This document shows, piece by piece, positions 1 to 64,000 of a stretch of DNA of 64,000 nucleotides. Source of the DNA: Cellulosimicrobium cellulans. Lineage in GTDB: Bacteria > Actinomycetota > Actinomycetes > Actinomycetales > Cellulomonadaceae. Below the pieces are notes generated by a model that was not told where the DNA came from, searched no databases, and saw only the letters and a list, made by a program, of their open reading frames with translations. A program made the position numbers and the translations under genes. The stretch's first letter is position 1; each line of letters begins with the position of its first letter. The stretch is from positions 2,852,001-2,916,000 of the forward strand of contig NZ_JAFBCN010000001.1 in the NCBI RefSeq assembly GCF_016907755.1, given 5' to 3'.

Positions 1-747
1 GTAGCGGACCTGGTTCGTCGTGACGGTGGTCGCGGGCCCGGCCTCGACCCGCTTCGGCATCCCCGCCGGGTGGCCGATGATCGCGAGCATGTCGCCGACG
101 GCCGGGTTGCCGGTCGCGACGGCGGTGAACCCGTAGGTGTTCCCCGGGTTGCCGCCCACGCGCACGACCGCCATGTCGAGCCCGCCGAGGCGGTACTCGA
201 CGAGCGCGAGGATCGGGAAGCTCACCTCGGTGCGCAGCACCCCGCCAGGGTCCACCTGGTAGAGCACGTTGATGTGCATGCTCGTCGCGATCTGCTGCGG
301 CGTGACGACCTGCATCGAGCCGTTCTGGCGGGGCAGGACCCACCCGTCGGCGCTCTGGTCGAACAGGTGCCCGCACGTGAGCACCAGGTCCGGGGCGATG
401 AGCGTGCCGCTGCCCCAGCGGACGCCGTCGACGTTGCCGGGGTTGGTGAAGACGCCGCCGAGCCCGGTGTTCCACTGCACCTGGACGGCCTGCTTCTGGT
501 GGGCGTTCACGTACGCCTGCGTGACGCCCAGGGTGCCGTCGTACTGCTCGACGGGCTGGGAGTCGTCGGTGGCGCCGCAGATGGACTCGAGCATCTCGGA
601 GTACGTGGGCTCGTCGCCCGCGATGGACTCGAGCGTCAGCGGGATCCGCTCGGGGAGCGGCGGGTAGAGCGCGTCGACGGTGTCCGGCGTCTCCGGCACC
701 TCGCGCCGGGTCGGCTTCCGGGACGTCGACTTCCTGGTTCCAGGCAT
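1..747 (-). CDS. Trypsin-like serine protease, no signal peptide, C-terminus outside window
   Basis: The first 249 residues of a chymotrypsin-fold (S1-type) peptidase are visible; the frame is open to the window edge. The catalytic His lies in LTCGH (His127) and the Asp in GGLDMAVVRV (Asp191). The Ser motif (GDSG) would lie beyond position 1. A GHPAGMPKRV segment around residues 225-234 is the loop that usually precedes it. The start ATG at 747 follows GAGGGGG. The N-terminus (MPGTRKSTSRKPTRRE) is basic but has no hydrophobic core, so no Sec or Tat signal is seen and the enzyme may be cytoplasmic. About 90 residues precede the protease core. Family is fairly sure; substrate unknown. Confidence 0.8.
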   Translation of the reverse strand, partial: MPGTRKSTSRKPTRREVPETPDTVDALYPPLPERIPLTLESIAGDEPTYSEMLESICGATDDSQPVEQYDGTLGVTQAYVNAHQKQAVQVQWNTGLGGVFTNPGNVDGVRWGSGTLIAPDLVLTCGHLFDQSADGWVLPRQNGSMQVVTPQQIATSMHINVLYQVDPGGVLRTEVSFPILALVEYRLGGLDMAVVRVGGNPGNTYGFTAVATGNPAVGDMLAIIGHPAGMPKRVEAGPATTVTTNQVRY

Positions 748-904
748 CGGGTTCCCCCTCGGTTCGGTCCCCCTGCACCTGGAGGGAGGTGGGGGCGGGC
801 CTGCTCGTGCGGGGTGGGAGCGGGTGAAGCACGCGGGTCGAGCGGCCGCCCGCCGAGCGGCCGGAGCGCACCCCGCGACGGCGAGGAGCGCCCCGGCCGA
901 CGCG

Positions 905-1321
905 TCAGCGGCTCGCCACGACGTCGAGCACCCAGGTCACGCCGAACCGGTCCGTGAGCATCCCGTACAGCGGCGCCCAGTCGGACGACGCGAGCGGCGC
1001 GACGACGGTCGCGCCCTCGACGAGCGCGTCCCAGTAGCCGCGGACCTCCTCGACGTCGTCGCCGCGCACGGAGACGAAGAACGGCGCCTCGCCCGGGCTC
1101 CAGGGTCGTCCCGCCGGGACGTCGTAGGCCATCACGCGGAAGCCGCTCGACGCGCTGACCTGACCCCAGACGACGAGGTCGGCCTCGGCCGGGTCCGGCG
1201 CCTGGCCCAGGTCGCCGTACGTGGTGAGGACGAGGTCGCCGCCGAACACGGCGCGGTAGTGCTCGAGCGCGGCGCGGGCGTCGCCGCGGAAGTTGAGGTG
1301 CGGGGTGGTCTGGACGGACAT
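905..1321 (-). CDS. VOC (glyoxalase/PhnB-like) family protein
   Basis: A 138-residue single-domain VOC protein of the PhnB/3-demethylubiquinone-methyltransferase-like group: N-terminal HLNFRGDARAALEHYRAVFGG is the typical opening beta-alpha unit, and the C-terminal DRFGVTWVLDV strand closes it. The start ATG at 1321 has GAAGGAG seven bases upstream; the frame continues open further upstream but without comparable support. It is transcribed away from the WYL regulator at 1459, across an intergenic region with a perfect inverted repeat. These proteins are metal-binding or substrate-binding; no reaction can be assigned. Confidence 0.85.
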   Translation of the reverse strand: MSVQTTPHLNFRGDARAALEHYRAVFGGDLVLTTYGDLGQAPDPAEADLVVWGQVSASSGFRVMAYDVPAGRPWSPGEAPFFVSVRGDDVEEVRGYWDALVEGATVVAPLASSDWAPLYGMLTDRFGVTWVLDVVASR

Positions 1322-1416
1322 GACGTCTCCTTCGGGTCGGTCGTCGGGCCGCGGGTCGCGGTGCCCCGAGCTCCCGGGCTCGCCGCCCGGGCTCATGACG
1401 ACGACTCTCTCCGTCA

Positions 1417-1439
1417 ATGCGGACGGATAGCGTCCGCAT
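1417..1439. promoter_or_regulatory. Perfect inverted repeat, candidate operator of the WYL regulator
   Basis: ATGCGGACG (1417-1425) and CGTCCGCAT (1431-1439) are exact reverse complements separated by GATAG. The site lies between the divergent VOC (start 1321) and regulator (start 1459) genes, 20 bp before the regulator start. Autoregulation plus control of the VOC gene is inferred from layout. Confidence 0.6.
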
Positions 1440-1458
1440 GGTGCGCGAGCATGGGAGC

Positions 1459-2463
1459 ATGACCGAGACGTCGCGCCGGACCCTCCTCCTGCTCGCGCTC
1501 CTCCAGGCGCGCCCGGACCGCACCGGCCCGGAGCTCGCGGACCGGCTCGGCGTCGACCCCCGGACCGTCCGTCGCGACGTCGAGCGCCTGCGCGACCTCG
1601 GCTACCGGGTCGTCGCCACGCGCGGCCGCGACGGCGGGTACCGGCTGGACGCCGGCGCGGAGCTCCCTCCCCTGCTGTTCGACGACGAGCAGGTCGTCGC
1701 GCTCGCCGTGGCGCTGCGCACCGTCGCGGTGAGCGGGACCGGCGACGCGATCGCGGAAGCGTCCGTGCGGGCGCTGACGACCGTGCGCCAGGTGCTGCCC
1801 GCGCGGCTGCGCCACCGGGTCGACGCCGTCGACGTCGCACCGGTCCCCGCCGGCCCCGGTCGTCCCACGCCCGCGGTGGACCTCGACGTGCTGCTCGCGG
1901 TGAGCGCCGCCACGCGACGCCACGAGGTGCTGCGGCTCGACCACGCCGCGCCGGGCTCGGCGGACGAGGGGGACTCCCCGAGTACGCCCGCGGCGCCGCG
2001 CCGGGTGGAGCCGCACTACGTCGTCGTGCGCGACGGCCGCTGGTACCTCCTCGCGTGGGACCTGGGCCGCGACGACTGGCGCACGTTCCGCCTCGACCGG
2101 ACGACGCCGCGCGTCCCGACCGGGCCGCGCTTCACACCCCGCGAGGTGCCGGGCGGGGACGCCGGCGCGTTCGTCGCGGCCCGCTTCGCGGGCAACGAGC
2201 GGGCGCACGCCCCGGGGTGGCCGTGCACGGGGTGGATCGAGCTCGCGGCGCCCGCCTCCGCCGTCGCGCCGTTCGCCGAGGACGGCACGGTCGAGGCGCT
2301 CGGCCCCGACCGGTGCCGGGTCGGGCTGGGCTCGTGGTCCTGGGCCGGGCTCGCCGCGCGCGTCGCGGCGTTCGACGCCGACGTCCTCGCTGCCGGGCCG
2401 GCCGAGCTCGTCACGGCGTGCGCGACCGCGGCGGCACGGCTCGACCTTCTCGGGCAGCGGTAG
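1459..2463 (+). CDS. WYL-domain transcriptional regulator (YafY/DeoR type)
   Basis: A 334-residue protein with an N-terminal winged HTH (residues about 1-60, with VDPRTVRRDVERLRDLGY and the wing GRDGGYRL) and a WYL domain around residues 165-235 (VVVRDGRWYLLAWDLGRDDWRTFRLDR), followed by a WCX-like tail. The start ATG at 1459 is preceded by GGGAG; an in-frame ATG at 1417 lies inside the inverted repeat and is less likely. WYL domains sense ligands, often nucleic acids or small metabolites. Divergent from the VOC gene, which is its probable target. A second pair of this kind lies at 10.65-12.15 kb. Confidence 0.9.
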   Translation: MTETSRRTLLLLALLQARPDRTGPELADRLGVDPRTVRRDVERLRDLGYRVVATRGRDGGYRLDAGAELPPLLFDDEQVVALAVALRTVAVSGTGDAIAEASVRALTTVRQVLPARLRHRVDAVDVAPVPAGPGRPTPAVDLDVLLAVSAATRRHEVLRLDHAAPGSADEGDSPSTPAAPRRVEPHYVVVRDGRWYLLAWDLGRDDWRTFRLDRTTPRVPTGPRFTPREVPGGDAGAFVAARFAGNERAHAPGWPCTGWIELAAPASAVAPFAEDGTVEALGPDRCRVGLGSWSWAGLAARVAAFDADVLAAGPAELVTACATAAARLDLLGQR

Positions 2464-2489
2464 CAGGGCACGTCCGGCGCGCACGTGCG

Positions 2490-3353
2490 TCAGACGCGGG
2501 CGTCCGCCGCGAGGTCCTGCGTGCCGAGCACGCCGAGCAGGCGGATCCGCTCCGCCGCCTCCGTCCCGGGCGCGGCGGTGAGCACGAGCAGGACCTGCTG
2601 CTGGTCCTCGGTGAGCAGCGCCTGGCAGTCGACCTCGATCTCGCCCACCACCGGGTGCACCAGCACCTTGTGGTCGACGAACCGGCGCGCGACCTCCTGC
2701 CGGTCCCACAGCGCGTCGAACTCCGGGCTCGTGCGCCGCAGCTCCCGGGCCAGGCGCCCGGCACGCGAGTCCTGACCGAGCACGGCGACGGCGGAGCGCA
2801 GCCCCGCGACGAGCGCGCGGCCCTGCCGGTCGCGGTCGTCCGCCGGGTAGATCGCGCGGGCCGCCTCGGGGTGGGCGAACCACCGGTAGATCTCGCTGCG
2901 GTCCCAGCCCGAGTACGCCGTCGCGTCGCCGTAGAGCGCACGGGCCAGGTCGTTCTGGGCGAGGGCCTCCCCGAGCGGGTTGAGGATCAGCGCGGGGGTG
3001 TCGCCGAGGCGGTCGAGCACGCGTCGGAGCGCGGGCGCGACGTGGCCGGGATCGGTCGCCCGGTCGGGGACGCCGTGCCCCGCGACCCGGAAGAGGTAGT
3101 CGCGCTCGTCGTCGGACAGGCGCAGCGCCCGCGCGATCGACGCGAGCATCTGCGTGCTGGGCTGCGGACCTCGCTGCTGCTCCAGCCGCGTGTAGTAGTC
3201 CGTCGACATGAGCGCGAGCTGCGCCACCTCCTCGCGGCGCAATCCCGGTGCCCGACGGCGCAGCCCGGGCGGGAGGCCGACGTCGCCCGGCTGCAGCGCC
3301 TCCCGGTGGCGGCGGAGGAAGTCGGCGAGCGCGGCACGGTCCATGCCTCTCAT
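2490..3353 (-). CDS. XRE-family regulator with MmyB-like ligand-binding domain
   Basis: A 287-residue protein. The N-terminal XRE HTH spans about residues 10-85 (RREEVAQLALMSTDYYTRLEQQRG is its core). The C-terminal part (about 105-270) matches the MmyB ligand-binding domain, a PAS-like fold that may bind a fatty-acid-like ligand. The features used are LNPLGEALAQNDLARALYG and the VDHKVLVHPVVGEIEVDC strand pair. The start is either ATG 3353 or ATG 3344; neither has a strong ribosome site. It is divergent from the SDR gene at 3446, a very common actinobacterial pairing, so it probably represses that gene. Confidence 0.88.
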   Translation of the reverse strand: MRGMDRAALADFLRRHREALQPGDVGLPPGLRRRAPGLRREEVAQLALMSTDYYTRLEQQRGPQPSTQMLASIARALRLSDDERDYLFRVAGHGVPDRATDPGHVAPALRRVLDRLGDTPALILNPLGEALAQNDLARALYGDATAYSGWDRSEIYRWFAHPEAARAIYPADDRDRQGRALVAGLRSAVAVLGQDSRAGRLARELRRTSPEFDALWDRQEVARRFVDHKVLVHPVVGEIEVDCQALLTEDQQQVLLVLTAAPGTEAAERIRLLGVLGTQDLAADARV

Positions 3354-3445
3354 CGTCCGGGGTGCGCGGCGCGCGTGCCAGGGATCGCCGGTCCCCCGTT
3401 CGACGGACTCTGCCGCGCCGCCCGCACCGCGCCCAGGATCGAGGC

Positions 3446-4210
3446 ATGGACATCACGAACAGCACCGTCTTCATCCCCGGCGCGACGAGCGGCATCGGCC
3501 TGGCGCTCGCGGTCGCGCTCCACGAGCAGGGCAGCACCGTCGTCGTCGGCGGCCGCCGCGCCGCGCTGCTGGACCAGATCGCGGCCGAGCACCCTGGCCT
3601 CGACACCGTGCGCATCGACACGACCGACCCGGAGAGCATCGCCTCCGCCGCGAAGGAGGTGCTCGAGCGCCACCCCGACCTCGACACGCTCGTCGCCATG
3701 GCGGGCATCATGCGCGCCGAGGACTGGCACCACCCCGAGGGGTTCCTCGACACCGCCGAGGAGATCGTCACGACGAACGTGCTCGGGCCGATCCGCCTCG
3801 TCGGCGCGTTCGTCGAGCACCTGCAGACCCGGCCGCGCGCGACGATCGTCACGGTGTCGTCCGGGCTCGCGTTCGCGCCGCTCGCCGTCACCCCGACGTA
3901 CGACGCGTCCAAGGCCGCGATCCACATGCTCAGCGAGGCGCTGCGCCTCCAGCTCGCGGACACGAGCGTCGACGTCGTCGAGCTCGTCCCTCCGTCCGTC
4001 GCGACCGACCTCATGCCCGGCCAGCGCGAGAGCGCCGTCGCCATGCCGCTCGACGAGTTCGTCACCGAGGTCGTGGACCTGCTGCGCACGCAGCCCGACG
4101 CACCCGAGGTCCTCGTCGAGCGCGTGAAGTTCCTCCGGTACGGCGAGGCGCGCGGCGACTACGACGAGGTCGTGCGCGTGCTCAACGCGTCGGACCCGCA
4201 CGGCCGCTGA
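3446..4210 (+). CDS. SDR-family NAD(P)-dependent oxidoreductase
   Basis: A 254-residue classical-type short-chain dehydrogenase. The nucleotide-binding loop is GATSGIGLALA (residues 12-22). GGRR near 35-38 suggests NADP preference. The catalytic Ser is in VSSG, and the Tyr/Lys are in YDASK. The C-terminal segment has DltE-like character. The start ATG at 3446 follows GGATCGAGG. Substrate is unknown. The divergent MmyB-type regulator upstream is the likely controller. The gene is convergent with the small membrane protein at 4226, with only 15 bp between stops. Confidence 0.9.
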   Translation: MDITNSTVFIPGATSGIGLALAVALHEQGSTVVVGGRRAALLDQIAAEHPGLDTVRIDTTDPESIASAAKEVLERHPDLDTLVAMAGIMRAEDWHHPEGFLDTAEEIVTTNVLGPIRLVGAFVEHLQTRPRATIVTVSSGLAFAPLAVTPTYDASKAAIHMLSEALRLQLADTSVDVVELVPPSVATDLMPGQRESAVAMPLDEFVTEVVDLLRTQPDAPEVLVERVKFLRYGEARGDYDEVVRVLNASDPHGR

Positions 4211-4225
4211 GGCCGGGCGCCGGGC

Positions 4226-4816
4226 TCACCCGGCCAACGACATCACGACGACGCCCACCCCGAGGACCGCGTCCAGCGCGCAGCAGAACTCGGCGAGGGT
4301 CGAGGCGACCACGCGGCGGGCACGCAGGTGGTGCACGTCCCACGCCGCATGTCCGAGGAGCCCGGCGCCCACGACCAGCCCGGCCCACGGCTGCCCGAGC
4401 AGCGCGACGGCCACGGCGGCACCGACGACGACGGCCATCGCCGCCGCCTGCAGCGGCAGGCCCCACCCGGGCCGGACCCTGCCGCGGACCAGCCCGTAGA
4501 CCCCCACCACCACGACGAGCGCGAGCAGCGCCCAGAACGGGTCGAACCCGGGGACGGCGAACCCGACGCCGAGGAGCACGAACGTCAGGCCGAACAGCGG
4601 CCAGGCGGCCGATCTCCGGCCCAGCGCCGCGGCGCCGAGGTAGACGAAGCCCGCCGCGGTGAGCACCTGCGCGACCTGCGCCGGGTCGGACACCCCGAAC
4701 CAGAACGCGGCCGCGAGCGCCGCCCCGAAGGCGATCCCGGCGACGGTCGGCCACCGCGCCGGCCATGCGGACGCCCGGGGCGGCTGCTGGACCGCGGCGT
4801 GCTCGGCGGCGGTCAC
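4226..4816 (-). CDS. Polytopic membrane protein, function unknown
   Basis: A 196-residue protein with about six hydrophobic helices (for example VAGIAFGAALAAAFWFGV and FWALLALVVVVGVYGLV). A conserved-looking HAAWDVHHLRARR segment lies before the last helix, followed by FCCALDAVLG. The start GTG at 4816 overlaps the TGA of the tetR gene (GTGA, 4813-4816), so the two are translationally coupled. I do not recognise a specific family. The position in a TetR operon opposite a drug exporter suggests an envelope or stress role (inference). Confidence 0.7.
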   Translation of the reverse strand: MTAAEHAAVQQPPRASAWPARWPTVAGIAFGAALAAAFWFGVSDPAQVAQVLTAAGFVYLGAAALGRRSAAWPLFGLTFVLLGVGFAVPGFDPFWALLALVVVVGVYGLVRGRVRPGWGLPLQAAAMAVVVGAAVAVALLGQPWAGLVVGAGLLGHAAWDVHHLRARRVVASTLAEFCCALDAVLGVGVVVMSLAG

Positions 4817-5436
4817 GACGTCGCCCCGTCGGGCACGTGCGGGACCGGCTGACCGGGCGGGGTGAAGGCCGCCAGGACGGTCGCGGCGATGGTGGCGGCC
4901 GCGTCGTCGGGCGCGAGGCGACCCGCCTCGATCTCCGCCGCGGCGCCGTGCATCACGCGGTGGAGCGTCCCGACCAGCCACGAGGCGGGCAGGTCCGTCC
5001 GGAACGCCCCGGCCTTGCGGCCCCGCTCGACGAGGCGCTCGACGCGGGTCGCGGGTCGCTCGTGGAGCTCGAGCATCCGCTCGGGCGAGAGGACCTCGGT
5101 CGCCGCGGTCATGAGGGCGCCGATCTGGACGATCGTCAGCCAGCTCTGCCGGACGAGGCGGACCAGCGCCTCGCGCGGGTCGCCGGACAGGTCCAGCGCG
5201 TCGAGCGCCTCGTCGCCCTCCTCGATCGCGCGGGCGACCACGGCGTCGACGAGCTCGGCGCGGCCGGCGAAGTGCCCGTAGAGGGTGACCCTGCCGACGC
5301 CCGCGGCCTTCGCGATCTCCGCGATGCTCGCGTCGGGGTCGCGGCTCAGGCGGACGGCGGCGGCGTCCAGGATCGCCTGGACGTTGCGGCGGGCGTCGGC
5401 CCGCTTGGCCTGGTGCTGGGTGGCGTTGCTCGGCAT
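4813..5436 (-). CDS. TetR/AcrR family transcriptional repressor
   Basis: A 207-residue TetR regulator. The HTH is at about residues 15-60 (SIAEIAKAAGVGRVTLYGHFAGRAELVDAVV region, with the family hallmark GRVTLYGHF), followed by a helical ligand domain. The start ATG at 5436 has a strong GGGAGG. It is divergent from the DHA2 exporter at 5521 with a perfect 16-bp inverted repeat in the 84-bp gap, the classical arrangement for a drug-sensing repressor. It is co-transcribed with the membrane gene downstream. Confidence 0.92.
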   Translation of the reverse strand: MPSNATQHQAKRADARRNVQAILDAAAVRLSRDPDASIAEIAKAAGVGRVTLYGHFAGRAELVDAVVARAIEEGDEALDALDLSGDPREALVRLVRQSWLTIVQIGALMTAATEVLSPERMLELHERPATRVERLVERGRKAGAFRTDLPASWLVGTLHRVMHGAAAEIEAGRLAPDDAAATIAATVLAAFTPPGQPVPHVPDGATS

Positions 5437-5489
5437 GAAGACCTCCCTTGTCGAACACCACTGTACGAGTTAACGTGGCCGCGTCAACC

Positions 5490-5505
5490 CGAACACGCAT
5501 GTTCG
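5490..5505. promoter_or_regulatory. Candidate TetR operator between repressor and exporter
   Basis: CGAACA (5490-5495) and TGTTCG (5500-5505) are perfect inverted arms around CGCA, ending 15 bp before the exporter ATG. A further half-site, GTCGAACA, is at 5450-5457 near the repressor start, and a GTTAAC palindrome is at 5469-5474. Binding here would block both divergent promoters. Confidence 0.65.
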
Positions 5506-5520
5506 ACTTGAGGAGCCGCC

Positions 5521-6978
5521 ATGACGGACCACGACCTGGACGTCGCCAGCCCACGCACGACCCCCGACCCGGCGCGGTGGCGGGTCCTCGCGCTGCTCGG
5601 GACCGCCCAGCTCATGCTCATCCTCGACATCACGGTCGTGACGATCGCGCTCCCGGCGATCGGGGACGACCTCGGGCTCGAGCGCGCCGCGCTCACCTGG
5701 GTCGTGAGCGCGTACACCCTCGCCTTCGGCGGGCTCATGCTGCTCGGCGGCCGGCTCGCGGACCGGTTCGGTTCGCGGCGGCTCGTCCTGACCGGGCTGA
5801 CGATCTTCACGCTCGCCTCGCTCGCGACCGGGCTCGCGACCGGCCCGGCGCTGCTGCTGGCGGGTCGGGTCGCCCAGGGCGTCGGCGCCGCGCTGCTCTC
5901 CCCCGCCGCGCTCTCGGCGGTCGTCACGACGTTCGACGGCGAGGAGCGCAACCGGGCGCTCGGCGTCTGGTCCGCGCTGAGCGGCGGCGGGGCGGCGCTG
6001 GGCGTCCTGCTCGGAGGCCTGCTCACCGGTGGCCCGGGCTGGCCGTGGATCTTCTTCGTCAACGTCCCCCTCGGGCTCGCGCTCCTCGCCGCGCTGCTCC
6101 GGCTCCTCCCTGCGGGTCCCGTCGGCTCCCACCGCCGTCGGCTCGACCTGCTCGGCGCGGCGCTGGTGACCGCGGCGACGGGCTCCGTCCTCTTCGCGCT
6201 CATCGGAGCGGGCGACCGGGGCTGGTCCGACGCCACCACGGTGCTCTGGCTCGTGGCCGGCCTGGTGCTCTACCTCGTGTTCGCGCTGTGGCAGCGCGCA
6301 GCCGCCGCGCCGCTCATGGACCTGCGACTGCTGGTCCGTCGCCCCGTCCGAGCGGGCACGTTCCTCGTCCTCGTGGCGACCGCGCTCATGATCGCCGTGT
6401 TCTTCCTCGGCTCGTTCCTGCTGCAGCGCGTCCATGACCTCGGCCCGATCGCCACCGGGATGCTCTTCCTCCCGGTGGCGGTGGCGACCATGGCCGGGTC
6501 CCAGCTCGCGGGCACGTTCCTCGGGAGGACGGGCGCCCGGGCGATGACGCTCACCGCGGCGCTCGTGGTCGCCGCGGGCCTCGCGCTGCCCGCGCTCGTC
6601 CCCGGGGTCGCCGCCGCCGTCACCGGGATGGTGGTCGGGTCCGCCGGGATCGGCGCGCTCTTCGTCGTGGCGTCGGCCACCGCGCTCGGCCAGGTCGCGC
6701 CGCACGAGGCGGGCATCGCGTCCGGCATCGTGAGCACGTTCCACGAGCTCGGCGCGGCGCTCGGCGCCGCCGTCATCTCGAGCGTCGCGGCGGCAGGCAT
6801 CGCGGACGGCTCGGTCCAGGGGATCGAGGCAGGCTTCGGGTTCGCGGCCGTCGTCGCGCTCGTCACCGGTGCCCTGGCGCTCGCACTCCTCCCGGCGCGG
6901 CGACCGACCACGAGCACCGACCCGGGTACGGACGCCGCCGCGCGGACGGGCGAACCCGGGCCGAGTGACGGTTCGTAG
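5521..6978 (+). CDS. MFS multidrug exporter, DHA2 (EmrB/QacA) type
   Basis: A 485-residue proton-driven exporter. The DHA2 motif is in the first helix (LDITVVTIALPAI, about 36-48), motif A is GGRLADRFGSRR, and motif C-like glycines lie around ALSGGGAALGVLLGG. The length and hydrophobicity fit about 14 membrane helices, with a polar Thr/Asp-rich tail. The start ATG at 5521 follows GAGGAG. It is controlled by the divergent TetR. Substrate not predictable. Confidence 0.9.
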   Translation: MTDHDLDVASPRTTPDPARWRVLALLGTAQLMLILDITVVTIALPAIGDDLGLERAALTWVVSAYTLAFGGLMLLGGRLADRFGSRRLVLTGLTIFTLASLATGLATGPALLLAGRVAQGVGAALLSPAALSAVVTTFDGEERNRALGVWSALSGGGAALGVLLGGLLTGGPGWPWIFFVNVPLGLALLAALLRLLPAGPVGSHRRRLDLLGAALVTAATGSVLFALIGAGDRGWSDATTVLWLVAGLVLYLVFALWQRAAAAPLMDLRLLVRRPVRAGTFLVLVATALMIAVFFLGSFLLQRVHDLGPIATGMLFLPVAVATMAGSQLAGTFLGRTGARAMTLTAALVVAAGLALPALVPGVAAAVTGMVVGSAGIGALFVVASATALGQVAPHEAGIASGIVSTFHELGAALGAAVISSVAAAGIADGSVQGIEAGFGFAAVVALVTGALALALLPARRPTTSTDPGTDAAARTGEPGPSDGS

Positions 6979-7050
6979 GAGCGACGGGCGGGCGACGCCG
7001 GTCCCGCGCGCCGAGGGGTGCCCGGGCGAGAGGGGCGCTCGCGGAGCGGA

Positions 7051-7416
7051 TCAGGCGGTCGCGGCGGCCGGCGCGAGCGTGGCCGCGAGAACCTGCCACC
7101 GCTCGTCGGCGCGCACCCAGAGGCGCGTGTAGACCAACCGCGCGGACACCGCGGTGCCGCCCTGGACCGCCTCCACGGCCGCGACGAGCCGGGTCGCTCC
7201 CGTCGCGACGTCCTCCTGGACGTCGAGCGACTCCTCCTCCAGTCGGGTGATCCGCAGCGCACCCGAGCGGTAGCCCTCCAGGTCGTCCTCCTTGGAGAAG
7301 ACCGACCCGTCCGGGCCGGCGCCGACGCACCGCGGGTGCAGCAACGCGTCCAGGGCCTCGACGTCACCGGCCCGCTGGGCGGCCTGGAGCGCGTGCTCAG
7401 CAGCAAGAAGACTCAT
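7051..7416 (-). CDS. Nuclear transport factor 2-like (SnoaL/DUF4440) protein
   Basis: A 121-residue single-domain alpha+beta-cone protein. EHALQAAQRAGDVEALDALLHP is the N-terminal helix pair of DUF4440, and VSARLVYTRLWVRADERWQVLA is the closing beta strands. The start ATG at 7416 has no obvious ribosome site, so a leaderless mRNA is possible. Such proteins bind small ligands or catalyse isomerisation; no substrate can be assigned. It stands alone between the convergent exporter and the SCO1664 operon. Confidence 0.8.
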   Translation of the reverse strand: MSLLAAEHALQAAQRAGDVEALDALLHPRCVGAGPDGSVFSKEDDLEGYRSGALRITRLEEESLDVQEDVATGATRLVAAVEAVQGGTAVSARLVYTRLWVRADERWQVLAATLAPAAATA

Positions 7417-7466
7417 CGCGCGAGTCTACGCACCCCGACCTGCGGCTCGGCGCGGGGAGACACGCC

Positions 7467-8294
7467 TCAGAACAGCGGCCACGGCACGGCGGGCATGCCC
7501 CCCGTCGGGGCAGGGAACCGCGCCGCGCGCAGCAGCCGGTCGCAGCGCTCGGCGAGGGCGGTCACCTCGTCGGGAGCCAGAAGGTCTGCCAGGCGGCGAC
7601 CGAGGTCGCCGTCGTGGGCGGTCCCGTCGTCGGTGCTCCCGTCGCCGGTACCGAGGCCGGCGCGCACGCGCTCGACGCCCGCGAGCTCGTCGACGTCCAG
7701 GCTCTCTCCGAGCCAGCCCCACAGCACCGTCCGCAGCTTGGGCTCGACGTGGAAGGTGACGCCGTGGTCGACGCCGAGCCGACGTCCGTCGGGCAGCGGC
7801 AGCACGTGCCCGCCCTTGCGGTCGGCGTTGTTCACGATCGCGTCGAACACCGCCATGCGACGCAGCGCCGCCGTGTCCTCGTGGACGACGCTCACCGGAC
7901 GACCCTCGTCGTCGACGCCCTCCAGCACCGTCCGCACGCCGTCCCCCGGCACGTCGCCCGTCGGGACGACGTCGACCGGCGACTGCCCGCCGTCGACCTC
8001 CTGCCAGAGCTGCACCATGCCCGGACCCAGCGGTCCGTCACGCAACCACGTGCGCGGCACGATGCCCCAGCCGAGCATCTCGGACACGACGTACGCGGCG
8101 ACCTCCCGGGACGCCAGCGTGCCGTCCGGGAAGTCCCACAGCGGCTTCTCGCCCGCCACCGGCTTGTACACGACCTCGACCTCGTCGATCCGTGCCAGGA
8201 ACGTCGCGTTGGAGGCGGCGCGGATGCGTCCGACGATGTCGAGCGGCGCGGTGTCGGGCGGCGTCGTGGCGACGTCGTCGTGCGGGGTCGTCAC
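7467..8294 (-). CDS. SCO1664 family protein (conserved actinobacterial)
   Basis: A 275-residue protein of the SCO1664 family, third gene of a conserved actinobacterial trio. It has a phosphatidylinositol-kinase/HipA-like flavour: VVYKPVAGEKPLWDFPDGTL near residue 43, and FDAIVNNADRKGGHVL plus GVDHGVTFH, which resemble the catalytic HxxD/N and DxG region of protein or lipid kinases. The start GTG at 8294 overlaps the stop of the DUF3090 gene (GTGA). Biochemical role undetermined; a kinase-like fold is my inference. Confidence 0.85.
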   Translation of the reverse strand: MTTPHDDVATTPPDTAPLDIVGRIRAASNATFLARIDEVEVVYKPVAGEKPLWDFPDGTLASREVAAYVVSEMLGWGIVPRTWLRDGPLGPGMVQLWQEVDGGQSPVDVVPTGDVPGDGVRTVLEGVDDEGRPVSVVHEDTAALRRMAVFDAIVNNADRKGGHVLPLPDGRRLGVDHGVTFHVEPKLRTVLWGWLGESLDVDELAGVERVRAGLGTGDGSTDDGTAHDGDLGRRLADLLAPDEVTALAERCDRLLRAARFPAPTGGMPAVPWPLF

Positions 8295-8839
8295 GCCTCG
8301 TCGGGCAGCACGCACTCGTGCCCGTCAGGGTCGACCGGAGCACCGCAGCGGGGACAGGCCGGTCGGCCTGCCTGCACGACGGAGCGCGTGCGCTGCGCGA
8401 AGGCGCGGGCCGTCCCGACGGGCATGCGGACGAGGAGCGACTCGGCGGGCTCCGGCTCCGGTGCGTCCGGGTCGAGCTCGTCGTCGTCCACGAGCGGGAA
8501 CGCCTCGACGACCACCTGCGCGGTGCGGGGGTCCCAGCTCAGCCGCATCGACCCGGTGCGGAACTCCTCCTGGACGGGGAGGTCCAGCGGGTCGTCGTCG
8601 ACGAGCTCGGCCGCCACGTCGACGGGGACGCTGAACCGGTTGTCGGGCTGCTCCATGAGCTCGTCGAGCAGGCGCTGGATGGTGTCGGCGAGGACGGCGG
8701 ACTGCTCCTTCTCCAGGGCGACGCTGGTCGTCCGGGTGCCCGTCCGGGCCTGCAGGTAGAAGGTGCGGGAGCCGGGCATCCCGACGGTCCCCACGACGAC
8801 GCGGTCGGGCCAGTCGTGCTCGTGGACGAGAGTGGGCAT
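8291..8839 (-). CDS. DUF3090 family protein with C-terminal zinc-ribbon-like motif
   Basis: A 182-residue member of DUF3090 (Rv2134c-like). The N-terminal part is beta-rich (TFYLQARTGTRTTSVALEKEQ). The last 25 residues carry RPACPRCGAPVDPDGHEC, a CxxC...HxC cluster that could bind zinc. The start ATG is at 8839. It is middle gene of the trio with the phosphatase upstream and SCO1664 downstream. In mycobacteria the same set lies near mshC; function unknown. Confidence 0.88.
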   Translation of the reverse strand: MPTLVHEHDWPDRVVVGTVGMPGSRTFYLQARTGTRTTSVALEKEQSAVLADTIQRLLDELMEQPDNRFSVPVDVAAELVDDDPLDLPVQEEFRTGSMRLSWDPRTAQVVVEAFPLVDDDELDPDAPEPEPAESLLVRMPVGTARAFAQRTRSVVQAGRPACPRCGAPVDPDGHECVLPDEA

Positions 8840-8894
8840 GCGCCCACTCTACGAGCGGTCGTCGCCTTCGTGGCAGAAGATCGCGGGCCGGGCG

Positions 8895-9614
8895 TCAGGA
8901 CGGCGGCGCACCGCTCGGGTCGGCGGGCCGTCCGTGCCCGGCGCCGCCCCCGACCGGGGCGTCGCCGGCAGGCGCGGCACCGCCCAGCCACGAGAGGTCG
9001 CCCGCGTCGGTGTTGACCGCCATCACGTCCGGGCGGTGCGGGCCGTACCGGACGATCGAGATCGACGCCGGGCCGACGACGATGCGCTGGAACAGGTCCA
9101 GGTGCATCCCCAGCGCATCCGCGACCACGGACTTGATCACGTCCCCGTGCGAGACGGCCGCCCAGACCGCGTCGGCGCCATGCCGTTCCGCGACCTCGGC
9201 GTCGTGGCGGCGCACGGCCGCGACGCTCCGTGCCTGCATCGCGGCCAGCGATTCCCCGCCGGGGAACGCCGCCGCCGACGGCTGCGTCTGCACGACGGAC
9301 CACAGCGCCTCCTTCGCCAGGTCCTGCAGCGCGCGCCCCTGCCACCGCCCGTAGTCACACTCGGTGATGCCGTGCTCGGTGACGGAACCCGGCGTGGCCG
9401 CCTGGCGGTCGAGCAGTGCTCGCGCGGTCTGCCGGCACCGTTCCAGCGGGCTCGTCACGACGCGCGCGAGCGGCACCCCCGCGACGCGCTCGGCGGCGCG
9501 GGCCGCCTGGTCACGCCCGACCGTGTCCAGCCGTACCCCGGCGGCCCGCCCGGCGAGGACGCCTCCGGCGTTCGCGGTGGTGCGGCCGTGGCGGACGAGG
9601 AGGACGGTCGGCAT
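8895..9614 (-). CDS. Histidine phosphatase, MSMEG_4193 family
   Basis: A 239-residue histidine phosphatase. The phospho-acceptor motif is LVRHGRTTAN (His9). SPLERCRQTA supplies the phosphate-binding Arg, and VSHGDVIK supplies the second His. The start ATG at 9614 (MPTVLLVRHG) is the family start; the frame runs upstream without support. A Gly/Pro-rich tail of about 30 residues follows the domain. It is first gene of the phosphatase-DUF3090-SCO1664 operon, with 55 bp to the next gene. Annotated as a putative phosphomutase in relatives, but substrate is unknown. Confidence 0.88.
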   Translation of the reverse strand: MPTVLLVRHGRTTANAGGVLAGRAAGVRLDTVGRDQAARAAERVAGVPLARVVTSPLERCRQTARALLDRQAATPGSVTEHGITECDYGRWQGRALQDLAKEALWSVVQTQPSAAAFPGGESLAAMQARSVAAVRRHDAEVAERHGADAVWAAVSHGDVIKSVVADALGMHLDLFQRIVVGPASISIVRYGPHRPDVMAVNTDAGDLSWLGGAAPAGDAPVGGGAGHGRPADPSGAPPS

Positions 9615-9684
9615 GCCCCGAGCGTAGGCGCGTCCGCTGCCCGGTGCGGACGACGCGCGGGCCACGGGCTCGGCGCGAGCGGCC

Positions 9685-10308
9685 TCAGCGCGGCGGAGCG
9701 GATCGTCCGGTCACGCGGACGACCAGCCCTTGCGCGCCGAACGCCCCGATCCGCTCGCGCAGCCGCGACACGTCGACGTGCGTCGCCAGTCCCAGCGGCG
9801 GGTCGACCACGAAGCGCACCGTCGTGCCCGTCGAGCCGTCGTCGGGGACCGGGACGAGGTCGGTCACCGGGACGCCCGCGGCGTACCGCTGGGTCCACGA
9901 GCCGTTGAGCCGGCGGTTGGTATGCGTCAGCTCGACGCTGAGCGCGCTGACGACCGACATCCCCCGGCGCGCGTGCCCGTCCGCCAGGACCGGCGGCGCC
10001 GGCGCGTCGAAGAACCGCAGGTCACGCGTCGCCATGACCGGCTTCTTGACGAACCTGCCCGCGTCGTCGAAGAGGGTCGCCGTCCCGCGGCCGTCGTCGG
10101 CGACGGTCGCGCCCAATGCGTGCAACGTCACCACGGCCGACCCGACTCCGCGGTCCTCGGCCTCCTCCGCGGCGTAGGCCAGCACCTCGAGCACCAGGTG
10201 CTCCACGCCACTCGGGGCCAGCTCGCGCGCGCGACGGCGGACGTCCGCGAGGTGCTCATGATCCACCGACGCCGACCAGTCGTGCGTCGTGCTGACCCGG
10301 CTCGTCAC
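9685..10308 (-). CDS. Stand-alone GyrB-like GHKL ATPase domain, degenerate
   Basis: A 207-residue protein resembling the N-terminal ATPase domain of GyrB/ParE: GVEHLVLEVLAYAAEEAED aligns with the first helix, VADDGRGTA with the DNGRG motif, GHARRGMSVVSALS with the ATP lid region, and GTTVRF with the terminal strand. The Mg-binding Asn of EVVDN is replaced (EVLAY), and the GGLHGVG lid is altered. There is no transducer or Toprim domain. The start GTG at 10308 follows GGAGGGGG. It may have lost ATP binding. Function unknown. Confidence 0.6.
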   Translation of the reverse strand: MTSRVSTTHDWSASVDHEHLADVRRRARELAPSGVEHLVLEVLAYAAEEAEDRGVGSAVVTLHALGATVADDGRGTATLFDDAGRFVKKPVMATRDLRFFDAPAPPVLADGHARRGMSVVSALSVELTHTNRRLNGSWTQRYAAGVPVTDLVPVPDDGSTGTTVRFVVDPPLGLATHVDVSRLRERIGAFGAQGLVVRVTGRSAPPR

Positions 10309-10374
10309 GGCCCGCCCCCTCCGGCTCGATCGTCGACCATGCGCACCCTCACGTCGTCGACAGGGGGAGCGTAG

Positions 10375-10626
10375 CCCGCAGACCCGGCAGCGCCGTCGCG
10401 GCGCGACCGCACCCGCCGCGACGACCTGTCGCCGTTCCTGCAGCGGCCGGCCCGGTACGCGGAGCGTGAGCTGCCCCACCTGGCCGAGATGCGGTCGCTG
10501 GCCCGTGCGCTGTGGCCGTCGTCCGCCCACCTCGCCCTCGGCGGGTACGCCGACGACGAGACGACGCTGCGCGTCCTCTCGGCAAGGGACAGAGCGCTCG
10601 CGGTCACCGTCTTCGACTCCCCGTGA
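10375..10626 (+). pseudogene. Possible gene remnant in the 344-bp gap 10309-10652
   Basis: Between the ATPase gene and the VOC gene, a plus-strand frame without stops runs from the TAG at 10372 to the TGA at 10624-10626. It reads like coding sequence (ELPHLAEMRSLARALWPSSA, then LRVLSARDRALAVTVFDSP) but has only a weak internal start (ATG 10489, 45 codons) and no ribosome site. It could be the 3' end of a decayed gene or chance. Nothing else was seen in this gap apart from the upstream GTG start region of the ATPase gene. Confidence 0.3.
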
Positions 10627-10652
10627 CCGTCGTGCGGTCGTCGGGGATCGGC

Positions 10653-11063
10653 TCAGGGCCTCGGCCCCCGCCCGGAGCGCTCGGTGGCCTCGGAGCTCGT
10701 CGGCGTGAAGAAGTTGACGAGGTTGCCGTCGGGGTCCCGGAACAGCAGCGACCTGTTTCCCCAGGGCATCGTCGTCGGCTCGTTCACGAACACGTTGACC
10801 ACGCCCTGGAGAACCGGGTAGACCGCATCGACGTCGTCGACGAGGAAGTCGAGCACGACGCTGCGGTTCGACGCACTCTCGGCAGCCCCTTCGCCCAGCA
10901 ACGCCACCGTCGCCGAGCTCGCGATCGCGATCGTGCCGTGGTCCGTGCGCAGCTCGCCGAAGAGCGGGTGGAGGCGGACCGCAGCGAGTCCGGTGATGCG
11001 TTCGTAGAAGCCGATCAGCCGATCGACGTCGTCGGTGACGATGCGGGTTGCGGCGAGCTGCAT
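10653..11063 (-). CDS. VOC (glyoxalase/bleomycin-resistance) family protein
   Basis: A 136-residue VOC protein with two beta-alpha-beta modules: RIVTDDVDRLIGFYERITGL opens it, and the final module has RSLLFRDPDGNLVNFFTP, the usual metal-ligand Glu position being Asn here. The start ATG at 11063 follows GGAG. It is divergent from a WYL regulator at 11160, the same architecture as at 905-2463 though the two VOC proteins belong to different subgroups. Reaction unknown. Confidence 0.88.
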   Translation of the reverse strand: MQLAATRIVTDDVDRLIGFYERITGLAAVRLHPLFGELRTDHGTIAIASSATVALLGEGAAESASNRSVVLDFLVDDVDAVYPVLQGVVNVFVNEPTTMPWGNRSLLFRDPDGNLVNFFTPTSSEATERSGRGPRP

Positions 11064-11117
11064 GCGGGACTCCTCGAGGATGCGCGGGACGGACTGACCC
11101 GACACACCGTACGAATG

Positions 11118-11142
11118 ATTCTGGACAGATCCTGACCGGAAT
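11118..11142. promoter_or_regulatory. Imperfect inverted repeat between VOC and WYL genes
   Basis: ATTCTGG (11118-11124) and CCGGAAT (11136-11142) match as inverted arms with one mismatch across 11 bp. The site sits 18 bp before the regulator start in the 96-bp divergent gap. By analogy with the stronger repeat at 1417-1439 it may be the regulator's operator; evidence is modest. Confidence 0.35.
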
Positions 11143-11159
11143 GGGTCGACGATGGAGGG

Positions 11160-12152
11160 GTGTCTTCCGCCGCCCGCCTGTTCCTGCTTCTCGAGCTGCT
11201 GCAGTCCGCGCCCTCGCGCACGATGACCGAGCTCGCCGACCGCCTCGTGGTCGACGAGCGCACGGTCCGCCGCGACGTCCGGAGGCTGGTGGACCTCGAC
11301 ATCCCCGTGGAGTCCGTGCGAGGACGCTACGGGGGCTATCGCCTCACCGCCGGCCGACACGTCCCGCCTCTCGTCCTGTCCGCCGACGAGGCGACCGCCG
11401 TCGTCGCCAGCATCGTCCGGGCGAGGGCTACCAGCCGCGAACACGACGAGGCCGCGCACGCGGCGCTGTCGAAGATCCGTCGCGTCCTTCCTGCCCAGGC
11501 GTCGCGACGTGTCGCCGCGCTCCTCGGGGACGCGGCCGTCACCTCCGCGGGCGACACCGAGAGTCCCGACGGGGAGACGCTCCTGACGCTCGTGGACGGC
11601 GTCGCGAGCCGGCAGACCGTGGAGATCGCCTACCGTGACGCCGACGGCGCGCGCTCGCTCCGGACGCTGCACCCGCTCCGGGTCGTCGAGCACGCGGGAC
11701 GGTGGTACCTGGCCGCTCACGACGTGACGCTCCGAGCCGAGCGCACGTTTCGGATCGACCGGATCGACAGCGTCCGTCAGACCGGCACCGTCTTCCCGGA
11801 GCCGGAGGCACGCCCCACGGCAGACGATCTCGTCCGCCGTTTCGCCCAGGCCGACTACCCGTGGCACGTCGTGCTCCACGTGCACGCGACGGAAGCGCTC
11901 GTCCGGTCCCACCTCCCCCGGGCCGTCGCGACCGTCGCGGCACTCGACGTGCCGCCCGAGGACGAGGTCCCGTGGCACCGCGTCGAGATCCGCGCGAAGA
12001 GCCTCGAGTGGCTCCCGCCCGTCATCGCCGCGATCGGTGCCGACGTGCGCGTCGAGAGGCCCACCGAGCTCCGCGACCTCCTCGAGGCCGCCGCGACGAG
12101 GCTGCGTCACGCGGCACGCCTACCCGGCACGCCTCCGTGGCGACGCTCCTGA
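11160..12152 (+). CDS. WYL-domain transcriptional regulator (YafY/DeoR type)
   Basis: A 330-residue regulator: HTH at residues about 5-60 (VVDERTVRRDVRRLVDLD and the wing GRYGGYRL), WYL domain at about 145-205 (HPLRVVEHAGRWYLAAHD, then RTFRIDRI), and a WCX domain at about 225-315. The start GTG at 11160 has GGAGG close upstream. Paralogous in layout to the gene at 1459. Likely controls the divergent VOC gene. Confidence 0.9.
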   Translation: MSSAARLFLLLELLQSAPSRTMTELADRLVVDERTVRRDVRRLVDLDIPVESVRGRYGGYRLTAGRHVPPLVLSADEATAVVASIVRARATSREHDEAAHAALSKIRRVLPAQASRRVAALLGDAAVTSAGDTESPDGETLLTLVDGVASRQTVEIAYRDADGARSLRTLHPLRVVEHAGRWYLAAHDVTLRAERTFRIDRIDSVRQTGTVFPEPEARPTADDLVRRFAQADYPWHVVLHVHATEALVRSHLPRAVATVAALDVPPEDEVPWHRVEIRAKSLEWLPPVIAAIGADVRVERPTELRDLLEAAATRLRHAARLPGTPPWRRS

Positions 12153-12237
12153 TCCTGCGGTCCGGCGCGGGCACCCGTCGCGCCCTGAGGGCCAGCGCCG
12201 GCAGCGGGTGCGACGATGAGCGCTGGAGGAGAAGCCG

Positions 12238-12897
12238 ATGGCCGGAGTGGGCGTGTGCGAGGACGACCCCGCGGTCCGGCGCGCCGTCGCCGAGACGCTC
12301 CGGCGTGCGGATCACCGCGTCGTGCTCGCACACACAGGCTCCGAGGCCATGCGCGTCCTCGGGCCCGGCGCCGGCCTCGACGTCCTCGTCATCGACATCG
12401 GCCTTCCCGACGCGGACGGACGCGACGTCTGCCAGGCGCTGCGAGCCGCCGGGCAGACCGCTCCGGTCCTCTTCCTGACGGCCCGGGACACGCTCACCGA
12501 CCTGGTCTCGGGTTTCAGCGCCGGCGGTGACGACTACCTGACGAAGCCGTTCGCCGTGGCAGAGCTGCAGGTCCGGGTCGCGGCCCTCGCGCAACGCCGC
12601 CTCGCGACCGCACCGACCACGGGCCTCGTCCTCGACCCCGCGACCTTCGCGGTGCGCTACGACGTCCGCGCGTGCACCCTCACGCCCACCGAGTTCCGTC
12701 TGCTGGCCTCGCTCACCGCACGCCCGGGCACCGTCGTCCGGCGCCGTGAGCTCGTCGCCGCGGGGTGGCCGATGGGTGCGATGGTGCAGGAGAACACGAT
12801 CGACTCGTTCGTCCGTCGGCTGCGCGCGAAGCTCGCCTCCGTCGGCTCGCCCGTGCGGATCGAGACGGTGCGCGGCGTCGGGTACACGCTCCGGTGA
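12238..12897 (+). CDS. OmpR/PhoB-family response regulator
   Basis: A 219-residue response regulator. The receiver domain is at residues 1-118: acidic pair EDD at 8-10, phospho-Asp in VLVIDIGLPDADG (Asp53), Thr in FLTARD and Lys in TKPFA. The winged-helix DNA-binding domain is at about 125-219 (LTPTEFRLLASLTARPGTVV; ends RGVGYTLR). The start ATG at 12238 follows GGAGGAG. It overlaps the kinase gene by GTGA, so the pair is one two-component system. Confidence 0.95.
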   Translation: MAGVGVCEDDPAVRRAVAETLRRADHRVVLAHTGSEAMRVLGPGAGLDVLVIDIGLPDADGRDVCQALRAAGQTAPVLFLTARDTLTDLVSGFSAGGDDYLTKPFAVAELQVRVAALAQRRLATAPTTGLVLDPATFAVRYDVRACTLTPTEFRLLASLTARPGTVVRRRELVAAGWPMGAMVQENTIDSFVRRLRAKLASVGSPVRIETVRGVGYTLR

Positions 12898-14192
12898 CAC
12901 GCGCGACCTCGCGCCTGCTCTCGTGGCGCACCTGGAGCATCCGGGCACGGATCGTCAGTGCCACGGCCGTCCTCAGCCTCGTCGGCATGGCCGTGCTGGT
13001 CGTGCTCGTCGACCTCGCCCTCGACCGCTCCGTCGACGCCAGCGTCGCCGAGCTGCTGCAGGCCCGAGTCGACGCGGTGGCGGACGGCGACCCGGCAGCC
13101 TCGGACGAGGCGTCGGGGCCCCTGGTGTGGTTCTTCGATCCCGGCGGCGACCTGCGGTCCGGTCCGTCGACGACGGCGCTGGGCGACGCCGCCTCCCGGA
13201 TGGCCCAGGAACCGTCCGGCACGGTCCGGGAGGTCGACGAGTGGCTGCTGCTCAGCGACGACCTGCCCGCGGGGCGTGGCTCGATCGTCGCAGCGACGTC
13301 GTTGGAGCCCTACGAGACCACTCGCCATCTGTCGCTGCTCACGTCGGGCCTGCTCGGGGTCCTCGTGGTCGCCGCGGTCACGGCCTTGACGGCGGCGGCC
13401 GTGGGTCGCGCGTTGCAGCCTGTCCGGTCCATGGCGCAGGACGCGTCGCGGTGGAGCGAGCACGACCTCGACCGCAGGTTCGCCCTCGGCCCGGTTCACG
13501 ACGAGATCACCGAGCTGGGAGCGGTGCTCGACCAGCTCCTGGAGCGCGTCGCGCAGGTCCTGCGCGCGGAGCAGCGCCTCACCGCCGAGCTCGCGCACGA
13601 GCTGCGGACCCCGCTGACCGTGGTCCGCGCCGAGGCAGAGCTGGCGCTGCAGGTCGGCGGCCAGGACGCGGACCGCGACCGCCTCGAGCGGATCGTGGAC
13701 GCCACGACGCACATGGACGCGGTCATCGACACCCTGATGTCCGCCGCGCGCGGCTCGGTCGCGGCGCACGTGCGCACGCCGGTCGACGAGGTTCTCGACG
13801 CCGCGACGAGCGGACCCGCGACGACCGGGCGCGGCCCCGCGGTGGTCGTGCACGGCTCCCCCGGCCTCGTCACGTCCACCCCGCTGGACGTGGCCACGAG
13901 GGCGCTCTCGCCGCTGGTGGCGAACGCGCTGCGCTACGGACGAGCCCGGGTGACGGTCCGCGCGTCGGACGCCGGCGCCTGGGTGGCGATCGACGTCGAG
14001 GACGACGGGCCCGGCGTGCCCGAGGAACAGGCGGAGGCGGTGTTCGTCCCCGGGCACCGCGCACCCGACTCTCCCGGCGCGGGGCTGGGGCTGCCGCTCG
14101 CGCGGCGCGTCGCCCGGGCGAGCGGTGGAGACGTCGAGCTCGTCACCGCGACCCCGCCGCGGTTCCGGCTGACGCTGCCGGCGGCCCGGTGA
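12894..14192 (+). CDS. Sensor histidine kinase, partner of the response regulator
   Basis: A 432-residue membrane kinase. Membrane helices are at about residues 19-45 and 145-170, flanking an extracytoplasmic sensor of about 100 residues, followed by a HAMP linker. The H-box is AELAHELRTPLTVV. The ATPase domain has an N-box (LVANALRYG), G1 (DDGPGVP) and G2 (GAGLGLPLARR). The start GTG at 12894 overlaps the regulator stop, so translation is coupled. Signal unknown. A PAP2 phosphatase gene follows after 85 bp and may be a target (inference). Confidence 0.93.
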   Translation: MTRATSRLLSWRTWSIRARIVSATAVLSLVGMAVLVVLVDLALDRSVDASVAELLQARVDAVADGDPAASDEASGPLVWFFDPGGDLRSGPSTTALGDAASRMAQEPSGTVREVDEWLLLSDDLPAGRGSIVAATSLEPYETTRHLSLLTSGLLGVLVVAAVTALTAAAVGRALQPVRSMAQDASRWSEHDLDRRFALGPVHDEITELGAVLDQLLERVAQVLRAEQRLTAELAHELRTPLTVVRAEAELALQVGGQDADRDRLERIVDATTHMDAVIDTLMSAARGSVAAHVRTPVDEVLDAATSGPATTGRGPAVVVHGSPGLVTSTPLDVATRALSPLVANALRYGRARVTVRASDAGAWVAIDVEDDGPGVPEEQAEAVFVPGHRAPDSPGAGLGLPLARRVARASGGDVELVTATPPRFRLTLPAAR

Positions 14193-14277
14193 CCTGGCGG
14201 AGGGAGCGCGATCGACACGGTCGTCGCACGGCAGGCCGGTCAGGTGGCTGGCAGGTGCCCGCGCCTAGCGTCACCGG

Positions 14278-14937
14278 GTGCGAGACCGACGGCCACTGAT
14301 CTTGGGAGCCGCGGTCGCCGCGTCCTCGTTCCTGCTCCTCCTGGCGCTCACGCTCCTCGCGGGCCGTGGACCGTTGGCGATCGACCGGTGGTGGCAACCC
14401 GTCGTGGCCACTCTCCACAGCCCTCCGGCGACGGCGGTCCTCACGGTCGTGTCCGACATGAGCAGCAGGCTGATCGGAAAGCTCGTCGTACCCGTCATCG
14501 TCGTCGTGGCTCTCCTGGCCCGACGCAGATGGGCGGATGCCCTGACGTTCGCCGTCACCGTCGCAGCGTCGGCCGTGATCGTCTGGACTCTCAAGGACCT
14601 GGTCGCACGCCCCCGGCCGGGCGCCGGAACGCTCGACACGTCGTACGCGTTCCCCTCGGGGCACGTCACGAACGCGGCGACCGTCGCCGTCCTGCTCGCG
14701 GTCCTGCTGGGCCGCCGCTGGCTCCTCGCTCTCGCGCTCGTCTGGGCGGCCGTCATGGCGGTGAGCCGCACGTACCTGGGCTTCCACTGGCTCACCGACA
14801 CCCTGGCCGGGATCTGCCTCGGGACGCTCCTCGCACTGGTCGCCGTGCTCGTCCAGGACAGCGTCACCCGGCTCCGGGGGCGACCCGCCGAACGCGAGCG
14901 ATCCGGTGCTCGCGCGGCGACGTCTCGGGGAGCGTGA
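14278..14937 (+). CDS. PAP2-family membrane phosphatase
   Basis: A 219-residue integral membrane phosphatase with all three PAP2 signature motifs: KDLVARPRP (about 105-113), PSGH (about 127-130) and SRTYLGFHWLTD (about 163-174). About six helices. Members dephosphorylate undecaprenyl pyrophosphate, phosphatidic acid or related lipids in the membrane. The start GTG is at 14278. It lies downstream of the two-component system on the same strand. Substrate is not determined by sequence alone. Confidence 0.92.
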   Translation: MRDRRPLILGAAVAASSFLLLLALTLLAGRGPLAIDRWWQPVVATLHSPPATAVLTVVSDMSSRLIGKLVVPVIVVVALLARRRWADALTFAVTVAASAVIVWTLKDLVARPRPGAGTLDTSYAFPSGHVTNAATVAVLLAVLLGRRWLLALALVWAAVMAVSRTYLGFHWLTDTLAGICLGTLLALVAVLVQDSVTRLRGRPAERERSGARAATSRGA

Positions 14938-15000
14938 CCCGAGTCCCACGACGCCGACGGCGGGCGGAGGCAGGGTGTCAAGGGCCCGCACCCGGGTTCG

Positions 15001-16917
15001 TCAGGCTGCGGTACGCGCGCTCGTCGCGGGTCCCGGCGCCGGCGCCGGTACCCCTCCGTCGGACGGGCTCCCGCGAAGGCCGGAGACCCGGAACGTACGA
15101 CCGGCCGCGCGCAGAGCCCAGGCGATCGCGATGACGTCGACGGCTTCCTGGAGCCAGGCCCCCACCACGGCGGGCAGCGCGCCCGTGGTCGCGACGAGCA
15201 TGAGTGCGACGCTGACGGCGATCCCGATCCAGATGCTCTGAAGTGCGACGTCGACGGTGTGGCGCCCGATCTCCACCGTCTCGGCCACGCGCCCGACCTC
15301 GTCGGGGAGGATGACGACGTCCGCGGACTCGGTCGCCGCGCTCGACCCCCGGGCCGCCAGGGCGATACCGACGTCGGCCGCTGCGAGCACCGGGGCGTCG
15401 TTGACCCCGTCACCGACCATGACGACGGGGCGCCCAGGCACGTCGCGCACGGCCGCGACCTTGTCCGCGGGCAGGCACCCGGCACGGACGTCGTCGATGC
15501 CGACCTGTAGGGCGACGGCGCGGGCCGTCGCCTCCTCGTCGCCCGTGACCATGAGGACGTGGCCGACGCCGCCGGTGCGCAGGCGGGCCACGGTCTCTGC
15601 GGCGTCGGCGCGCACCTCGTCACGCAGGACGAGGCAGCCGGCGTAGGCGCCGTCGGTCGCGACGTGGACGGCGAGCTCACCGGGAGCGAGCCCGGGCGCC
15701 GGCACGTCGGCTCCGGTCTGCTCTGCCACGAACGTCCGCTTGCCGACCGCGACCCGGACGCCGGCGACGGTCGCGGTCACACCGCCGGCCGTGGTCTCCG
15801 TGACGTCCTGCGGCACCGGCAGCGTGATGCCACGAGCGGTCGCGCCCCGCACGATCGCGTCGGCGAGCACGTGCACGGACGCCTGCTCCGCGGCGGCGGA
15901 CAAGCGCACGAGGGCGTCCGCGTCGAGACCGCCCGCCGGGCGGACGTCGGCCAGCGCGGGCGTGCCGCGGGTGAGCGTGCCGGTCTTGTCGAAGGCGACG
16001 GTCGCGACCCGGTGCAGCTTCTCCAGGGTGGCGCTCGACCGGATGACCGCGCCACGGCGGGCCGCGCGGCTCATGCCCGCCATGAACGCCACCGGCGCGC
16101 CGATGATCAGCGGGCACGGCGTCGCCACGACGAGCACCTGGGCGAACCGGAGCGGGTCGCCCGACACCCACCAGGCGATCCCCGCGATCGCGAGCGCGAG
16201 CGCCGTGAACGGGAGGGCGTACCGGTCGGCGAGACGCACCATCGGGGCACGGCTCGCCGCAGCCTCCTCGACGAGCGCGACGATCCGCTGGTACTGCGAG
16301 TCCTCGGCTCGCCGGGCGACCTCGATGCTCACGGCGCCCGCGCCGTTGACCGCCCCCGAGTACACGGTGTCCCCCGCGACGCGCTCCTGCGGCAGCGGCT
16401 CTCCTGTGAGGGACGAGTCGTCGAACACCCCGGCGTCGGACACGAGGGTGCCGTCGAGCGGCACGATCTCGTGCGCACGGACCAGGACCCGCTCGCCCAC
16501 CTCGACGTCGGCGACGTCGACGTCACGGACCGCCCCGTCGGCGGTGAGGAGGTGCGCGGTGCGTGGTGCGTTGGACACGAGCGAGGTCAGGTCCTTGCGC
16601 GCCCGGCCGGACGCATACTCCTCCAGGGCCTCGCCGCCCGTGAGCATGAGCACGATGACGGCGGCCGCCCAGAACTCCCCCACCGCGATCGTCGACCCGA
16701 TCGCCGTGACCGCGAGGACGTCGACGCCGAAGGTCCCCGAGCGCAGCTCCTTGACCATCGCGACCGCGGCACGAAGCGCCATCGCGCCCGCGTAGAAGCC
16801 CAGCACCCACGGCACAGCCTGCGGCCACACCGCCGACAGCGCCCCTGCGACCGCGACCACGGCGAGGGTCGCGGCCAGGTAAGGAAAGGCACGCGCGGCG
16901 CAGAGAATGCGGTTCAT
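15001..16917 (-). CDS. Heavy-metal-translocating P-type ATPase (P1B-like)
   Basis: A 638-residue metal efflux ATPase. Visible motifs: actuator SLTGEPLP, membrane metal site TPCPLII, phosphorylation site FDKTGTLTRG, and hinge VGDGVNDAPVLAAADVGIAL. The C-terminal helix segment is WLQEAVDVIAIAWALR. There is no N-terminal HMA domain, and the usual His-Pro of the nucleotide domain is His-Val (SVHVLADAI), as in a divergent actinobacterial subgroup. The start ATG at 16917 lacks a clear ribosome site; a TTG in frame at 16953 is the alternative. Metal specificity cannot be called. It is preceded by an AT-rich leader with repeats. Confidence 0.9.
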   Translation of the reverse strand: MNRILCAARAFPYLAATLAVVAVAGALSAVWPQAVPWVLGFYAGAMALRAAVAMVKELRSGTFGVDVLAVTAIGSTIAVGEFWAAAVIVLMLTGGEALEEYASGRARKDLTSLVSNAPRTAHLLTADGAVRDVDVADVEVGERVLVRAHEIVPLDGTLVSDAGVFDDSSLTGEPLPQERVAGDTVYSGAVNGAGAVSIEVARRAEDSQYQRIVALVEEAAASRAPMVRLADRYALPFTALALAIAGIAWWVSGDPLRFAQVLVVATPCPLIIGAPVAFMAGMSRAARRGAVIRSSATLEKLHRVATVAFDKTGTLTRGTPALADVRPAGGLDADALVRLSAAAEQASVHVLADAIVRGATARGITLPVPQDVTETTAGGVTATVAGVRVAVGKRTFVAEQTGADVPAPGLAPGELAVHVATDGAYAGCLVLRDEVRADAAETVARLRTGGVGHVLMVTGDEEATARAVALQVGIDDVRAGCLPADKVAAVRDVPGRPVVMVGDGVNDAPVLAAADVGIALAARGSSAATESADVVILPDEVGRVAETVEIGRHTVDVALQSIWIGIAVSVALMLVATTGALPAVVGAWLQEAVDVIAIAWALRAAGRTFRVSGLRGSPSDGGVPAPAPGPATSARTAA

Positions 16918-17017
16918 ACAGAAAAGGATTGCCGAAGACTCGCATTCTTTCAAGCAAGCAAAGCCTTGCCGAACAGCAATTCTCGATACATAAAAGAAAG
17001 GAAAGCCTCACCACACC
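16918..17017 (-). promoter_or_regulatory. AT-rich upstream region of the metal ATPase with a repeated element
   Basis: The 100 bp before the ATPase start are strikingly AT-rich against a GC-rich background. The element AAGnnTTGCCGAA occurs twice in direct orientation (16924-16936 and 16961-16973), and the flanks also partly match (ATTCT follows both). It is a plausible operator/promoter for a metal-responsive repressor. No regulator gene is adjacent, so the controller would act in trans. With 17018-17461 it forms a 544-bp stretch without a confident protein gene. Confidence 0.5.
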
Positions 17018-17313
17018 GTGCCCCTCGAGAAATCGGAGCAGACGAGCGCGCGGCGCGCGCGCCGCGCGCCCAGGCATCGACTCGGAGCCTCGGCGAGAAG
17101 GATCGGCGCGTGGCGGTCGTCACGACGACCCGGGCCCGTGGGCATGCCGTGCCTGCCTCACGGCCGACGCCCCGTCGATCCCGCGACGTTCGCGAGGAGC
17201 GGGGCGTGACGCTCTCGGGAGAACGGCTGCAGCAGACCGCCCGCGACACGGCGGCGTCGCTCTAGCACGTCGGTCACGGACTCCCGTTCTCACCGCACCT
17301 GGAGGTGTGGACG

Positions 17314-17400
17314 GTGCAGGACACGGAGTTCCTCGTCGTCCCCGAGGACGACCCCGCCCAACTACCTCTGACCAGGACCGCTCCACTCGCATGGAAATGA
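17314..17400 (+). CDS. Possible 28-residue small protein or tail of a decayed gene
   Basis: GTG at 17314 is preceded eight bases upstream by GGAGG (17301-17305) and opens a 28-codon frame ending at TGA 17398-17400, directly before a strong hairpin. The peptide is acidic in the middle (EFLVVPEDDPAQLPL). The same frame reads back convincingly to the TAG at 17263 (HGLPFSPHLEVW), so it could instead be the 3' remnant of a longer gene. The stretch 17018-17265 holds nothing I can assign. Confidence 0.3.
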   Translation: MQDTEFLVVPEDDPAQLPLTRTAPLAWK

Positions 17401-17401
17401 C

Positions 17402-17437
17402 GATGGCCGGGCCTACGAAAACGTAGGCCCGGCCATC
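17402..17437. terminator. Strong bidirectional hairpin terminator
   Basis: Perfect 16-bp arms (GATGGCCGGGCCTACG at 17402-17417 and its complement at 17422-17437) around an AAAA loop. On the minus strand it is followed by a T-containing run, so it probably ends the tRNA-Pro transcript. On the plus strand it directly follows the small reading frame ending at 17400. Confidence 0.85.
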
Positions 17438-17461
17438 TCGACGTCCTGCGACGTCACACTG

Positions 17462-17535
17462 TCGGGCTGACAGGATTTGAACCTGCGACCCCCTGACCCC
17501 CAGTCAGGTGCGCTACCAAGCTGCGCCACAGCCCG
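17462..17535 (-). tRNA. tRNA-Pro (anticodon GGG)
   Basis: A 74-nt cloverleaf on the minus strand. The acceptor stem CGGGCTG pairs with CAGCCCG, the C1-G72 pair being typical of bacterial tRNA-Pro. The D arm contains AGCTTGGTAGCGC. The anticodon stem-loop is CCTGA-CTGGGGG-TCAGG with GGG at positions 34-36. The T arm contains GGTTCAAATCC, and the discriminator is A. The CCA end is not encoded. A strong terminator lies 24 bp downstream. Confidence 0.96.
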
Positions 17536-17604
17536 TGGCTGGATCACCAGGCGTAACACTCGACCTAGTATCGCGTGTCCCGGCCCCGTGAAGCCTCGGA
17601 TACT

Positions 17605-18981
17605 CTACCCCATCCGCGACGCCGCCAGCGCACCGTTTGCCCCGGTCGGGGCTGTGCGGTCGGTCTCGTCCGCAGCGCCCGCGACGGCGTCCCGCTCCCC
17701 CGTCGGCAGGTGCGCGCGCCACGCGGTCGCGACGACCGCCAGGCAGATCGCGGCGATGACCAGTCCGCCGAGGAACATCTGGGTGTACGTCCAGCGCACG
17801 GAGAGCGCCGCGAGCACCACGGGCACGCAGAACCCGACGTAGGTGATCGAGTAGTAGACCGCCGTGAGGCCGGCGAGGTCGTCGGGCGTCGCGATGCGCT
17901 GGACCTCGCTGAGCCCGGCGACGAGCGCGAGCCCGTACCCGGCGCCGAGGACGGCGGCGGCGACGAGCGCCGTCGGGAGGTCGAGCCGGGCCGCGGCGTA
18001 GGCGCCGAGGCCCATGCCGACGACGACGATCGACATCGCGACGACGGACGCCCGCGCGCTGTGGCGAGTGTCGATGAGCCGGCCGAGCACCTGGATCCCG
18101 ACGCCGCAGCCGAGGCCGAGCACGGTCATGAGTCCGGAGAACGCGATGGGCGCGCTGCCCGCGCTCGCGGACACGAGCCCGGGCAGCACGGCGTAGGCGC
18201 TGCCCGCGCACCCGAACACCCAGGGCGCCACGGGCACGACGACGCGCAGGAACCGCCGGTGCGCGACAGCCGGTACGCGCAGGTCGTCCCGCAGGCGGCC
18301 GCGTGCCGCACCGTCGGGCGCTGCCCGCGTCTCCGGCACGCCGAGCACCCACGCCCCGGCGGCGACGGCGAGCACGGCGTGCAGCAGGTAGGCCGTGTGG
18401 GTGGGCCAGGGCGCCCACTGCGCGAGCACCGCCGCGACACCTGCGCCGACGAGGAACCCCAGGGTGAGGGCGAGACCCGCACGTCGGGCACCGGAGCCTC
18501 CGTCGGGCACCCCGGGTCCGGCCGCCGCCGCGTCGGTGAGCTCCTTGACCCACGTCGTCCCGACCGCCATGACGAGCCCGAGCGCGACGCCGCACAGCAC
18601 GCGCCCCGTCGCGAGCAGCGCAGCCGACGACTCTCCAGCGGCGAGCACGAGCGATCCGACGAGCGCGATCGGCGCCGCGGGCAGCAGCAGGGGCCGGCGG
18701 CCGTACCGGTCGGACAGCGGCCCACCGAGCAGGAGCGCCGGGATGATGCCCAGCACGTAGGAGGCGAGCAGCGCGTCGACCGTCACGGCCGAGAAGTGTC
18801 CGACCTCCCGGTACATGACGAGCAGCGGCGTGAACTCGTTGCCGCCCCACGCGACGGCGAACATCACCGCCGCGACGGCGAGCCACGCGCGCGGCCCGAC
18901 GGCGACCCCAGCCCCGGGGGCGGACGCGGCCGTCCGGTCCTCGGCCGCCACCGAGGTGGTCGCGGACGTCGCTGCGCTCAC
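17605..18981 (-). CDS. MFS transporter coupled to a GntR regulator
   Basis: A 458-residue MFS permease with about 12 helices. GGPLSDRYGRRPLLL is motif A in the 2-3 loop. The first helix region carries GGNEFTPLLVMYRE, and the central loop has a polar insertion (about residues 165-185). The start GTG at 18981 overlaps the stop of the gntR gene (GTGA). Coupling to a FadR-subfamily regulator suggests uptake or efflux of a carboxylate-type metabolite (inference). The polar C-terminus is about 30 residues. Confidence 0.88.
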   Translation of the reverse strand: MSAATSATTSVAAEDRTAASAPGAGVAVGPRAWLAVAAVMFAVAWGGNEFTPLLVMYREVGHFSAVTVDALLASYVLGIIPALLLGGPLSDRYGRRPLLLPAAPIALVGSLVLAAGESSAALLATGRVLCGVALGLVMAVGTTWVKELTDAAAAGPGVPDGGSGARRAGLALTLGFLVGAGVAAVLAQWAPWPTHTAYLLHAVLAVAAGAWVLGVPETRAAPDGAARGRLRDDLRVPAVAHRRFLRVVVPVAPWVFGCAGSAYAVLPGLVSASAGSAPIAFSGLMTVLGLGCGVGIQVLGRLIDTRHSARASVVAMSIVVVGMGLGAYAAARLDLPTALVAAAVLGAGYGLALVAGLSEVQRIATPDDLAGLTAVYYSITYVGFCVPVVLAALSVRWTYTQMFLGGLVIAAICLAVVATAWRAHLPTGERDAVAGAADETDRTAPTGANGALAASRMG

Positions 18982-19622
18982 AGGCCCGCCCTCGCGTCCT
19001 CGAGGTGACGCTGGATGCGGCGCTTGTACGTGCGGGTGTCGCGCACCTCGAGCGCGTCGACGAGGGCGCGGTGGCCGGCGACGAAGGTCGCGGCCCGCCG
19101 TGGGTCCCACCGGACGCTGTGCGCGACCATGCGCTGCTGACGCTCGCGCAGGCTCACGGAGAACGTGGTGAGGAGAGTGTTGCCGCCCGCGGCGACGATC
19201 TCCTGGTGGAAGCGCGCGTCGAGCGTCGCGTACTCGGCGACGTCGCCGTCGGCGACCGCCGCCTCCTGCGCGGTGACGAGGTCGCGCAGGAGCGCGACGA
19301 GCGTGGCGAGCTCCGTGTCGGGCAGGCGGACGACGTTCTGCGCCGCGTGGGACTCGACGAGCAGGCGCGCGTCGAGGACGTCGTCCGCCTCCCCCGGCGC
19401 AACCGGGACGACGAGCGCTCCCCGCTTCGGGTAGAGGCGTAGCAGCCCCTCGGTCTCCAGCCGCAGGAACGCCTCGCGCACGGGCGTGCGGCTCACGCCG
19501 AGCTGCTCGGCGATCTCGCCCTCGCTCGTCATGGACCCGCCGGGCAGGCTCCCGTCGAGGACGAGGGCCTTCATGTGCCGATAGGCCTGCTCCGTGGCAG
19601 AACCGCTGGTGGTTCGTGGCAT
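18978..19622 (-). CDS. GntR-family regulator, FadR (FCD) subfamily
   Basis: A 214-residue regulator. The winged HTH is at about residues 5-75 (GEIAEQLGVSRTPVREAFLRLETEGLL, with the hallmark SRTPVREA). The all-helical FCD domain is at about 80-210 with the ligand/metal-binding pattern DARFHQEIVAAGGN and GHRALVDALE. The start ATG at 19622 has no ribosome site but abuts an imperfect palindrome, suggesting a leaderless, autoregulated message. Overlaps the MFS gene it presumably controls. Confidence 0.9.
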   Translation of the reverse strand: MPRTTSGSATEQAYRHMKALVLDGSLPGGSMTSEGEIAEQLGVSRTPVREAFLRLETEGLLRLYPKRGALVVPVAPGEADDVLDARLLVESHAAQNVVRLPDTELATLVALLRDLVTAQEAAVADGDVAEYATLDARFHQEIVAAGGNTLLTTFSVSLRERQQRMVAHSVRWDPRRAATFVAGHRALVDALEVRDTRTYKRRIQRHLEDARAGL

Positions 19623-19640
19623 AGATACATGATGCGTCTA
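19622..19640. promoter_or_regulatory. Candidate GntR operator overlapping the gene start
   Basis: TAGATACATGATGCGTCTA matches its own reverse complement at 14 of 19 positions with TAGA/TCTA ends and a CATnATG core. It begins on the first base of the gntR start codon, so binding would occlude initiation. Assignment to this GntR is inferred from position. Confidence 0.5.
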
Positions 19641-19763
19641 AGTGGTGCACGACTTCGACCGCGGACCGGCCCCACGGGCGTGGGCCTCGCCACACTCGCC
19701 ACGAACCCTCAGGCGCGGCGGGAGGGTCCTGGCTCGACCACCCCGCGCGTCTGCGGGAGGGCC

Positions 19764-20546
19764 TCAATGGTGATGCGCCGTGCGCCCGAGGGTCTCCTCC
19801 GGCGTCGCCCCGGGACGGGTCCACTGCGGCACCGGGCGGGTCGTCGGCCCCCAGCCGTCGACGCCGTCAGCGTCAGCGCGCCAGTACCAGCACACGCCCT
19901 TGCCCTCGGGCCAGCCGTCGGGGGTGTCCTCCCACTCCTCGCGGCGCCCGTAGGGCGTCATGTCGAGCAGGGCGAAGTGCGGGCTGGTCGGCTCGTTGCC
20001 CCGACCGGTCGTGCGGTAGGTGAGGAACACGCGGTCGCCGTCGCGCAGGAAGCAGCTCACGTAGCCCATCTCCCCACCGATCGGCTCGTCGAGCCCGCGC
20101 ACCGAGTACCACGGCTGCGTGTAGCCCATGAAGTCGACGTAGGGCTCCACCTCCTCCCACCGGCCGACGGTGAGCATCGCGAACGAGACGCCGCGCGCGT
20201 TGAGGTAGACGGCGTCGCGCAGCCCCCACGCCGTCCAGGTGCAGCCCTCGCACTGCCCCTGGTGCGGGGCGCCGTCGTGCCACATGTGCTGGTAGACGAC
20301 GAGCTCGTCCCGGCCCTCGAACAGGTCGAGGAACGGGACCGCCCCGTCCGGACCGACGACCTCCACCGAGCCGTCGATCTCCACCATGGGAAGCCGCCGA
20401 CGCGCCGCGGCGATGGCGTCGCCCTCGTGGGTGTGCGCCTTCTCGCGCACGAGGAGCTCGTCCCGGACGGCCTGCCAGGTGGCGAGGTCGACGACGGGTG
20501 GCCGGCCGGGCGTGGCGGTGGCGGGGATGCTGGGCATGGTCGTCAT
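19764..20546 (-). CDS. DUF899 family (thioredoxin-like fold) protein
   Basis: A 260-residue DUF899 protein. Characteristic stretches: LVREKAHTHEGDAIAAARRRLP near the N-terminus, FEGRDELVVYQHMWHDG, the CEGCTWTAWG motif with two Cys in CxxC, and the C-terminal DMTPYGRREEWEDTPDGWP. The family has a thioredoxin-like fold with unknown substrate. The start ATG at 20546 follows GGAGGAC. It stands alone in the minus strand. 19641-19763 holds no gene, only a short GGCCC...GGGCC hairpin near 19669. Confidence 0.88.
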   Translation of the reverse strand: MTTMPSIPATATPGRPPVVDLATWQAVRDELLVREKAHTHEGDAIAAARRRLPMVEIDGSVEVVGPDGAVPFLDLFEGRDELVVYQHMWHDGAPHQGQCEGCTWTAWGLRDAVYLNARGVSFAMLTVGRWEEVEPYVDFMGYTQPWYSVRGLDEPIGGEMGYVSCFLRDGDRVFLTYRTTGRGNEPTSPHFALLDMTPYGRREEWEDTPDGWPEGKGVCWYWRADADGVDGWGPTTRPVPQWTRPGATPEETLGRTAHHH

Positions 20547-20626
20547 GGTGTCGTCCTCCGCTGTGTCGGGTGGTGGCGCTCGCCGTCGGCGAGGTCGTGT
20601 GCAACGACCCGCTGCCCGTCCGGAAC

Positions 20627-21745
20627 TCATCGGCGCGTCGCGCCGGCACCGCCCACCACGAGGCGCAGGCCCCGCCCGAGCACACGGCCCAGCCGCGCGA
20701 CCTCCACGGCGAGCGCGTCGTCCCGCGCGCGGGCCCCGTCGAACCACGCGACGTGCGCCACCTCGCCCGCGAGCGTCCACGTCCCCGCGACGGTCCCGCC
20801 CACCGTGACGACGGCCGCCCCGCGGCTCACCGCGCCGCGGTGCTCAGGTGGCACGACGCGCGGGTCCGCGGTGCCGGGGCCGAGCACCCACTGGTCGTAC
20901 GCGGGGAGCAGTCGGACCGCCGCCGACGGAGCCGCTCCCGCGAGGTCGTCGGCGTGCTCGCGCGGGACGAACGCGGTGTCGCCGTCGACGTCGACCACCA
21001 CGAGCGCGTTGTCGCGCAGCTCCGCCAGCCACCGGTTGAGCCGCGCGCGACCGGCACCCAGCCCCTGCCCGAGCCAGTGGTGCACGTGGTCCGGCGTCGC
21101 GGGGCCGTATGTACCGAGGTAGGCGAGGACCGCGTGCCGGCCCGCGGCGTCCAGGTCGGGCCAGTCGACCCACCGGGGATTGGTGTCGAGCCGCTGGAAC
21201 GTCGTGCGCCCGTCGCGCGCGGGCGCGAAGCTCATGTCGCCGAACCACGTGAGCGGCTTGAGCAGCGTGTCCGTCCCGTCGCCGAACGACGACCGCAGGT
21301 GCGCGAACCGGTCGTGCGCCGCGACGGCGTCGCCGAGCTCGGCGCGCGTGAGCGGGCCGTCGGCCAGCGCGTCGCGCACCACCGCGCGCAGGTCGGGCCA
21401 GTCGTCCGGCTCCAGCCGGTAGTACTCGCGCCAGCTCGCGCGCTCCCACATGCGGCCCGCGCGGCGCAGCGCCAGGTAAGCCCCGCCCTCCTCGGGCGTG
21501 ACGAGGTGTGTCGCACCCCGGAAGGCGTACGTGCGCACGAGCCGCCCGTCCGCGAGCGCCCGTCCGACCTCGCCCGGCCGCGAGGTGCCCTGACGGACGC
21601 GGACCGCGAGCTCCGCAGCGTCGTCGGAGGCCGCCGGGACGGCGCTCAGCCGCCCGACGACCTCCTCGGCCGGGTCGTCGCCGACCGGGTCGAGCAGGTG
21701 CCGCCGCGCGCGCCAGGCGAGGGCCTGCGCCCAGGTGATCGCCAC
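20627..21745 (-). CDS. Winged-helix DNA-binding (HTH_42/AlkZ-like) protein
   Basis: A 372-residue protein of the HTH_42 superfamily, which includes the AlkZ/YcaQ DNA glycosylases. Recognisable parts: TYAFRGATHLVTPEEGG (the usual RGT-HLV segment, about residues 72-88), tandem winged helices in the middle, and AYDQWVLGPG around residue 290. The N-terminal QxQ/QxD catalytic pair of AlkZ is not visible where expected (AVPAASDDAAEL). It may be a non-catalytic or differently acting relative. The start ATG is at 21745. Confidence 0.78.
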   Translation of the reverse strand: MAITWAQALAWRARRHLLDPVGDDPAEEVVGRLSAVPAASDDAAELAVRVRQGTSRPGEVGRALADGRLVRTYAFRGATHLVTPEEGGAYLALRRAGRMWERASWREYYRLEPDDWPDLRAVVRDALADGPLTRAELGDAVAAHDRFAHLRSSFGDGTDTLLKPLTWFGDMSFAPARDGRTTFQRLDTNPRWVDWPDLDAAGRHAVLAYLGTYGPATPDHVHHWLGQGLGAGRARLNRWLAELRDNALVVVDVDGDTAFVPREHADDLAGAAPSAAVRLLPAYDQWVLGPGTADPRVVPPEHRGAVSRGAAVVTVGGTVAGTWTLAGEVAHVAWFDGARARDDALAVEVARLGRVLGRGLRLVVGGAGATRR

Positions 21746-21783
21746 GTCCGCAGGCTAGCCCCGGGCACCGACACCCGCGCCGG

Positions 21784-22620
21784 TCAGACCACGGGACCGG
21801 ATCCCTGGGCGATCTGGAGCACACGGGAGACGCCCGGCTGGTCCGGGTCGTCGGTGATCTCCCGTCCGTCGAGCCAGCACTCGATGACGTGGGCGAGCTC
21901 GCCGGGGTGGCTGAAGTTCATGGCGTGAGCGGCGCCGTCGATCGCGACGATCGTCACGTGCGGGGGCGCGAGCGTGCCGACCTCGTGCACGCGCCGGGGC
22001 GGCGGCATGAGCGGGTCGCGCGTGCCGACGACCGCGAGCGTCGGGACCGGCACACGGATGATGCGCTCGAGCGACGGGAACCGGACGAGCTCGGCGAACA
22101 GGTGCAGCGCGTTGACGGCGCCGAACCGCGCGTAGTCGGGCACCGCGATGCGGGCCATGCGCGGGCTCTCCCGGCCTGCGTCGCGCGCGAGCTGGGTGAG
22201 GGCGCGGGCGAACGGCTGGTTGTGCACGCCGCCGGCGGGCGAGGCGAGCACGATGCCGGCGACGCGCGCCGGCGCTGCGTGCGCGACCTCGAGGCCGATC
22301 GGGCCGCCCATGGAGTTGCCGACGAGGATCACCCGATCGAGCTCGAGCGCGTCGAGCAACGAGAGCAGCGCCCAGGCGAGCGACGGGATCCCAAGGGTGT
22401 GCCCCCACCGCTCGCTGCGCCCGTAGCCGGGCAGGTCGGGCACGACGGCGGTCGCCCGGTGCGCGAGGCGCTCCGCGGTCGGGAGCAGGTACGTGCCCGA
22501 GACTGCGAAGCCGTGCACGTGCACGATCGGGACCGCCCCCGGCACGTCCGGCCCGACGCGCACGAACACGTCGTGCCCCTCCACGTCGACGTGGCGCGAG
22601 CGCCACCCGTCAGCAGCCAT
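21784..22620 (-). CDS. Alpha/beta-fold hydrolase
   Basis: A 278-residue hydrolase: oxyanion HVHGFAVSG (about 34-42), nucleophile elbow GNSMGG (Ser near 102), acid GTRDPL (about 198-203) and His in AAHAMN (about 231). No signal peptide. The length and motif order fit the epoxide hydrolase/carboxylesterase-like group. It ends 38 bp after the AlkZ-like gene start on the same strand. Substrate unknown. Confidence 0.9.
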   Translation of the reverse strand: MAADGWRSRHVDVEGHDVFVRVGPDVPGAVPIVHVHGFAVSGTYLLPTAERLAHRATAVVPDLPGYGRSERWGHTLGIPSLAWALLSLLDALELDRVILVGNSMGGPIGLEVAHAAPARVAGIVLASPAGGVHNQPFARALTQLARDAGRESPRMARIAVPDYARFGAVNALHLFAELVRFPSLERIIRVPVPTLAVVGTRDPLMPPPRRVHEVGTLAPPHVTIVAIDGAAHAMNFSHPGELAHVIECWLDGREITDDPDQPGVSRVLQIAQGSGPVV

Positions 22621-22733
22621 AGGCCGATGGTGGCAGAGCGTGCGTCGGGGCGCCCGGGCAGCCGGAGCACCCCCGGCGGGTGAGGCGCGCGTGCGGCGCG
22701 GCCCGTGAGCATGGACGGCGGACGGGGGTCGAC

Positions 22734-24329
22734 GTGGAGCAGAGCACCGAGAACACCGCCGGCCGGCCGACCGCGGCCGCCCGGCGCCTCGCGCTGCTCC
22801 TCGCGGCGGCGATGTTCGTCCTCGTCGTCGACACGTCGTTCATGAACGTCTCGATCTCGGCCGTCGTGCGCGACCTCGACACGACCGTGAGCGGCGTCCA
22901 GACGGCGATCGCGCTCGAGGCGCTCGTGTCCGCGTCGTTCATCCTCGTGGGCAGCAAGGTGGGCGACCTCGTCGGCCGGCGCCGGGCGTACGTCATCGGG
23001 CTCCTCGCGTACGGGGTGGGGGCGATCGCGATGATGCTCGCGCAGAGCCTCGTGGTGGTCGTGATCTTCTGGTCGGTCATCGGCGGCCTGGGCGCCGCGC
23101 TGCTGCTCCCGGCGATGCAGTCGCTCGTGCATGGGAACTTCGAGGGCGCCGCGCGCAAGTCTGCCTACGCGCTCGTGGGGGCCGCGGCGTCGATCGCGGC
23201 AGCGGTGGGGCCGCTGCTCGGCGGCGTCATCACGACGACGCTGTCGTGGCGCGTGGCCTTCGGCCTCGAGGCCGTGGTGATCGTGGTGGTGCTCCTGGGG
23301 GTGCGGCTCGTGCGCGACGTCCCGTACACCGGCGACCGCGCGGTCGACGTCGTGGGGACCATCCTGTCCGTCGTCGGGATGGGCGGCATCGTCCTCGGGG
23401 TCCTCGTCTGGCAGGAGGGCGGCGAGGCGGTCGGTGCGCTCGTCGTCGTCGGCGCCGCGGGCCTCGTGGGTCTCGCGGCCTGGCTCGTGCGGCGCGCGCG
23501 GGCGGGCCGGACGACGCTCGTCGACCCGGGCCTGTTCCGCTCCCCCGCGTTCCGCATCGGCGTCTCGCAGCAGCTCCTGCAGCAGGTGGCGCTCGGCGGC
23601 GCGATGATCGCGCTGCCGATCTTCCTCCAGATGGCGCTCGGCTACGACGCGCTCCTCGCGGGCCTCTCGCTCGCGCCGCTGTCGCTGACGATGTTCGCCG
23701 CCGCGCTCGTCGCGGGCAAGCGCCCCGGCCGGCGTAGGCCGGCGACGCGCGTGCTCGCCGGGTTCACGCTGCTCGTCCTCGGGATCGCGGCAGCGGTCCT
23801 CGTGGTGCCGCGCGCGACGTCGGGCTGGTGGCTCGCGCTGCCGCTCGTCGTCGCGGGTGCCGGGCTCGGCCTGCTCGTGTCGCAGCTCAACGCGTACACG
23901 CTCTCGCCCGTCCCCGAGGAACGCGCGAGCGAGGCCGCCGGCGTCAGCTCGGCAGCAGGCTCGTTCGGGCTCTCCCTCGGCCTCGCGGTCGCGGGCGCGG
24001 TGATGCTCGCGTCGCTCGCCGCGGGCTTCACGGCGCAGGCCGAGTCGAGCACCGTCCTGCCCCCGGACGACAAGCAGCAGGTCGCGACGGTGCTCGAGGA
24101 CGACGCCGAGATCATGAGCGACGCCCAGCTCGTCGAGCTGCTCGCCGACGAGCCGCCCGAGGTGCAGGACGAGATCCTGCGCATCAACGACGACGTCCGG
24201 GCCCGCGCGCTCCAGGTCGCGCTCCTCGTCCCGCTCGTCGCGGGCCTGCTCGGGGTGGTCGCCGCGCTGCGCATGCGGCGCATCTCCGATCCCGAGACGC
24301 GGGCGGACGCGCCGCCGGTCCTCGGCTGA
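22734..24329 (+). CDS. MFS drug exporter, EmrB/QacA-like
   Basis: A 531-residue DHA2-type exporter: VVDTSFMNVSISAVVRDL in helix 1, motif A-like GSKVGDLVGRRRAYV, and about 14 helices. A long polar loop (about 440-500: PPDDKQQVATVLEDDAEIM and DEPPEVQDEIL) lies between the last two helices. The start GTG at 22734 follows GGGGGTC; the frame is open further upstream to 22680. It is divergent from the hydrolase at 22620, with no obvious regulator nearby. Confidence 0.85.
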   Translation: MEQSTENTAGRPTAAARRLALLLAAAMFVLVVDTSFMNVSISAVVRDLDTTVSGVQTAIALEALVSASFILVGSKVGDLVGRRRAYVIGLLAYGVGAIAMMLAQSLVVVVIFWSVIGGLGAALLLPAMQSLVHGNFEGAARKSAYALVGAAASIAAAVGPLLGGVITTTLSWRVAFGLEAVVIVVVLLGVRLVRDVPYTGDRAVDVVGTILSVVGMGGIVLGVLVWQEGGEAVGALVVVGAAGLVGLAAWLVRRARAGRTTLVDPGLFRSPAFRIGVSQQLLQQVALGGAMIALPIFLQMALGYDALLAGLSLAPLSLTMFAAALVAGKRPGRRRPATRVLAGFTLLVLGIAAAVLVVPRATSGWWLALPLVVAGAGLGLLVSQLNAYTLSPVPEERASEAAGVSSAAGSFGLSLGLAVAGAVMLASLAAGFTAQAESSTVLPPDDKQQVATVLEDDAEIMSDAQLVELLADEPPEVQDEILRINDDVRARALQVALLVPLVAGLLGVVAALRMRRISDPETRADAPPVLG

Positions 24330-24545
24330 GGCCACCCGGGACGACGCCCGCCGACGATCCGTCGCCGGGGCGCACCGCCCCGCGGCGTCCGTGACCGGTC
24401 CGAGACACCCTTCGTTGCTCGCGCTAACCGTCGTGAAACGCCCGGGAAACAGGGACTTGTAAGCATCGGTCGCGGCAGGGGGCCCCACCACCACCGCGGT
24501 CGTGCGCGCAGACCGGCGCGCGCCCGAGGAAGGACCTGCTCCCTC

Positions 24546-25289
24546 ATGACCCGATCCCCTTCGCGCCGACGGCTCGGCCGGCGCGCCGCGCTCGTCGGCG
24601 GCCTGGCGGTCGCCGCGACCGCCCTCACCGTTCCGGCCCACGCCGCGCCGTCCGCCTCTGACGCGACCCTCGACGCGCCGTCGACGGCGGAGGTTGGCAC
24701 CTCCATCACGGTGACCGTCGCGACGACCGGTGCCGTCGACCTCTACGCCTACGACCTGGCCGTCGCCTACGACCCCGACCTCGTCGAGCTCGTCGAGGAC
24801 TCCGCGGTCACGCCCGACGGCGGGTTCTCCGACGTGGTCGACGACGGCGGCGCCGTCGCCGTTGCGCACACGCGGCTCGGCACGTCCCCCGGCCTGGAGG
24901 GAGACGTCACGCTCGTGACGCTCACGTTCACGGCCGTCGCCGACGGCGACGCCCCGTTCACCGTCCCGACGGCCACCCTCGTCGGCGCCGACGCCACGAC
25001 CGCTTCCCTGACCGACCTCGCGTCCGCCACGACGACGATCACGGCCGCCGTGACGGCGCCGCCCACGGACGACCCGACGGACGGCGCGACCTCCCCGACC
25101 CCGGGGGGTGACGACACCACCGCCCCCGGGGCCGACGACGCGTCCGACTCGCCGTCGACCTCGGCGGGCTCGGGCTCGCTCGCCTCGACGGGCGCGAGCG
25201 TCGCCTGGTTCGCGGGCGCCGCGCTGCTCGCCGTCACGGTGGGCGTCGTGATCCTCTGGGCGCGTCGCCGCGCGGTGGCCTCCCGATGA
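24546..25289 (+). CDS. Cell-wall anchored cohesin-domain protein (LASTG sortase motif)
   Basis: A 247-residue secreted protein. The signal peptide is residues 1-33 (cleavage near AHA-AP). One cohesin-like domain spans about 45-160, recognised by TGAVDLYAYDLAVAYDPDLV (the YDP motif) and GDVTLVTLTFTAVADG. A Thr/Pro/Asp-rich spacer follows (170-208), then LASTG at 212-216, a hydrophobic helix and WARRRAVASR. LAxTG is the motif of class E sortases in high-GC actinobacteria. The start ATG at 24546 follows GGAAGGACC. The amidase gene 71 bp downstream carries a dockerin, so this looks like its surface receptor. The 216-bp gap upstream contains no gene. Confidence 0.82.
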   Translation: MTRSPSRRRLGRRAALVGGLAVAATALTVPAHAAPSASDATLDAPSTAEVGTSITVTVATTGAVDLYAYDLAVAYDPDLVELVEDSAVTPDGGFSDVVDDGGAVAVAHTRLGTSPGLEGDVTLVTLTFTAVADGDAPFTVPTATLVGADATTASLTDLASATTTITAAVTAPPTDDPTDGATSPTPGGDDTTAPGADDASDSPSTSAGSGSLASTGASVAWFAGAALLAVTVGVVILWARRRAVASR

Positions 25290-25360
25290 GCGCCGACCCG
25301 ACGGCCGGCGCCCCCGCCGCCGGCGTGCACCGCCGGCCCACCACCACGAAGGAGCAGCCC

Positions 25361-27211
25361 GTGCCCACCAGCCACCGACGAGCCGCAGCGGGCGGGCTCG
25401 CCACGCTCACCGTCGCCGGTCTCGCGCTCGCCGTCGTCGCGGCTCCCGTCGCGACGGCGGCGCCCGCGGCCGCGCCGATCCTCGCGCCGTACTGGACCGA
25501 GCTCGACCTCACGGGCGACGAGCAGGTGACGACCGACGACCTCGCCGTCGTCGCCGCGGCGCTCGGCGCGACGACCGACGACGCCACGTGGGACGACGTC
25601 GCCGCGGCCGACACGGACAGCGACGGCACGATCACCGTCGCGGACCTCGCGGCGGTCTCCCAGCGGATGATCTACGACGACGGGCCGTTCGAGCTCGTCG
25701 AGGCGTCGGTGCTCGACATGCAGGCGGCGATGAACGCCGGGGTCACGTCGTCGGTCGCGATCACCCAGGAGTACCTGGACCGCATCGCGGCCTACGACAC
25801 GACGCTCGTCGACACGGGCGCGGGCGGGCGGCCTCTGCACTCGATCATCACGACGAGCGACGTCGCGCTCGACGCCGCGGCACGCGCGGACGCGGCCCGG
25901 GACGCAGACGGCATGACGAGCCTGCTCCTCGGCGTGCCGGTCGCGGTCAAGGACAACTACGACACGAAGGACATGCCCACCACGGGTGGCTGCGGGTGCT
26001 GGGACGGCAACCGGACGACGACCGACGCGACGATGGTCGACGGGCTGCGCGCCGACGGTGCCGTGGTCCTCGCCAAGGCGAGCCTCGACGAGTTCGCGTT
26101 CGGCTTCGTGTCCGAGTTCTCGGCGTACCAGGACGCGGGGACGAGCACGCTCGTCGCGAGCCCGTACGTCACGAGCCGCACGGCCGGCGGGTCGAGCGGC
26201 GGCACGGGCGCGGCGATCGCCGCCAACCTCGCAGGGCTCGGGTTCGGCACGGACACGGGCGGCTCGATCCGCGTGCCGTCGTCGTACAACCAGCTCGTGG
26301 GCGTGCGACCGACCGTCGGCCTCGCGAGCCGGGACGGGATCGTCCCGCTCGCGCTGAGCCAGGACACCGGCGGGCCCATGGCGCGCAGCGTCCTCGACGC
26401 AGCCGTCGCGCTCGACGCGGTCGTGGGCGTCGATCCCGCGGACCCGGTCACGTCGCGCCAGGAGGGTGAGGTGCCGGCGTCGTACACGCAGTTCCTCGAC
26501 GCGGACGCGCTCGACGGTGCCCGCATCGGCTACGTGCCGTCCATGCTGGGGAGCAACGCCACGACCCTGCGTCTGTGGGCGCAGACGCGGGCCACGCTCG
26601 AGTCGCTCGGCGCCACCGTCGTCGAGGTCGCGCCGCCCACGACGTGGTCGCCCGTGCTGCCGAACGGCTTCGCGAGCGTCCTCAACGAGGGTTCGGGCTC
26701 GACGAACGAGTTCCGGCACGACCTCGACGCCTACGTCGCGAACCACCTCGCACCGCAGGTCGAGGCGCGGACGCTGCAGGGCATCGTCGACTCCGGCCGC
26801 TTCGTCCCCTCGCGGCGCAGCACCTACGTCTCGCGCGCCGCGATCTCCGAGGAGACGTACCTGGCGTGGGCCGGGCCCGACGGCTCGCACACCCGGGTGC
26901 TCGCCGAGGGCAAGGACCTCGTCACCGCGATGCTCGACGACGCCGACCTCGACGCGCTCGTCTACCCCAGCGCGAACCCCTACGGGACGATCGGTACCAA
27001 CCTGCGGCTCAGCCCCAACACGGGCCTCCCTGCCGTGACCGTGCCGATCGGCCAGGCGACCGCGGCCGACGCGACGGTCACAGGAGGCGGCGTCAACCTC
27101 GAGCTGCTCGGCCGCGACTTCGACGAGGGCCCGCTCCTCGGCCTCGCGTTCGCGCTCGAGCAGTCGGTGCACGCGCGCACGTCCCCTGCCCTGTACGGTC
27201 CGCTCGGCTGA
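25361..27211 (+). CDS. Secreted amidase with N-terminal dockerin domain
   Basis: A 616-residue secreted enzyme. The signal peptide is about 1-35. A dockerin-like module at about 47-105 has two calcium-loop repeats: DLTGDEQVTTDD (49-60) and DTDSDGTITVAD (84-95). The amidase-signature domain fills the rest: Lys197 (PVAVKDNYD), GGSSGG (276-281), and nucleophile Ser302 in GTDTGGSIR, so the Ser-cisSer-Lys triad is complete. The start GTG at 25361 follows AAGGAG; an ATG at 25286 overlapping the cohesin stop gives an unlikely long pre-signal. Co-transcription with the cohesin gene is likely, with a strong terminator after it. Amide substrate unknown. Confidence 0.85.
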   Translation: MPTSHRRAAAGGLATLTVAGLALAVVAAPVATAAPAAAPILAPYWTELDLTGDEQVTTDDLAVVAAALGATTDDATWDDVAAADTDSDGTITVADLAAVSQRMIYDDGPFELVEASVLDMQAAMNAGVTSSVAITQEYLDRIAAYDTTLVDTGAGGRPLHSIITTSDVALDAAARADAARDADGMTSLLLGVPVAVKDNYDTKDMPTTGGCGCWDGNRTTTDATMVDGLRADGAVVLAKASLDEFAFGFVSEFSAYQDAGTSTLVASPYVTSRTAGGSSGGTGAAIAANLAGLGFGTDTGGSIRVPSSYNQLVGVRPTVGLASRDGIVPLALSQDTGGPMARSVLDAAVALDAVVGVDPADPVTSRQEGEVPASYTQFLDADALDGARIGYVPSMLGSNATTLRLWAQTRATLESLGATVVEVAPPTTWSPVLPNGFASVLNEGSGSTNEFRHDLDAYVANHLAPQVEARTLQGIVDSGRFVPSRRSTYVSRAAISEETYLAWAGPDGSHTRVLAEGKDLVTAMLDDADLDALVYPSANPYGTIGTNLRLSPNTGLPAVTVPIGQATAADATVTGGGVNLELLGRDFDEGPLLGLAFALEQSVHARTSPALYGPLG

Positions 27212-27243
27212 GGAGGCCATGGCGGCCGGGTGACACGCCGCCC

Positions 27244-27279
27244 GACGGCGGCCGGACCCACGCGGGTCCGGCCGCCGTC
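27244..27279. terminator. Hairpin terminator after the cohesin-amidase pair
   Basis: GACGGCGGCCGGACCC (27244-27259) pairs perfectly with its complement at 27264-27279 around ACGC. There is no T-run, as is common in this group. It separates the amidase gene from the SGNH hydrolase gene. Confidence 0.75.
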
Positions 27280-27361
27280 CGCATCTCGGGGCCGGGCCGG
27301 GGCGAACGGTGCTAGGTTCCCCCTGACACCGCTATCAACCTCAACGCCGAGGGACGCCCGG

Positions 27362-28930
27362 ATGCCGCACACGCACACCCCACCCGACCGCACCACGCGC
27401 GCCCCGCGGCGCGCACGCCGAGCCCTGCTCGCCGCCCTGACGACGCTCGGGCTCGCCCTGACCGGTCTCGGCACGGCCTCCGCCGCCGACGCCCCGGGGC
27501 CTGACGACGCCGGCTGGTTCACGAGCTGGGCGCAGTCGCAGCAGCGCGTCTCCACCAAGAACTTCGACGACCAGTCGATGCGGATGGTCACCCGCCTGAG
27601 CCAGGGCGGGGACGCCGTGCGGATCCGGCTGCAGAACCAGTACGGGGTCGGGCCGGTCGTCATCGACCAGACGTCGCTCGCCCTGAGCGCCGGAGGACCG
27701 GCGATCGTCGCGGGCACCGACCGTGTGCTCACCTTCGGCGGCGCCGAGAGCGTCACGATCCCCGTGGGCGGAGAGGTCTGGAGCGACCCGACGAGCATCG
27801 CCACCGACGACCTGGACGAGGTCGCCGTGACCTTCTACCTCGCCCGGCCGACCGTCGCGAGCCTGCACGACCGCGCGGGCCGCAACAACTACGGCGCCCC
27901 GACCGGGTCGGGCAACCGCAACGCTGAGGTCTCCGGTGCGTCGTTCACCGAGAACCTGCCGTGGACGTACTTCGTCAGCGCGGTCGACGTGTACGACGCG
28001 GACGTCGCGGGCACGATCGTCGCCTACGGGAGCTCCGTCGTCGACGGCGTGGGCAGCGAGAGCTGCGGGCCGGGCTGCGACGCGTTCGGCCAGGACCGCC
28101 GCTGGACCGACGACCTCGCGCGCCGCGTGGCCGCCGAGCTGCCGCCCTCGCAGCAGGTCGCGATCGTCAACGAGGGGATCAGCGGCACGACCTCCTCGCC
28201 CGCGTGCGGGGGCGGCGGGAACGACGGCGTCTCGCGCCTCGAGCGCGACGTCCTCGCCCTGCACGGGGTGACCGGCGTGATCTTCTACTACGGCACCAAC
28301 GACCTCGCGAACGGCTGCACCGACGCGACGATCCTGGCCAGCTACGAGCAGATCTTCGAGCGGCTGCGCGCCGAGGGCATCAGAGTCTTCGTCACTCCCG
28401 TCACCCCGCGCCCCGGGTACACCGCGCTGCAGAACCAGTACCGCCGCGCCGTCAACGACGTCGTGCGCGCGGGCGGCGACTGCGACGGGTCGTGCGACGG
28501 CGTCCTCGACTTCGACGCGGTCCTCCAGGACCCGGCGAACCCCGACTCGATCTACCCGCCCTACGACACCGGCGACGGTGTCCACGCCAACGTCGCCGGG
28601 CAGCAGGCCATCGCCGACTCGATCCCGCTCGACCTCCTCGTCGGCGACCGGCCGTCGGTCGCCACGGACGTCCGCCTGCGCTGCCTCGCCGGCACCCCGT
28701 ACGTCGCGGTCCGCGTCGCCAACACGGACGACGTCGCGCTCGACGTCGACGTCGCGACCGCCTACGGGTCGAGGTCGTTCACCGGCGTGGAGCCCGGGTC
28801 GAGCGCGTACCAGTCGTTCGCCGTGCGGACCACACCGAGCGCCGGCGTCGTGACGGTCACGGCGCGCACGGCGGGAGGCGGGGGCACCGAGCGCGTCGAG
28901 CGGGTCGAGCACGCCGCGCCGGCCTGCTGA
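27362..28930 (+). CDS. Secreted SGNH/GDSL-like hydrolase with C-terminal beta domain
   Basis: A 522-residue secreted esterase-type protein. The signal peptide is about 1-41 (twin arginines in RRARRALL). SGNH blocks: Ser in AYGSSVVDGVG, Gly in NEGISGTTSS, Asn in YYGTNDLANG, and Asp/His in DGVHANVAG. An N-terminal jelly-roll-like region (about 50-210) precedes the catalytic core. A C-terminal module of about 80 residues (RCLAGTPYVAVRVANTDD to the end, closing with Cys) resembles add-on domains of secreted actinobacterial carbohydrate-active enzymes. The start ATG follows GAGGGA. It may deacetylate or cleave polysaccharide esters; substrate unknown. Confidence 0.88.
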   Translation: MPHTHTPPDRTTRAPRRARRALLAALTTLGLALTGLGTASAADAPGPDDAGWFTSWAQSQQRVSTKNFDDQSMRMVTRLSQGGDAVRIRLQNQYGVGPVVIDQTSLALSAGGPAIVAGTDRVLTFGGAESVTIPVGGEVWSDPTSIATDDLDEVAVTFYLARPTVASLHDRAGRNNYGAPTGSGNRNAEVSGASFTENLPWTYFVSAVDVYDADVAGTIVAYGSSVVDGVGSESCGPGCDAFGQDRRWTDDLARRVAAELPPSQQVAIVNEGISGTTSSPACGGGGNDGVSRLERDVLALHGVTGVIFYYGTNDLANGCTDATILASYEQIFERLRAEGIRVFVTPVTPRPGYTALQNQYRRAVNDVVRAGGDCDGSCDGVLDFDAVLQDPANPDSIYPPYDTGDGVHANVAGQQAIADSIPLDLLVGDRPSVATDVRLRCLAGTPYVAVRVANTDDVALDVDVATAYGSRSFTGVEPGSSAYQSFAVRTTPSAGVVTVTARTAGGGGTERVERVEHAAPAC

Positions 28931-28982
28931 CGGCCGCGCGCAGGGCGCCGAGCCGGGCGGGCCGTGGTCGAGGACGGTCGGC

Positions 28983-29081
28983 ATGCCCACGACGACGGTC
29001 CGTCTCGCCCGCCCCGACGAGCGGTTGCGCCACCGGTGGCTGCGCCCGGTCGGCGCTCCTCGTGACGTCAGGGGCGCGTGA
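28983..29081 (+). pseudogene. Possible N-terminal remnant of an acetyltransferase gene
   Basis: A 32-codon frame starting at ATG 28983 (MPTTTVRLARPDERLRHRW) resembles the opening of GNAT-type proteins but ends at TGA 29079-29081, overlapping the SUFU gene end. It could be a truncated gene or chance. Low confidence. Confidence 0.2.
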
Positions 29082-29616
29082 CGTCCAGGAGGGCGTCGAT
29101 CGACCCGGCCTCCTCGACGAGTCCCGACCAGCCGACCCGCGAGGCGGTCTGCGCCTCCGCGTCGGTGAGCAGCCGCAGCGTGCGGACGTGGCCGACCACG
29201 TTCCCCACGGGATCGACCACGTCGTCCAGCGCGGCTCCCCAGCGCGACCCGGTCGCCATGATCGCGGAGATCCGCGTCCCGGTCAGGAACGGGTCCCCGT
29301 TGCGCCACGGCGTCTCGAACGGCGGGGTGCGGCGGTTGACCGCGATGTCGTCGCACACGATCCGCAGGGCGACGAGCGCGGCGCCCTCCTGCCCCTCGGG
29401 CACCTCGACCGCCAGCTCGACGGGAGGCCCGGCGTCCACCGGCAGCCGGGACACGCCCGCGGTGAGGAGCGTGAGCGGCCCGTCCGTCGGCTGCTTGGCC
29501 ACGACCATGACGGAACCGCCGATGCGCTCGTCGAGCAGGGCCGGCGGGACGCCGAACGCGTCGAAGACGTGGTTCGGGAAGGCGTCGTGGCTGGGGGCGA
29601 GCGGCAGGTCGGTCAT
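29068..29616 (-). CDS. Suppressor-of-fused (SUFU) domain protein
   Basis: A 182-residue bacterial SUFU-domain protein. Hallmarks: HVFDAFGVPPALLDERIGGS near the N-terminus, LLTAGVSRLPVD, PVELAVEVPEGQE, and the DPVGNVVGHVRTLRLLTDAEA close. The start ATG at 29616 has only a weak GGAT upstream. In bacteria SUFU proteins are often immunity or accessory proteins of polymorphic toxin systems, but no toxin gene is nearby. 29617-29866 holds no gene. Confidence 0.8.
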   Translation of the reverse strand: MTDLPLAPSHDAFPNHVFDAFGVPPALLDERIGGSVMVVAKQPTDGPLTLLTAGVSRLPVDAGPPVELAVEVPEGQEGAALVALRIVCDDIAVNRRTPPFETPWRNGDPFLTGTRISAIMATGSRWGAALDDVVDPVGNVVGHVRTLRLLTDAEAQTASRVGWSGLVEEAGSIDALLDVTRP

Positions 29617-29866
29617 GGGCACCGATCCTAGGGCGGCGGGCTGGTACATTTCGTCGGCCGCAGCCGAGCGCACCCCGACCTCGACAGATTTCGCCTCTGG
29701 CTCGCCCAGAGAACCGGCCGAGCCCGCTCGGCTGGGCCGCGCTGGCACTCCGTGCGTCGTCGTCCGTGTCCGGTGCCGGATCCGCGGAGAGCGAGGAGGC
29801 AGGGACGGTCGTGCGCCTGAGGGCGCTCCTCCCCGAGTTTCGCGCGAGCGAGAAGGATGCCGCCCG

Positions 29867-30253
29867 ATGAGCTTCGACGTGTTCCTCCAGCGCTTCGTCG
29901 ACGGCGAGGCCGCGGGCTGCGACGCCGGCGCCCTGCTCGCCGTCCTCGATGCGTACGTCACGCGCGATGTCCGCACCGGCGAGATGACGAGAGCCGTGTT
30001 CGACGACGGCGATGCCGAGATCTTCGGCGCGGACCTCTCGCGGGGACTGATGCTCAGCCACATCGCCGGGCTGGCGGCGTGGGACGTCGTCACGGACCTC
30101 GCGAGAGCGGGCTCGCTGGCGATCCTCGCCGTCGGTTGCCCGGCGGCGGTGCCGTCAGAGACCCTCTTGCCGCACCTTCCGGTCGAGCTGCGCGACGGAG
30201 CGGTCGTCGTGGCACGCGGGAGCGAGCTGCGCGAGGCCCTCGGGATCCGCTGA
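29867..30253 (+). CDS. Small hypothetical protein
   Basis: A 128-residue cytoplasmic protein starting MSFDVFLQRFVDGEAA, an opening shared by several short actinobacterial proteins of unknown function. It is rich in Ala/Asp, with a hydrophobic segment SLAILAVGCPAAVPS (about 83-97) that is too short for a confident membrane helix. The start ATG at 29867 lies ten bases after AAGGA. It converges with the marR gene, 17 bp between stops. No function assigned. Confidence 0.65.
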   Translation: MSFDVFLQRFVDGEAAGCDAGALLAVLDAYVTRDVRTGEMTRAVFDDGDAEIFGADLSRGLMLSHIAGLAAWDVVTDLARAGSLAILAVGCPAAVPSETLLPHLPVELRDGAVVVARGSELREALGIR

Positions 30254-30270
30254 CGCGGAGAGGGCATCTC

Positions 30271-30741
30271 CTACGCGAGGTCGCCCACCTCCGCGACGAC
30301 CCGCTCGGCGAGGGCCGCGAGCGCCGCGAGCTCCTCGGGCGTGGCGAGGTCGACGAGGTGGCGACGCACGGACTCGACGTGCGCGGGCGCGGCCCCCTCG
30401 AGGGTCGCGAAGCCGAGGTCGGTGAGCACGACGACGGCGTTGCGGCCGTCGTCGGGGTCCGGCTCACGGGCGACCAGCCCCCGTGCCTCCATGCGCGCGA
30501 GGTGGTGCGAGAGCCGGCTACGGGACCAGAGCATGCGCGCCGCGAGCTCGCGGAGCTGCCACCGGTGCCCGGACTGCTCCGACAGGGTCGAGAGCACGTC
30601 GTAGTCCGGGTCGGACAGCCCGGAGTCCCGCGCGAGGTCGCGCGCGAGCGCGACGGGCAGGACGGTCTGCATGCGGCGGTACGCGCGCCACGCGCGCTCC
30701 TCGTCCGGGGAGAGCCAGCGAGGTCCGGAGGCGTCGGTCAT
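30271..30741 (-). CDS. MarR-family transcriptional repressor
   Basis: A 156-residue MarR regulator with the winged helix at about 50-115: LRELAARMLWSRSRLSHHLARMEARGLV is the recognition region, and DDGRNAVVVLTD is the wing. The start ATG at 30741; the frame is open upstream into the operator. It is divergent from the YczE-like gene (start 30800) across two perfect inverted 18-mers that contain both predicted -35 elements. Auto-repression and repression of the transporter/reductase operon are very likely. Confidence 0.92.
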   Translation of the reverse strand: MTDASGPRWLSPDEERAWRAYRRMQTVLPVALARDLARDSGLSDPDYDVLSTLSEQSGHRWQLRELAARMLWSRSRLSHHLARMEARGLVAREPDPDDGRNAVVVLTDLGFATLEGAAPAHVESVRRHLVDLATPEELAALAALAERVVAEVGDLA

Positions 30742-30759
30742 GGGGACAGCATCCCACAC

Positions 30760-30809
30760 TCGTTGACATGTCATCGAGAGTCGTGATTGCATCGATGACA
30801 TGTCAACGA
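30760..30809. promoter_or_regulatory. Double MarR operator with divergent promoters
   Basis: TCGTTGACATGTCATCGA (30760-30777) and its exact reverse complement (30792-30809) flank a 14-bp spacer. Each arm contains the palindrome TGACATGTCA and a consensus -35 TTGACA, one facing each way. The right arm includes the ATG (30800) of the YczE-like gene, implying a leaderless or very short leader. Occupancy would silence both promoters. Confidence 0.8.
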
Positions 30810-31432
30810 CCCGCCGCCTCGCCCAGCTCGTGCTGGGGCTCGCCCTCTTCGGCGCGAGCATCGCGCTGCTCGTGCGCGCCGAGCTCGGGCTGTTCCCGTG
30901 GGACGTGCTGCACCAGGGCGTCGCGCGCGCGACCGGACTGCCGCTCGGCGTCGTCGTGATCCTCGCGAGCGTGGTCGTGCTCGCGCTCTGGATCCCGCTG
31001 CGTCAGCGACCCGGGCTCGGCACGGTCGCGAACGTCGTGATCGTCGGCGTGTTCGTCGATCTCACCCTCGCCGTCCTCCCGACGGTCGAGCCGCTCCCCT
31101 GGCGCGTCGTGCTGCTCGTCGCGGGCGTCGTCGTCAACGCCGCCGCGACCGGCCTGTACATCGGCGCCGGGTACGGGCCCGGCCCGCGCGACGGGCTCAT
31201 GACCGGCCTCGCCGCCCGCGGTCGGTCGCTGCGCTGGTCGCGCCTCGGGATCGAGCTCGGCGTCCTCGGCGTGGGGCTCGCCCTCGGCGGCACGGTCGGC
31301 GTGGGCACGGTCGTGTACGCGCTCGCCGTGGGGCCGCTCGTCCAGCCCTTCCTCGCCCTGTTCACCGTCCGGGCACCGCGGCTCGCGGACCGCCCCGGCT
31401 CCGTCCCCACCACCCCAGGAGACCCCTCGTGA
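30800..31432 (+). CDS. YczE/YitT-family membrane protein
   Basis: A 210-residue membrane protein with five or six helices. Family-typical features are GASIALLVRAELGLFPWDVLHQGVA near the N-terminus and YIGAGYGPGPRDGLMTGLA in the middle. Function is unknown; the family is often found next to MarR regulators. The ATG at 30800 sits inside the MarR operator. Overlaps the FMN reductase gene by GTGA (31429-31432), so they form an operon. Confidence 0.88.
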   Translation: MSTTRRLAQLVLGLALFGASIALLVRAELGLFPWDVLHQGVARATGLPLGVVVILASVVVLALWIPLRQRPGLGTVANVVIVGVFVDLTLAVLPTVEPLPWRVVLLVAGVVVNAAATGLYIGAGYGPGPRDGLMTGLAARGRSLRWSRLGIELGVLGVGLALGGTVGVGTVVYALAVGPLVQPFLALFTVRAPRLADRPGSVPTTPGDPS

Positions 31433-31989
31433 AGCTGCTCGTCGTCGTCGCCAGCACCCGCCCCACCCGCGTCGGCCCCGCCGTCGCCGACTGGTTCCTC
31501 GCCCAGGTGCCCGCCGACCCGGGCCTCGAGGTCGACGTCGCCGACCTCGCCGAGGTCGCCCTGCCGTTCCTGGACGAGCCCGTCGACGCGCACTCCGGCG
31601 GCTACGTGCACGCCCACACGATCGCGTGGAGCGCCCGGGTCGAGGCGGCGGACGCCGTCGTGCTCGTCATGCCGGAGTACAACCGCGGCTACCCCGCACC
31701 GCTGAAGAACGCCCTGGACTACCTCGCCGACGAGTGGCGCGACAAGCCGGTCGGGTTCGTGTCGTACGGGATGTCGTCGGGCGGGATGCGCGCGGTGGAG
31801 GCGATCACGCCGGTGGTCGTCGCGCTCGGGATGCTGCCCACCGCGAGCGCCGTCACGATCCACCTGCGCCGCTGGCTCGACGACGACGGCCGGATCCACG
31901 ACGACGGCACCCTCGCCCCGGCCGCCGCTCGCCTGCTCGCGGAGGTCCGGCGCCTCGCCGACCTCGTCCGCCCGGTCGTGGTCGCCTGA
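31429..31989 (+). CDS. NADPH-dependent FMN reductase (flavodoxin-fold)
   Basis: A 186-residue flavodoxin-like oxidoreductase: the phosphate loop ASTRPTRVGPAVADW (about 8-22), MPEYNRGYPAPLKNALDYL (about 82-100) contacting the flavin ring, and SYGMSSGGMRAVE. The start GTG at 31429 has AGGAG upstream within the previous gene. It acts in the cytosol, probably reducing FMN or quinones. MarR control together with a membrane protein suggests a stress response operon. Confidence 0.9.
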   Translation: MKLLVVVASTRPTRVGPAVADWFLAQVPADPGLEVDVADLAEVALPFLDEPVDAHSGGYVHAHTIAWSARVEAADAVVLVMPEYNRGYPAPLKNALDYLADEWRDKPVGFVSYGMSSGGMRAVEAITPVVVALGMLPTASAVTIHLRRWLDDDGRIHDDGTLAPAAARLLAEVRRLADLVRPVVVA

Positions 31990-31992
31990 TCG

Positions 31993-32050
31993 CCGAACCC
32001 GGGGTTGCGCGGCACCTCAGCCTCCCCCTGGCACGCAACCACGGGTTCGG
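31993..32050. terminator. Bidirectional terminator between convergent genes
   Basis: CCGAACCCGGGGTTGCG (31993-32009) pairs with CGCAACCACGGGTTCGG (32034-32050) with one mismatch and a 24-nt loop. It sits between the FMN reductase (+) and the membrane protein (-). Confidence 0.6.
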
Positions 32051-32098
32051 TGACGGGTCGTCACCGCCCACCGCGGGCTCGGCGCCCGGTCGGCGGCG

Positions 32099-33181
32099 TC
32101 AGACGCGTCGCTCCGTCCTCACCGACGCCCGACGGCGCTCGTCGTCCCGGCCCAGCGCGGCACCGAGCGCCGCGAGCACCAGCAGGTCGACGACGAGACC
32201 CCCGACGCCGACCCACTGGAGCGCGCGGAACACGAGGAGCTGGGTGAGCAGCAGCGACACGAGCACCCCGCGGCGCACCCAGACGGCGCCTGCCCGGTGG
32301 TCCTCGGGCGACCCGCCGCGGGCCACGACGACGCCCGCCACGACACACGCGACCGTCCCCGCCACCCCGACGACGATCCCCGCGCCCACCCACGTCGGCA
32401 CGTCGATCCCGCCGCCCAGCACGCGGATCCCGGCCAGGAGGGACCCCAGCGCCGTCCCGAGCGCGAGGACCACGACGACGACAGCCGCCCAGGGCCGTCC
32501 CAGCGCCGCGGCGAACCAGGCGGACGCACGACGGACGAGCGCGCGCACGGGGTCGGGCACGTCGACGTCGTCGCGCGGCACGGCCTCGACGAGCGCCGAC
32601 ACCTCCGCCGCGGCGGGCTCGCCCCGGCCCCGCGCCGCGAGCGCCCGCGCTTCGTCTCGCGCGTCGTCGGTGAACCCGCCCGCGACGCCGGCGACCGCGC
32701 GGTCCGTCGCGACGGCCAGGTACTCGGCCGGGTGGTGCCGGCGCCGCCCGTGCACCGCCTCGACCACGAGCACGAGGACCACGACGGTCGCGTAGATCAG
32801 CGCCGCCGTCGGCTGGTAGAAGTAGTCGTTGTCCGCGGTGACGAACTTGCCGATCTCGTCGACGAACAGCCCGAAGCCCACGCCGCCGAGCACCGCGCCG
32901 AGGGACCGCAGCGCCGGGCCGACGAACGACAGCAGCACGACGACCGCGAGCGCCATGCCCAGCCCGCCCCACAGCACGTGCGCGACGTGCAGGTCTCCCC
33001 CGCCGACCTGCGGGTACCCCGAGGCGGCGAGCAGGAAGCGCGTGACGAGCACGGTCGCGACGGTCACGACGAGGAACGTCACGAGGTGGCGGGTCGCGGC
33101 GGTGTCGCGCGCGACGCCGAGGCGCAGCGCACGCCCCCGCCGGGTGACCCCCGCGGGGACGCGTGCCGCGCCGTCGCTCAC
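32099..33181 (-). CDS. Polytopic membrane protein with acidic cytoplasmic loop
   Basis: A 360-residue protein with about eight helices. Four are in the N-terminal half, including the conserved-looking [26 protein letters not shown] segment, then a charged loop of about 80 residues (about 160-235), then further helices to the C-terminus. The start GTG at 33181 overlaps the stop of der (GTGA). Related proteins are annotated only as integral membrane proteins; I cannot assign a role. Confidence 0.75.
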
Positions 33182-34722
33182 CGCTTGCGCTTCTCCCGCA
33201 CGCGGACGCTGATCTCGATGGGCGTGCCCTCGAACCCGAACGTCTCGCGCAGGCGACGCTCGATGAACCGGCGGTAGCCGGCCTCGAGGAAGCCCGTCGC
33301 GAAGATGACGAACCGCGGCGGGCGCGTGGACGCCTGGGTCGCGAAGAGGATGCGGGGCTGCTTGCCGCCGCGCAGCGGGTGCGGGTGGGCGGCGACGAGC
33401 TCGCCGAGGAACGCGTTCAGGCGCCCGGTCGGGATGCGCGTGTCCCACGACTCGAGCGAGCGCTGGATCGCGGGCACGAGCCGGTCGGTGTGCCAGCCCG
33501 TCCGCGCGGAGACGTTGACGCGCGGCGCCCACTGGACCTGGACCAGGTCCTTCTCGATCTCGCGCTCCAGGAACGGACGGCGGTCCTCGTCCATGAGGTC
33601 CCACTTGTTGTAGGCGATGACGAGCGCGCGGCCGGCGTCGACGACCTGCGAGATGACGCGCGTGTCCTGCTCGGTGAGCGGGACGGACGCGTCGACGAGC
33701 ACGACCGCGAGCTCCGCCTTCTCGATCGCGGCCTGCGTGCGCAGCGAGGCGTAGAAGTCGGCGCCCTTGGTCTGGTGCACGCGGCGGCGGATGCCGGCGG
33801 TGTCGACGAGGACGTACGGGACGTCCTTGATCGTCACGAGCTCGTCGACGGGGTCGCGGGTCGTGCCGGCGATCTCGTCGACGACGACACGGTCGGCGCC
33901 GGCGATCTTGTTGAGCAGCGACGACTTGCCGACGTTGGGCCGCCCGATCAGCGCGACGCGGCGCGGACCGGTCGGGCGCACCTCGCCGTGCTCGGACTCG
34001 GTCGGCAGAGCCGCCATGGCGGCGTCGAGCAGGTCGCCGGTCCCGCGGCCGTGCAGCGCCGACACGGGGTGCGGCTCGCCCAGGCCGAGCGCCCACAGGT
34101 ACGCCGCGTCCGCCTCGCCGGACTGCCCGTCGACCTTGTTGGCGCACAGCACGACGGGCTTGCCGGACTCGCGCAGCAGGCGCACGACGCGCTCGTCCGT
34201 CGCGGTGGCACCGACCGTCGCGTCGACGACGAACAGCACGGCGTCCGCGAGCGAGATCGCCACCTCCGCCTGCTCGGCGACCTTCGACTCGATGCCCGCG
34301 ACGTCGACCTCCCAGCCGCCCGTGTCCACGAGCGTGAAGCGCCGCCCTGCCCACTCGGCGGGGTAGCTCACGCGGTCGCGCGTGACACCCGGCTTGTCCT
34401 CGACGACGGCCTCGCGGCGCCCGATGATGCGGTTGACGAGCGTCGACTTGCCGACGTTGGGGCGGCCGACCACGGCGAGCACGGGCAGCGGCGCCTCGGG
34501 TTCGTAGCCCTCGATCACCTCGCCGTCGGCGTCGAGGAGGACGAGGTCGGTGTCCTCGAGCTCGTAGTCCTCGAGGCCGGCGCGCAGCGCACGCTCGCGC
34601 GCCGCGTCGTCCGCCGAGTCCGCGGAGTCCGCGAGGTCCGCGGGCGCCAGGGGCTCCTCGGCCTGCCCGGCGGCGTCGATCTGTCCGGGCGTGCCGGGCT
34701 GGGCGGGGTCGGGTGTGGTCAT
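33178..34722 (-). CDS. der: Ribosome-assembly GTPase Der (EngA)
   Basis: A 514-residue double-Era GTPase. First G domain: [20 protein letters not shown]. Second G domain: [26 protein letters not shown]-terminal KH-like domain ends VREKRKR. An N-terminal acidic extension of about 75 residues is typical of actinobacterial Der. It acts in 50S subunit maturation. The start ATG at 34722 is preferred because GGGAG lies about ten bases upstream; ATG 34731 is too close to it. Downstream membrane gene is translationally coupled. In relatives der sits beside cmk, here separated by a few inserted genes. Confidence 0.96.
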
Positions 34723-34804
34723 GTGGTCCATTCTCCCAGGCCGCGGGCCAGGCTCCGAACCCGGCCCGTCGGCGCGCCCTCGCGGGGCTCCGCGGAGGGC
34801 CGGA

Positions 34805-35188
34805 TCAGCCGGCCCGGCCGTCGCGCGCCGCCGCCGCGCGGGCGGCGAGCCGGAGGACGACGGCGCGCACGACGTCGTCGGGCACGGGCTCGGCCAGCGA
34901 GAACCGCAGGGTCCCCTTGCCGTCCTGGTAGCGCGCGATCCGGCGCGCCAGCTCGTCGTCGGTCTCGGGCACGGGGTACAGCGAGACGTGGTGGGCCCAG
35001 CCCGCGAGGTAGACGACGTACCGGTCGTCGAGCGTGAACGTCGGGATGCCGTAGCTGATGCGCTCGCCGAGGCCGGGCACGGTGTCGTGGACGACGGCGC
35101 GCAGGTGGGCGACGACGTCCCGCGCCGAGGGTGTCAGCGTCGCGAGGTACTCGTCCACGGTCGTGGGCTTGCCCGGAGCGTCGGTCAT
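34805..35188 (-). CDS. DUF1801 (YdhG-like) protein
   Basis: A 127-residue DUF1801 protein: [24 protein letters not shown] at the N-terminus, [29 protein letters not shown] in the core, and [21 protein letters not shown] at the end. The family is compact and cytosolic, possibly an iron-chaperone-like (frataxin-like) fold. The start ATG at 35188 follows GGAGAG. It lies between der and the EamA transporter on the same strand. Confidence 0.9.
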
Positions 35189-35266
35189 CCGCTCTCCTCT
35201 CCGCGCGTGCTGGCTGGCGTCCGCGACCTCACGACGGCACGGCTCCACGGCCGGCTACGCGCGAAC

Positions 35267-36205
35267 CTACCGCGCGCCGGGCGACCCCGCGAGGCGCACG
35301 AGCACCACGCCGGCGACGACGAGGACGCCTCCGGCCGCCTGCACGAGGCTCGGCGCCTCGCCGAGGAGCAGCCACGCGATGACGACGGCGAACAGCACCT
35401 CGGACAGCCCGACGAACGACGCGAGGCGCTCCCCCATGCGCACGGTCGCGGCAACGCCGGAGACGTACGCGAACGCCGTCGCCACGAGCACGACGACGGC
35501 GAGCGGCACGTACCAGGGCGCGGACGTCCCGAGCAGCGCGACGTCGACGAACGGCGCGGCGAACGGCAGCACGCCCACGAGGCCGGCGGCGCCGAGCGCG
35601 AGCGCCCCGACGCCCAGCCCCGACGCGGCGAGCGCGACGGCCGGCAGCCGGGTCGGGCGCGCGGACAGGACGAAGTAGGCGCCGAGGCCCACGGCCGCGC
35701 CGAGGGCGAAGAGGACCCCGACGAGGTCGGGGCGCGCGCCCGCGGGGTCGACGACGAGCACCAGCCCGGCGACCGCGACGACGCAGCCCGCGAGCGTGAG
35801 CCGCGGCGGGACGTGCCGCGTGCGCAGCCATGCCAGCCCGACGAGCAGCACCGGCGCGAGGTACTCGACGAGCAGCGCGATGCCGACCGGCATGCGCGCG
35901 ACGGCCGCGAAGTAGCAGAGCTGCGTCCCGGCGACCGCGACGAGGCCGAACCCGAGGACGAGGCGCCACTCCTCGCGCAGCAGCCGGTGGCTGCCCCGCA
36001 GCGCGAACGCCGCGACCGGGGCGAGGACGAGCGCCGAGCACAGCGCCCGCGCGAAGACGGCGGCGCCCGGCGACCACCCCGCCTCGAGCAGCGGCTTCAC
36101 GAACGGGCCGCTCGCGCCGAACGCGAGCGCGGACGCGAGGCCGACGAGGACTCCCGTGCCCGGGCGGTCGCCCACGACGTGCGCCACCGGGCCGCCGGTG
36201 CTCAC
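35267..36205 (-). CDS. EamA/DMT-superfamily transporter
   Basis: A 312-residue permease with ten predicted helices in two EamA repeats (repeat 1 at about 20-150, repeat 2 at about 160-300). Typical elements: FARALCSALVLAPVA, LVEYLAPVLLVGLAWL in the first repeat and GLSEVLFAVVIAWLLLGE in the second. The second half has the usual AWLLLGEAPSLVQAAGGVLVVAGV ending. The start GTG at 36205 overlaps the plsC stop. Substrate (amino acid or metabolite efflux) not predictable. Confidence 0.88.
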   Translation of the reverse strand: MSTGGPVAHVVGDRPGTGVLVGLASALAFGASGPFVKPLLEAGWSPGAAVFARALCSALVLAPVAAFALRGSHRLLREEWRLVLGFGLVAVAGTQLCYFAAVARMPVGIALLVEYLAPVLLVGLAWLRTRHVPPRLTLAGCVVAVAGLVLVVDPAGARPDLVGVLFALGAAVGLGAYFVLSARPTRLPAVALAASGLGVGALALGAAGLVGVLPFAAPFVDVALLGTSAPWYVPLAVVVLVATAFAYVSGVAATVRMGERLASFVGLSEVLFAVVIAWLLLGEAPSLVQAAGGVLVVAGVVLVRLAGSPGAR

Positions 36206-36906
36206 GGCGCCGCCCGCCGCTCCCGGTTCGGGTCGTCCGTGGGCAGCGCCACGCCCGTCGAGGCGACGGTGTCCGCGACGAGCTCCGCGAGGGCGGTGCG
36301 GATGCGCTCGTTCGCGTCCTCGAGCGCCTGCTTGCCGCTCACCCCGGGCGCCCGCTCGACGGCGAACGGCTCGCCGAACCGGACCACGAGGCGGCGGCGC
36401 AGGCCCGGGATCCGGTTGACGCCCTCGCCCGTGCGACGCGTGCCGAGCACGGCGACGGGGACGACGCGCGCTCCACCGTTGAGCGCGAGCCACGCGACCC
36501 CGGCCCGGGCGGACGTCGCGTCGCCGCGACCGCGGTTGCCCTCGGGGAACACGCCGACCGCGCCGTCCCGGCGCAGCACGCCCAGCCCGGTCGCGAGCGC
36601 TCTCCGGCCGCCGCTGCGGTCGACGGGGATCTGGCCCGCCGCGCGCAGGACCCACCCGACCGGCCCGACGAACATCTCCTCCTTGACGAGGACGTGGAGG
36701 GGGCGGGGCGCGACCCCGAGCACGATCGGCCCGTCGACCACGCCCGTGTGGTTCGCCGCGAGCACGACGGGGCCGTCGGCCGGCACGTTCTCCGCGCCGA
36801 GGACCCGGGTCGACCAGACGACGCGCGCGAGGAACCGGCCGACCCAGCGCGACCAGGCCGGGCCGGCGGGCGACGGCACCCGCTCGCCCGTCGGGCTCGC
36901 GCTCAC
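36202..36906 (-). CDS. plsC: 1-acyl-glycerol-3-phosphate acyltransferase family protein
   Basis: A 234-residue PlsC-type acyltransferase: catalytic motif I NHTGVVDG (His/Asp), motif III FPEGNRGRGD, and the motif IV region VVPVAVLGTRRTG. It transfers acyl groups to lysophosphatidic acid in membrane lipid synthesis. The start GTG at 36906 overlaps the cmk stop (GTGA). The cmk-plsC-der neighbourhood is conserved across many Gram-positives. The symbol is by family, not proven substrate. Confidence 0.88.
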   Translation of the reverse strand: MSASPTGERVPSPAGPAWSRWVGRFLARVVWSTRVLGAENVPADGPVVLAANHTGVVDGPIVLGVAPRPLHVLVKEEMFVGPVGWVLRAAGQIPVDRSGGRRALATGLGVLRRDGAVGVFPEGNRGRGDATSARAGVAWLALNGGARVVPVAVLGTRRTGEGVNRIPGLRRRLVVRFGEPFAVERAPGVSGKQALEDANERIRTALAELVADTVASTGVALPTDDPNRERRAAP

Positions 36907-37667
36907 GAGCCCTGGCGCGGACCGACCACCCGCCCGGTGACCTGCTCGACGACGGCGAGCACGGCGTCGATCGTCTGCTCCAGGTCGAGCTCGGACGAGT
37001 CGACCGTCACGACGCCGTCGGCCGCGACCTGGAACTGCGAGACCGTCGCGTCGTCGCGGTCCCGGCGCAGCACCTGGTCCTTGGTCGCCTCGACCGCGGC
37101 GGCGTCCGCCGTCCCGTGCACGTCGAGGGAACGGCGCGCCAGGCGCGCCTCCTCGCTCGCGGTGAGCAGGACGCGCGCGTCCGCGTCGGGCGCGACGACC
37201 GTCGTGATGTCCCGGCCCTCGGCCACGACGCCGCGCCCCCCGGCGAACCCCGACGGCGTGCGCTCGGCCTCGATCACCGCGCGCTGCAGGCGCCGCAGCT
37301 CCGCGCGCACGTCGAGGTTGGTCGCGACCGCGCTCACGGCCGTGGAGATCTCCGTGGAACGGATCGCCTCGCCGACGTCGGTCCCGTCCACGTGCACGGT
37401 CGGCCCGGACGGGTCCAGGCCCATGACCAGCGGCATCACGCGCACCGCGTGGGCGACCGCCGCCTGGTCGGTGAGGTCCTCGCCCCGGTGCAGGCACCAC
37501 CAGGTCGCGGCGCGATACATCGCGCCGGTGTCGAGGTACGCGAGCCCGAGCCGGCGCGCGACGCCCTTGGACACGCTCGACTTGCCCGACCCCGAGGGAC
37601 CGTCGACCGCGATCGTCAGCGCGGTACCCGCGGTGCCCGCAGTGCCCGCGGCGCCCCCCGCGCTCAC
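36903..37667 (-). CDS. cmk: Cytidylate kinase
   Basis: A 254-residue (d)CMP kinase: P-loop VDGPSGSGKSSVSKG (about 17-31), YLDTGAMYRAATWWCL, the CMP-binding insert, GRDITTVVAPDADARVLLTAS, and SLDVHG plus RDRDDATV near the C-terminus. It phosphorylates CMP/dCMP with ATP in the cytosol. The start GTG at 37667 overlaps the stop of the chorismate mutase gene. An Ala/Gly-rich leader of about 12 residues precedes the core. Confidence 0.95.
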   Translation of the reverse strand: MSAGGAAGTAGTAGTALTIAVDGPSGSGKSSVSKGVARRLGLAYLDTGAMYRAATWWCLHRGEDLTDQAAVAHAVRVMPLVMGLDPSGPTVHVDGTDVGEAIRSTEISTAVSAVATNLDVRAELRRLQRAVIEAERTPSGFAGGRGVVAEGRDITTVVAPDADARVLLTASEEARLARRSLDVHGTADAAAVEATKDQVLRRDRDDATVSQFQVAADGVVTVDSSELDLEQTIDAVLAVVEQVTGRVVGPRQGS

Positions 37668-38026
37668 TGGGCCAGGTCCTTGCGCAGCGACGTGGCGCCG
37701 TGCAGGTACACGTGCTGGACGGCCGACCGCTCGACGTCGAGGTCGGCGTGCGCCATGAGGCGCACGACGCGCGGCAGCGCGCCCGGCACCGCGATCTCGG
37801 TCGCGCACATGAGCGGCACGTCCCCGAGCCCCATCTCGCGCGCCGCCGCGGCCGGGAAGTCGGCGACGAGGTCGGGCGTGCAGGTGAAGAGGATCGAGAT
37901 GAGCGCGTCGGTATCGACCGCGTTCGCGTCGAGCACCTCCTGGACCAGCTCGCGCGTGCGCTCGAAGAGGTGCTCGCGCTCGTCGACGTCGAGCTGGGTC
38001 GCGCCCCGGATCGCCCGGACCGGCAT
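37664..38026 (-). CDS. aroH: Chorismate mutase, AroH class
   Basis: A 120-residue monofunctional AroH-type chorismate mutase: MPVRAIRGATQLDVDERE start, ISILFTCTPDLVADFPAAAAREMG in the middle (active-site Arg and Cys region), and AVQHVYLHGATSLRKDL at the end. It converts chorismate to prephenate for Phe/Tyr synthesis. The start ATG at 38026 follows AAGGAG. It leads a chain of overlapping genes (aroH-cmk-plsC-EamA). Confidence 0.93.
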   Translation of the reverse strand: MPVRAIRGATQLDVDEREHLFERTRELVQEVLDANAVDTDALISILFTCTPDLVADFPAAAAREMGLGDVPLMCATEIAVPGALPRVVRLMAHADLDVERSAVQHVYLHGATSLRKDLAQ

Positions 38027-38111
38027 GGGTGGTGCTCCTTCAGTACGGGACGGCCCGCCTCACGGCGGTCCGTCGGAGGGTGGTGCAGGTCGCGTGGGGA
38101 CCTCCTCGGCC

Positions 38112-39155
38112 CTAGAGCCCGACGCCCGCCATGAGGCTGCCGAGCTCGGTCCGGCCGAGGACGCGCGTCGTCCCCGGGCGCAGGTTGCCCAGCGCGATGG
38201 GACCGATACGCGTGCGCACGAGGCGCGTCACGGGGAAGCCGACCTCCTCGAACATGCGGCGCACCACGCGGTTGCGCCCCGAGTGCAGCACGACCTCGAT
38301 CATCGTCTGGTCCGCGACCTGGTCGACGACGCGGTACGCGTCCGCGCGCACGACCCCGTCCTCGAGCTCGATGCCGTGCAGGAACTTGTTGGCGACGTTG
38401 CCCGGCACCTTGCCGCGCACCGTGACGAGGTACGTCTTGGCGACCTCGTGCGACGGGTGGGCGAGGTGGTTCGCGAGCTCGCCGTCGTTCGTCAGCAGGA
38501 GCAGGCCCTCGCTGTCCGCGTCGAGGCGCCCGACGTGGAAGAGACGCTCGGGGCGGTCCGCGACGAGCTCGGCGATGGACGGGCGACCGTCCGGGTCGTG
38601 CATGGTCGACACGACGCCGCGCGGCTTGTTGAGCGCGAGCGTCACGCGCGACGAGTCGAGCTGGAGCCGCATCCCGTCCACGTGCACGACGGCGCGCTCC
38701 GGGTCGATCCGCACGCCCAGCTCGGTCACGCGGACGCCGTCGACCTCGACGCGGCCCTGGGAGATGAGCTCCTCGCACGCGCGGCGCGAGCCGAGCCCCG
38801 CCGAGGCGAGCACCTTCTGCAGGCGCACGCCGTCCTCGACGTGCACGTCCCGCTGCGGCTCCGTCGGCTGCTGCGCACGTCGCGGCCGACCAGGCTGCTG
38901 CCGACCGGGCTGCTGACCGCCGCGCGAGGGCGTCGTGCCGCGCCCCGCGGCCTGGCCACTGCGACCTCCGCGGCCGGCGCTCGCGCCGCGGCCCGCGGAC
39001 GTGCCCGTCGACCCGGAGCCGGCCCCCCGCGGGGCGCCGCCCGAGCGTGCGGCGTCGCCGCGCCGCGGGCCACCGCGACGCGCGTCGCCCGCCCCGTCGC
39101 GCGGGGCGCGCCCGCGCCCCCCGTCACCGGGCTGGCGTCCGTCCTTCGAGCTCAT
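38112..39155 (-). CDS. rluB: 23S rRNA pseudouridine synthase RluB with long R/G-rich N-tail
   Basis: A 347-residue RsuA-family synthase. The first 100 or so residues are a disordered Gly/Arg/Ser/Gln tail (RGG-type). The S4 RNA-binding domain follows (RLQKVLASAGLGSRRACEELI), then the catalytic domain with GRLDADSEGLLLLTNDG (nucleophile Asp in GRLDxDSEG) and HSGRNRVVRRMFEEVG. It isomerises a uridine in 23S rRNA. The start ATG at 39155 overlaps the scpB stop (ATGA). Part of the conserved parA-scpA-scpB-rluB operon. Confidence 0.94.
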   Translation of the reverse strand: MSSKDGRQPGDGGRGRAPRDGAGDARRGGPRRGDAARSGGAPRGAGSGSTGTSAGRGASAGRGGRSGQAAGRGTTPSRGGQQPGRQQPGRPRRAQQPTEPQRDVHVEDGVRLQKVLASAGLGSRRACEELISQGRVEVDGVRVTELGVRIDPERAVVHVDGMRLQLDSSRVTLALNKPRGVVSTMHDPDGRPSIAELVADRPERLFHVGRLDADSEGLLLLTNDGELANHLAHPSHEVAKTYLVTVRGKVPGNVANKFLHGIELEDGVVRADAYRVVDQVADQTMIEVVLHSGRNRVVRRMFEEVGFPVTRLVRTRIGPIALGNLRPGTTRVLGRTELGSLMAGVGL

Positions 39156-39928
39156 GCGTGTCCTTCGTCCGTCGTGTCCTGCGCGGCGTCGTGCGCCACG
39201 TCGTGCAGCGTCGGGGCCGACGCCGGTGCGTCGTCCCCGTCGTCAGCCGCGCCGTCGGAGAGGGCCGTCGGGGACGCGACGGCGCCTGCCCGCGCGCTGC
39301 CGCGCAGGTCGGCGAGCCCGTCCAGGCCCTCGAGGTCGTCCATGTCCGGCAGGTGCGGGGCGAGCGGGGGCAGCTCGTCGAGCGACGTGAAGCCCATGCG
39401 CTCGAGGAAGTAGCCCGTGGTGCCGAACAGGCCGGCGCCGGTGTGCGGGTCCTGACCGACCTCGGCCACGAGCCCGCGCGCCACGAGAGTGCGCACCACG
39501 CCGTCCACGTTGACCCCTCGCACCGCCGACACCTGGCCGCGGCTGACCGGTTGACGGTACGCGATCACGGCCAGAGTCTCCAACGCCGCCTGCGTGAGCC
39601 GCGCCGTCTGGCCGCCCTGCACGAACCGTCCCACGACCTCGGCGTGCGCCGGCGCCGAGTACACGCGCCACCCGCCGCCCGCCGCACGCAGCTCGAACCC
39701 GCGCGGTCGCCCGCCGTCGTCGCCCCGGTACTCGGCGGCCAGGTCGTGCAGCGCGTCGAGGACCGCGTCGACGGGGACCGCGAGCGCCGCGGCGAGCTCG
39801 ACGACCGGGATCGGCTCGTCCGCGACCATGAGCACGGCCTCCAGTGCGGCGGGCAGTCCGCCCGGGAGGTCGTGCACGGCGGGCGGGAGGACCTCGTCGA
39901 GGGCGGGGGCGCCGTCGGGCTGCGTCAC
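39152..39928 (-). CDS. scpB: Segregation and condensation protein ScpB
   Basis: A 258-residue kleisin partner: two winged helices, first at about 25-105 (LPAALEAVLMVADEPIPVVELA) and second at about 110-190 (TQAALETLAVIAYRQPVSRGQVSAVRGVNVDGVV), ending GLFGTTGYFLERMGFTSLDELPPL. An acidic tail of about 60 residues follows. It works with ScpA and SMC in chromosome compaction. The start GTG at 39928 overlaps the scpA stop, and its own stop overlaps rluB. Confidence 0.95.
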   Translation of the reverse strand: MTQPDGAPALDEVLPPAVHDLPGGLPAALEAVLMVADEPIPVVELAAALAVPVDAVLDALHDLAAEYRGDDGGRPRGFELRAAGGGWRVYSAPAHAEVVGRFVQGGQTARLTQAALETLAVIAYRQPVSRGQVSAVRGVNVDGVVRTLVARGLVAEVGQDPHTGAGLFGTTGYFLERMGFTSLDELPPLAPHLPDMDDLEGLDGLADLRGSARAGAVASPTALSDGAADDGDDAPASAPTLHDVAHDAAQDTTDEGHA

Positions 39929-40839
39929 GCGGGGACCTCCAGGTCGGTGGGTGCGGGGGCGTCGACCGGCTCGGGGTCGTCTCCCTCGTCGAACTCGCTG
40001 CCGACGTCGGCGAGCGCGGGCTCCGGAGCGTCGTCGTCACCCGACCACCGCACGGTGAGCTCGCCGAGCGGCGTCACCTGGTCGAACGCGACGAGCGCCT
40101 GGCGGAACAGCTCGAGCAGGGCGAGGAAGCGGGCGACGACCACGGCCGTCTCCCCCGCGTCCGCGACGAGGGCGCGGAACGTCGTCGTGCCGTGGCTGCG
40201 CACGCGGTCGACGACGATGCCCGCCTGCTCGCGCACGCTCACCGCGGGCGCGTGCAGGTGGTCGAGCGAGACGCCGGGCGGGGGCGCCTTGGGCGCGAGG
40301 GCGCGGGCCGCGAGCGCTGCGAGCTGGTCGGGACCCATGGTCCACACGAGCTCCGGCAGGAGCGCGGCGAGGTGCGGCTCGAGCTGCACGACGCGCGGGA
40401 AGCGCCGACCTGCGCTCTCGAACCGCTCCGCGAGGACCCCCGACACGTCCTTGTACGCGCGGTACTGCAGCAGCCGGGCGAACAGGAGGTCGCGCGCCTC
40501 GAGGAGGGCGAGGTCCTCGTCGTCCTCCACGCTGCCCGTGGGCAGCAGGCGCGCGGCCTTGAGGTCGAGCAGCGTCGCCGCCACGACGAGGAACTCGCTC
40601 GCGGTCCCGAGGTCCCACCCGGGGTGGTCCTCCCCCGCGGCGCGGGCAGCGGCGGCCGCGCGCTCGGCGTCGCGGATGTACGCGATGAAGTCGTCCGTCA
40701 CGCGCGCGAGCGCGACCTCGGTGATGTCGAGCTTGTGCTTGGTGATGAGCGACAGCAGCAGGTCGAACGGGCCGCTGAAGTTGTCGAGGCGGACCTCGAA
40801 CCCTCGACGCGCTGGCTCGATCTCAGGCGGCGTCGCCAC
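39925..40839 (-). CDS. scpA: Segregation and condensation protein ScpA
   Basis: A 304-residue kleisin: the N-terminal VRLDNFSGPFDLLLSLITKHKLDITEVAL is diagnostic, the central region is helical, and the C-terminal winged helix (FRALVADAGETAVVVARFLALLELFRQ) binds the SMC head. The start GTG at 40839 lies 17 bp inside the end of parA, indicating coupling. Part of SMC-ScpAB condensin. The tail is acidic. Confidence 0.95.
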   Translation of the reverse strand: MATPPEIEPARRGFEVRLDNFSGPFDLLLSLITKHKLDITEVALARVTDDFIAYIRDAERAAAAARAAGEDHPGWDLGTASEFLVVAATLLDLKAARLLPTGSVEDDEDLALLEARDLLFARLLQYRAYKDVSGVLAERFESAGRRFPRVVQLEPHLAALLPELVWTMGPDQLAALAARALAPKAPPPGVSLDHLHAPAVSVREQAGIVVDRVRSHGTTTFRALVADAGETAVVVARFLALLELFRQALVAFDQVTPLGELTVRWSGDDDAPEPALADVGSEFDEGDDPEPVDAPAPTDLEVPA

Positions 40840-41821
40840 GGGCGACCAGCTCCCGGGCGAGCTGCCGGTACGCGACCGCGCCGGGGTGGGTCGGCGCGTA
40901 GACGGTGATGGGCTCGGCCGCGACGGACGCGTCCGGGAACTTCACGGTGCGCCCGATGACGGTCTGGAGCAGCTTGTCGCCGAACGCCTCGTGCACGCGC
41001 GCCACGACCTCGCGCGAGTGGAGCGTGCGCGAGTCGAACATCGTCGCGAGGATGCCGTCCACCTCGAGCCGCGGGTTGAGCCGGTCGCGCACCTTCTCGA
41101 TCGTCTCGACGAGCAGCGCCACGCCGCGCAGCGCGAAGAACTCGCACTCGAGCGGGATGAGGACGCCGTGCGCTGCGGTGAGCGCGTTGACCGTGAGCAG
41201 GCCGAGCGAGGGCTGGCAGTCCACGAGGATGACGTCGTAGTCGTCGACGACGGGCCGCAGCACGCGCGACAGGACGGACTCGCGCGCCACCTCGCCGACG
41301 AGCTGGACCTCGGCGGCCGACAGGTCGATGTTGGCGGGAAGGAGGTCGAGGTTCTCGACGTCCGTCGGGACGAGCACGTCGTGGATGTCCGCGCCCCGCT
41401 CCATGAGCAGGTTGTAGACGGTGCGGTCGAGCTCGTGCGGGTTGACGCCGAGCCCCACGGACGCCGCGCCCTGCGGGTCGAAGTCGACGAGCAGGACCTT
41501 GCGGCCGTACTCGGCGAGCGTCGCACCGAGGTTGATGGTGGTCGTCGTCTTGCCGACGCCGCCCTTCTGGTTGCACATCGCGATGATGCGTCCGGGGCCG
41601 TGCGCCGCGAGCGGCGCGGGGACCGGGAACTCGGGCAGGGGGCGGCCCACGACGTCGGTGGGCGCCTCGGTCGTCTCGCGGCTCTCGCCGTTCGTGGCGT
41701 GGTCGACGACGGGTGCGACGTCGCGCTCGGAGGAGGTCACGGGGGCGGCCGGACGGACGGCGTCGCCGTGCGAGCTCTGCGCGCCGCGCGTCTCGGGCTG
41801 GGTCTCGGCCTGGCTGCTCAC
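40823..41821 (-). CDS. ParA/Soj-family chromosome partitioning ATPase
   Basis: A 332-residue ParA-type ATPase: deviant Walker A NQKGGVGKTTTTIN (with the signature Lys), Walker A' DFDPQGAAS, and Walker B DVILVDCQPSLGLLTVNAL. About 75 disordered residues precede the domain. The start GTG at 41821 is chosen, but upstream in-frame starts (GTG 41830, ATG 41920 overlapping xerD) exist, and none has a strong ribosome site. It is not beside parB, so it is the scpAB-linked ParA of actinobacteria rather than the oriC parA. Confidence 0.9.
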   Translation of the reverse strand: MSSQAETQPETRGAQSSHGDAVRPAAPVTSSERDVAPVVDHATNGESRETTEAPTDVVGRPLPEFPVPAPLAAHGPGRIIAMCNQKGGVGKTTTTINLGATLAEYGRKVLLVDFDPQGAASVGLGVNPHELDRTVYNLLMERGADIHDVLVPTDVENLDLLPANIDLSAAEVQLVGEVARESVLSRVLRPVVDDYDVILVDCQPSLGLLTVNALTAAHGVLIPLECEFFALRGVALLVETIEKVRDRLNPRLEVDGILATMFDSRTLHSREVVARVHEAFGDKLLQTVIGRTVKFPDASVAAEPITVYAPTHPGAVAYRQLARELVARGDAA

Positions 41822-41888
41822 GTCCGCCACGGTATCGCAGGACCCTGCCGCCGCTCGTGCGCACGCGCCCGCGCGCCGCGTTCCCGCG

Positions 41889-42842
41889 TCAGCCCAGCGC
41901 GCGGGGGTGCGCGGCGGCATACACCTCGCGCAGCGTGTCCGGGGTGACGAGCGTGTAGATCTGCGTCGTCGTGACGGAGGCGTGCCCCAGCAGCTCCTGG
42001 ACGACGCGCACGTCGGCGCCGCCCGCGAGCAGGTGCGTCGCGAAGGAGTGCCGCAGCGTGTGCGGCGAGATCCGCTCCGGGTGGTCGATCCCCGCGCGCT
42101 CGGCGGCGGTGCGCAGCACGGCCCACGCGCTCTGCCGCGACAGGCGCGCGCCGCGCGTGTTGAGGAAGACGGCGGGCGTCCCGCGGCCGTGCGCGGCCAG
42201 TCCCGCGCGCCCGCGGACGAGGTAGGCGTCGAGCGCGCGCCGCGCGAACGATCCGACAGGCACCACGCGCTCCTTGCCGCCCTTGCCGAGCAGGCGGACG
42301 GCGCCCGTCCCGAGGTCGAGGTCGTCGACGTCGAGGCTCACGGCCTCGGTGATGCGCGCACCGGTCGAGTAGACGAGCTCGAGCAGCGCACGGTCGCGCA
42401 GGGGTCCGGGGCCGTCGCCGACGCCGGAGGCCTCGAGGATGCGTGCGACCTCGTCGGTCGAGATCGCCTTGGGGAGCCTCCTCCCCTGGGCGGGGGGCCG
42501 CACGTCGGCGGAGGCGTCGGCATCGGCGAGGCCCTCCGCCGCGCAGAAGCGGTGCCAACCGCGCACGGCGGCCACGGACCGCGCCGTGGACGACGCCGAG
42601 AGGCTCGCCCCGCCGTCGGCACCGGTGCGTAGCGCGGTGACGTACGCCGCGACGTCGTCCGCCTCGACCTCGCGGACCGCGTGGTTGCCCCGGGAGGCGA
42701 GGAACGCGACGTAGCGCGCGAGGTCGCGCCGGTAGGCGGCGACGGTGTTCGCGGACAGGCCGCGCTCGACGGCGAGGTGCGCGAGGTACTCCCGCGCGGC
42801 GCGGTCCAGCGCCTCGGGCACGAGCGCCTCGCCGGAGCCCAT
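41889..42842 (-). CDS. xerD: Site-specific tyrosine recombinase XerD
   Basis: A 317-residue chromosome-dimer recombinase. The SAM-like N-domain is at about 10-105 ([24 protein letters not shown]). The catalytic set is complete: Arg163 (TGARITE), Lys187 (LGKGGKERV), His261/Arg264 ([11 protein letters not shown]), His287 (LLGHASV) and Tyr296 (TTTQIYT). With XerC it resolves dimers at dif. The start ATG is at 42842. Its place next to parA-scpAB is standard in this group, so this is a housekeeping recombinase, not a phage integrase. Confidence 0.95.
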
Positions 42843-42872
42843 GGTCCTACCGTCCCCCTGGCACGGCCGGGC

Positions 42873-43901
42873 TCACAGCGGGAGGAAGACGTCGACCGCC
42901 ACCGCGACGAAGAGCAGGGTGAGGTACGTGATCGAGGCGTGGAAGACCTTCATCTCCCCGACCTTGCCGCCCTTGCCGTCGGCCTTGTCGCGGGCGCGGC
43001 GCAGCATGGTCACGCACGAGGACAGGAACCAGGCCCCGAGCACGGTCGCGACGACGCCGTAGACCCAGGTCATGCCGGCGAGCGGCCAGAGCGCGAGCGA
43101 CGAGGCGACCATCGCGACGCCGTAGACGATCATCTCGCGCGCGACCTTGCGGTCGTCCGCGACGACCGGGAGCATCGGCACGCCGGCGTTGGCGTAGTCG
43201 CGCTTGAACTTCATGGACAGCGGCCAGTAGTGCGGCGGCGTCCAGAAGAAGATGACGAGGAACAGCGCGAGCGCGGCCCAGCTCAGCGACCCGGTGACGG
43301 CCGACCAGCCGATGAGCACCGGCATGCAGCCCGCGATGCCGCCCCAGACGATGTTCTGCGGCGTGCGGCGCTTGAGGATCATCGTGTAGCCGACGACGTA
43401 GATCGCGATCGCCGCGAACGTCAGCCAGGCCGAGACGACGTTGACCAGGAGCGCGAACCACACGAGCGACACGACGCCGAGGACGGTCGCGAACACCAGC
43501 GCGGCCCGCGGCGTCACCTCGCCCGTGACGAGGGGGCGCCGCTTGGTGCGGTTCATGACCTCGTCGATGTCGCGGTCGAGGTAGCAGTTGTAGACGTTGG
43601 CCGACGCTGCCGCGAGCGTACCGCCCACGAGCGTCGCGAGGATCAGCCCGATGCCCGGCAGCCCACCCTGGGCCAGGATCATCGTCGGCACCGTCGTCAC
43701 GAGGAGGAGCTCGATGATGCGCGGCTTGGTCAGCGCGACGTAGGCGCCGAGGCGCTCGCGCAGGGTGCGGGTCGCACGAACGGCCTCGGCCGCGGGGGCG
43801 ACGGAGGACACGGGGCTCGTCGGCGAGGACGGCTGCTGGGTCGACGCGGCGCCAGACGGGCTTCCGGTCCCGTCGATCGGTGCCTGGCTCGTGGTGTGCA
43901 C
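42873..43901 (-). CDS. ctaB: Protoheme IX farnesyltransferase (heme O synthase)
   Basis: A 342-residue UbiA-superfamily enzyme with about nine helices. Polyprenyl-binding motifs are [23 protein letters not shown] (NxxxDxxxD) and the second loop [20 protein letters not shown]. It adds farnesyl to protoheme IX to make heme O for cytochrome oxidase. An N-terminal 45-residue Ser/Pro/Ala tail precedes helix 1. The start GTG is at 43901. It is divergent from tkt, a conserved actinobacterial layout. Confidence 0.95.
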
Positions 43902-44255
43902 GCGCTTCGGTGTTCCGTTCTGAGGTGGGGGGGCGAGCTGGGACGGACCGCCGGTCGTCCTCGCTCATCGTACGTCCCCGCCTGCGCCGGGGCCGACCGG
44001 ACGGGCCGGGCGATTGTGTGACATCCGACCGAAATCCAGCACGTGGGCACCGCCCGGGCACGAACGGCGTCCGCGTATAGGCTGGACCCGCAACCGTCCC
44101 GCGTCGGACCGCCCGTCAGGACCTGTGGCCCGCGGACGACGTGACCGGCACCGGGCCGCCCCGCCCCCTGAGGCGTGAGGCCGGGAAATGTTCAACGGTT
44201 GTTTCGAGTTGTCGCGAGGATCCGGGGCGCGCGCTCCGGACGGGAATGAGGTTCG
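43902..44255. promoter_or_regulatory. Divergent promoter region ctaB/tkt (354 bp, no gene)
   Basis: No coding sequence is evident. A TATAGG -10-like hexamer (44076-44081, in GCGTATAGGCTGGACC) faces tkt with a leader of about 170 bp. Another AT-rich patch (44190-44210, AATGTTCAACGGTTGTTTCG) is closer to the tkt start and could be a second promoter. The same TATAGGCT motif occurs upstream of gap. No clear riboswitch fold was seen. Confidence 0.4.
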
Positions 44256-46418
44256 GTGAACGCGTTGTCCCCTGCTCACACGCCCCTGGACTGGACGGAC
44301 CTGGACGACCGGGCCGTCAAGACGATCAAGGCGCTCGCCGCCGACGCGGTGGAGAAGGTGGGCAACGGCCACCCCGGCACCGCGATCTCGCTGGCCCCGG
44401 CCGCCTACCTGCTCTTCCAGAAGGTCATGCGCCACGACCCGTCGGACGACCACTGGGTCGGCCGCGACCGGTTCGTGCTCTCGGCGGGCCACTCGTCGCT
44501 CACGATCTACCTCCAGCTCTTCCTCGCCGGTTACGGCCTGGAGATGGCGGACATCGAGGCGCTGCGCACGTGGGGCTCGAAGACCCCCGGCCACCCCGAG
44601 TACAAGCACACCAAGGGCGTCGAGATCACGACCGGCCCGCTCGGCCAGGGCCTCGCGTCCTCCGTCGGCATGGCCTTCGCGGCGCGCCGCGAGCGCGGGC
44701 TGCTCGACCCGTCGACCGCCCCGGGCGAGTCGCCGTTCGACCACCACGTGTACGTCATCGCGTCCGACGGCGACCTGCAGGAGGGCGTGACGAGCGAGGC
44801 CTCCTCGCTCGCCGGGCACCAGCAGCTGGGCAACCTCGTCGTCATCTGGGACGACAACAAGATCTCCATCGAGGACGACACGGACATCGCGTTCACGGAG
44901 GACGTCCTCGCGCGCTACGCGGCGTACGGCTGGCACACCCAGCGCGTCGACTGGACCAACGGCGGCACGGGCTACGGCGAGGACGTCGACGCGCTGCACG
45001 CCGCGATCGAGGCCGCCAAGGCCGAGACCGGCAAGCCGTCGATCATCGCGCTGCGCACGATCATCGGCTACCCGTCGCCGACCAAGCAGAACACCGGCGG
45101 CATCCACGGCTCGGCCATGGGCGCCGACGAGATCAAGGGCCTGAAGATCGAGCTCGGCCTCGACCCCGAGGCGAGCTTCGCGATCGACGACGAGGTGCTC
45201 GCGTACACGCGCGCCGTCGGCGAGCGCCAGGGCGACGCGCGCGCCGCCTGGGAGACCGCCTTCGCGGCGTGGACGACGGCGAACCCCTCGGGCGCCGAGC
45301 TCCTCGGCCGGCTCCAGAAGCGCGAGCTGCCCGCCGGCTGGGAGGACGCGCTCCCCACGTTCGAGGCGGGCAAGGCCGTCGCGACGCGCTCCGCGTCGGG
45401 CAAGGTCCTCACCGCGCTCAAGGACGTGCTGCCCGAGCTCTGGGGCGGCTCGGCCGACCTCGCCGGGTCGAACAACACGACCATGGACGGCGAGCCGTCC
45501 TTCGTGCCCGTCGAGCACGCGACCAAGAAGTTCCCCGGCCACGAGTACGGCCGCACGCTGCACTTCGGCATCCGTGAGCACGCCATGGGCGCGATCCTCA
45601 ACGGCATCGTCCTGCACGGCGGCACGCGCGCCTACGGCGGCACGTTCCTCCAGTTCAGCGACTACATGCGCCCCGCGGTGCGCCTCGCCGCGCTCATGGA
45701 GATCCCGACGACGTTCGTCTGGACGCACGACTCGATCGGCCTCGGCGAGGACGGCCCGACGCACCAGCCCGTCGAGCACCTCGCGGCGCTGCGCGCGATC
45801 CCGGGCCTCGACGTCGTCCGACCGGCCGACGCGAACGAGACGGCCTGGGCCTGGCGCACGATCCTCGAGAACACCGAGCGCCCGGCGGGCATCATCCTCA
45901 CGCGCCAGAACGTCCCGACGTTCCCGCGCGGCACCGAGGGCTACGCCGACGCGTCGGGCACCGCCCGCGGCGCCTACGTCCTGCTCGACACCGAGGGGAC
46001 GCCCGACGTCATCCTCATCGGCACCGGCTCCGAGGTGCAGCTCGCCGTCGAGGCGCGCGAGATCCTCGCGGGCGAGGGCGTCCAGGCGCGCGTCGTCTCC
46101 GTCCCGAGCCGCGAGTGGTTCGACGGCCAGGACGCGGCGTACCGCGAGTCGGTGCTCCCGGCCGCCGTCCGCGCACGCGTCTCCGTCGAGGCGGGCGTCG
46201 CGCAGGGCTGGCGCGAGCTCGTCGGCGACGCCGGCCGCACCGTGAGCCTCGAGCACTACGGCGCCTCGGCGGACTACCAGGTGCTGTACCGCGAGTTCGG
46301 GATCACGTCCGAGGCCGTCGCCTCCGCGGCGCGCGAGTCGATCGCGGCCGCGCGTGGTGGCGACACCCCGGGCGCCGCGCCGACGCCCTCGGAGGGTGGC
46401 ACTGGCGACCAGCGCTGA
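44256..46418 (+). CDS. tkt: Transketolase
   Basis: A 720-residue thiamine-diphosphate enzyme of the non-oxidative pentose phosphate pathway. Features: GNGHPGTAISLAP (about 37-49), SAGHSSLTIYLQL, the ThDP/Mg loop ASDGDLQEGVTSEA...WDDNKIS, the catalytic Glu in GIREHAMG (near 440) and the third domain after about 560. The start GTG at 44256 has GAGG upstream. First gene of tkt-tal-zwf-opcA-pgl. A perfect 18-bp palindrome follows it. Confidence 0.97.
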   Translation: MNALSPAHTPLDWTDLDDRAVKTIKALAADAVEKVGNGHPGTAISLAPAAYLLFQKVMRHDPSDDHWVGRDRFVLSAGHSSLTIYLQLFLAGYGLEMADIEALRTWGSKTPGHPEYKHTKGVEITTGPLGQGLASSVGMAFAARRERGLLDPSTAPGESPFDHHVYVIASDGDLQEGVTSEASSLAGHQQLGNLVVIWDDNKISIEDDTDIAFTEDVLARYAAYGWHTQRVDWTNGGTGYGEDVDALHAAIEAAKAETGKPSIIALRTIIGYPSPTKQNTGGIHGSAMGADEIKGLKIELGLDPEASFAIDDEVLAYTRAVGERQGDARAAWETAFAAWTTANPSGAELLGRLQKRELPAGWEDALPTFEAGKAVATRSASGKVLTALKDVLPELWGGSADLAGSNNTTMDGEPSFVPVEHATKKFPGHEYGRTLHFGIREHAMGAILNGIVLHGGTRAYGGTFLQFSDYMRPAVRLAALMEIPTTFVWTHDSIGLGEDGPTHQPVEHLAALRAIPGLDVVRPADANETAWAWRTILENTERPAGIILTRQNVPTFPRGTEGYADASGTARGAYVLLDTEGTPDVILIGTGSEVQLAVEAREILAGEGVQARVVSVPSREWFDGQDAAYRESVLPAAVRARVSVEAGVAQGWRELVGDAGRTVSLEHYGASADYQVLYREFGITSEAVASAARESIAAARGGDTPGAAPTPSEGGTGDQR

Positions 46419-46429
46419 CCCTTCGTAGA

Positions 46430-46465
46430 TTCCGAGGTGGGGCCGCGCGCGGCCCCACCTCGGAA
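46430..46465. terminator. Perfect 36-bp palindrome between tkt and tal
   Basis: TTCCGAGGTGGGGCCGCG (46430-46447) is followed directly by its exact reverse complement (46448-46465), giving a long hairpin 12 bp after the tkt stop and 78 bp before tal. Being inside the operon it may act as a partial terminator or mRNA 3'-end stabiliser that sets the tkt:tal ratio. Confidence 0.7.
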
Positions 46466-46542
46466 CTGCCCCGGGAACCGGCCGCCGTGCGCGACCGCCC
46501 GGGAGCACGCCCGCAGCGAGAGCACCACCGAGAGGAAGTCCG

Positions 46543-47682
46543 ATGACGCAGTCCCCCACCGTCCCCGGCCCCGTCGAGCAGCTCACGGGAGCGGGCGTCT
46601 CGATCTGGCTCGACGACCTCTCACGAGAACGGCTCCGCACGGGCAACCTCGCCGACCTCGTGGCGACGCGCGGCGTCGTCGGGGTCACGACCAACCCCAC
46701 GATCTTCGCGGGGGCGCTCTCGAAGGGCGACGCCTACGACGCCCAGCTCGCCGAGCTCGCCCCCGCGGGCGTCGACGACGCGGCGGTCGAGGCCGCGGTC
46801 GAGCGCATCACGACGGACGACGTGCGCGCCGCCGCGGACCTGCTGCGTCCCGTGTACGACGCGACCGAGGGTGTCGACGGTCGTGTGTCGATCGAGGTCG
46901 ACCCGCGCCTCGCGCACGACGCCGACAAGACGGTCGTCACGGCGGAGCGCCTGTGGGCCACCATCGACCGGCCCAACGTCTACATCAAGATCCCCGCGAC
47001 GGTCGCCGGGCTCGACGCGATCTCCCGCACCCTCGCGCAGGGCATCAGCGTCAACGTGACGCTCATCTTCTCGCTCGCGCGCTACCGCGCGGTCATGGAG
47101 GCGTTCGCGATCGGGCTCGAGCAGGCGCGCGCGGACGGCATCGACCTCGCGCCGGTGGGCTCCGTCGCGTCGTTCTTCGTCTCCCGCGTCGACACCGCGG
47201 TGGACGCCGCGCTCGAGAAGGTCGGTACCCCGGAGGCGCTCGACCTGCGCGGCCAGACCGCGATCGCCAACGCCCGCCTCGCGTTCGAGGCGTACGAGGA
47301 GTTCCGCCAGACCGACCGGTGGCGCTCCCTCGTCGCGTCCGGCGCGCAGCCGCAGCGCCCGCTCTGGGCCTCGACCGGCGTGAAGAACCCCGAGTACCGC
47401 GACACGATGTACGTCGACGAGCTCGTCACCGACGGCGTCGTCAACACCATGCCCGAGGCGACGCTCCAGGCGTTCGCCGACCACGGCGTCGTGACGGGCG
47501 ACACGATCATCGGCACGGCCGCCGCCTCCCGCCGCACCCTGGAGACCGTCGAGTCCTTCGGCGTCTCGCTCGTCGAGGTCACCGACCGCCTCGAGGAGGA
47601 GGGCGTGCGCAAGTTCGAGGACAGCTGGACCGACCTCCTCGCGACCACGCGCGACGGCCTGCGCGACGCCGCCGGCTCCTGA
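46543..47682 (+). CDS. tal: Transaldolase
   Basis: A 379-residue transaldolase of the long (subfamily 2) type. Schiff-base Lys149 is in NVYIKIPAT; the Asp/Asn region is [13 protein letters not shown], and [12 protein letters not shown] lies near the N-terminus. It transfers dihydroxyacetone units between sedoheptulose-7-P and glyceraldehyde-3-P. The start ATG at 46543 follows GAGAGGAAG. Second gene of the pentose phosphate operon. Confidence 0.97.
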
Positions 47683-47830
47683 CCTCCCGACGCGTGCCCG
47701 CCGCGCGCGGGCACGCGTCCGACCTGCGGGAACGACGGCGCGCCCACCCGGGCCAGCCGTATCATCCGCACACGCCTCAGACCTTCTGCAGTCCTCCCGA
47801 CCCCTCCTCGAAACGGAACGGTGCCACCAG

Positions 47831-49372
47831 GTGAGACCGGCCAAGATCACGCCAGAGCACAACCCGCTGCGCGACCCCCTCGACCTGCGCCTGCCCCGGA
47901 TCGCGGGCCCGTGCGGGCTCGTCATCTTCGGCGTCACGGGCGACCTCGCCCGCAAGAAGCTCATGCCCGCGGTGTACGACCTGGCCAACCGCGGCCTGCT
48001 CCCCCCGGGCTTCGCGCTCACGGGCTTCGCGCGCCGCGACTGGGAGGACCAGGACTTCGCGCAGGTCGTGCACGACGCCGTCAAGGAGCACGCGCGCACG
48101 CCGTTCCGCGAGGCGACGTGGCGGCAGCTCGCCGAGGGGATCCGGTTCGTGCAGGGCACGTTCGACGACGAGGACGCCTTCGAGCGGCTGCGCGAGACCG
48201 TCGAGACGCTGGACGCCGAGCGCGGCACGGGCGGCAACCACGCCTTCTACCTCTCGGTGCCGCCGAGCGCGTTCCCGGTCGTGTGCCGGCAGCTCTCCCG
48301 CTCCGGGCTCTCTCGCTCCGAGGGAGACGCCTGGCGCCGCGTCGTCATCGAGAAGCCCTTCGGCCACGACCTCGAGAGCGCCCGCGAGCTCGACGCCGTC
48401 GTGTCGGAGGTCTTCCCGCCCGACTCGGTCTTCCGCATCGACCACTACCTCGGCAAGGAGACGGTCCAGAACCTCCTCGCGCTGCGGTTCGCCAACCAGA
48501 TGTTCGAACCCATCTGGAACGCGAACTACGTGGACCACGTGCAGATCACGATGGCCGAGGACATCGGCATCGGCGGGCGCGCGGGCTACTATGACGGCAT
48601 CGGCGCCGCGCGCGACGTCATCCAGAACCACCTGCTCCAGCTCCTCGCGCTCGTCGCGATGGAGGAGCCCGTGTCGTTCGACGCCCCGTCGCTGCGCGCC
48701 GAGAAGATCAAGGCGCTCTCGGCCGTGCGCCTGCCGCGCGAGCTGTCCAAGCACACCGCGCGCGGCCAGTACGCGGCCGGGTGGCAGGGCGGCGAGGAGG
48801 TCATCGGCTTCCTCGACGAGGACGGCATTCCCGCCGACTCGACGACCGAGACGTACGCCGCGATCCGCGTGGACATCGACAACCGTCGCTGGGCGGGCGT
48901 CCCGTTCTACCTGCGCACCGGCAAGCGCCTCGGGCGTCGCGTGACCGAGGTCGCGGTCGTGTTCAAGAAGGCTCCGCACCTGCCGTTCGAGACCTCGCAG
49001 GCGTCCGACCTCGGCAACAACGCGCTCGTCATCCGCGTCCAGCCCGACGAGGGCGTGACCATGCGGTTCGGCGCGAAGGTCCCCGGCACCGCGATGGAGG
49101 TCCGCGACGTCACGATGGACTTCGGGTACGGGCACGCGTTCACCGAGTCCTCCCCCGAGGCGTACGAGCGGCTCATCCTCGACGTGCTGCTGGGCGACCC
49201 GCCGCTCTTCCCGACGCGTGAGGAGGTCGAGCTCTCGTGGAAGATCCTCGACCCGATCACCGCCCACTGGGCGGCCAAGGGCACGCCCGACCAGTACCGG
49301 TCCGGCACGTGGGGGCCGGAGTCGGCCGACGCGATGCTAGCGCGCGACGGCCGTTCGTGGCGGCGCCCGTGA
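47831..49372 (+). CDS. zwf: Glucose-6-phosphate 1-dehydrogenase
   Basis: A 513-residue enzyme: the nucleotide loop GVTGDLARKK (34-43), substrate/catalytic motif RIDHYLGKE (202-210), and EKPFGHDLESA. The length is normal. It oxidises G6P to 6-phosphogluconolactone, making NADPH. The start GTG at 47831 lacks a good ribosome site but begins at the usual distance from the core. 148 bp separate it from tal. opcA follows, whose product activates this enzyme. Confidence 0.97.
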   Translation: MRPAKITPEHNPLRDPLDLRLPRIAGPCGLVIFGVTGDLARKKLMPAVYDLANRGLLPPGFALTGFARRDWEDQDFAQVVHDAVKEHARTPFREATWRQLAEGIRFVQGTFDDEDAFERLRETVETLDAERGTGGNHAFYLSVPPSAFPVVCRQLSRSGLSRSEGDAWRRVVIEKPFGHDLESARELDAVVSEVFPPDSVFRIDHYLGKETVQNLLALRFANQMFEPIWNANYVDHVQITMAEDIGIGGRAGYYDGIGAARDVIQNHLLQLLALVAMEEPVSFDAPSLRAEKIKALSAVRLPRELSKHTARGQYAAGWQGGEEVIGFLDEDGIPADSTTETYAAIRVDIDNRRWAGVPFYLRTGKRLGRRVTEVAVVFKKAPHLPFETSQASDLGNNALVIRVQPDEGVTMRFGAKVPGTAMEVRDVTMDFGYGHAFTESSPEAYERLILDVLLGDPPLFPTREEVELSWKILDPITAHWAAKGTPDQYRSGTWGPESADAMLARDGRSWRRP

Positions 49373-49484
49373 CGGCCGCCGTCCCGGCGTCGGCCCCGCG
49401 GAGCGCGGCGCCCCAGAGAGAGACCCCCCGACCCCGTCGTGCGCCGCAGGGCCGCACGACCCTCCGACCGGCGAGGACCCCGCG

Positions 49485-50402
49485 ATGATCATCGACCTGC
49501 CCGACACGACGACGAACGCGGTGAACAAGCGCCTCGTGCGGCTGCGCGACGAGGGCGGCGCGATCGCGCTCGGCCGCGTCCTCACGCTCGTCGTCATCGC
49601 GCGCGAGTCCGACGTCGAGACGTCGATCGAGGCGGCGAACGACGCGAGCCGCGAGCACCCGTGCCGCGTCATCGTCGTCGCGCCGTCCGGCCGGAGCACG
49701 GTCCCGCACCTCGACGCCCAGATCCGCGTGGGCGGCGACGCCGGCGCGTCCGAGGTGGTCGTGCTGCGGACCGCGGGCCCGCTGCTCGAGCACGCCGACA
49801 CGCTCGTCATGCCGCTCCTGCTCCCCGACGCGCCGATCGTGGTGTGGTGGCCCGGCCAGCCGCCCGCCTCGGTCGACGACGACCCCGTCGGGGCGATGGC
49901 CCAGCGCCGCATCACCGACTCGATCACGTCCAAGGACCCCGAGGCGATGCTCGCGCAGCTCGCGACGACGTACGGTCCCGGCGACTCCGACCTGGCGTGG
50001 GCTCGCGTCACCCTGTGGCGCGGCCTCATCGCGGCGGCGCTCGACCAGCCCCCGTACGAGCCGGTGACCAGCGTCGTGGTCGAGGGTCAGGCGAAGCACA
50101 CGTCGCTCGACCTACTCGCCGCCTGGCTGGGCTCGCGCCTGCGCTGCCCGGCCGCGGTAGTGCGCCGTCGTGGGGCCGAGGCGATCACGCGCGTCACGCT
50201 CGAGCGCAAGAGCGGGCCGATCATCCTCGACCGCCCGGACGGGCGCACCGTGACGATCAGCCAGCCGGGCAAGCCCGACCGCCGCGTCGCGCTGCCCATC
50301 CGGACGCTCAGCGAGGCCCTCATCGAGGAGCTCCGTCGCCTCGACCCGGACGAGATCTACGGCGAGGTGCTCACCAAGGGCCTGCAGAAGGTGGGCGCGT
50401 GA
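49485..50402 (+). CDS. opcA: G6PD assembly protein OpcA
   Basis: A 305-residue OpcA, an allosteric partner of G6PD found in cyanobacteria and actinobacteria. Conserved segments: MIIDLPDTTTNAVNKRLVRLRDEGG at the N-terminus, LPDAPIVVWWPGQPP, ISDSITSKDPEAMLAQLA-like middle (RRITDSITSKDPEAM), and TRVTLERKSGPIILDRPDG. The start ATG at 49485 is clear. It is translationally coupled to pgl (GTGA, 50399-50402). Confidence 0.95.
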   Translation: MIIDLPDTTTNAVNKRLVRLRDEGGAIALGRVLTLVVIARESDVETSIEAANDASREHPCRVIVVAPSGRSTVPHLDAQIRVGGDAGASEVVVLRTAGPLLEHADTLVMPLLLPDAPIVVWWPGQPPASVDDDPVGAMAQRRITDSITSKDPEAMLAQLATTYGPGDSDLAWARVTLWRGLIAAALDQPPYEPVTSVVVEGQAKHTSLDLLAAWLGSRLRCPAAVVRRRGAEAITRVTLERKSGPIILDRPDGRTVTISQPGKPDRRVALPIRTLSEALIEELRRLDPDEIYGEVLTKGLQKVGA

Positions 50403-51187
50403 CCGCCGCCGGGCCCGGGGACGCGCACGCGTCCCACGGGCGCCTCGTGGTCGTCCACCCGGACGCCGGCGTCCTCGCCGAGGCCGTCGCCTCGCGGCTC
50501 GTGACGCGCCTGCTCGACGTGCAGTCGGTGCGCAGCCCGGTGCACGTCGTGCTCACCGGCGGCACCGTCGGCATCGCGAGCCTCGCGGCGCTCGAGCGCC
50601 ACCCGGCCCGCGACGCCGTCGACTGGTCGGGCGTGCACCTCTGGTGGGGCGACGAGCGCTTCCTGCCCACCGGGGACCCGGACCGCAACGAGACGCAGGC
50701 ACGCGACGCGCTGCTCGCCCACCTGCCTCAGCTCCCGGCCGAGAACGTGCACCCGATGCCCGCGGCGGACGTGGCGGCGACCCCCGAGGAGTCGGCCGCC
50801 GCATACGCCGCGACGCTCGCCGCGCACGCCCCGGACGGCGCCGAGGTGCCGGCGTTCGACGTGCTCCTGCTCGGGATGGGGCCTGACGGCCACGTCGCGT
50901 CGCTCTTCCCCGGGCACCCGGGGCTCGACGTGACGGGCGTCCCGACCGCCGGCGTCCACGGTTCGCCCAAGCCGCCGCCGGAGCGCGTGACGCTGACCTT
51001 CGAGGCCATCGCGCGCGCCCGCCAGGTGTGGGTCGTCGCCGCGGGCGCCGAGAAGGCCACGGCCGTCGCGTCGGCGCTCGGGGGTGCCCCTGCGGCCGAG
51101 ACCCCGGCGGCGGCGGTCACCGGAACCGAGCGCACGCTGTGGCTCGTGGACGCCGCAGCGGCAGGCACGCGGGACGCCGACCGATGA
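50399..51187 (+). CDS. pgl: 6-phosphogluconolactonase
   Basis: A 262-residue lactonase of the Pgl/NagB type: VVLTGGTVGIASL (about 50-62), HLWWGDERFLPTGDPDRNE, and GMGPDGHVASLFPG. It hydrolyses 6-phosphogluconolactone to 6-phosphogluconate. The start GTG at 50399 overlaps opcA, and its stop overlaps the O-methyltransferase ATG (ATGA), extending the operon. An Ala-rich C-terminus. Confidence 0.95.
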   Translation: MTAAGPGDAHASHGRLVVVHPDAGVLAEAVASRLVTRLLDVQSVRSPVHVVLTGGTVGIASLAALERHPARDAVDWSGVHLWWGDERFLPTGDPDRNETQARDALLAHLPQLPAENVHPMPAADVAATPEESAAAYAATLAAHAPDGAEVPAFDVLLLGMGPDGHVASLFPGHPGLDVTGVPTAGVHGSPKPPPERVTLTFEAIARARQVWVVAAGAEKATAVASALGGAPAAETPAAAVTGTERTLWLVDAAAAGTRDADR

Positions 51188-51870
51188 CGACCGGCGGCGA
51201 GCACGTGGACCCCGCGGCGACGTGGGACGCGGTCGACGCGTACTTCGGCCCGCTCGTGGCCGAGGATGACCTGCTCGCCGCCGCCGGCGCCCGCGCACGG
51301 GCCGCCGGCCTGCCGGAGATCCAGGTCTCCCCCGCGCAGGGCCGGCTCCTGCAGCTCCTCGCGCTCGCGACGGGCGCGCGCCGCGTGCTGGAGGTCGGCA
51401 CGCTCGGCGGCTACTCGACGATCTGGCTCGCCCGCGCGCTGCCTGCGGGAGGCTCGCTCGTCACGTGCGAGATCGACCCGGCGCATGCCGCGGTCGCGCG
51501 CGAGTCGCTCGACGCCGCGGGGCTCTCCGGGGTGGTGGACGTCGTCGTCGGGGCCGCGGCCGACACCCTGCGCCGCCTCGTCGACGAGCGTGCGGAGCCG
51601 TTCGACCTCGTCTTCGTCGACGCTGACAAGCCGTCGAACCCCGTCTACCTCGACCTGGCGCTCCGGCTGTCCCGCCCCGGCACCCTGATCGTCGTGGACA
51701 ACACCGTCCGCGGCGGCGCCGTCGCCGACGCCGAGAGCACCGACCCGAACGTGCTCGGGGTGCGGGAGATGGTCGAGCACGTCGTCGCGGACCCGCGCCT
51801 CGACGCCACGGCCGTGCAGACCGTCGGGTCCAAGGGCTACGACGGGTTCGTGCTCGCGCGCGTGCGCTGA
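51184..51870 (+). CDS. SAM-dependent O-methyltransferase (class I, caffeoyl-CoA type)
   Basis: A 228-residue methyltransferase: SAM motif I VLEVGTLGGYSTIWLARAL (about 62-80), acidic EIDP, and motif with metal ligand DLVFVDADKPSNPVYLDLAL, then VVDNTVRGG. The family methylates catechols or similar phenolics using a divalent metal. The start ATG at 51184 overlaps the pgl stop, so it is the last gene of the PPP operon though not part of that pathway. A short CCCTGC-GCAGGG hairpin (51889-51903) follows. Confidence 0.9.
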   Translation: MTTGGEHVDPAATWDAVDAYFGPLVAEDDLLAAAGARARAAGLPEIQVSPAQGRLLQLLALATGARRVLEVGTLGGYSTIWLARALPAGGSLVTCEIDPAHAAVARESLDAAGLSGVVDVVVGAAADTLRRLVDERAEPFDLVFVDADKPSNPVYLDLALRLSRPGTLIVVDNTVRGGAVADAESTDPNVLGVREMVEHVVADPRLDATAVQTVGSKGYDGFVLARVR

Positions 51871-51919
51871 GGCAGGAGCGAGCCCCGGCCCTGCCGCGCA
51901 GGGACCCTCGGTCAGCGAG

Positions 51920-52267
51920 TCAGCGACCCCGACGGGCCCGCAGCGCGGCGAGCGCCTCGTCCAGGATCGCGACGCCGTCCTCGTCGCTGCGACGCTCCTT
52001 CACGTACGCGAGGTGCGTCTTGTAGGGCTCGTTGCGCGACGGCGTCGGCGGGTTCTCCCGGTCCTGCCCGGCCGGGAACCCGCACCGCGGGCAGTCCCAG
52101 GTCTCGGGCGCCTCGATCTCCGCCTCCGAGGAGAAGCTGGGCCGCGTCTCGTGGCCGTTCGCGCACCAGTAGGAGACCCAGAAGCGCGGCGCGATCTCGC
52201 CGCGCTCGGACTCCCCGAGCGGTCCCGCCCCGACGCGCGACCCGCGGATCGCGTTACCACCTGCCAC
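51920..52267 (-). CDS. rbpA: RNA polymerase-binding protein RbpA
   Basis: A 115-residue RbpA: an N-terminal tail that reaches the RNAP active site, a zinc-ribbon-like core with Cys35, His39, Cys59 and Cys62 (YWCANGH...CPRCG), a basic linker (TPSRNEPYKTHLAYVKERR) and a C-terminal sigma-interaction helix (LDEALAALRARRG). It stabilises promoter open complexes with the principal sigma factor in actinobacteria. The start GTG at 52267 follows GGGGGAGAG. Convergent with the methyltransferase operon. Confidence 0.95.
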   Translation of the reverse strand: MAGGNAIRGSRVGAGPLGESERGEIAPRFWVSYWCANGHETRPSFSSEAEIEAPETWDCPRCGFPAGQDRENPPTPSRNEPYKTHLAYVKERRSDEDGVAILDEALAALRARRGR

Positions 52268-52393
52268 GTGCTCTCCCCCGTCCGTGCCGTCGTCGGCACT
52301 CGATCCTGCCCGTACCGCGCCGTCCGGCGCGGCTGCCCCCTGCCGACTCCTCGAGCCCTGCTCGACCCTGCGACGCCCTCAGGGGCGCGGAGG

Positions 52394-52636
52394 TCAGCTG
52401 ACCTTCTGGAGCAGCCCCAGGAGCACGATGACGACCGCCCAGACGAGGGCGAACGACACGGTGATCCGGTTGAGGTTGCGCTCGGCGACGCCGGAGCTGC
52501 CCACCGAGCTCGAGATCCCGCCGCCGAACATGTCGGAGAGGCCGCCGCCCTTGCCCTTGTGCATGAGCACGAGCAGGGTGAGGAAGCCGCTGGTCAGGAC
52601 CAGCAGGATCTGGAGGATGATGCGCAGCACGTCCAC
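52394..52636 (-). CDS. secG: Preprotein translocase subunit SecG
   Basis: An 80-residue SecG with two membrane helices (IILQILLVLTSGFLTLLVLM and ITVSFALVWAVVIVLLGLL) joined by the conserved HKGKGGGLSDMFGGG loop. It is an accessory subunit of SecYEG. The start GTG at 52636, seven bases after AAGGAC, gives the normal family length; an upstream ATG (52690) would add 18 unusual residues. Downstream of tpiA in the conserved gap-pgk-tpiA-secG order. Confidence 0.93.
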   Translation of the reverse strand: MDVLRIILQILLVLTSGFLTLLVLMHKGKGGGLSDMFGGGISSSVGSSGVAERNLNRITVSFALVWAVVIVLLGLLQKVS

Positions 52637-52788
52637 GAGTACGTCCTTGAGGCTCAGGGCCGTCCCGACCGATGTCGAGCGCGACCGCACGGTTGTCGTG
52701 CGCAGGCGTGACCTGCTGCACAGGGGACAAGAGTAGGCGACGCGGGGCCGCTCCGGCCAACCCCGGCCGGCAGCGTCTCACGCCAGGG

Positions 52789-52825
52789 ACCGACGGCCCC
52801 GGGATCCGCTCCCGGGGCCGTCGGT
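52789..52825. terminator. Hairpin between tpiA and secG
   Basis: ACCGACGGCCCCGGGA (52789-52804) and its exact complement (52810-52825) around TCCGC, 18 bp after the tpiA stop. It probably ends the gap-pgk-tpiA message; secG then relies on readthrough or its own promoter in 52637-52788. Confidence 0.75.
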
Positions 52826-52843
52826 ACGAGGGTCTCGCGGAGG

Positions 52844-53641
52844 TCAGGCCCCGGTCGCGTGCGACTGGTAGCGCGCGATCTTGGCGAACTCCTCGGGGTC
52901 GAGGCTCGCGCCGCCGACGAGCGCGCCGTCGACGTCGGGCTGCGCCATGATCGCGGCGACGTTGGACGACTTCACCGAGCCGCCGTACAGGATGCGCGTC
53001 GCGTCCGCGAGGTCCGCGTCGTACAGGTCGCCCAGGGCACCGCGGATCGCACCGCAGACCTCCTGCGCGTCCTCCGGCGTCGCGACCTCGCCTGTGCCGA
53101 TGGCCCAGACGGGCTCGTACGCGATGACGAGCGTCGCGAGCTGCGCTGCCGGGATGCCCGCGAGGGCGCCCTCGACCTGAGCCAGCGTGTAGGAGATCTG
53201 CTCGCCGGCCTTGCGGACGTCGAGGCCCTCGCCCACGCACAGGATCGGGGCGACGCCCTGACCCACGGCGGCCACGATCTTCTCGTTGACCTGCGCGTCC
53301 GTCTCGGCGTGATACTGCCGGCGCTCGGAGTGGCCGATCGCGACGTAGCTCACGCCGAGCTTGGCGAGCATCGTCGCCGAGATCTCGCCCGTGTAGGCGC
53401 CCTCGGTGTGCGCGGACACGTCCTGCGCGCCGTACTTCAGCTCCAGCTTGTCCGCGTCGACGAGCGTCTGCACGGACCGGAGGTCGGTGAAGGGCGGCAG
53501 CACGGCGACCTCGACGGCCGCGTAGTCGTGCTTCGCGTCCTTGAGGGTCCACGCGAGCTTCTGCACGGTGTGGGTCGCCTGGTGGTGGTCCAGGTTCATC
53601 TTCCAGTTGCCCGCCATGAGCGGGGTACGGCTGTTCGCCAC
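52844..53641 (-). CDS. tpiA: Triose-phosphate isomerase
   Basis: A 265-residue TIM barrel: AGNWKMNL (Asn/Lys substrate loop), catalytic His in [10 protein letters not shown], catalytic Glu in [13 protein letters not shown], phosphate loop [11 protein letters not shown] and GALVGGASL. It interconverts DHAP and G3P. The start GTG at 53641 follows AAGAAGGA. 83 bp after pgk with a hairpin between. Confidence 0.97.
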
Positions 53642-53666
53642 GGTCCTTCTTCTCTCTGTGGGGGTC

Positions 53667-53700
53667 GCACCGCCCGCGCACGACAGGCCGCGGGCGGTGC
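53667..53700. terminator. Hairpin between pgk and tpiA
   Basis: GCACCGCCCGCG (53667-53678) pairs with CGCGGGCGGTGC (53689-53700) over a 10-nt loop, 24 bp after the pgk stop. It is likely a partial terminator within the glycolytic cluster. Confidence 0.55.
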
Positions 53701-53724
53701 GTGAGGATGGTTCGGGAGGGGCGC

Positions 53725-54924
53725 TCAGCCCTCGAGGACGGAGATCCCCGGCAGGTCCTTGCCCTCGAGGAACTCGAGGCTCGCGCCACCACCGGTCGAG
53801 ATGTGGCTGAAGCCCGCCTCGTCGAAGCCGAGGATGCGGACCGCCGCCGCCGAGTCGCCGCCGCCGACGATCGTGAACGCGCCGTTCGCGGTCGCGTCGA
53901 CGAGCGCCTTGGCCACGGCACGCGTGCCGCCCGAGAACGCCTCGAACTCGAACACGCCCGCGGGGCCGTTCCACACGACCGTCTTCGCGTCGACGATCTT
54001 GCTCGCGAAGAGCTGCGCCGACTCGGGGCCGATGTCGAGGCCGATCTTGTCCGCGGGGATCGCGTCCGCGGCGACGACCTCGTGCGGGGAGTCCGCGGCG
54101 AACGCGTCCGCCACGACGATGTCGGTCGGCAGGACGATCTCGACGCCGTTCTTCTCCGCGTCCGCGAGGTAGCCCTTGACCGTGTCGATCTGGTCCTCCT
54201 CGAGGAGGGACTTGCCGACGCCGTAGCCCTTGGCCGCGAGGAACGTGAACACCATGCCGCCGCCGATGAGCAGGCGGTCCGCCTTGGTGAGCAGGTTCGC
54301 GATGACGCCGAGCTTGTCCGAGACCTTGGAGCCGCCGAGCACGACCGCGTACGGGCGGGCCGGGTCCTCCGTCGCCTTGCGCAGCGAGTCGACCTCCTTG
54401 AGGACGAGCTCGCCCACCGCGGACGGGAGCACCTGGGCGACGTCGTAGACCGACGCCTGCTTGCGGTGCACGACGCCGAAGCCGTCCGAGACGAAGACGT
54501 CCGCGAGCTGCGCGAGGTCGCGTGCGAGCGACTGGCGCTCCGCGTCGTCCTTGGACGTCTCGCGCGGGTCGAACCGGATGTTCTCCAGCAGCGCGACCTC
54601 GCCGTCGCCGAGGGCGGCGACGGTCTCGCGGGCCGAGTCGCCGACGACGTCCTGCGCGAGGTGCACCGGCACGCCGAGCAACTCGCCCAGGCGGGCCGCG
54701 ACGGGCGCGAGCGAGTACTTCGCGTCCGGCTCGCCCTTGGGGCGACCCAGGTGCGCGGTGACGATCACCTTCGCGCCGGCGTCGGTGAGCTTCTTCAGCG
54801 TCGGCAGCGCCGCGCGGATGCGGCCGTCGTCCGTGATGGTCGTCCCGTCGAGCGGGACGTTGAAGTCGGAGCGGACGAGGACGCGCTTGCCGCGCAGGTC
54901 GCCCAGGGAGTCGATGGTGTTCAT
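53725..54924 (-). CDS. pgk: Phosphoglycerate kinase
   Basis: A 399-residue kinase: [12 protein letters not shown] (substrate loop), [23 protein letters not shown], the nucleotide site [14 protein letters not shown] and GGGDSAAAV, with WNGPAGVFE in the C-domain. It makes ATP from 1,3-bisphosphoglycerate. The start ATG at 54924 follows TAGGAG. Downstream of gap (158-bp gap) in the conserved glycolytic order. Confidence 0.97.
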
Positions 54925-55082
54925 GCGGTCTCCTACGGTTCGGTCGCCGTCGTACGGGGCGCCTGCCGAGGACCGGCCGGGCCCGCACATGAGGACGTCC
55001 GCGTGCGCGTCACCGGGCGGTGCCGGGACGCGCACGCGGACGCATGGTTGCTACGCAGGGTCGTGCTGCGTCAGCAGGTGGC

Positions 55083-56438
<1,356 letters not shown>

Positions 56439-57419
56439 TCAGAGGTCGAGCAGCTCCGGGCTCAGGCCCGCCTCCGTGTCGGGGATGCCGAGCTCGGCCG
56501 CGCGCTTGTCCGCCGTGGAGAGCAGGCGCCGGATGCGGCCCGCGACGGCGTCCTTGGTGAGCGGCGGGTCCGCGAGCTGCCCCAGCTCCTCGAGCGACGC
56601 CTGCTTGTGGGCGAGCCGGAGCTCGCCGGCCTCGCGCAGGTGGTCGGGCAGGTCGGGGCCGAGGATCTCGAAGGCCCGCTCGACGCGCGCTCCTGCCGCG
56701 ACCGCGGCCCGGGCCGACCGACGCAGGTTCGCGTCGTCGAAGTTCGCGAGCCGGTTCGCGGTGCCGCGCACCTCGCGCCGGGCCCGCCGCTCCTCCCAGA
56801 CCAGCACCGCCTCGTGCGCGCCCAGGCGCGTGAGGAGCGCGCTGATCGCGTCGCCGTCCCGGATCACGACGCGGTCGACGCCGCGCACCTCGCGGGACTT
56901 CGCGGAGACGCCGAGCCGGCGCGCCGCACCCACGAGCGCGAGCGCGGCCTCGGGCCCGGGGCACGTGATCTCGAGCGCCGACGACCGGCCCGGCTCGGTG
57001 AGCGACCCGTGCGCCAGGAACGCGCCGCGCCACGCCGCCTCGGCCTCCTCCACCCCGCCGGAGACGACCTGCGGCGGAAGCCCTCGCACGGGCCGCCCGC
57101 GCTGGTCCAGGAGGCCCGTCTGGCGGGCCAGCGACTCGCCGTCGCGCACGACGCGCACGACGTACCGGCTGCTCTTGCGCAGCCCGCCCGCCGACACGAC
57201 GATCAGCTCGCTCGTGTGCCCGTAGACGTCCGCGATGGTCTCGCGCAGGCGGCGCGCCGCGATCGCCGTGTCGAGCTCGGCCTCGATGACGACGCGGCCC
57301 GAGATGAGGTGCAGCCCGCCCGAGAAGCGGAGCATCGCCGAGACCTCCGCCTTGCGGCACGAGGTCTTGTCCACCCGCAGTCGAGCCAGCTCGTCCTTCA
57401 CCTGTGCCGTGAGCGCCAT
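56439..57419 (-). CDS. whiA: DNA-binding protein WhiA
   Basis: A 326-residue WhiA: two LAGLIDADG-derived lobes ([19 protein letters not shown], then [18 protein letters not shown]) lacking the endonuclease acids, and a C-terminal HTH ([32 protein letters not shown]). It is a sporulation/division regulator in actinobacteria. The start ATG at 57419 with AGGA nine bases upstream is preferred over ATG 57428. Normal length. Third in the uvrC-rapZ-yvcK-whiA row. Confidence 0.95.
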
Positions 57420-57502
57420 GCGGGACATCCTGCCACCGATGCCGACGCGTCGCGGCGGCGGACCGGGCGCCCCGAGCACCACCCGGTGGGTCGGTGCGCG
57501 GC

Positions 57503-58468
57503 TCAGCGGGCGGGCGAGCCGACGTCGCCGAGGAAGTCGTCGAACACGTCCCGGTACGCCGCCGCCAGGCGCAGCGCGTCGTGCCGCGGGGTGCCGTCCC
57601 CGCGGCGCACCTGCCGCAGGAGGAGGCGCGCCCCCATGCTCGCGGACGCCTCTGCGAGCTGCTCCGTGTCCTCGACGGCGGACGGGTCCGCGACGACGGC
57701 GTCGATCCGGAGACCGGGTGCGTGCTTGTGCAGCGCCTCCAGGTGATCCGTCGCCGACAGCCCGTAGGTCTCCCCCGTCTCGCTCGACAGGTTGAGCGTC
57801 ACGCAGCGCCGCGCGGACGTCTCGTGCAGGGCGCGCGCGAGCTCGGGCACGAGCAGGTGCGGCATCACCGACGAGAACCACGACCCCGGGCCGAGCACGA
57901 CCCAGTCCGCCTCCTCGACCGCCTGGACCGCCTCGGCGCAGGCCGGCGGGTCCGCCGGGACGAGCCGGAGCTGTTCGATGCGGCCGTGGGTCACCGCGAC
58001 GTGGCTCTGCCCGACGACCGTGTCCAGCCGGTCGCCCGTCCGCACGTCGGCCTCGATCCCGAGCGGGACCGCCGCCATGGGCAGCACGCGCCCACGCGCG
58101 CCGAGGAGCTTGCCCACCCAGTCGAGCCCGGCGACCGGGTCGTCGAGCAGCTCCCACAGCGCGACGATGAGCAGGTTGCCCACCGCGTGGTTGTCGAGGT
58201 CCCCCTCCGACGTGAACCGGTGCTGGAGGAGCGCGCTCCACGTGCGACCCCACTCCGAGTCGTCGCACAGGGCGGCGAGCGCCATGCGCAGGTCGCCCGG
58301 GGGCAGCACGCCGAGCTCGGCGCGCAGGCGTCCGGACGAGCCGCCGTCGTCGGCCACCGTCACGACGGCGGTGAGCCGGTCGGACATGAGGCGCAGCGCG
58401 GACAGGCTCGCGGACAGGCCGTGGCCGCCGCCCAGGGCGACGACGGCGGGGTTGCGCTGGGCGACCAC
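57503..58468 (-). CDS. yvcK: YvcK/CofD-like gluconeogenesis factor
   Basis: A 321-residue Yvc[18 protein letters not shown] (UDP-sugar binding), [14 protein letters not shown], and [16 protein letters not shown]. In Gram-positives it binds UDP-GlcNAc and links central carbon status to cell-wall synthesis. The start GTG at 58468 uses AAGGAG located in the last codons of rapZ, 3 bp gap. Lacks metal-lactate transferase features of true CofD. Confidence 0.94.
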
Positions 58469-58471
58469 CGA

Positions 58472-59458
58472 TCACTCCTTGCCGAGGTCGCGGGCGGTGA
58501 CGATGACGCGCTGACCCTGCGCGCGCAGGCGCGCGGCGATCGCCTCGCTGATCGCGACGGAGCGGTGCTTGCCCCCGGTGCAGCCGACGGCGATCGTCAC
58601 GTAGCGCTTCTCCTCCCCCAGGTAGCCGGCCAGGACCGGCTCCAGGGCGCTCACGTACCGGTCGACGAACTCCAGCGCGCCGGGGCGACCCAGCACGTAG
58701 TCGCGCACCGGTGCGTCGCGCCCGGTGAGGTGCCGCAGCTCGGTGATCCAGTACGGGTTCGCGAGGAACCGCACGTCGACCACGTGGTCGGCGTCGAGCG
58801 GCAGCCCGTACTTGAACCCGAACGAGACGACGTTGATGCGCAGGGTCTCCGGCGTGCCGTCGGCGACGGCGGCGCGAACCTCGCGTGCGAGGTCGTGCAC
58901 GGTGAGCTCGGACGTGTCGATGACGACGTCGGAGCGCTCCTCGAGGCTCGCGAGCAGGCGCCGCTCCTCTGCCAGGCCGTCGAGGATGCGCCCCTCCCCC
59001 TGCAGCGGGTGCGGGCGCCGGACCTGCTCGTACCGGCGCACGAGCACCTCGTCGGACGCGTCGAGGAACAGGATGCGGTAGAACACCCCGCTCTGGCGGA
59101 GGTGGTCGAGCACCTCGACGAGGTCGGTGAAGAACTCGCGGCCGCGCACGTCGACGACCGCCGCGATGCGCTCGAGCGCCGATCCCGACCGCGTCATGAG
59201 GTCCACGAGCGGGACGATCATGCGCGGCGGCAGGTTGTCGACGACGTACCAGTCGAGGTCCTCGAGCACGGCAGCGGCCCGGGTGCGCCCGGCGCCGGAC
59301 ATGCCCGTGATGATGAGCACCTCGGCCTCGCGCGGCTCCGGGGCGTGGGTCGCCGCCTCGATCGCGGGGATCCCGCTGGGGACCGTGGTCGGGGAGGGTT
59401 CCGGCACGCGGGCGGGCGGCCCTTGCGGGCTGAGGTCCGGGGTCGGCTCCGAGGTCAT
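58472..59458 (-). CDS. rapZ: RapZ/YvcJ nucleotide-binding protein
   Basis: A 328-residue P-loop protein: [19 protein letters not shown] (Walker A, about 50-68), [32 protein letters not shown], and the C-terminal [10 protein letters not shown] ligand-binding motif. It regulates glucosamine-6-phosphate metabolism in other bacteria. The start ATG at 59458 is assumed. GTG 59482, overlapping the uvrC stop (GTGA), is an equally possible coupled start adding eight residues. Confidence 0.93.
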
Positions 59459-59478
59459 GGCACCAGCATGCCAGCCGC

Positions 59479-61656
59479 TCACGCCCGGGCCGCGGCCCCG
59501 TCGCCCACCGGAGTGTCCCGGGCGCCGCCGGTCGCCTCGTCCGGGCGCACCGCGGCACCCTCGGGCGCCGGTCCGACGGGGGCCGTGCCCGGGGACGGCT
59601 CGGCGGCGCCGCCCAGGGCGGCGACGACGGCGCGCGCCGTGCGCTCGCCCATGCCCCGCACGGTCGCGATCTCCTCGACGCTCGCGGCGCGCAGGCGCTT
59701 GAGCGAGCCGAAGTGCTTGAGGAGCGCGGTGCGACGCGCCGGACCGAGGCCCGGGACGTCGTCGAGCGCGGACGCGGTCATGCCCTTGCTGCGCTGCCTG
59801 CGGTGCTGGGCGATGGCGAACCGGTGCGCCTCGTCGCGCACGCGCTGGAGCAGGTAGAGGCCCTCCGACGAGCGCTGGAGGATCACCGGGTAGTCGTCCC
59901 CCGGGACCCACACCTCCTCGAGGCGCTTGGCGAGGCCGCACAGCGCGACGTCGTCGATCCCGAGGTCGGCCAGCGCCCGGGCGGCGGCGGCGACCTGCGG
60001 GGGGCCGCCGTCGACCACGACGAGGTTCGGCGGGTACGCGAACCGCGCGCGCCGGTCCACGGGGGCGTCGGCGTCGACCTCGCCGCTGCGCGGCACGTAG
60101 CCGGCCGCCTCCGCTGCCCGCTCAGCACGCCGGCCGGCCGCGTCGGAGCCGGTCGCCACGTCGTCGGCCTCGAGGTCCAGCTCGACCTCGCCCGAGCGCG
60201 CGCGGTCGGACAGGTAGCGCTTGAACCGGCGCGTGATGACCTCGTACATCGCCGCGGTGTCGTCCGCGGCCCCGTCCCCGTCGGGCCCGCGCACGGTGAA
60301 GTGGCGGTACTCGCTCTTGCGCGCGAGGCCGTCCTCGAACACGACCATCGACGCGACCTGGTACGTGCCCTGGTTGTGCGAGACGTCGTAGCACTCGATC
60401 CGCAGCGGGGCGGTGTCGAGGTCGAGCGCCTCCTGGATCTCGCGCAGCGCCTGGCTGCGCGTCGTGAGGTCGCCCGCGCGGCGCGTGCGGTGCAGGGCGA
60501 GCGCGTGCTCCGCGTTCGCGCGCACGGTGGCGGCGAGCTCCTTCTTGTCCCCGCGCTGCGGCACGCGGACGTCGACGCGCGCGCCCCGCAGGCCCGAGAG
60601 CCACGTCGTGACCTGCGCGGTGTCCGGCGGCAGGACGGGGACGAGCACCTCGCGCGGGACGACGTCGCGTGCGCCACCCCGGCCCTGGCCGGTCCCCGGG
60701 TCTGCCGCCGCCGCCTCCTCGGCCGCGCCGTAGACCTGCTGGAGGAGGTGCTCGACCAGCTCCGCGTCGGTCACGTCCTCGACCTTCTCGACGATCCAGC
60801 CGCGCTGGCCGCGGATCCGCCCACCGCGCACGTGGAACACCTGGACGGCCGCCTCGAGCTCGTCACCGACGAGCGCGAAGACGTCGGCGTCCGTGCCGTC
60901 ACCGAGGACCACCGCGTTCTTCTCGGTCGCGCGCTGGAGAGCGACGATGTCGTCGCGCAGGCGCGCCGCGGCCTCGTACTCCATCGCGGCGGCGGCCTCG
61001 TTCATCTTGCGCTCGATCCGGCGCACGAAGCGCTGCGTGTCGCCCGCCATGAAGTCGCAGAAGTCCTCGGCGAGCGCCCGGTGGTCCTCGGGCGTGATGC
61101 GCCCGACGCACGGTGCCGAGCACTTGTCGATGTACCCCAGGAGGCACGGCCGGCCCGTCTGGTGGGCGCGCTTGAACACGCCCGCCGAGCACGTGCGCAC
61201 GGGGAAGACGCGGAGCAGGAGGTCGAGCGTCTCGCGGATCGCCCACGCGTGCCCGTAGGGGCCGAAGTACCGGGTGCCGGGCCGCTTGGCGCCGCGCATG
61301 ACCTGGGCGCGGGGGAACTCCTCCCCCATCGTCACCGCGAGGTAGGGGTAGGACTTGTCGTCGCGGTACTTGACGTTGAACCGCGGGTCGAACTCCTTGA
61401 TCCACGAGTACTCGAGCGCGAGCGCCTCGACCTCGGTGCCCACGACGGTCCACTCGACCGACGCCGCGGTCGTCACCATCGTCTGCGTGCGGTGGTGCAG
61501 GTTCGCGACGTCCTGGAAGTAGTTCGACAGGCGCGCGCGCAGGTTCTTGGCCTTGCCGACGTAGATCACGCGCCCGTGGTCGTCGCGGAACCGGTAGACG
61601 CCTGGCGAGGTGGGGATCTCCCCCGGCGCCGGGCGGTACGTCGCGGGATCAGCCAT
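59479..61656 (-). CDS. uvrC: Excinuclease ABC subunit C
   Basis: A 725-residue UvrC: GIY-YIG nuclease at about 15-95 ([29 protein letters not shown] region), the Cys cluster near 150-175, UVR domain near 200-235, RNase H-like endonuclease domain ([21 protein letters not shown] and [16 protein letters not shown]), and the HhH tail ([21 protein letters not shown]). The C-terminal 45 residues are a Pro/Ala extension. It makes both incisions in nucleotide excision repair. The start ATG at 61656 follows TGGAG. Confidence 0.97.
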
Positions 61657-61770
61657 GTTCTCCACCCTAGGTCAGGCCACCGACGGTCGGGTGGCAGGCG
61701 ACGTCCGGGGCCGCGGCGGCCCCGCGAAGACGTGGTGTGACCTGCACCACCGCCCGCTAGGGTGGCGGCC

Positions 61771-62256
61771 ATGAGCGCACAGCACGGGTACGCCGCCACG
61801 GTCCGCTGGACGGGCGCGGGCGACAGGGGCACCGCCTCCTACACGGCCTACGGCCGGGACCACGACGTGCTCCTCGAGGGGAGGCCGCCGCTGCCCGGGT
61901 CCGCGGACCCGGCGTTCCGGGGCGACCCGACGCGCTACAGCCCCGAGGAGCTGTTCGTCGTGAGCCTCTCGCAGTGCCACATGCTGTGGTTCCTCCACCT
62001 CGCCGCGGCGGCGGGCGTCGTCGTGCGGGAGTACGTGGACGACGTCACCGGGACCATGCGCGTCGAGTCCGGCGGCGAGGGGCAGTTCACGGACGTCACG
62101 CTGCACCCCCGCGTCGTGGTCGACGACGGCCCGGGGACCGACGAGGGGTCGCTGGCCGCGCTCCACCAGCGCGCGCACGACCACTGCTTCATCGCGCGCT
62201 CGGTGAACTTCCGCGTGCTCGTCGAGCCTGCGCCCGCGCGGCGGGCGGCAGCCTGA
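61771..62256 (+). CDS. OsmC family peroxiredoxin-like protein
   Basis: A 161-residue OsmC-fold protein. The reactive Cys is in VVSLSQCHMLWFLHLAA (near 70). The second Cys (HDHCFIARSVN, near 144) completes the pair. An ATVRWTGAGDRG start and the GSADPAFRGDPTRYSPEEL loop fit the OsmC/YhfA-like group. Cytosolic thiol peroxidase activity is likely. The start ATG at 61771; AGGGTGGCGG precedes it. Only plus-strand gene between uvrC and uvrA. Confidence 0.9.
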   Translation: MSAQHGYAATVRWTGAGDRGTASYTAYGRDHDVLLEGRPPLPGSADPAFRGDPTRYSPEELFVVSLSQCHMLWFLHLAAAAGVVVREYVDDVTGTMRVESGGEGQFTDVTLHPRVVVDDGPGTDEGSLAALHQRAHDHCFIARSVNFRVLVEPAPARRAAA

Positions 62257-62280
62257 GCACTCCGTCCGTGGTCGTCGACG

Positions 62281-62315
62281 CCCGCGGTGACGGTCCGAGG
62301 ACGCGTCACCGCGGG
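62281..62315. terminator. Bidirectional terminator between osmC-like gene and uvrA
   Basis: CCCGCGGTGACG (62281-62292) pairs perfectly with CGTCACCGCGGG (62304-62315) over an 11-nt loop, in the gap between the convergent genes. Confidence 0.65.
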
Positions 62316-62359
62316 GTCGCCCGACGACGGCGCGCCGGGGCTCCCCCGCCGGGTCGCGG

Positions 62360-64000
<1,641 letters not shown>

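Follow-up and report, generated by a model that had tools for sequence, protein, structure and literature searches.

A single-cohesin protein with a putative sorting signal and an adjoining dockerin-amidase in Cellulosimicrobium cellulans: a candidate two-gene surface pair outside a cellulosome

Cohesin-dockerin pairs are familiar chiefly from cellulosomes, whose many enzymes and cohesins obscure specificity, and non-cellulosomal cohesins and dockerins are known as well, from Clostridium perfringens and Archaeoglobus. Such modules are reportedly the subject of a 2009 study by Peer et al., which may list some of those described below. The NagJ cohesin and NagH dockerin of C. perfringens (PDB 2OZN) and the related X82 cohesins are, like the cohesin considered here, single and non-cellulosomal, and they are its closest solved relatives in both sequence and fold, as well as those of the modeled dockerin (VIA-align). 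In C. perfringens, the five cohesin proteins also carry glycosidase domains, according to the part of the source available (PMC12997984), while the cohesin protein described here lacks an enzyme domain and possesses a putative sorting signal, and its partner is an amidase-signature enzyme encoded by the next gene. The anchoring scaffoldins of cellulosomes include sortase-linked cohesin proteins that receive a dockerin, as the accessible part of one source states for Ruminococcus (PMC11557425), and a similar arrangement is predicted here from sequence; however, no multi-cohesin scaffoldin and no dockerin glycosidase accompany this pair, and there is one partner in the genome. The same 2024 survey, in its accessible part, set two cohesins in one protein as its minimum, and pairs like this one therefore fall outside it. 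The non-cellulosomal cohesin of Archaeoglobus fulgidus (PDB 2XDH), unlike this pair, is archaeal. By title and start of abstract, no paper on the actinobacterial pair was present among the best matches listed from the open-licence literature.

The pair is encoded in a C. cellulans genome consisting of one contig of 4,788,922 bases, within a window (the whole stretch of DNA analyzed) of 64,000 nucleotides. Two open frames on the same strand, one of 247 codons at 24546-25289 and one ending at 27211, carry the following features:

24546..25289, + strand: gene 1, predicted secreted single-cohesin protein, 247 aa, with AGGAAGGA upstream
24546..24644, + strand: signal-peptide-like N-terminus of gene 1, residues 1-33, ending in ...AHA (translation, by eye)
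24666..25040, + strand: cohesin domain of gene 1, residues 41-165 (PF00963, AlphaFold2, PDB fold matches)
25050..25178, + strand: fast-evolving stalk of gene 1, rich in Pro, Thr, Ser and Asp (identity and dN/dS, residues 169-208)
25179..25193, + strand: LASTG sorting motif of gene 1 (sequence)
25209..25286, + strand: hydrophobic span and RRR tail of the putative gene 1 sorting signal (sequence)
25361..27211, + strand: gene 2, predicted secreted dockerin-amidase, 616 aa from GTG, with AAGGAG at 25349-25354, 71 bp past gene 1
25505..25666, + strand: dockerin domain of gene 2, calcium loops at 25505-25540 and 25610-25645 (PF00404, AlphaFold2)
25760..26791, + strand: amidase-signature catalytic domain of gene 2 (PF01425, 2e-76)
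27244..27279, + strand: hairpin downstream of gene 2 with a perfect 16-bp stem, resembling a terminator but with no T-run (folding and terminator scan)

The cohesin-like domain that the sequence-only reading had seen in a small first protein is confirmed by PF00963, which matches above its cut-off of 24.1 both at the protein level (Pfam; E 1.6e-9, 38.5 bits) and at the genome level (40 bits). The AlphaFold2 model of 24645-25049 has a pLDDT of 96.2, its top PDB fold matches are cohesin entries, and the domain is predicted on this model to have the cohesin jelly-roll fold. The LASTG region is matched by NCBIfam LAXTG, LAVTG and LPXTG models, all below their respective cut-offs. The genome encodes one sortase (PF04203), assigned by NCBIfam to class E (232 bits, cut-off 160), and class E sortases prefer LAXTG. 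Signal peptides had been claimed for both proteins, and both N-termini do look so, by eye only.

The open frame of gene 2 begins with an ATG at 25286, and the likely start is the GTG at 25361, behind the AAGGAG, which yields the gap of 71 bp that had been proposed between the genes. In relatives, when the start codon nearest to the expected place is taken, 24 of the 25 amidase copies begin with GTG, 17 of them at exactly the corresponding codon (the 25th, L045, is cut by a contig end). The paired calcium loops noted earlier are both intact in this protein, with D-T-D-T-D and D-D-D-T-D at positions 1, 3, 5, 9, and 12. Asp at positions 1 and 12 is diagnostic of dockerin loops, and these residues (D49..D60 and D84..D95) are present in all 24 sequences of alignment A2, ours included; in alignment A7, the first position of loop 1 is Asn in a Nocardioides sequence (L081). 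The search against PF00404 (Dockerin_1) gave a divided answer, the stretch scoring just under the cut-off of 22.9 at the protein level (22.3 bits, E 1.6e-4) and over it in a six-frame genome search (28 bits). The dockerin fold is less firmly placed than that of the cohesin: the model (pLDDT 77) has no helix before loop 1, and the PDB entries nearest to it in fold contain dockerins and score weakly; they fill the first 17 Foldseek rows, and calmodulin first appears at row 18.

The catalytic domain matches PF01425 with 258 bits (E 2e-76, cut-off 27), and by its sequence the enzyme is a member of the amidase-signature family closest to peptide amidase. The closest solved relatives are peptide amidase chains (PDB 1M21 and 5AC3; E 5e-60, residues 108-609), which align only from query residue 108 on, leaving out the dockerin. 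The catalytic triad, presumably K197, S278, and S302 (codons at 25949, 26192, and 26264), is aligned to the same residues of peptide amidase and does not vary across A2. No match to a peptidoglycan-amidase family was found among Pfam and NCBIfam profiles or PDB sequences. As to the single closing terminator proposed earlier, the perfect stem after gene 2 stands, and a stretch of 141 nt that includes it has a folding z of -3.8; however, the stem has no T-run, and a consensus scan detected no terminator. The gene that follows the pair (within 27230-28930 of the window) encodes a GDSL-type lipase, ending in a stretch that resembles RCLAG..YVAVR...AYQSF by eye; a similar end is seen, also by eye, in a PKD-type open frame of 2065 codons (L126) elsewhere in the genome.

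The placement of the pair outside a cellulosome, as had been suggested, holds for the genome as a whole, in which PF00963 finds one cohesin and PF00404 one dockerin over its cut-off, the only other PF00404 match, of 15.3 bits, falling within what looks by eye like a PKD-type repeat protein. A cellulosome would comprise a multi-cohesin scaffoldin and several dockerin glycosidases; what is found is a single cohesin and an enzyme that is an amidase, not a glycosidase.

The two domains are present or absent together in relatives. Within the genus group, all 17 genomes encode both. In a sample of 99 genomes, ours included, the cohesin is called (E <= 0.01) in 21 and the dockerin in 24, including all 21. 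In the family sample of 221 genomes, 26 genomes from 6 of the 25 genera encode the cohesin, and 28 encode the dockerin, the 26 among them. When the amidase without its dockerin is used as the query (E <= 1e-60, up to six candidates scored per genome), 27 genomes of this sample match, the 26 cohesin carriers at 55-100% identity and one further genome at 37%. Fisher's test on these presence tables is extreme while ignoring shared ancestry; with genera counted by any carrier (6/6 versus 0/19), p = 6e-6. The expectation that the two genes would adjoin in relatives was borne out in 23 of the 26 carriers, in which they lie on one strand, 29-117 bp apart, cohesin first in 20 and amidase first in three (G038, G057, and G597); in the other three (G003, G054, and G530) the two genes are on different contigs, each at the end of its own. 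One fragmented genome (G001) contains two different dockerin-amidase copies (L037 and L046), one of them truncated at a contig end; they share 76% and 91% identity with ours and perhaps come from mixed strains. A record titled Sphaerisporangium cinnabarinum ATCC 31213 (L071) encodes a Cellulosimicrobium-like pair and is probably mislabeled.

The available part of one publication (PMC4562250) states that cohesin and dockerin domains are absent from the genome data of C. cellulans F16, as opposed to both domains in 17/17 genus genomes here, a set that does not include F16. Another source, in its available part (PMC3544764), reports neither domain to be present in three Cellulomonas genomes, and it is not contradicted, because those three species are outside our sample.

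The distribution extends further. A scan of named genomes, many of them already in the genus and family samples, recovered 30 cohesin loci, 24 actinobacterial and six from Paenibacillus. Among the actinobacterial loci, 21 have the amidase gene next to the cohesin gene or fused to it, if L067, whose amidase is cut, and L087, whose dockerin is damaged, are counted, and the remaining three (L076, L086, and L088) stop at a contig end. Hosts include Cellulomonas, Isoptericola, Sanguibacter, Microbacterium, Herbiconiux, and Nocardioides. The cohesin is present in Cellulomonas phragmiteti, C. avistercoris, C. telluris, and C. iranensis, with the amidase adjacent in the first three and on a separate contig in the last. 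In a class sample of 394 genomes, 10 encode a cohesin: ours, a weak one below the cut-off, and eight whose loci were examined, with the dockerin-amidase adjoining in seven of the eight. The exception is G915 (L142), which has no dockerin or amidase match in the flanks examined and only distant amidases (35% for the best-scoring). Its cohesin carries the loop HTALAGAAP, where the paired actinobacterial cohesins carry [HQN][TS]xLGxSP (by regular expression, except L030, L034, L043, L079, L087, L088, and L141, read by eye); the lack of LGxSP in this unpaired cohesin is possibly a pointer to the binding site, in one case only. In a phylum sample of 396 genomes, the only cohesins besides ours were three distant ones, each within a very long protein; the f56 cohesins (G301, G464, and G472) sit in frames of 2,100-2,200 codons, and the best family-profile dockerin match near those of G301 and G472 (two loci) has an E of 0.6. 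Because the cohesin has a single partner in the genome here, and the pair is kept in several actinobacterial genera, one can test directly how the two co-evolve, what their minimal function is, and whether they can be used as a natural surface-display tool.

Two loci depart from the two-gene arrangement. One is that of Nocardioides sp. zg-DK7169 (L083, 4105-6924), in which dockerin, amidase, cohesin, and an Ig-like stretch form one open frame; Pfam calls the amidase and the cohesin, and the dockerin is called only by the family profile (94 bits). This fusion supports a working relation between the cohesin and dockerin-amidase halves. The other is that of Microbacterium sp. Marseille-Q6648 (L087, 5575-8436), in which the cohesin frame continues into that of the amidase, with no sorting signal in frame, and the second calcium loop is missing from the dockerin; both halves look damaged in this genome, and the frame part could be an assembly error.

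The Paenibacillus loci (L090-L095, approximately 1-7700) are a looser parallel. In all six, the gene directly upstream of the cohesin encodes a dockerin-like C-terminus (family profile E 1.6e-12 to 8.5e-5). Each of the two cohesin proteins scanned with Pfam, those of L090 and L095, possesses three SLH domains. Of the upstream proteins, those of L090, L091, and L095 were scanned and possess CBM9, polysaccharide-lyase, or GH53 domains along with FIVAR, which scores under its cut-off in L091 and L095. Since Pfam finds no Dockerin_1 at E <= 0.01 in these three enzymes, and since two of the three (L091 and L095) also hold an over-cut-off Cohesin match, these loci are not strictly one-to-one. Some dockerin matches fall outside the pair. 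One (G051), in a short odd open frame without a cohesin, is probably due to chance and was rejected. Another (G594, L124:4909-5046) was rejected as a pair amidase; like a second match in G597, of the same genus (L123:4374-4511), it is the dockerin-like C-terminus of a long protein that looks protease-like by eye, and G594 has no cohesin match. Further order-level matches without a cohesin are those of G067 and G094.

The analysis shows the domains, the fold of the cohesin and, less firmly, that of the dockerin, the uniqueness in the genome, the conserved adjacency, and the joint presence and absence. We favor, at a probability of about 0.78, a dedicated monovalent cohesin-dockerin module, in which one wall-held cohesin would dock one amidase in a calcium-dependent manner and retain it at the surface; the binding, the wall attachment, and the need for calcium are what we infer. 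The gene 1 protein would be secreted, and the class E sortase would attach it to the wall through its LASTG tail, with the one cohesin facing outwards on a flexible stalk. The gene 2 protein would also be secreted, and its dockerin would fold around two calcium ions and dock on the cohesin, keeping one peptide-amidase-like enzyme, probably acting on peptide or amino-acid amides, from being lost to the medium. The receptor-ligand pair of the sequence-only reading is supported by the cohesin match above its cut-off and by the adjacency of the two genes in relatives. Display of the amidase at the wall would agree with the LASTG tail and with the only sortase found, of class E, but does not hold for the Nocardioides-type and Isoptericola cohesins, which have no sorting signal and on account of which the pair must be regarded as more widely conserved than the anchor. 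These lineages would agree with a contact that is real and whose main job is to stabilize, regulate, or assemble the enzyme, the wall anchor being added in some lineages: seven Nocardioides-type cohesins (L081, L083, and L136-L140), each adjacent to the amidase or fused with it, lack a sorting signal at their end, the C-terminus being Ig-like in L081 and L083 (Pfam Big_3_5, below cut-off) and similar by eye in the other five, L083 holds both halves in one chain, and the Isoptericola cohesin ends without an anchor. We consider this unlikely, as every Cellulosimicrobium cohesin of alignment A1 ends in LASTG or LATTG and a hydrophobic span, and similar tails are found on the Cellulomonas, Microbacterium, and Herbiconiux versions.

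It is quite improbable that the two proteins do not bind each other, the calcium loops being a plain EF-hand-like stabilizer of the amidase and the cohesin an adhesin or an orphan module. Such an explanation would account for calmodulins being the best-scoring PDB sequences for the dockerin profile, and for the Pfam dockerin score, borderline at the protein level and absent for L083 and L087. However, EF-hands have Glu at loop position 12, which is Asp in both loops of all sequences of A2 and A7, and the missing helix before loop 1, the order of the Foldseek rows, and the joint presence and absence of dockerin and cohesin all argue against it. Cellulosome-like protuberances of the surface are mentioned for Cellulosimicrobium and relatives in the accessible part of PMC4562250, and the cohesin could in principle be one part of a larger cellulosome-like complex; given the single cohesin and the single over-cut-off dockerin, such a complex would need divergent modules missed by the Pfam models used, and we regard its likelihood as next to negligible.

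A broader proposal, which we regard as possible though doubtful, is that an obligate pair of one cohesin and one dockerin enzyme behaves as an independent mobile unit. Its two halves would be retained or lost jointly, would sometimes pass as a set from one family to another, and would have been reordered or fused; sortase anchors or Ig-like tails would have been attached to it. If so, the pair would be a simple relation of cellulosomes and might serve as a model of how they arose, and the fused Nocardioides molecules, with plug and socket in one, could also join end to end as chains of enzymes. In both gene trees Herbiconiux groups with Sanguibacter, a member of another family, which suggests that the two genes moved together, while Isoptericola is placed differently in the cohesin and amidase trees, making partner exchange possible there. 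Compared with eight relatives of the same genus, dN/dS is 0.12-0.25 for the amidase domain, 0.30-0.60 for the cohesin domain, and 0.16-0.73 for the dockerin, a short stretch; for the stalk (residues 169-208), in the four more distant of the eight, identity is 0.33-0.51 and dN/dS 0.79-1.08.
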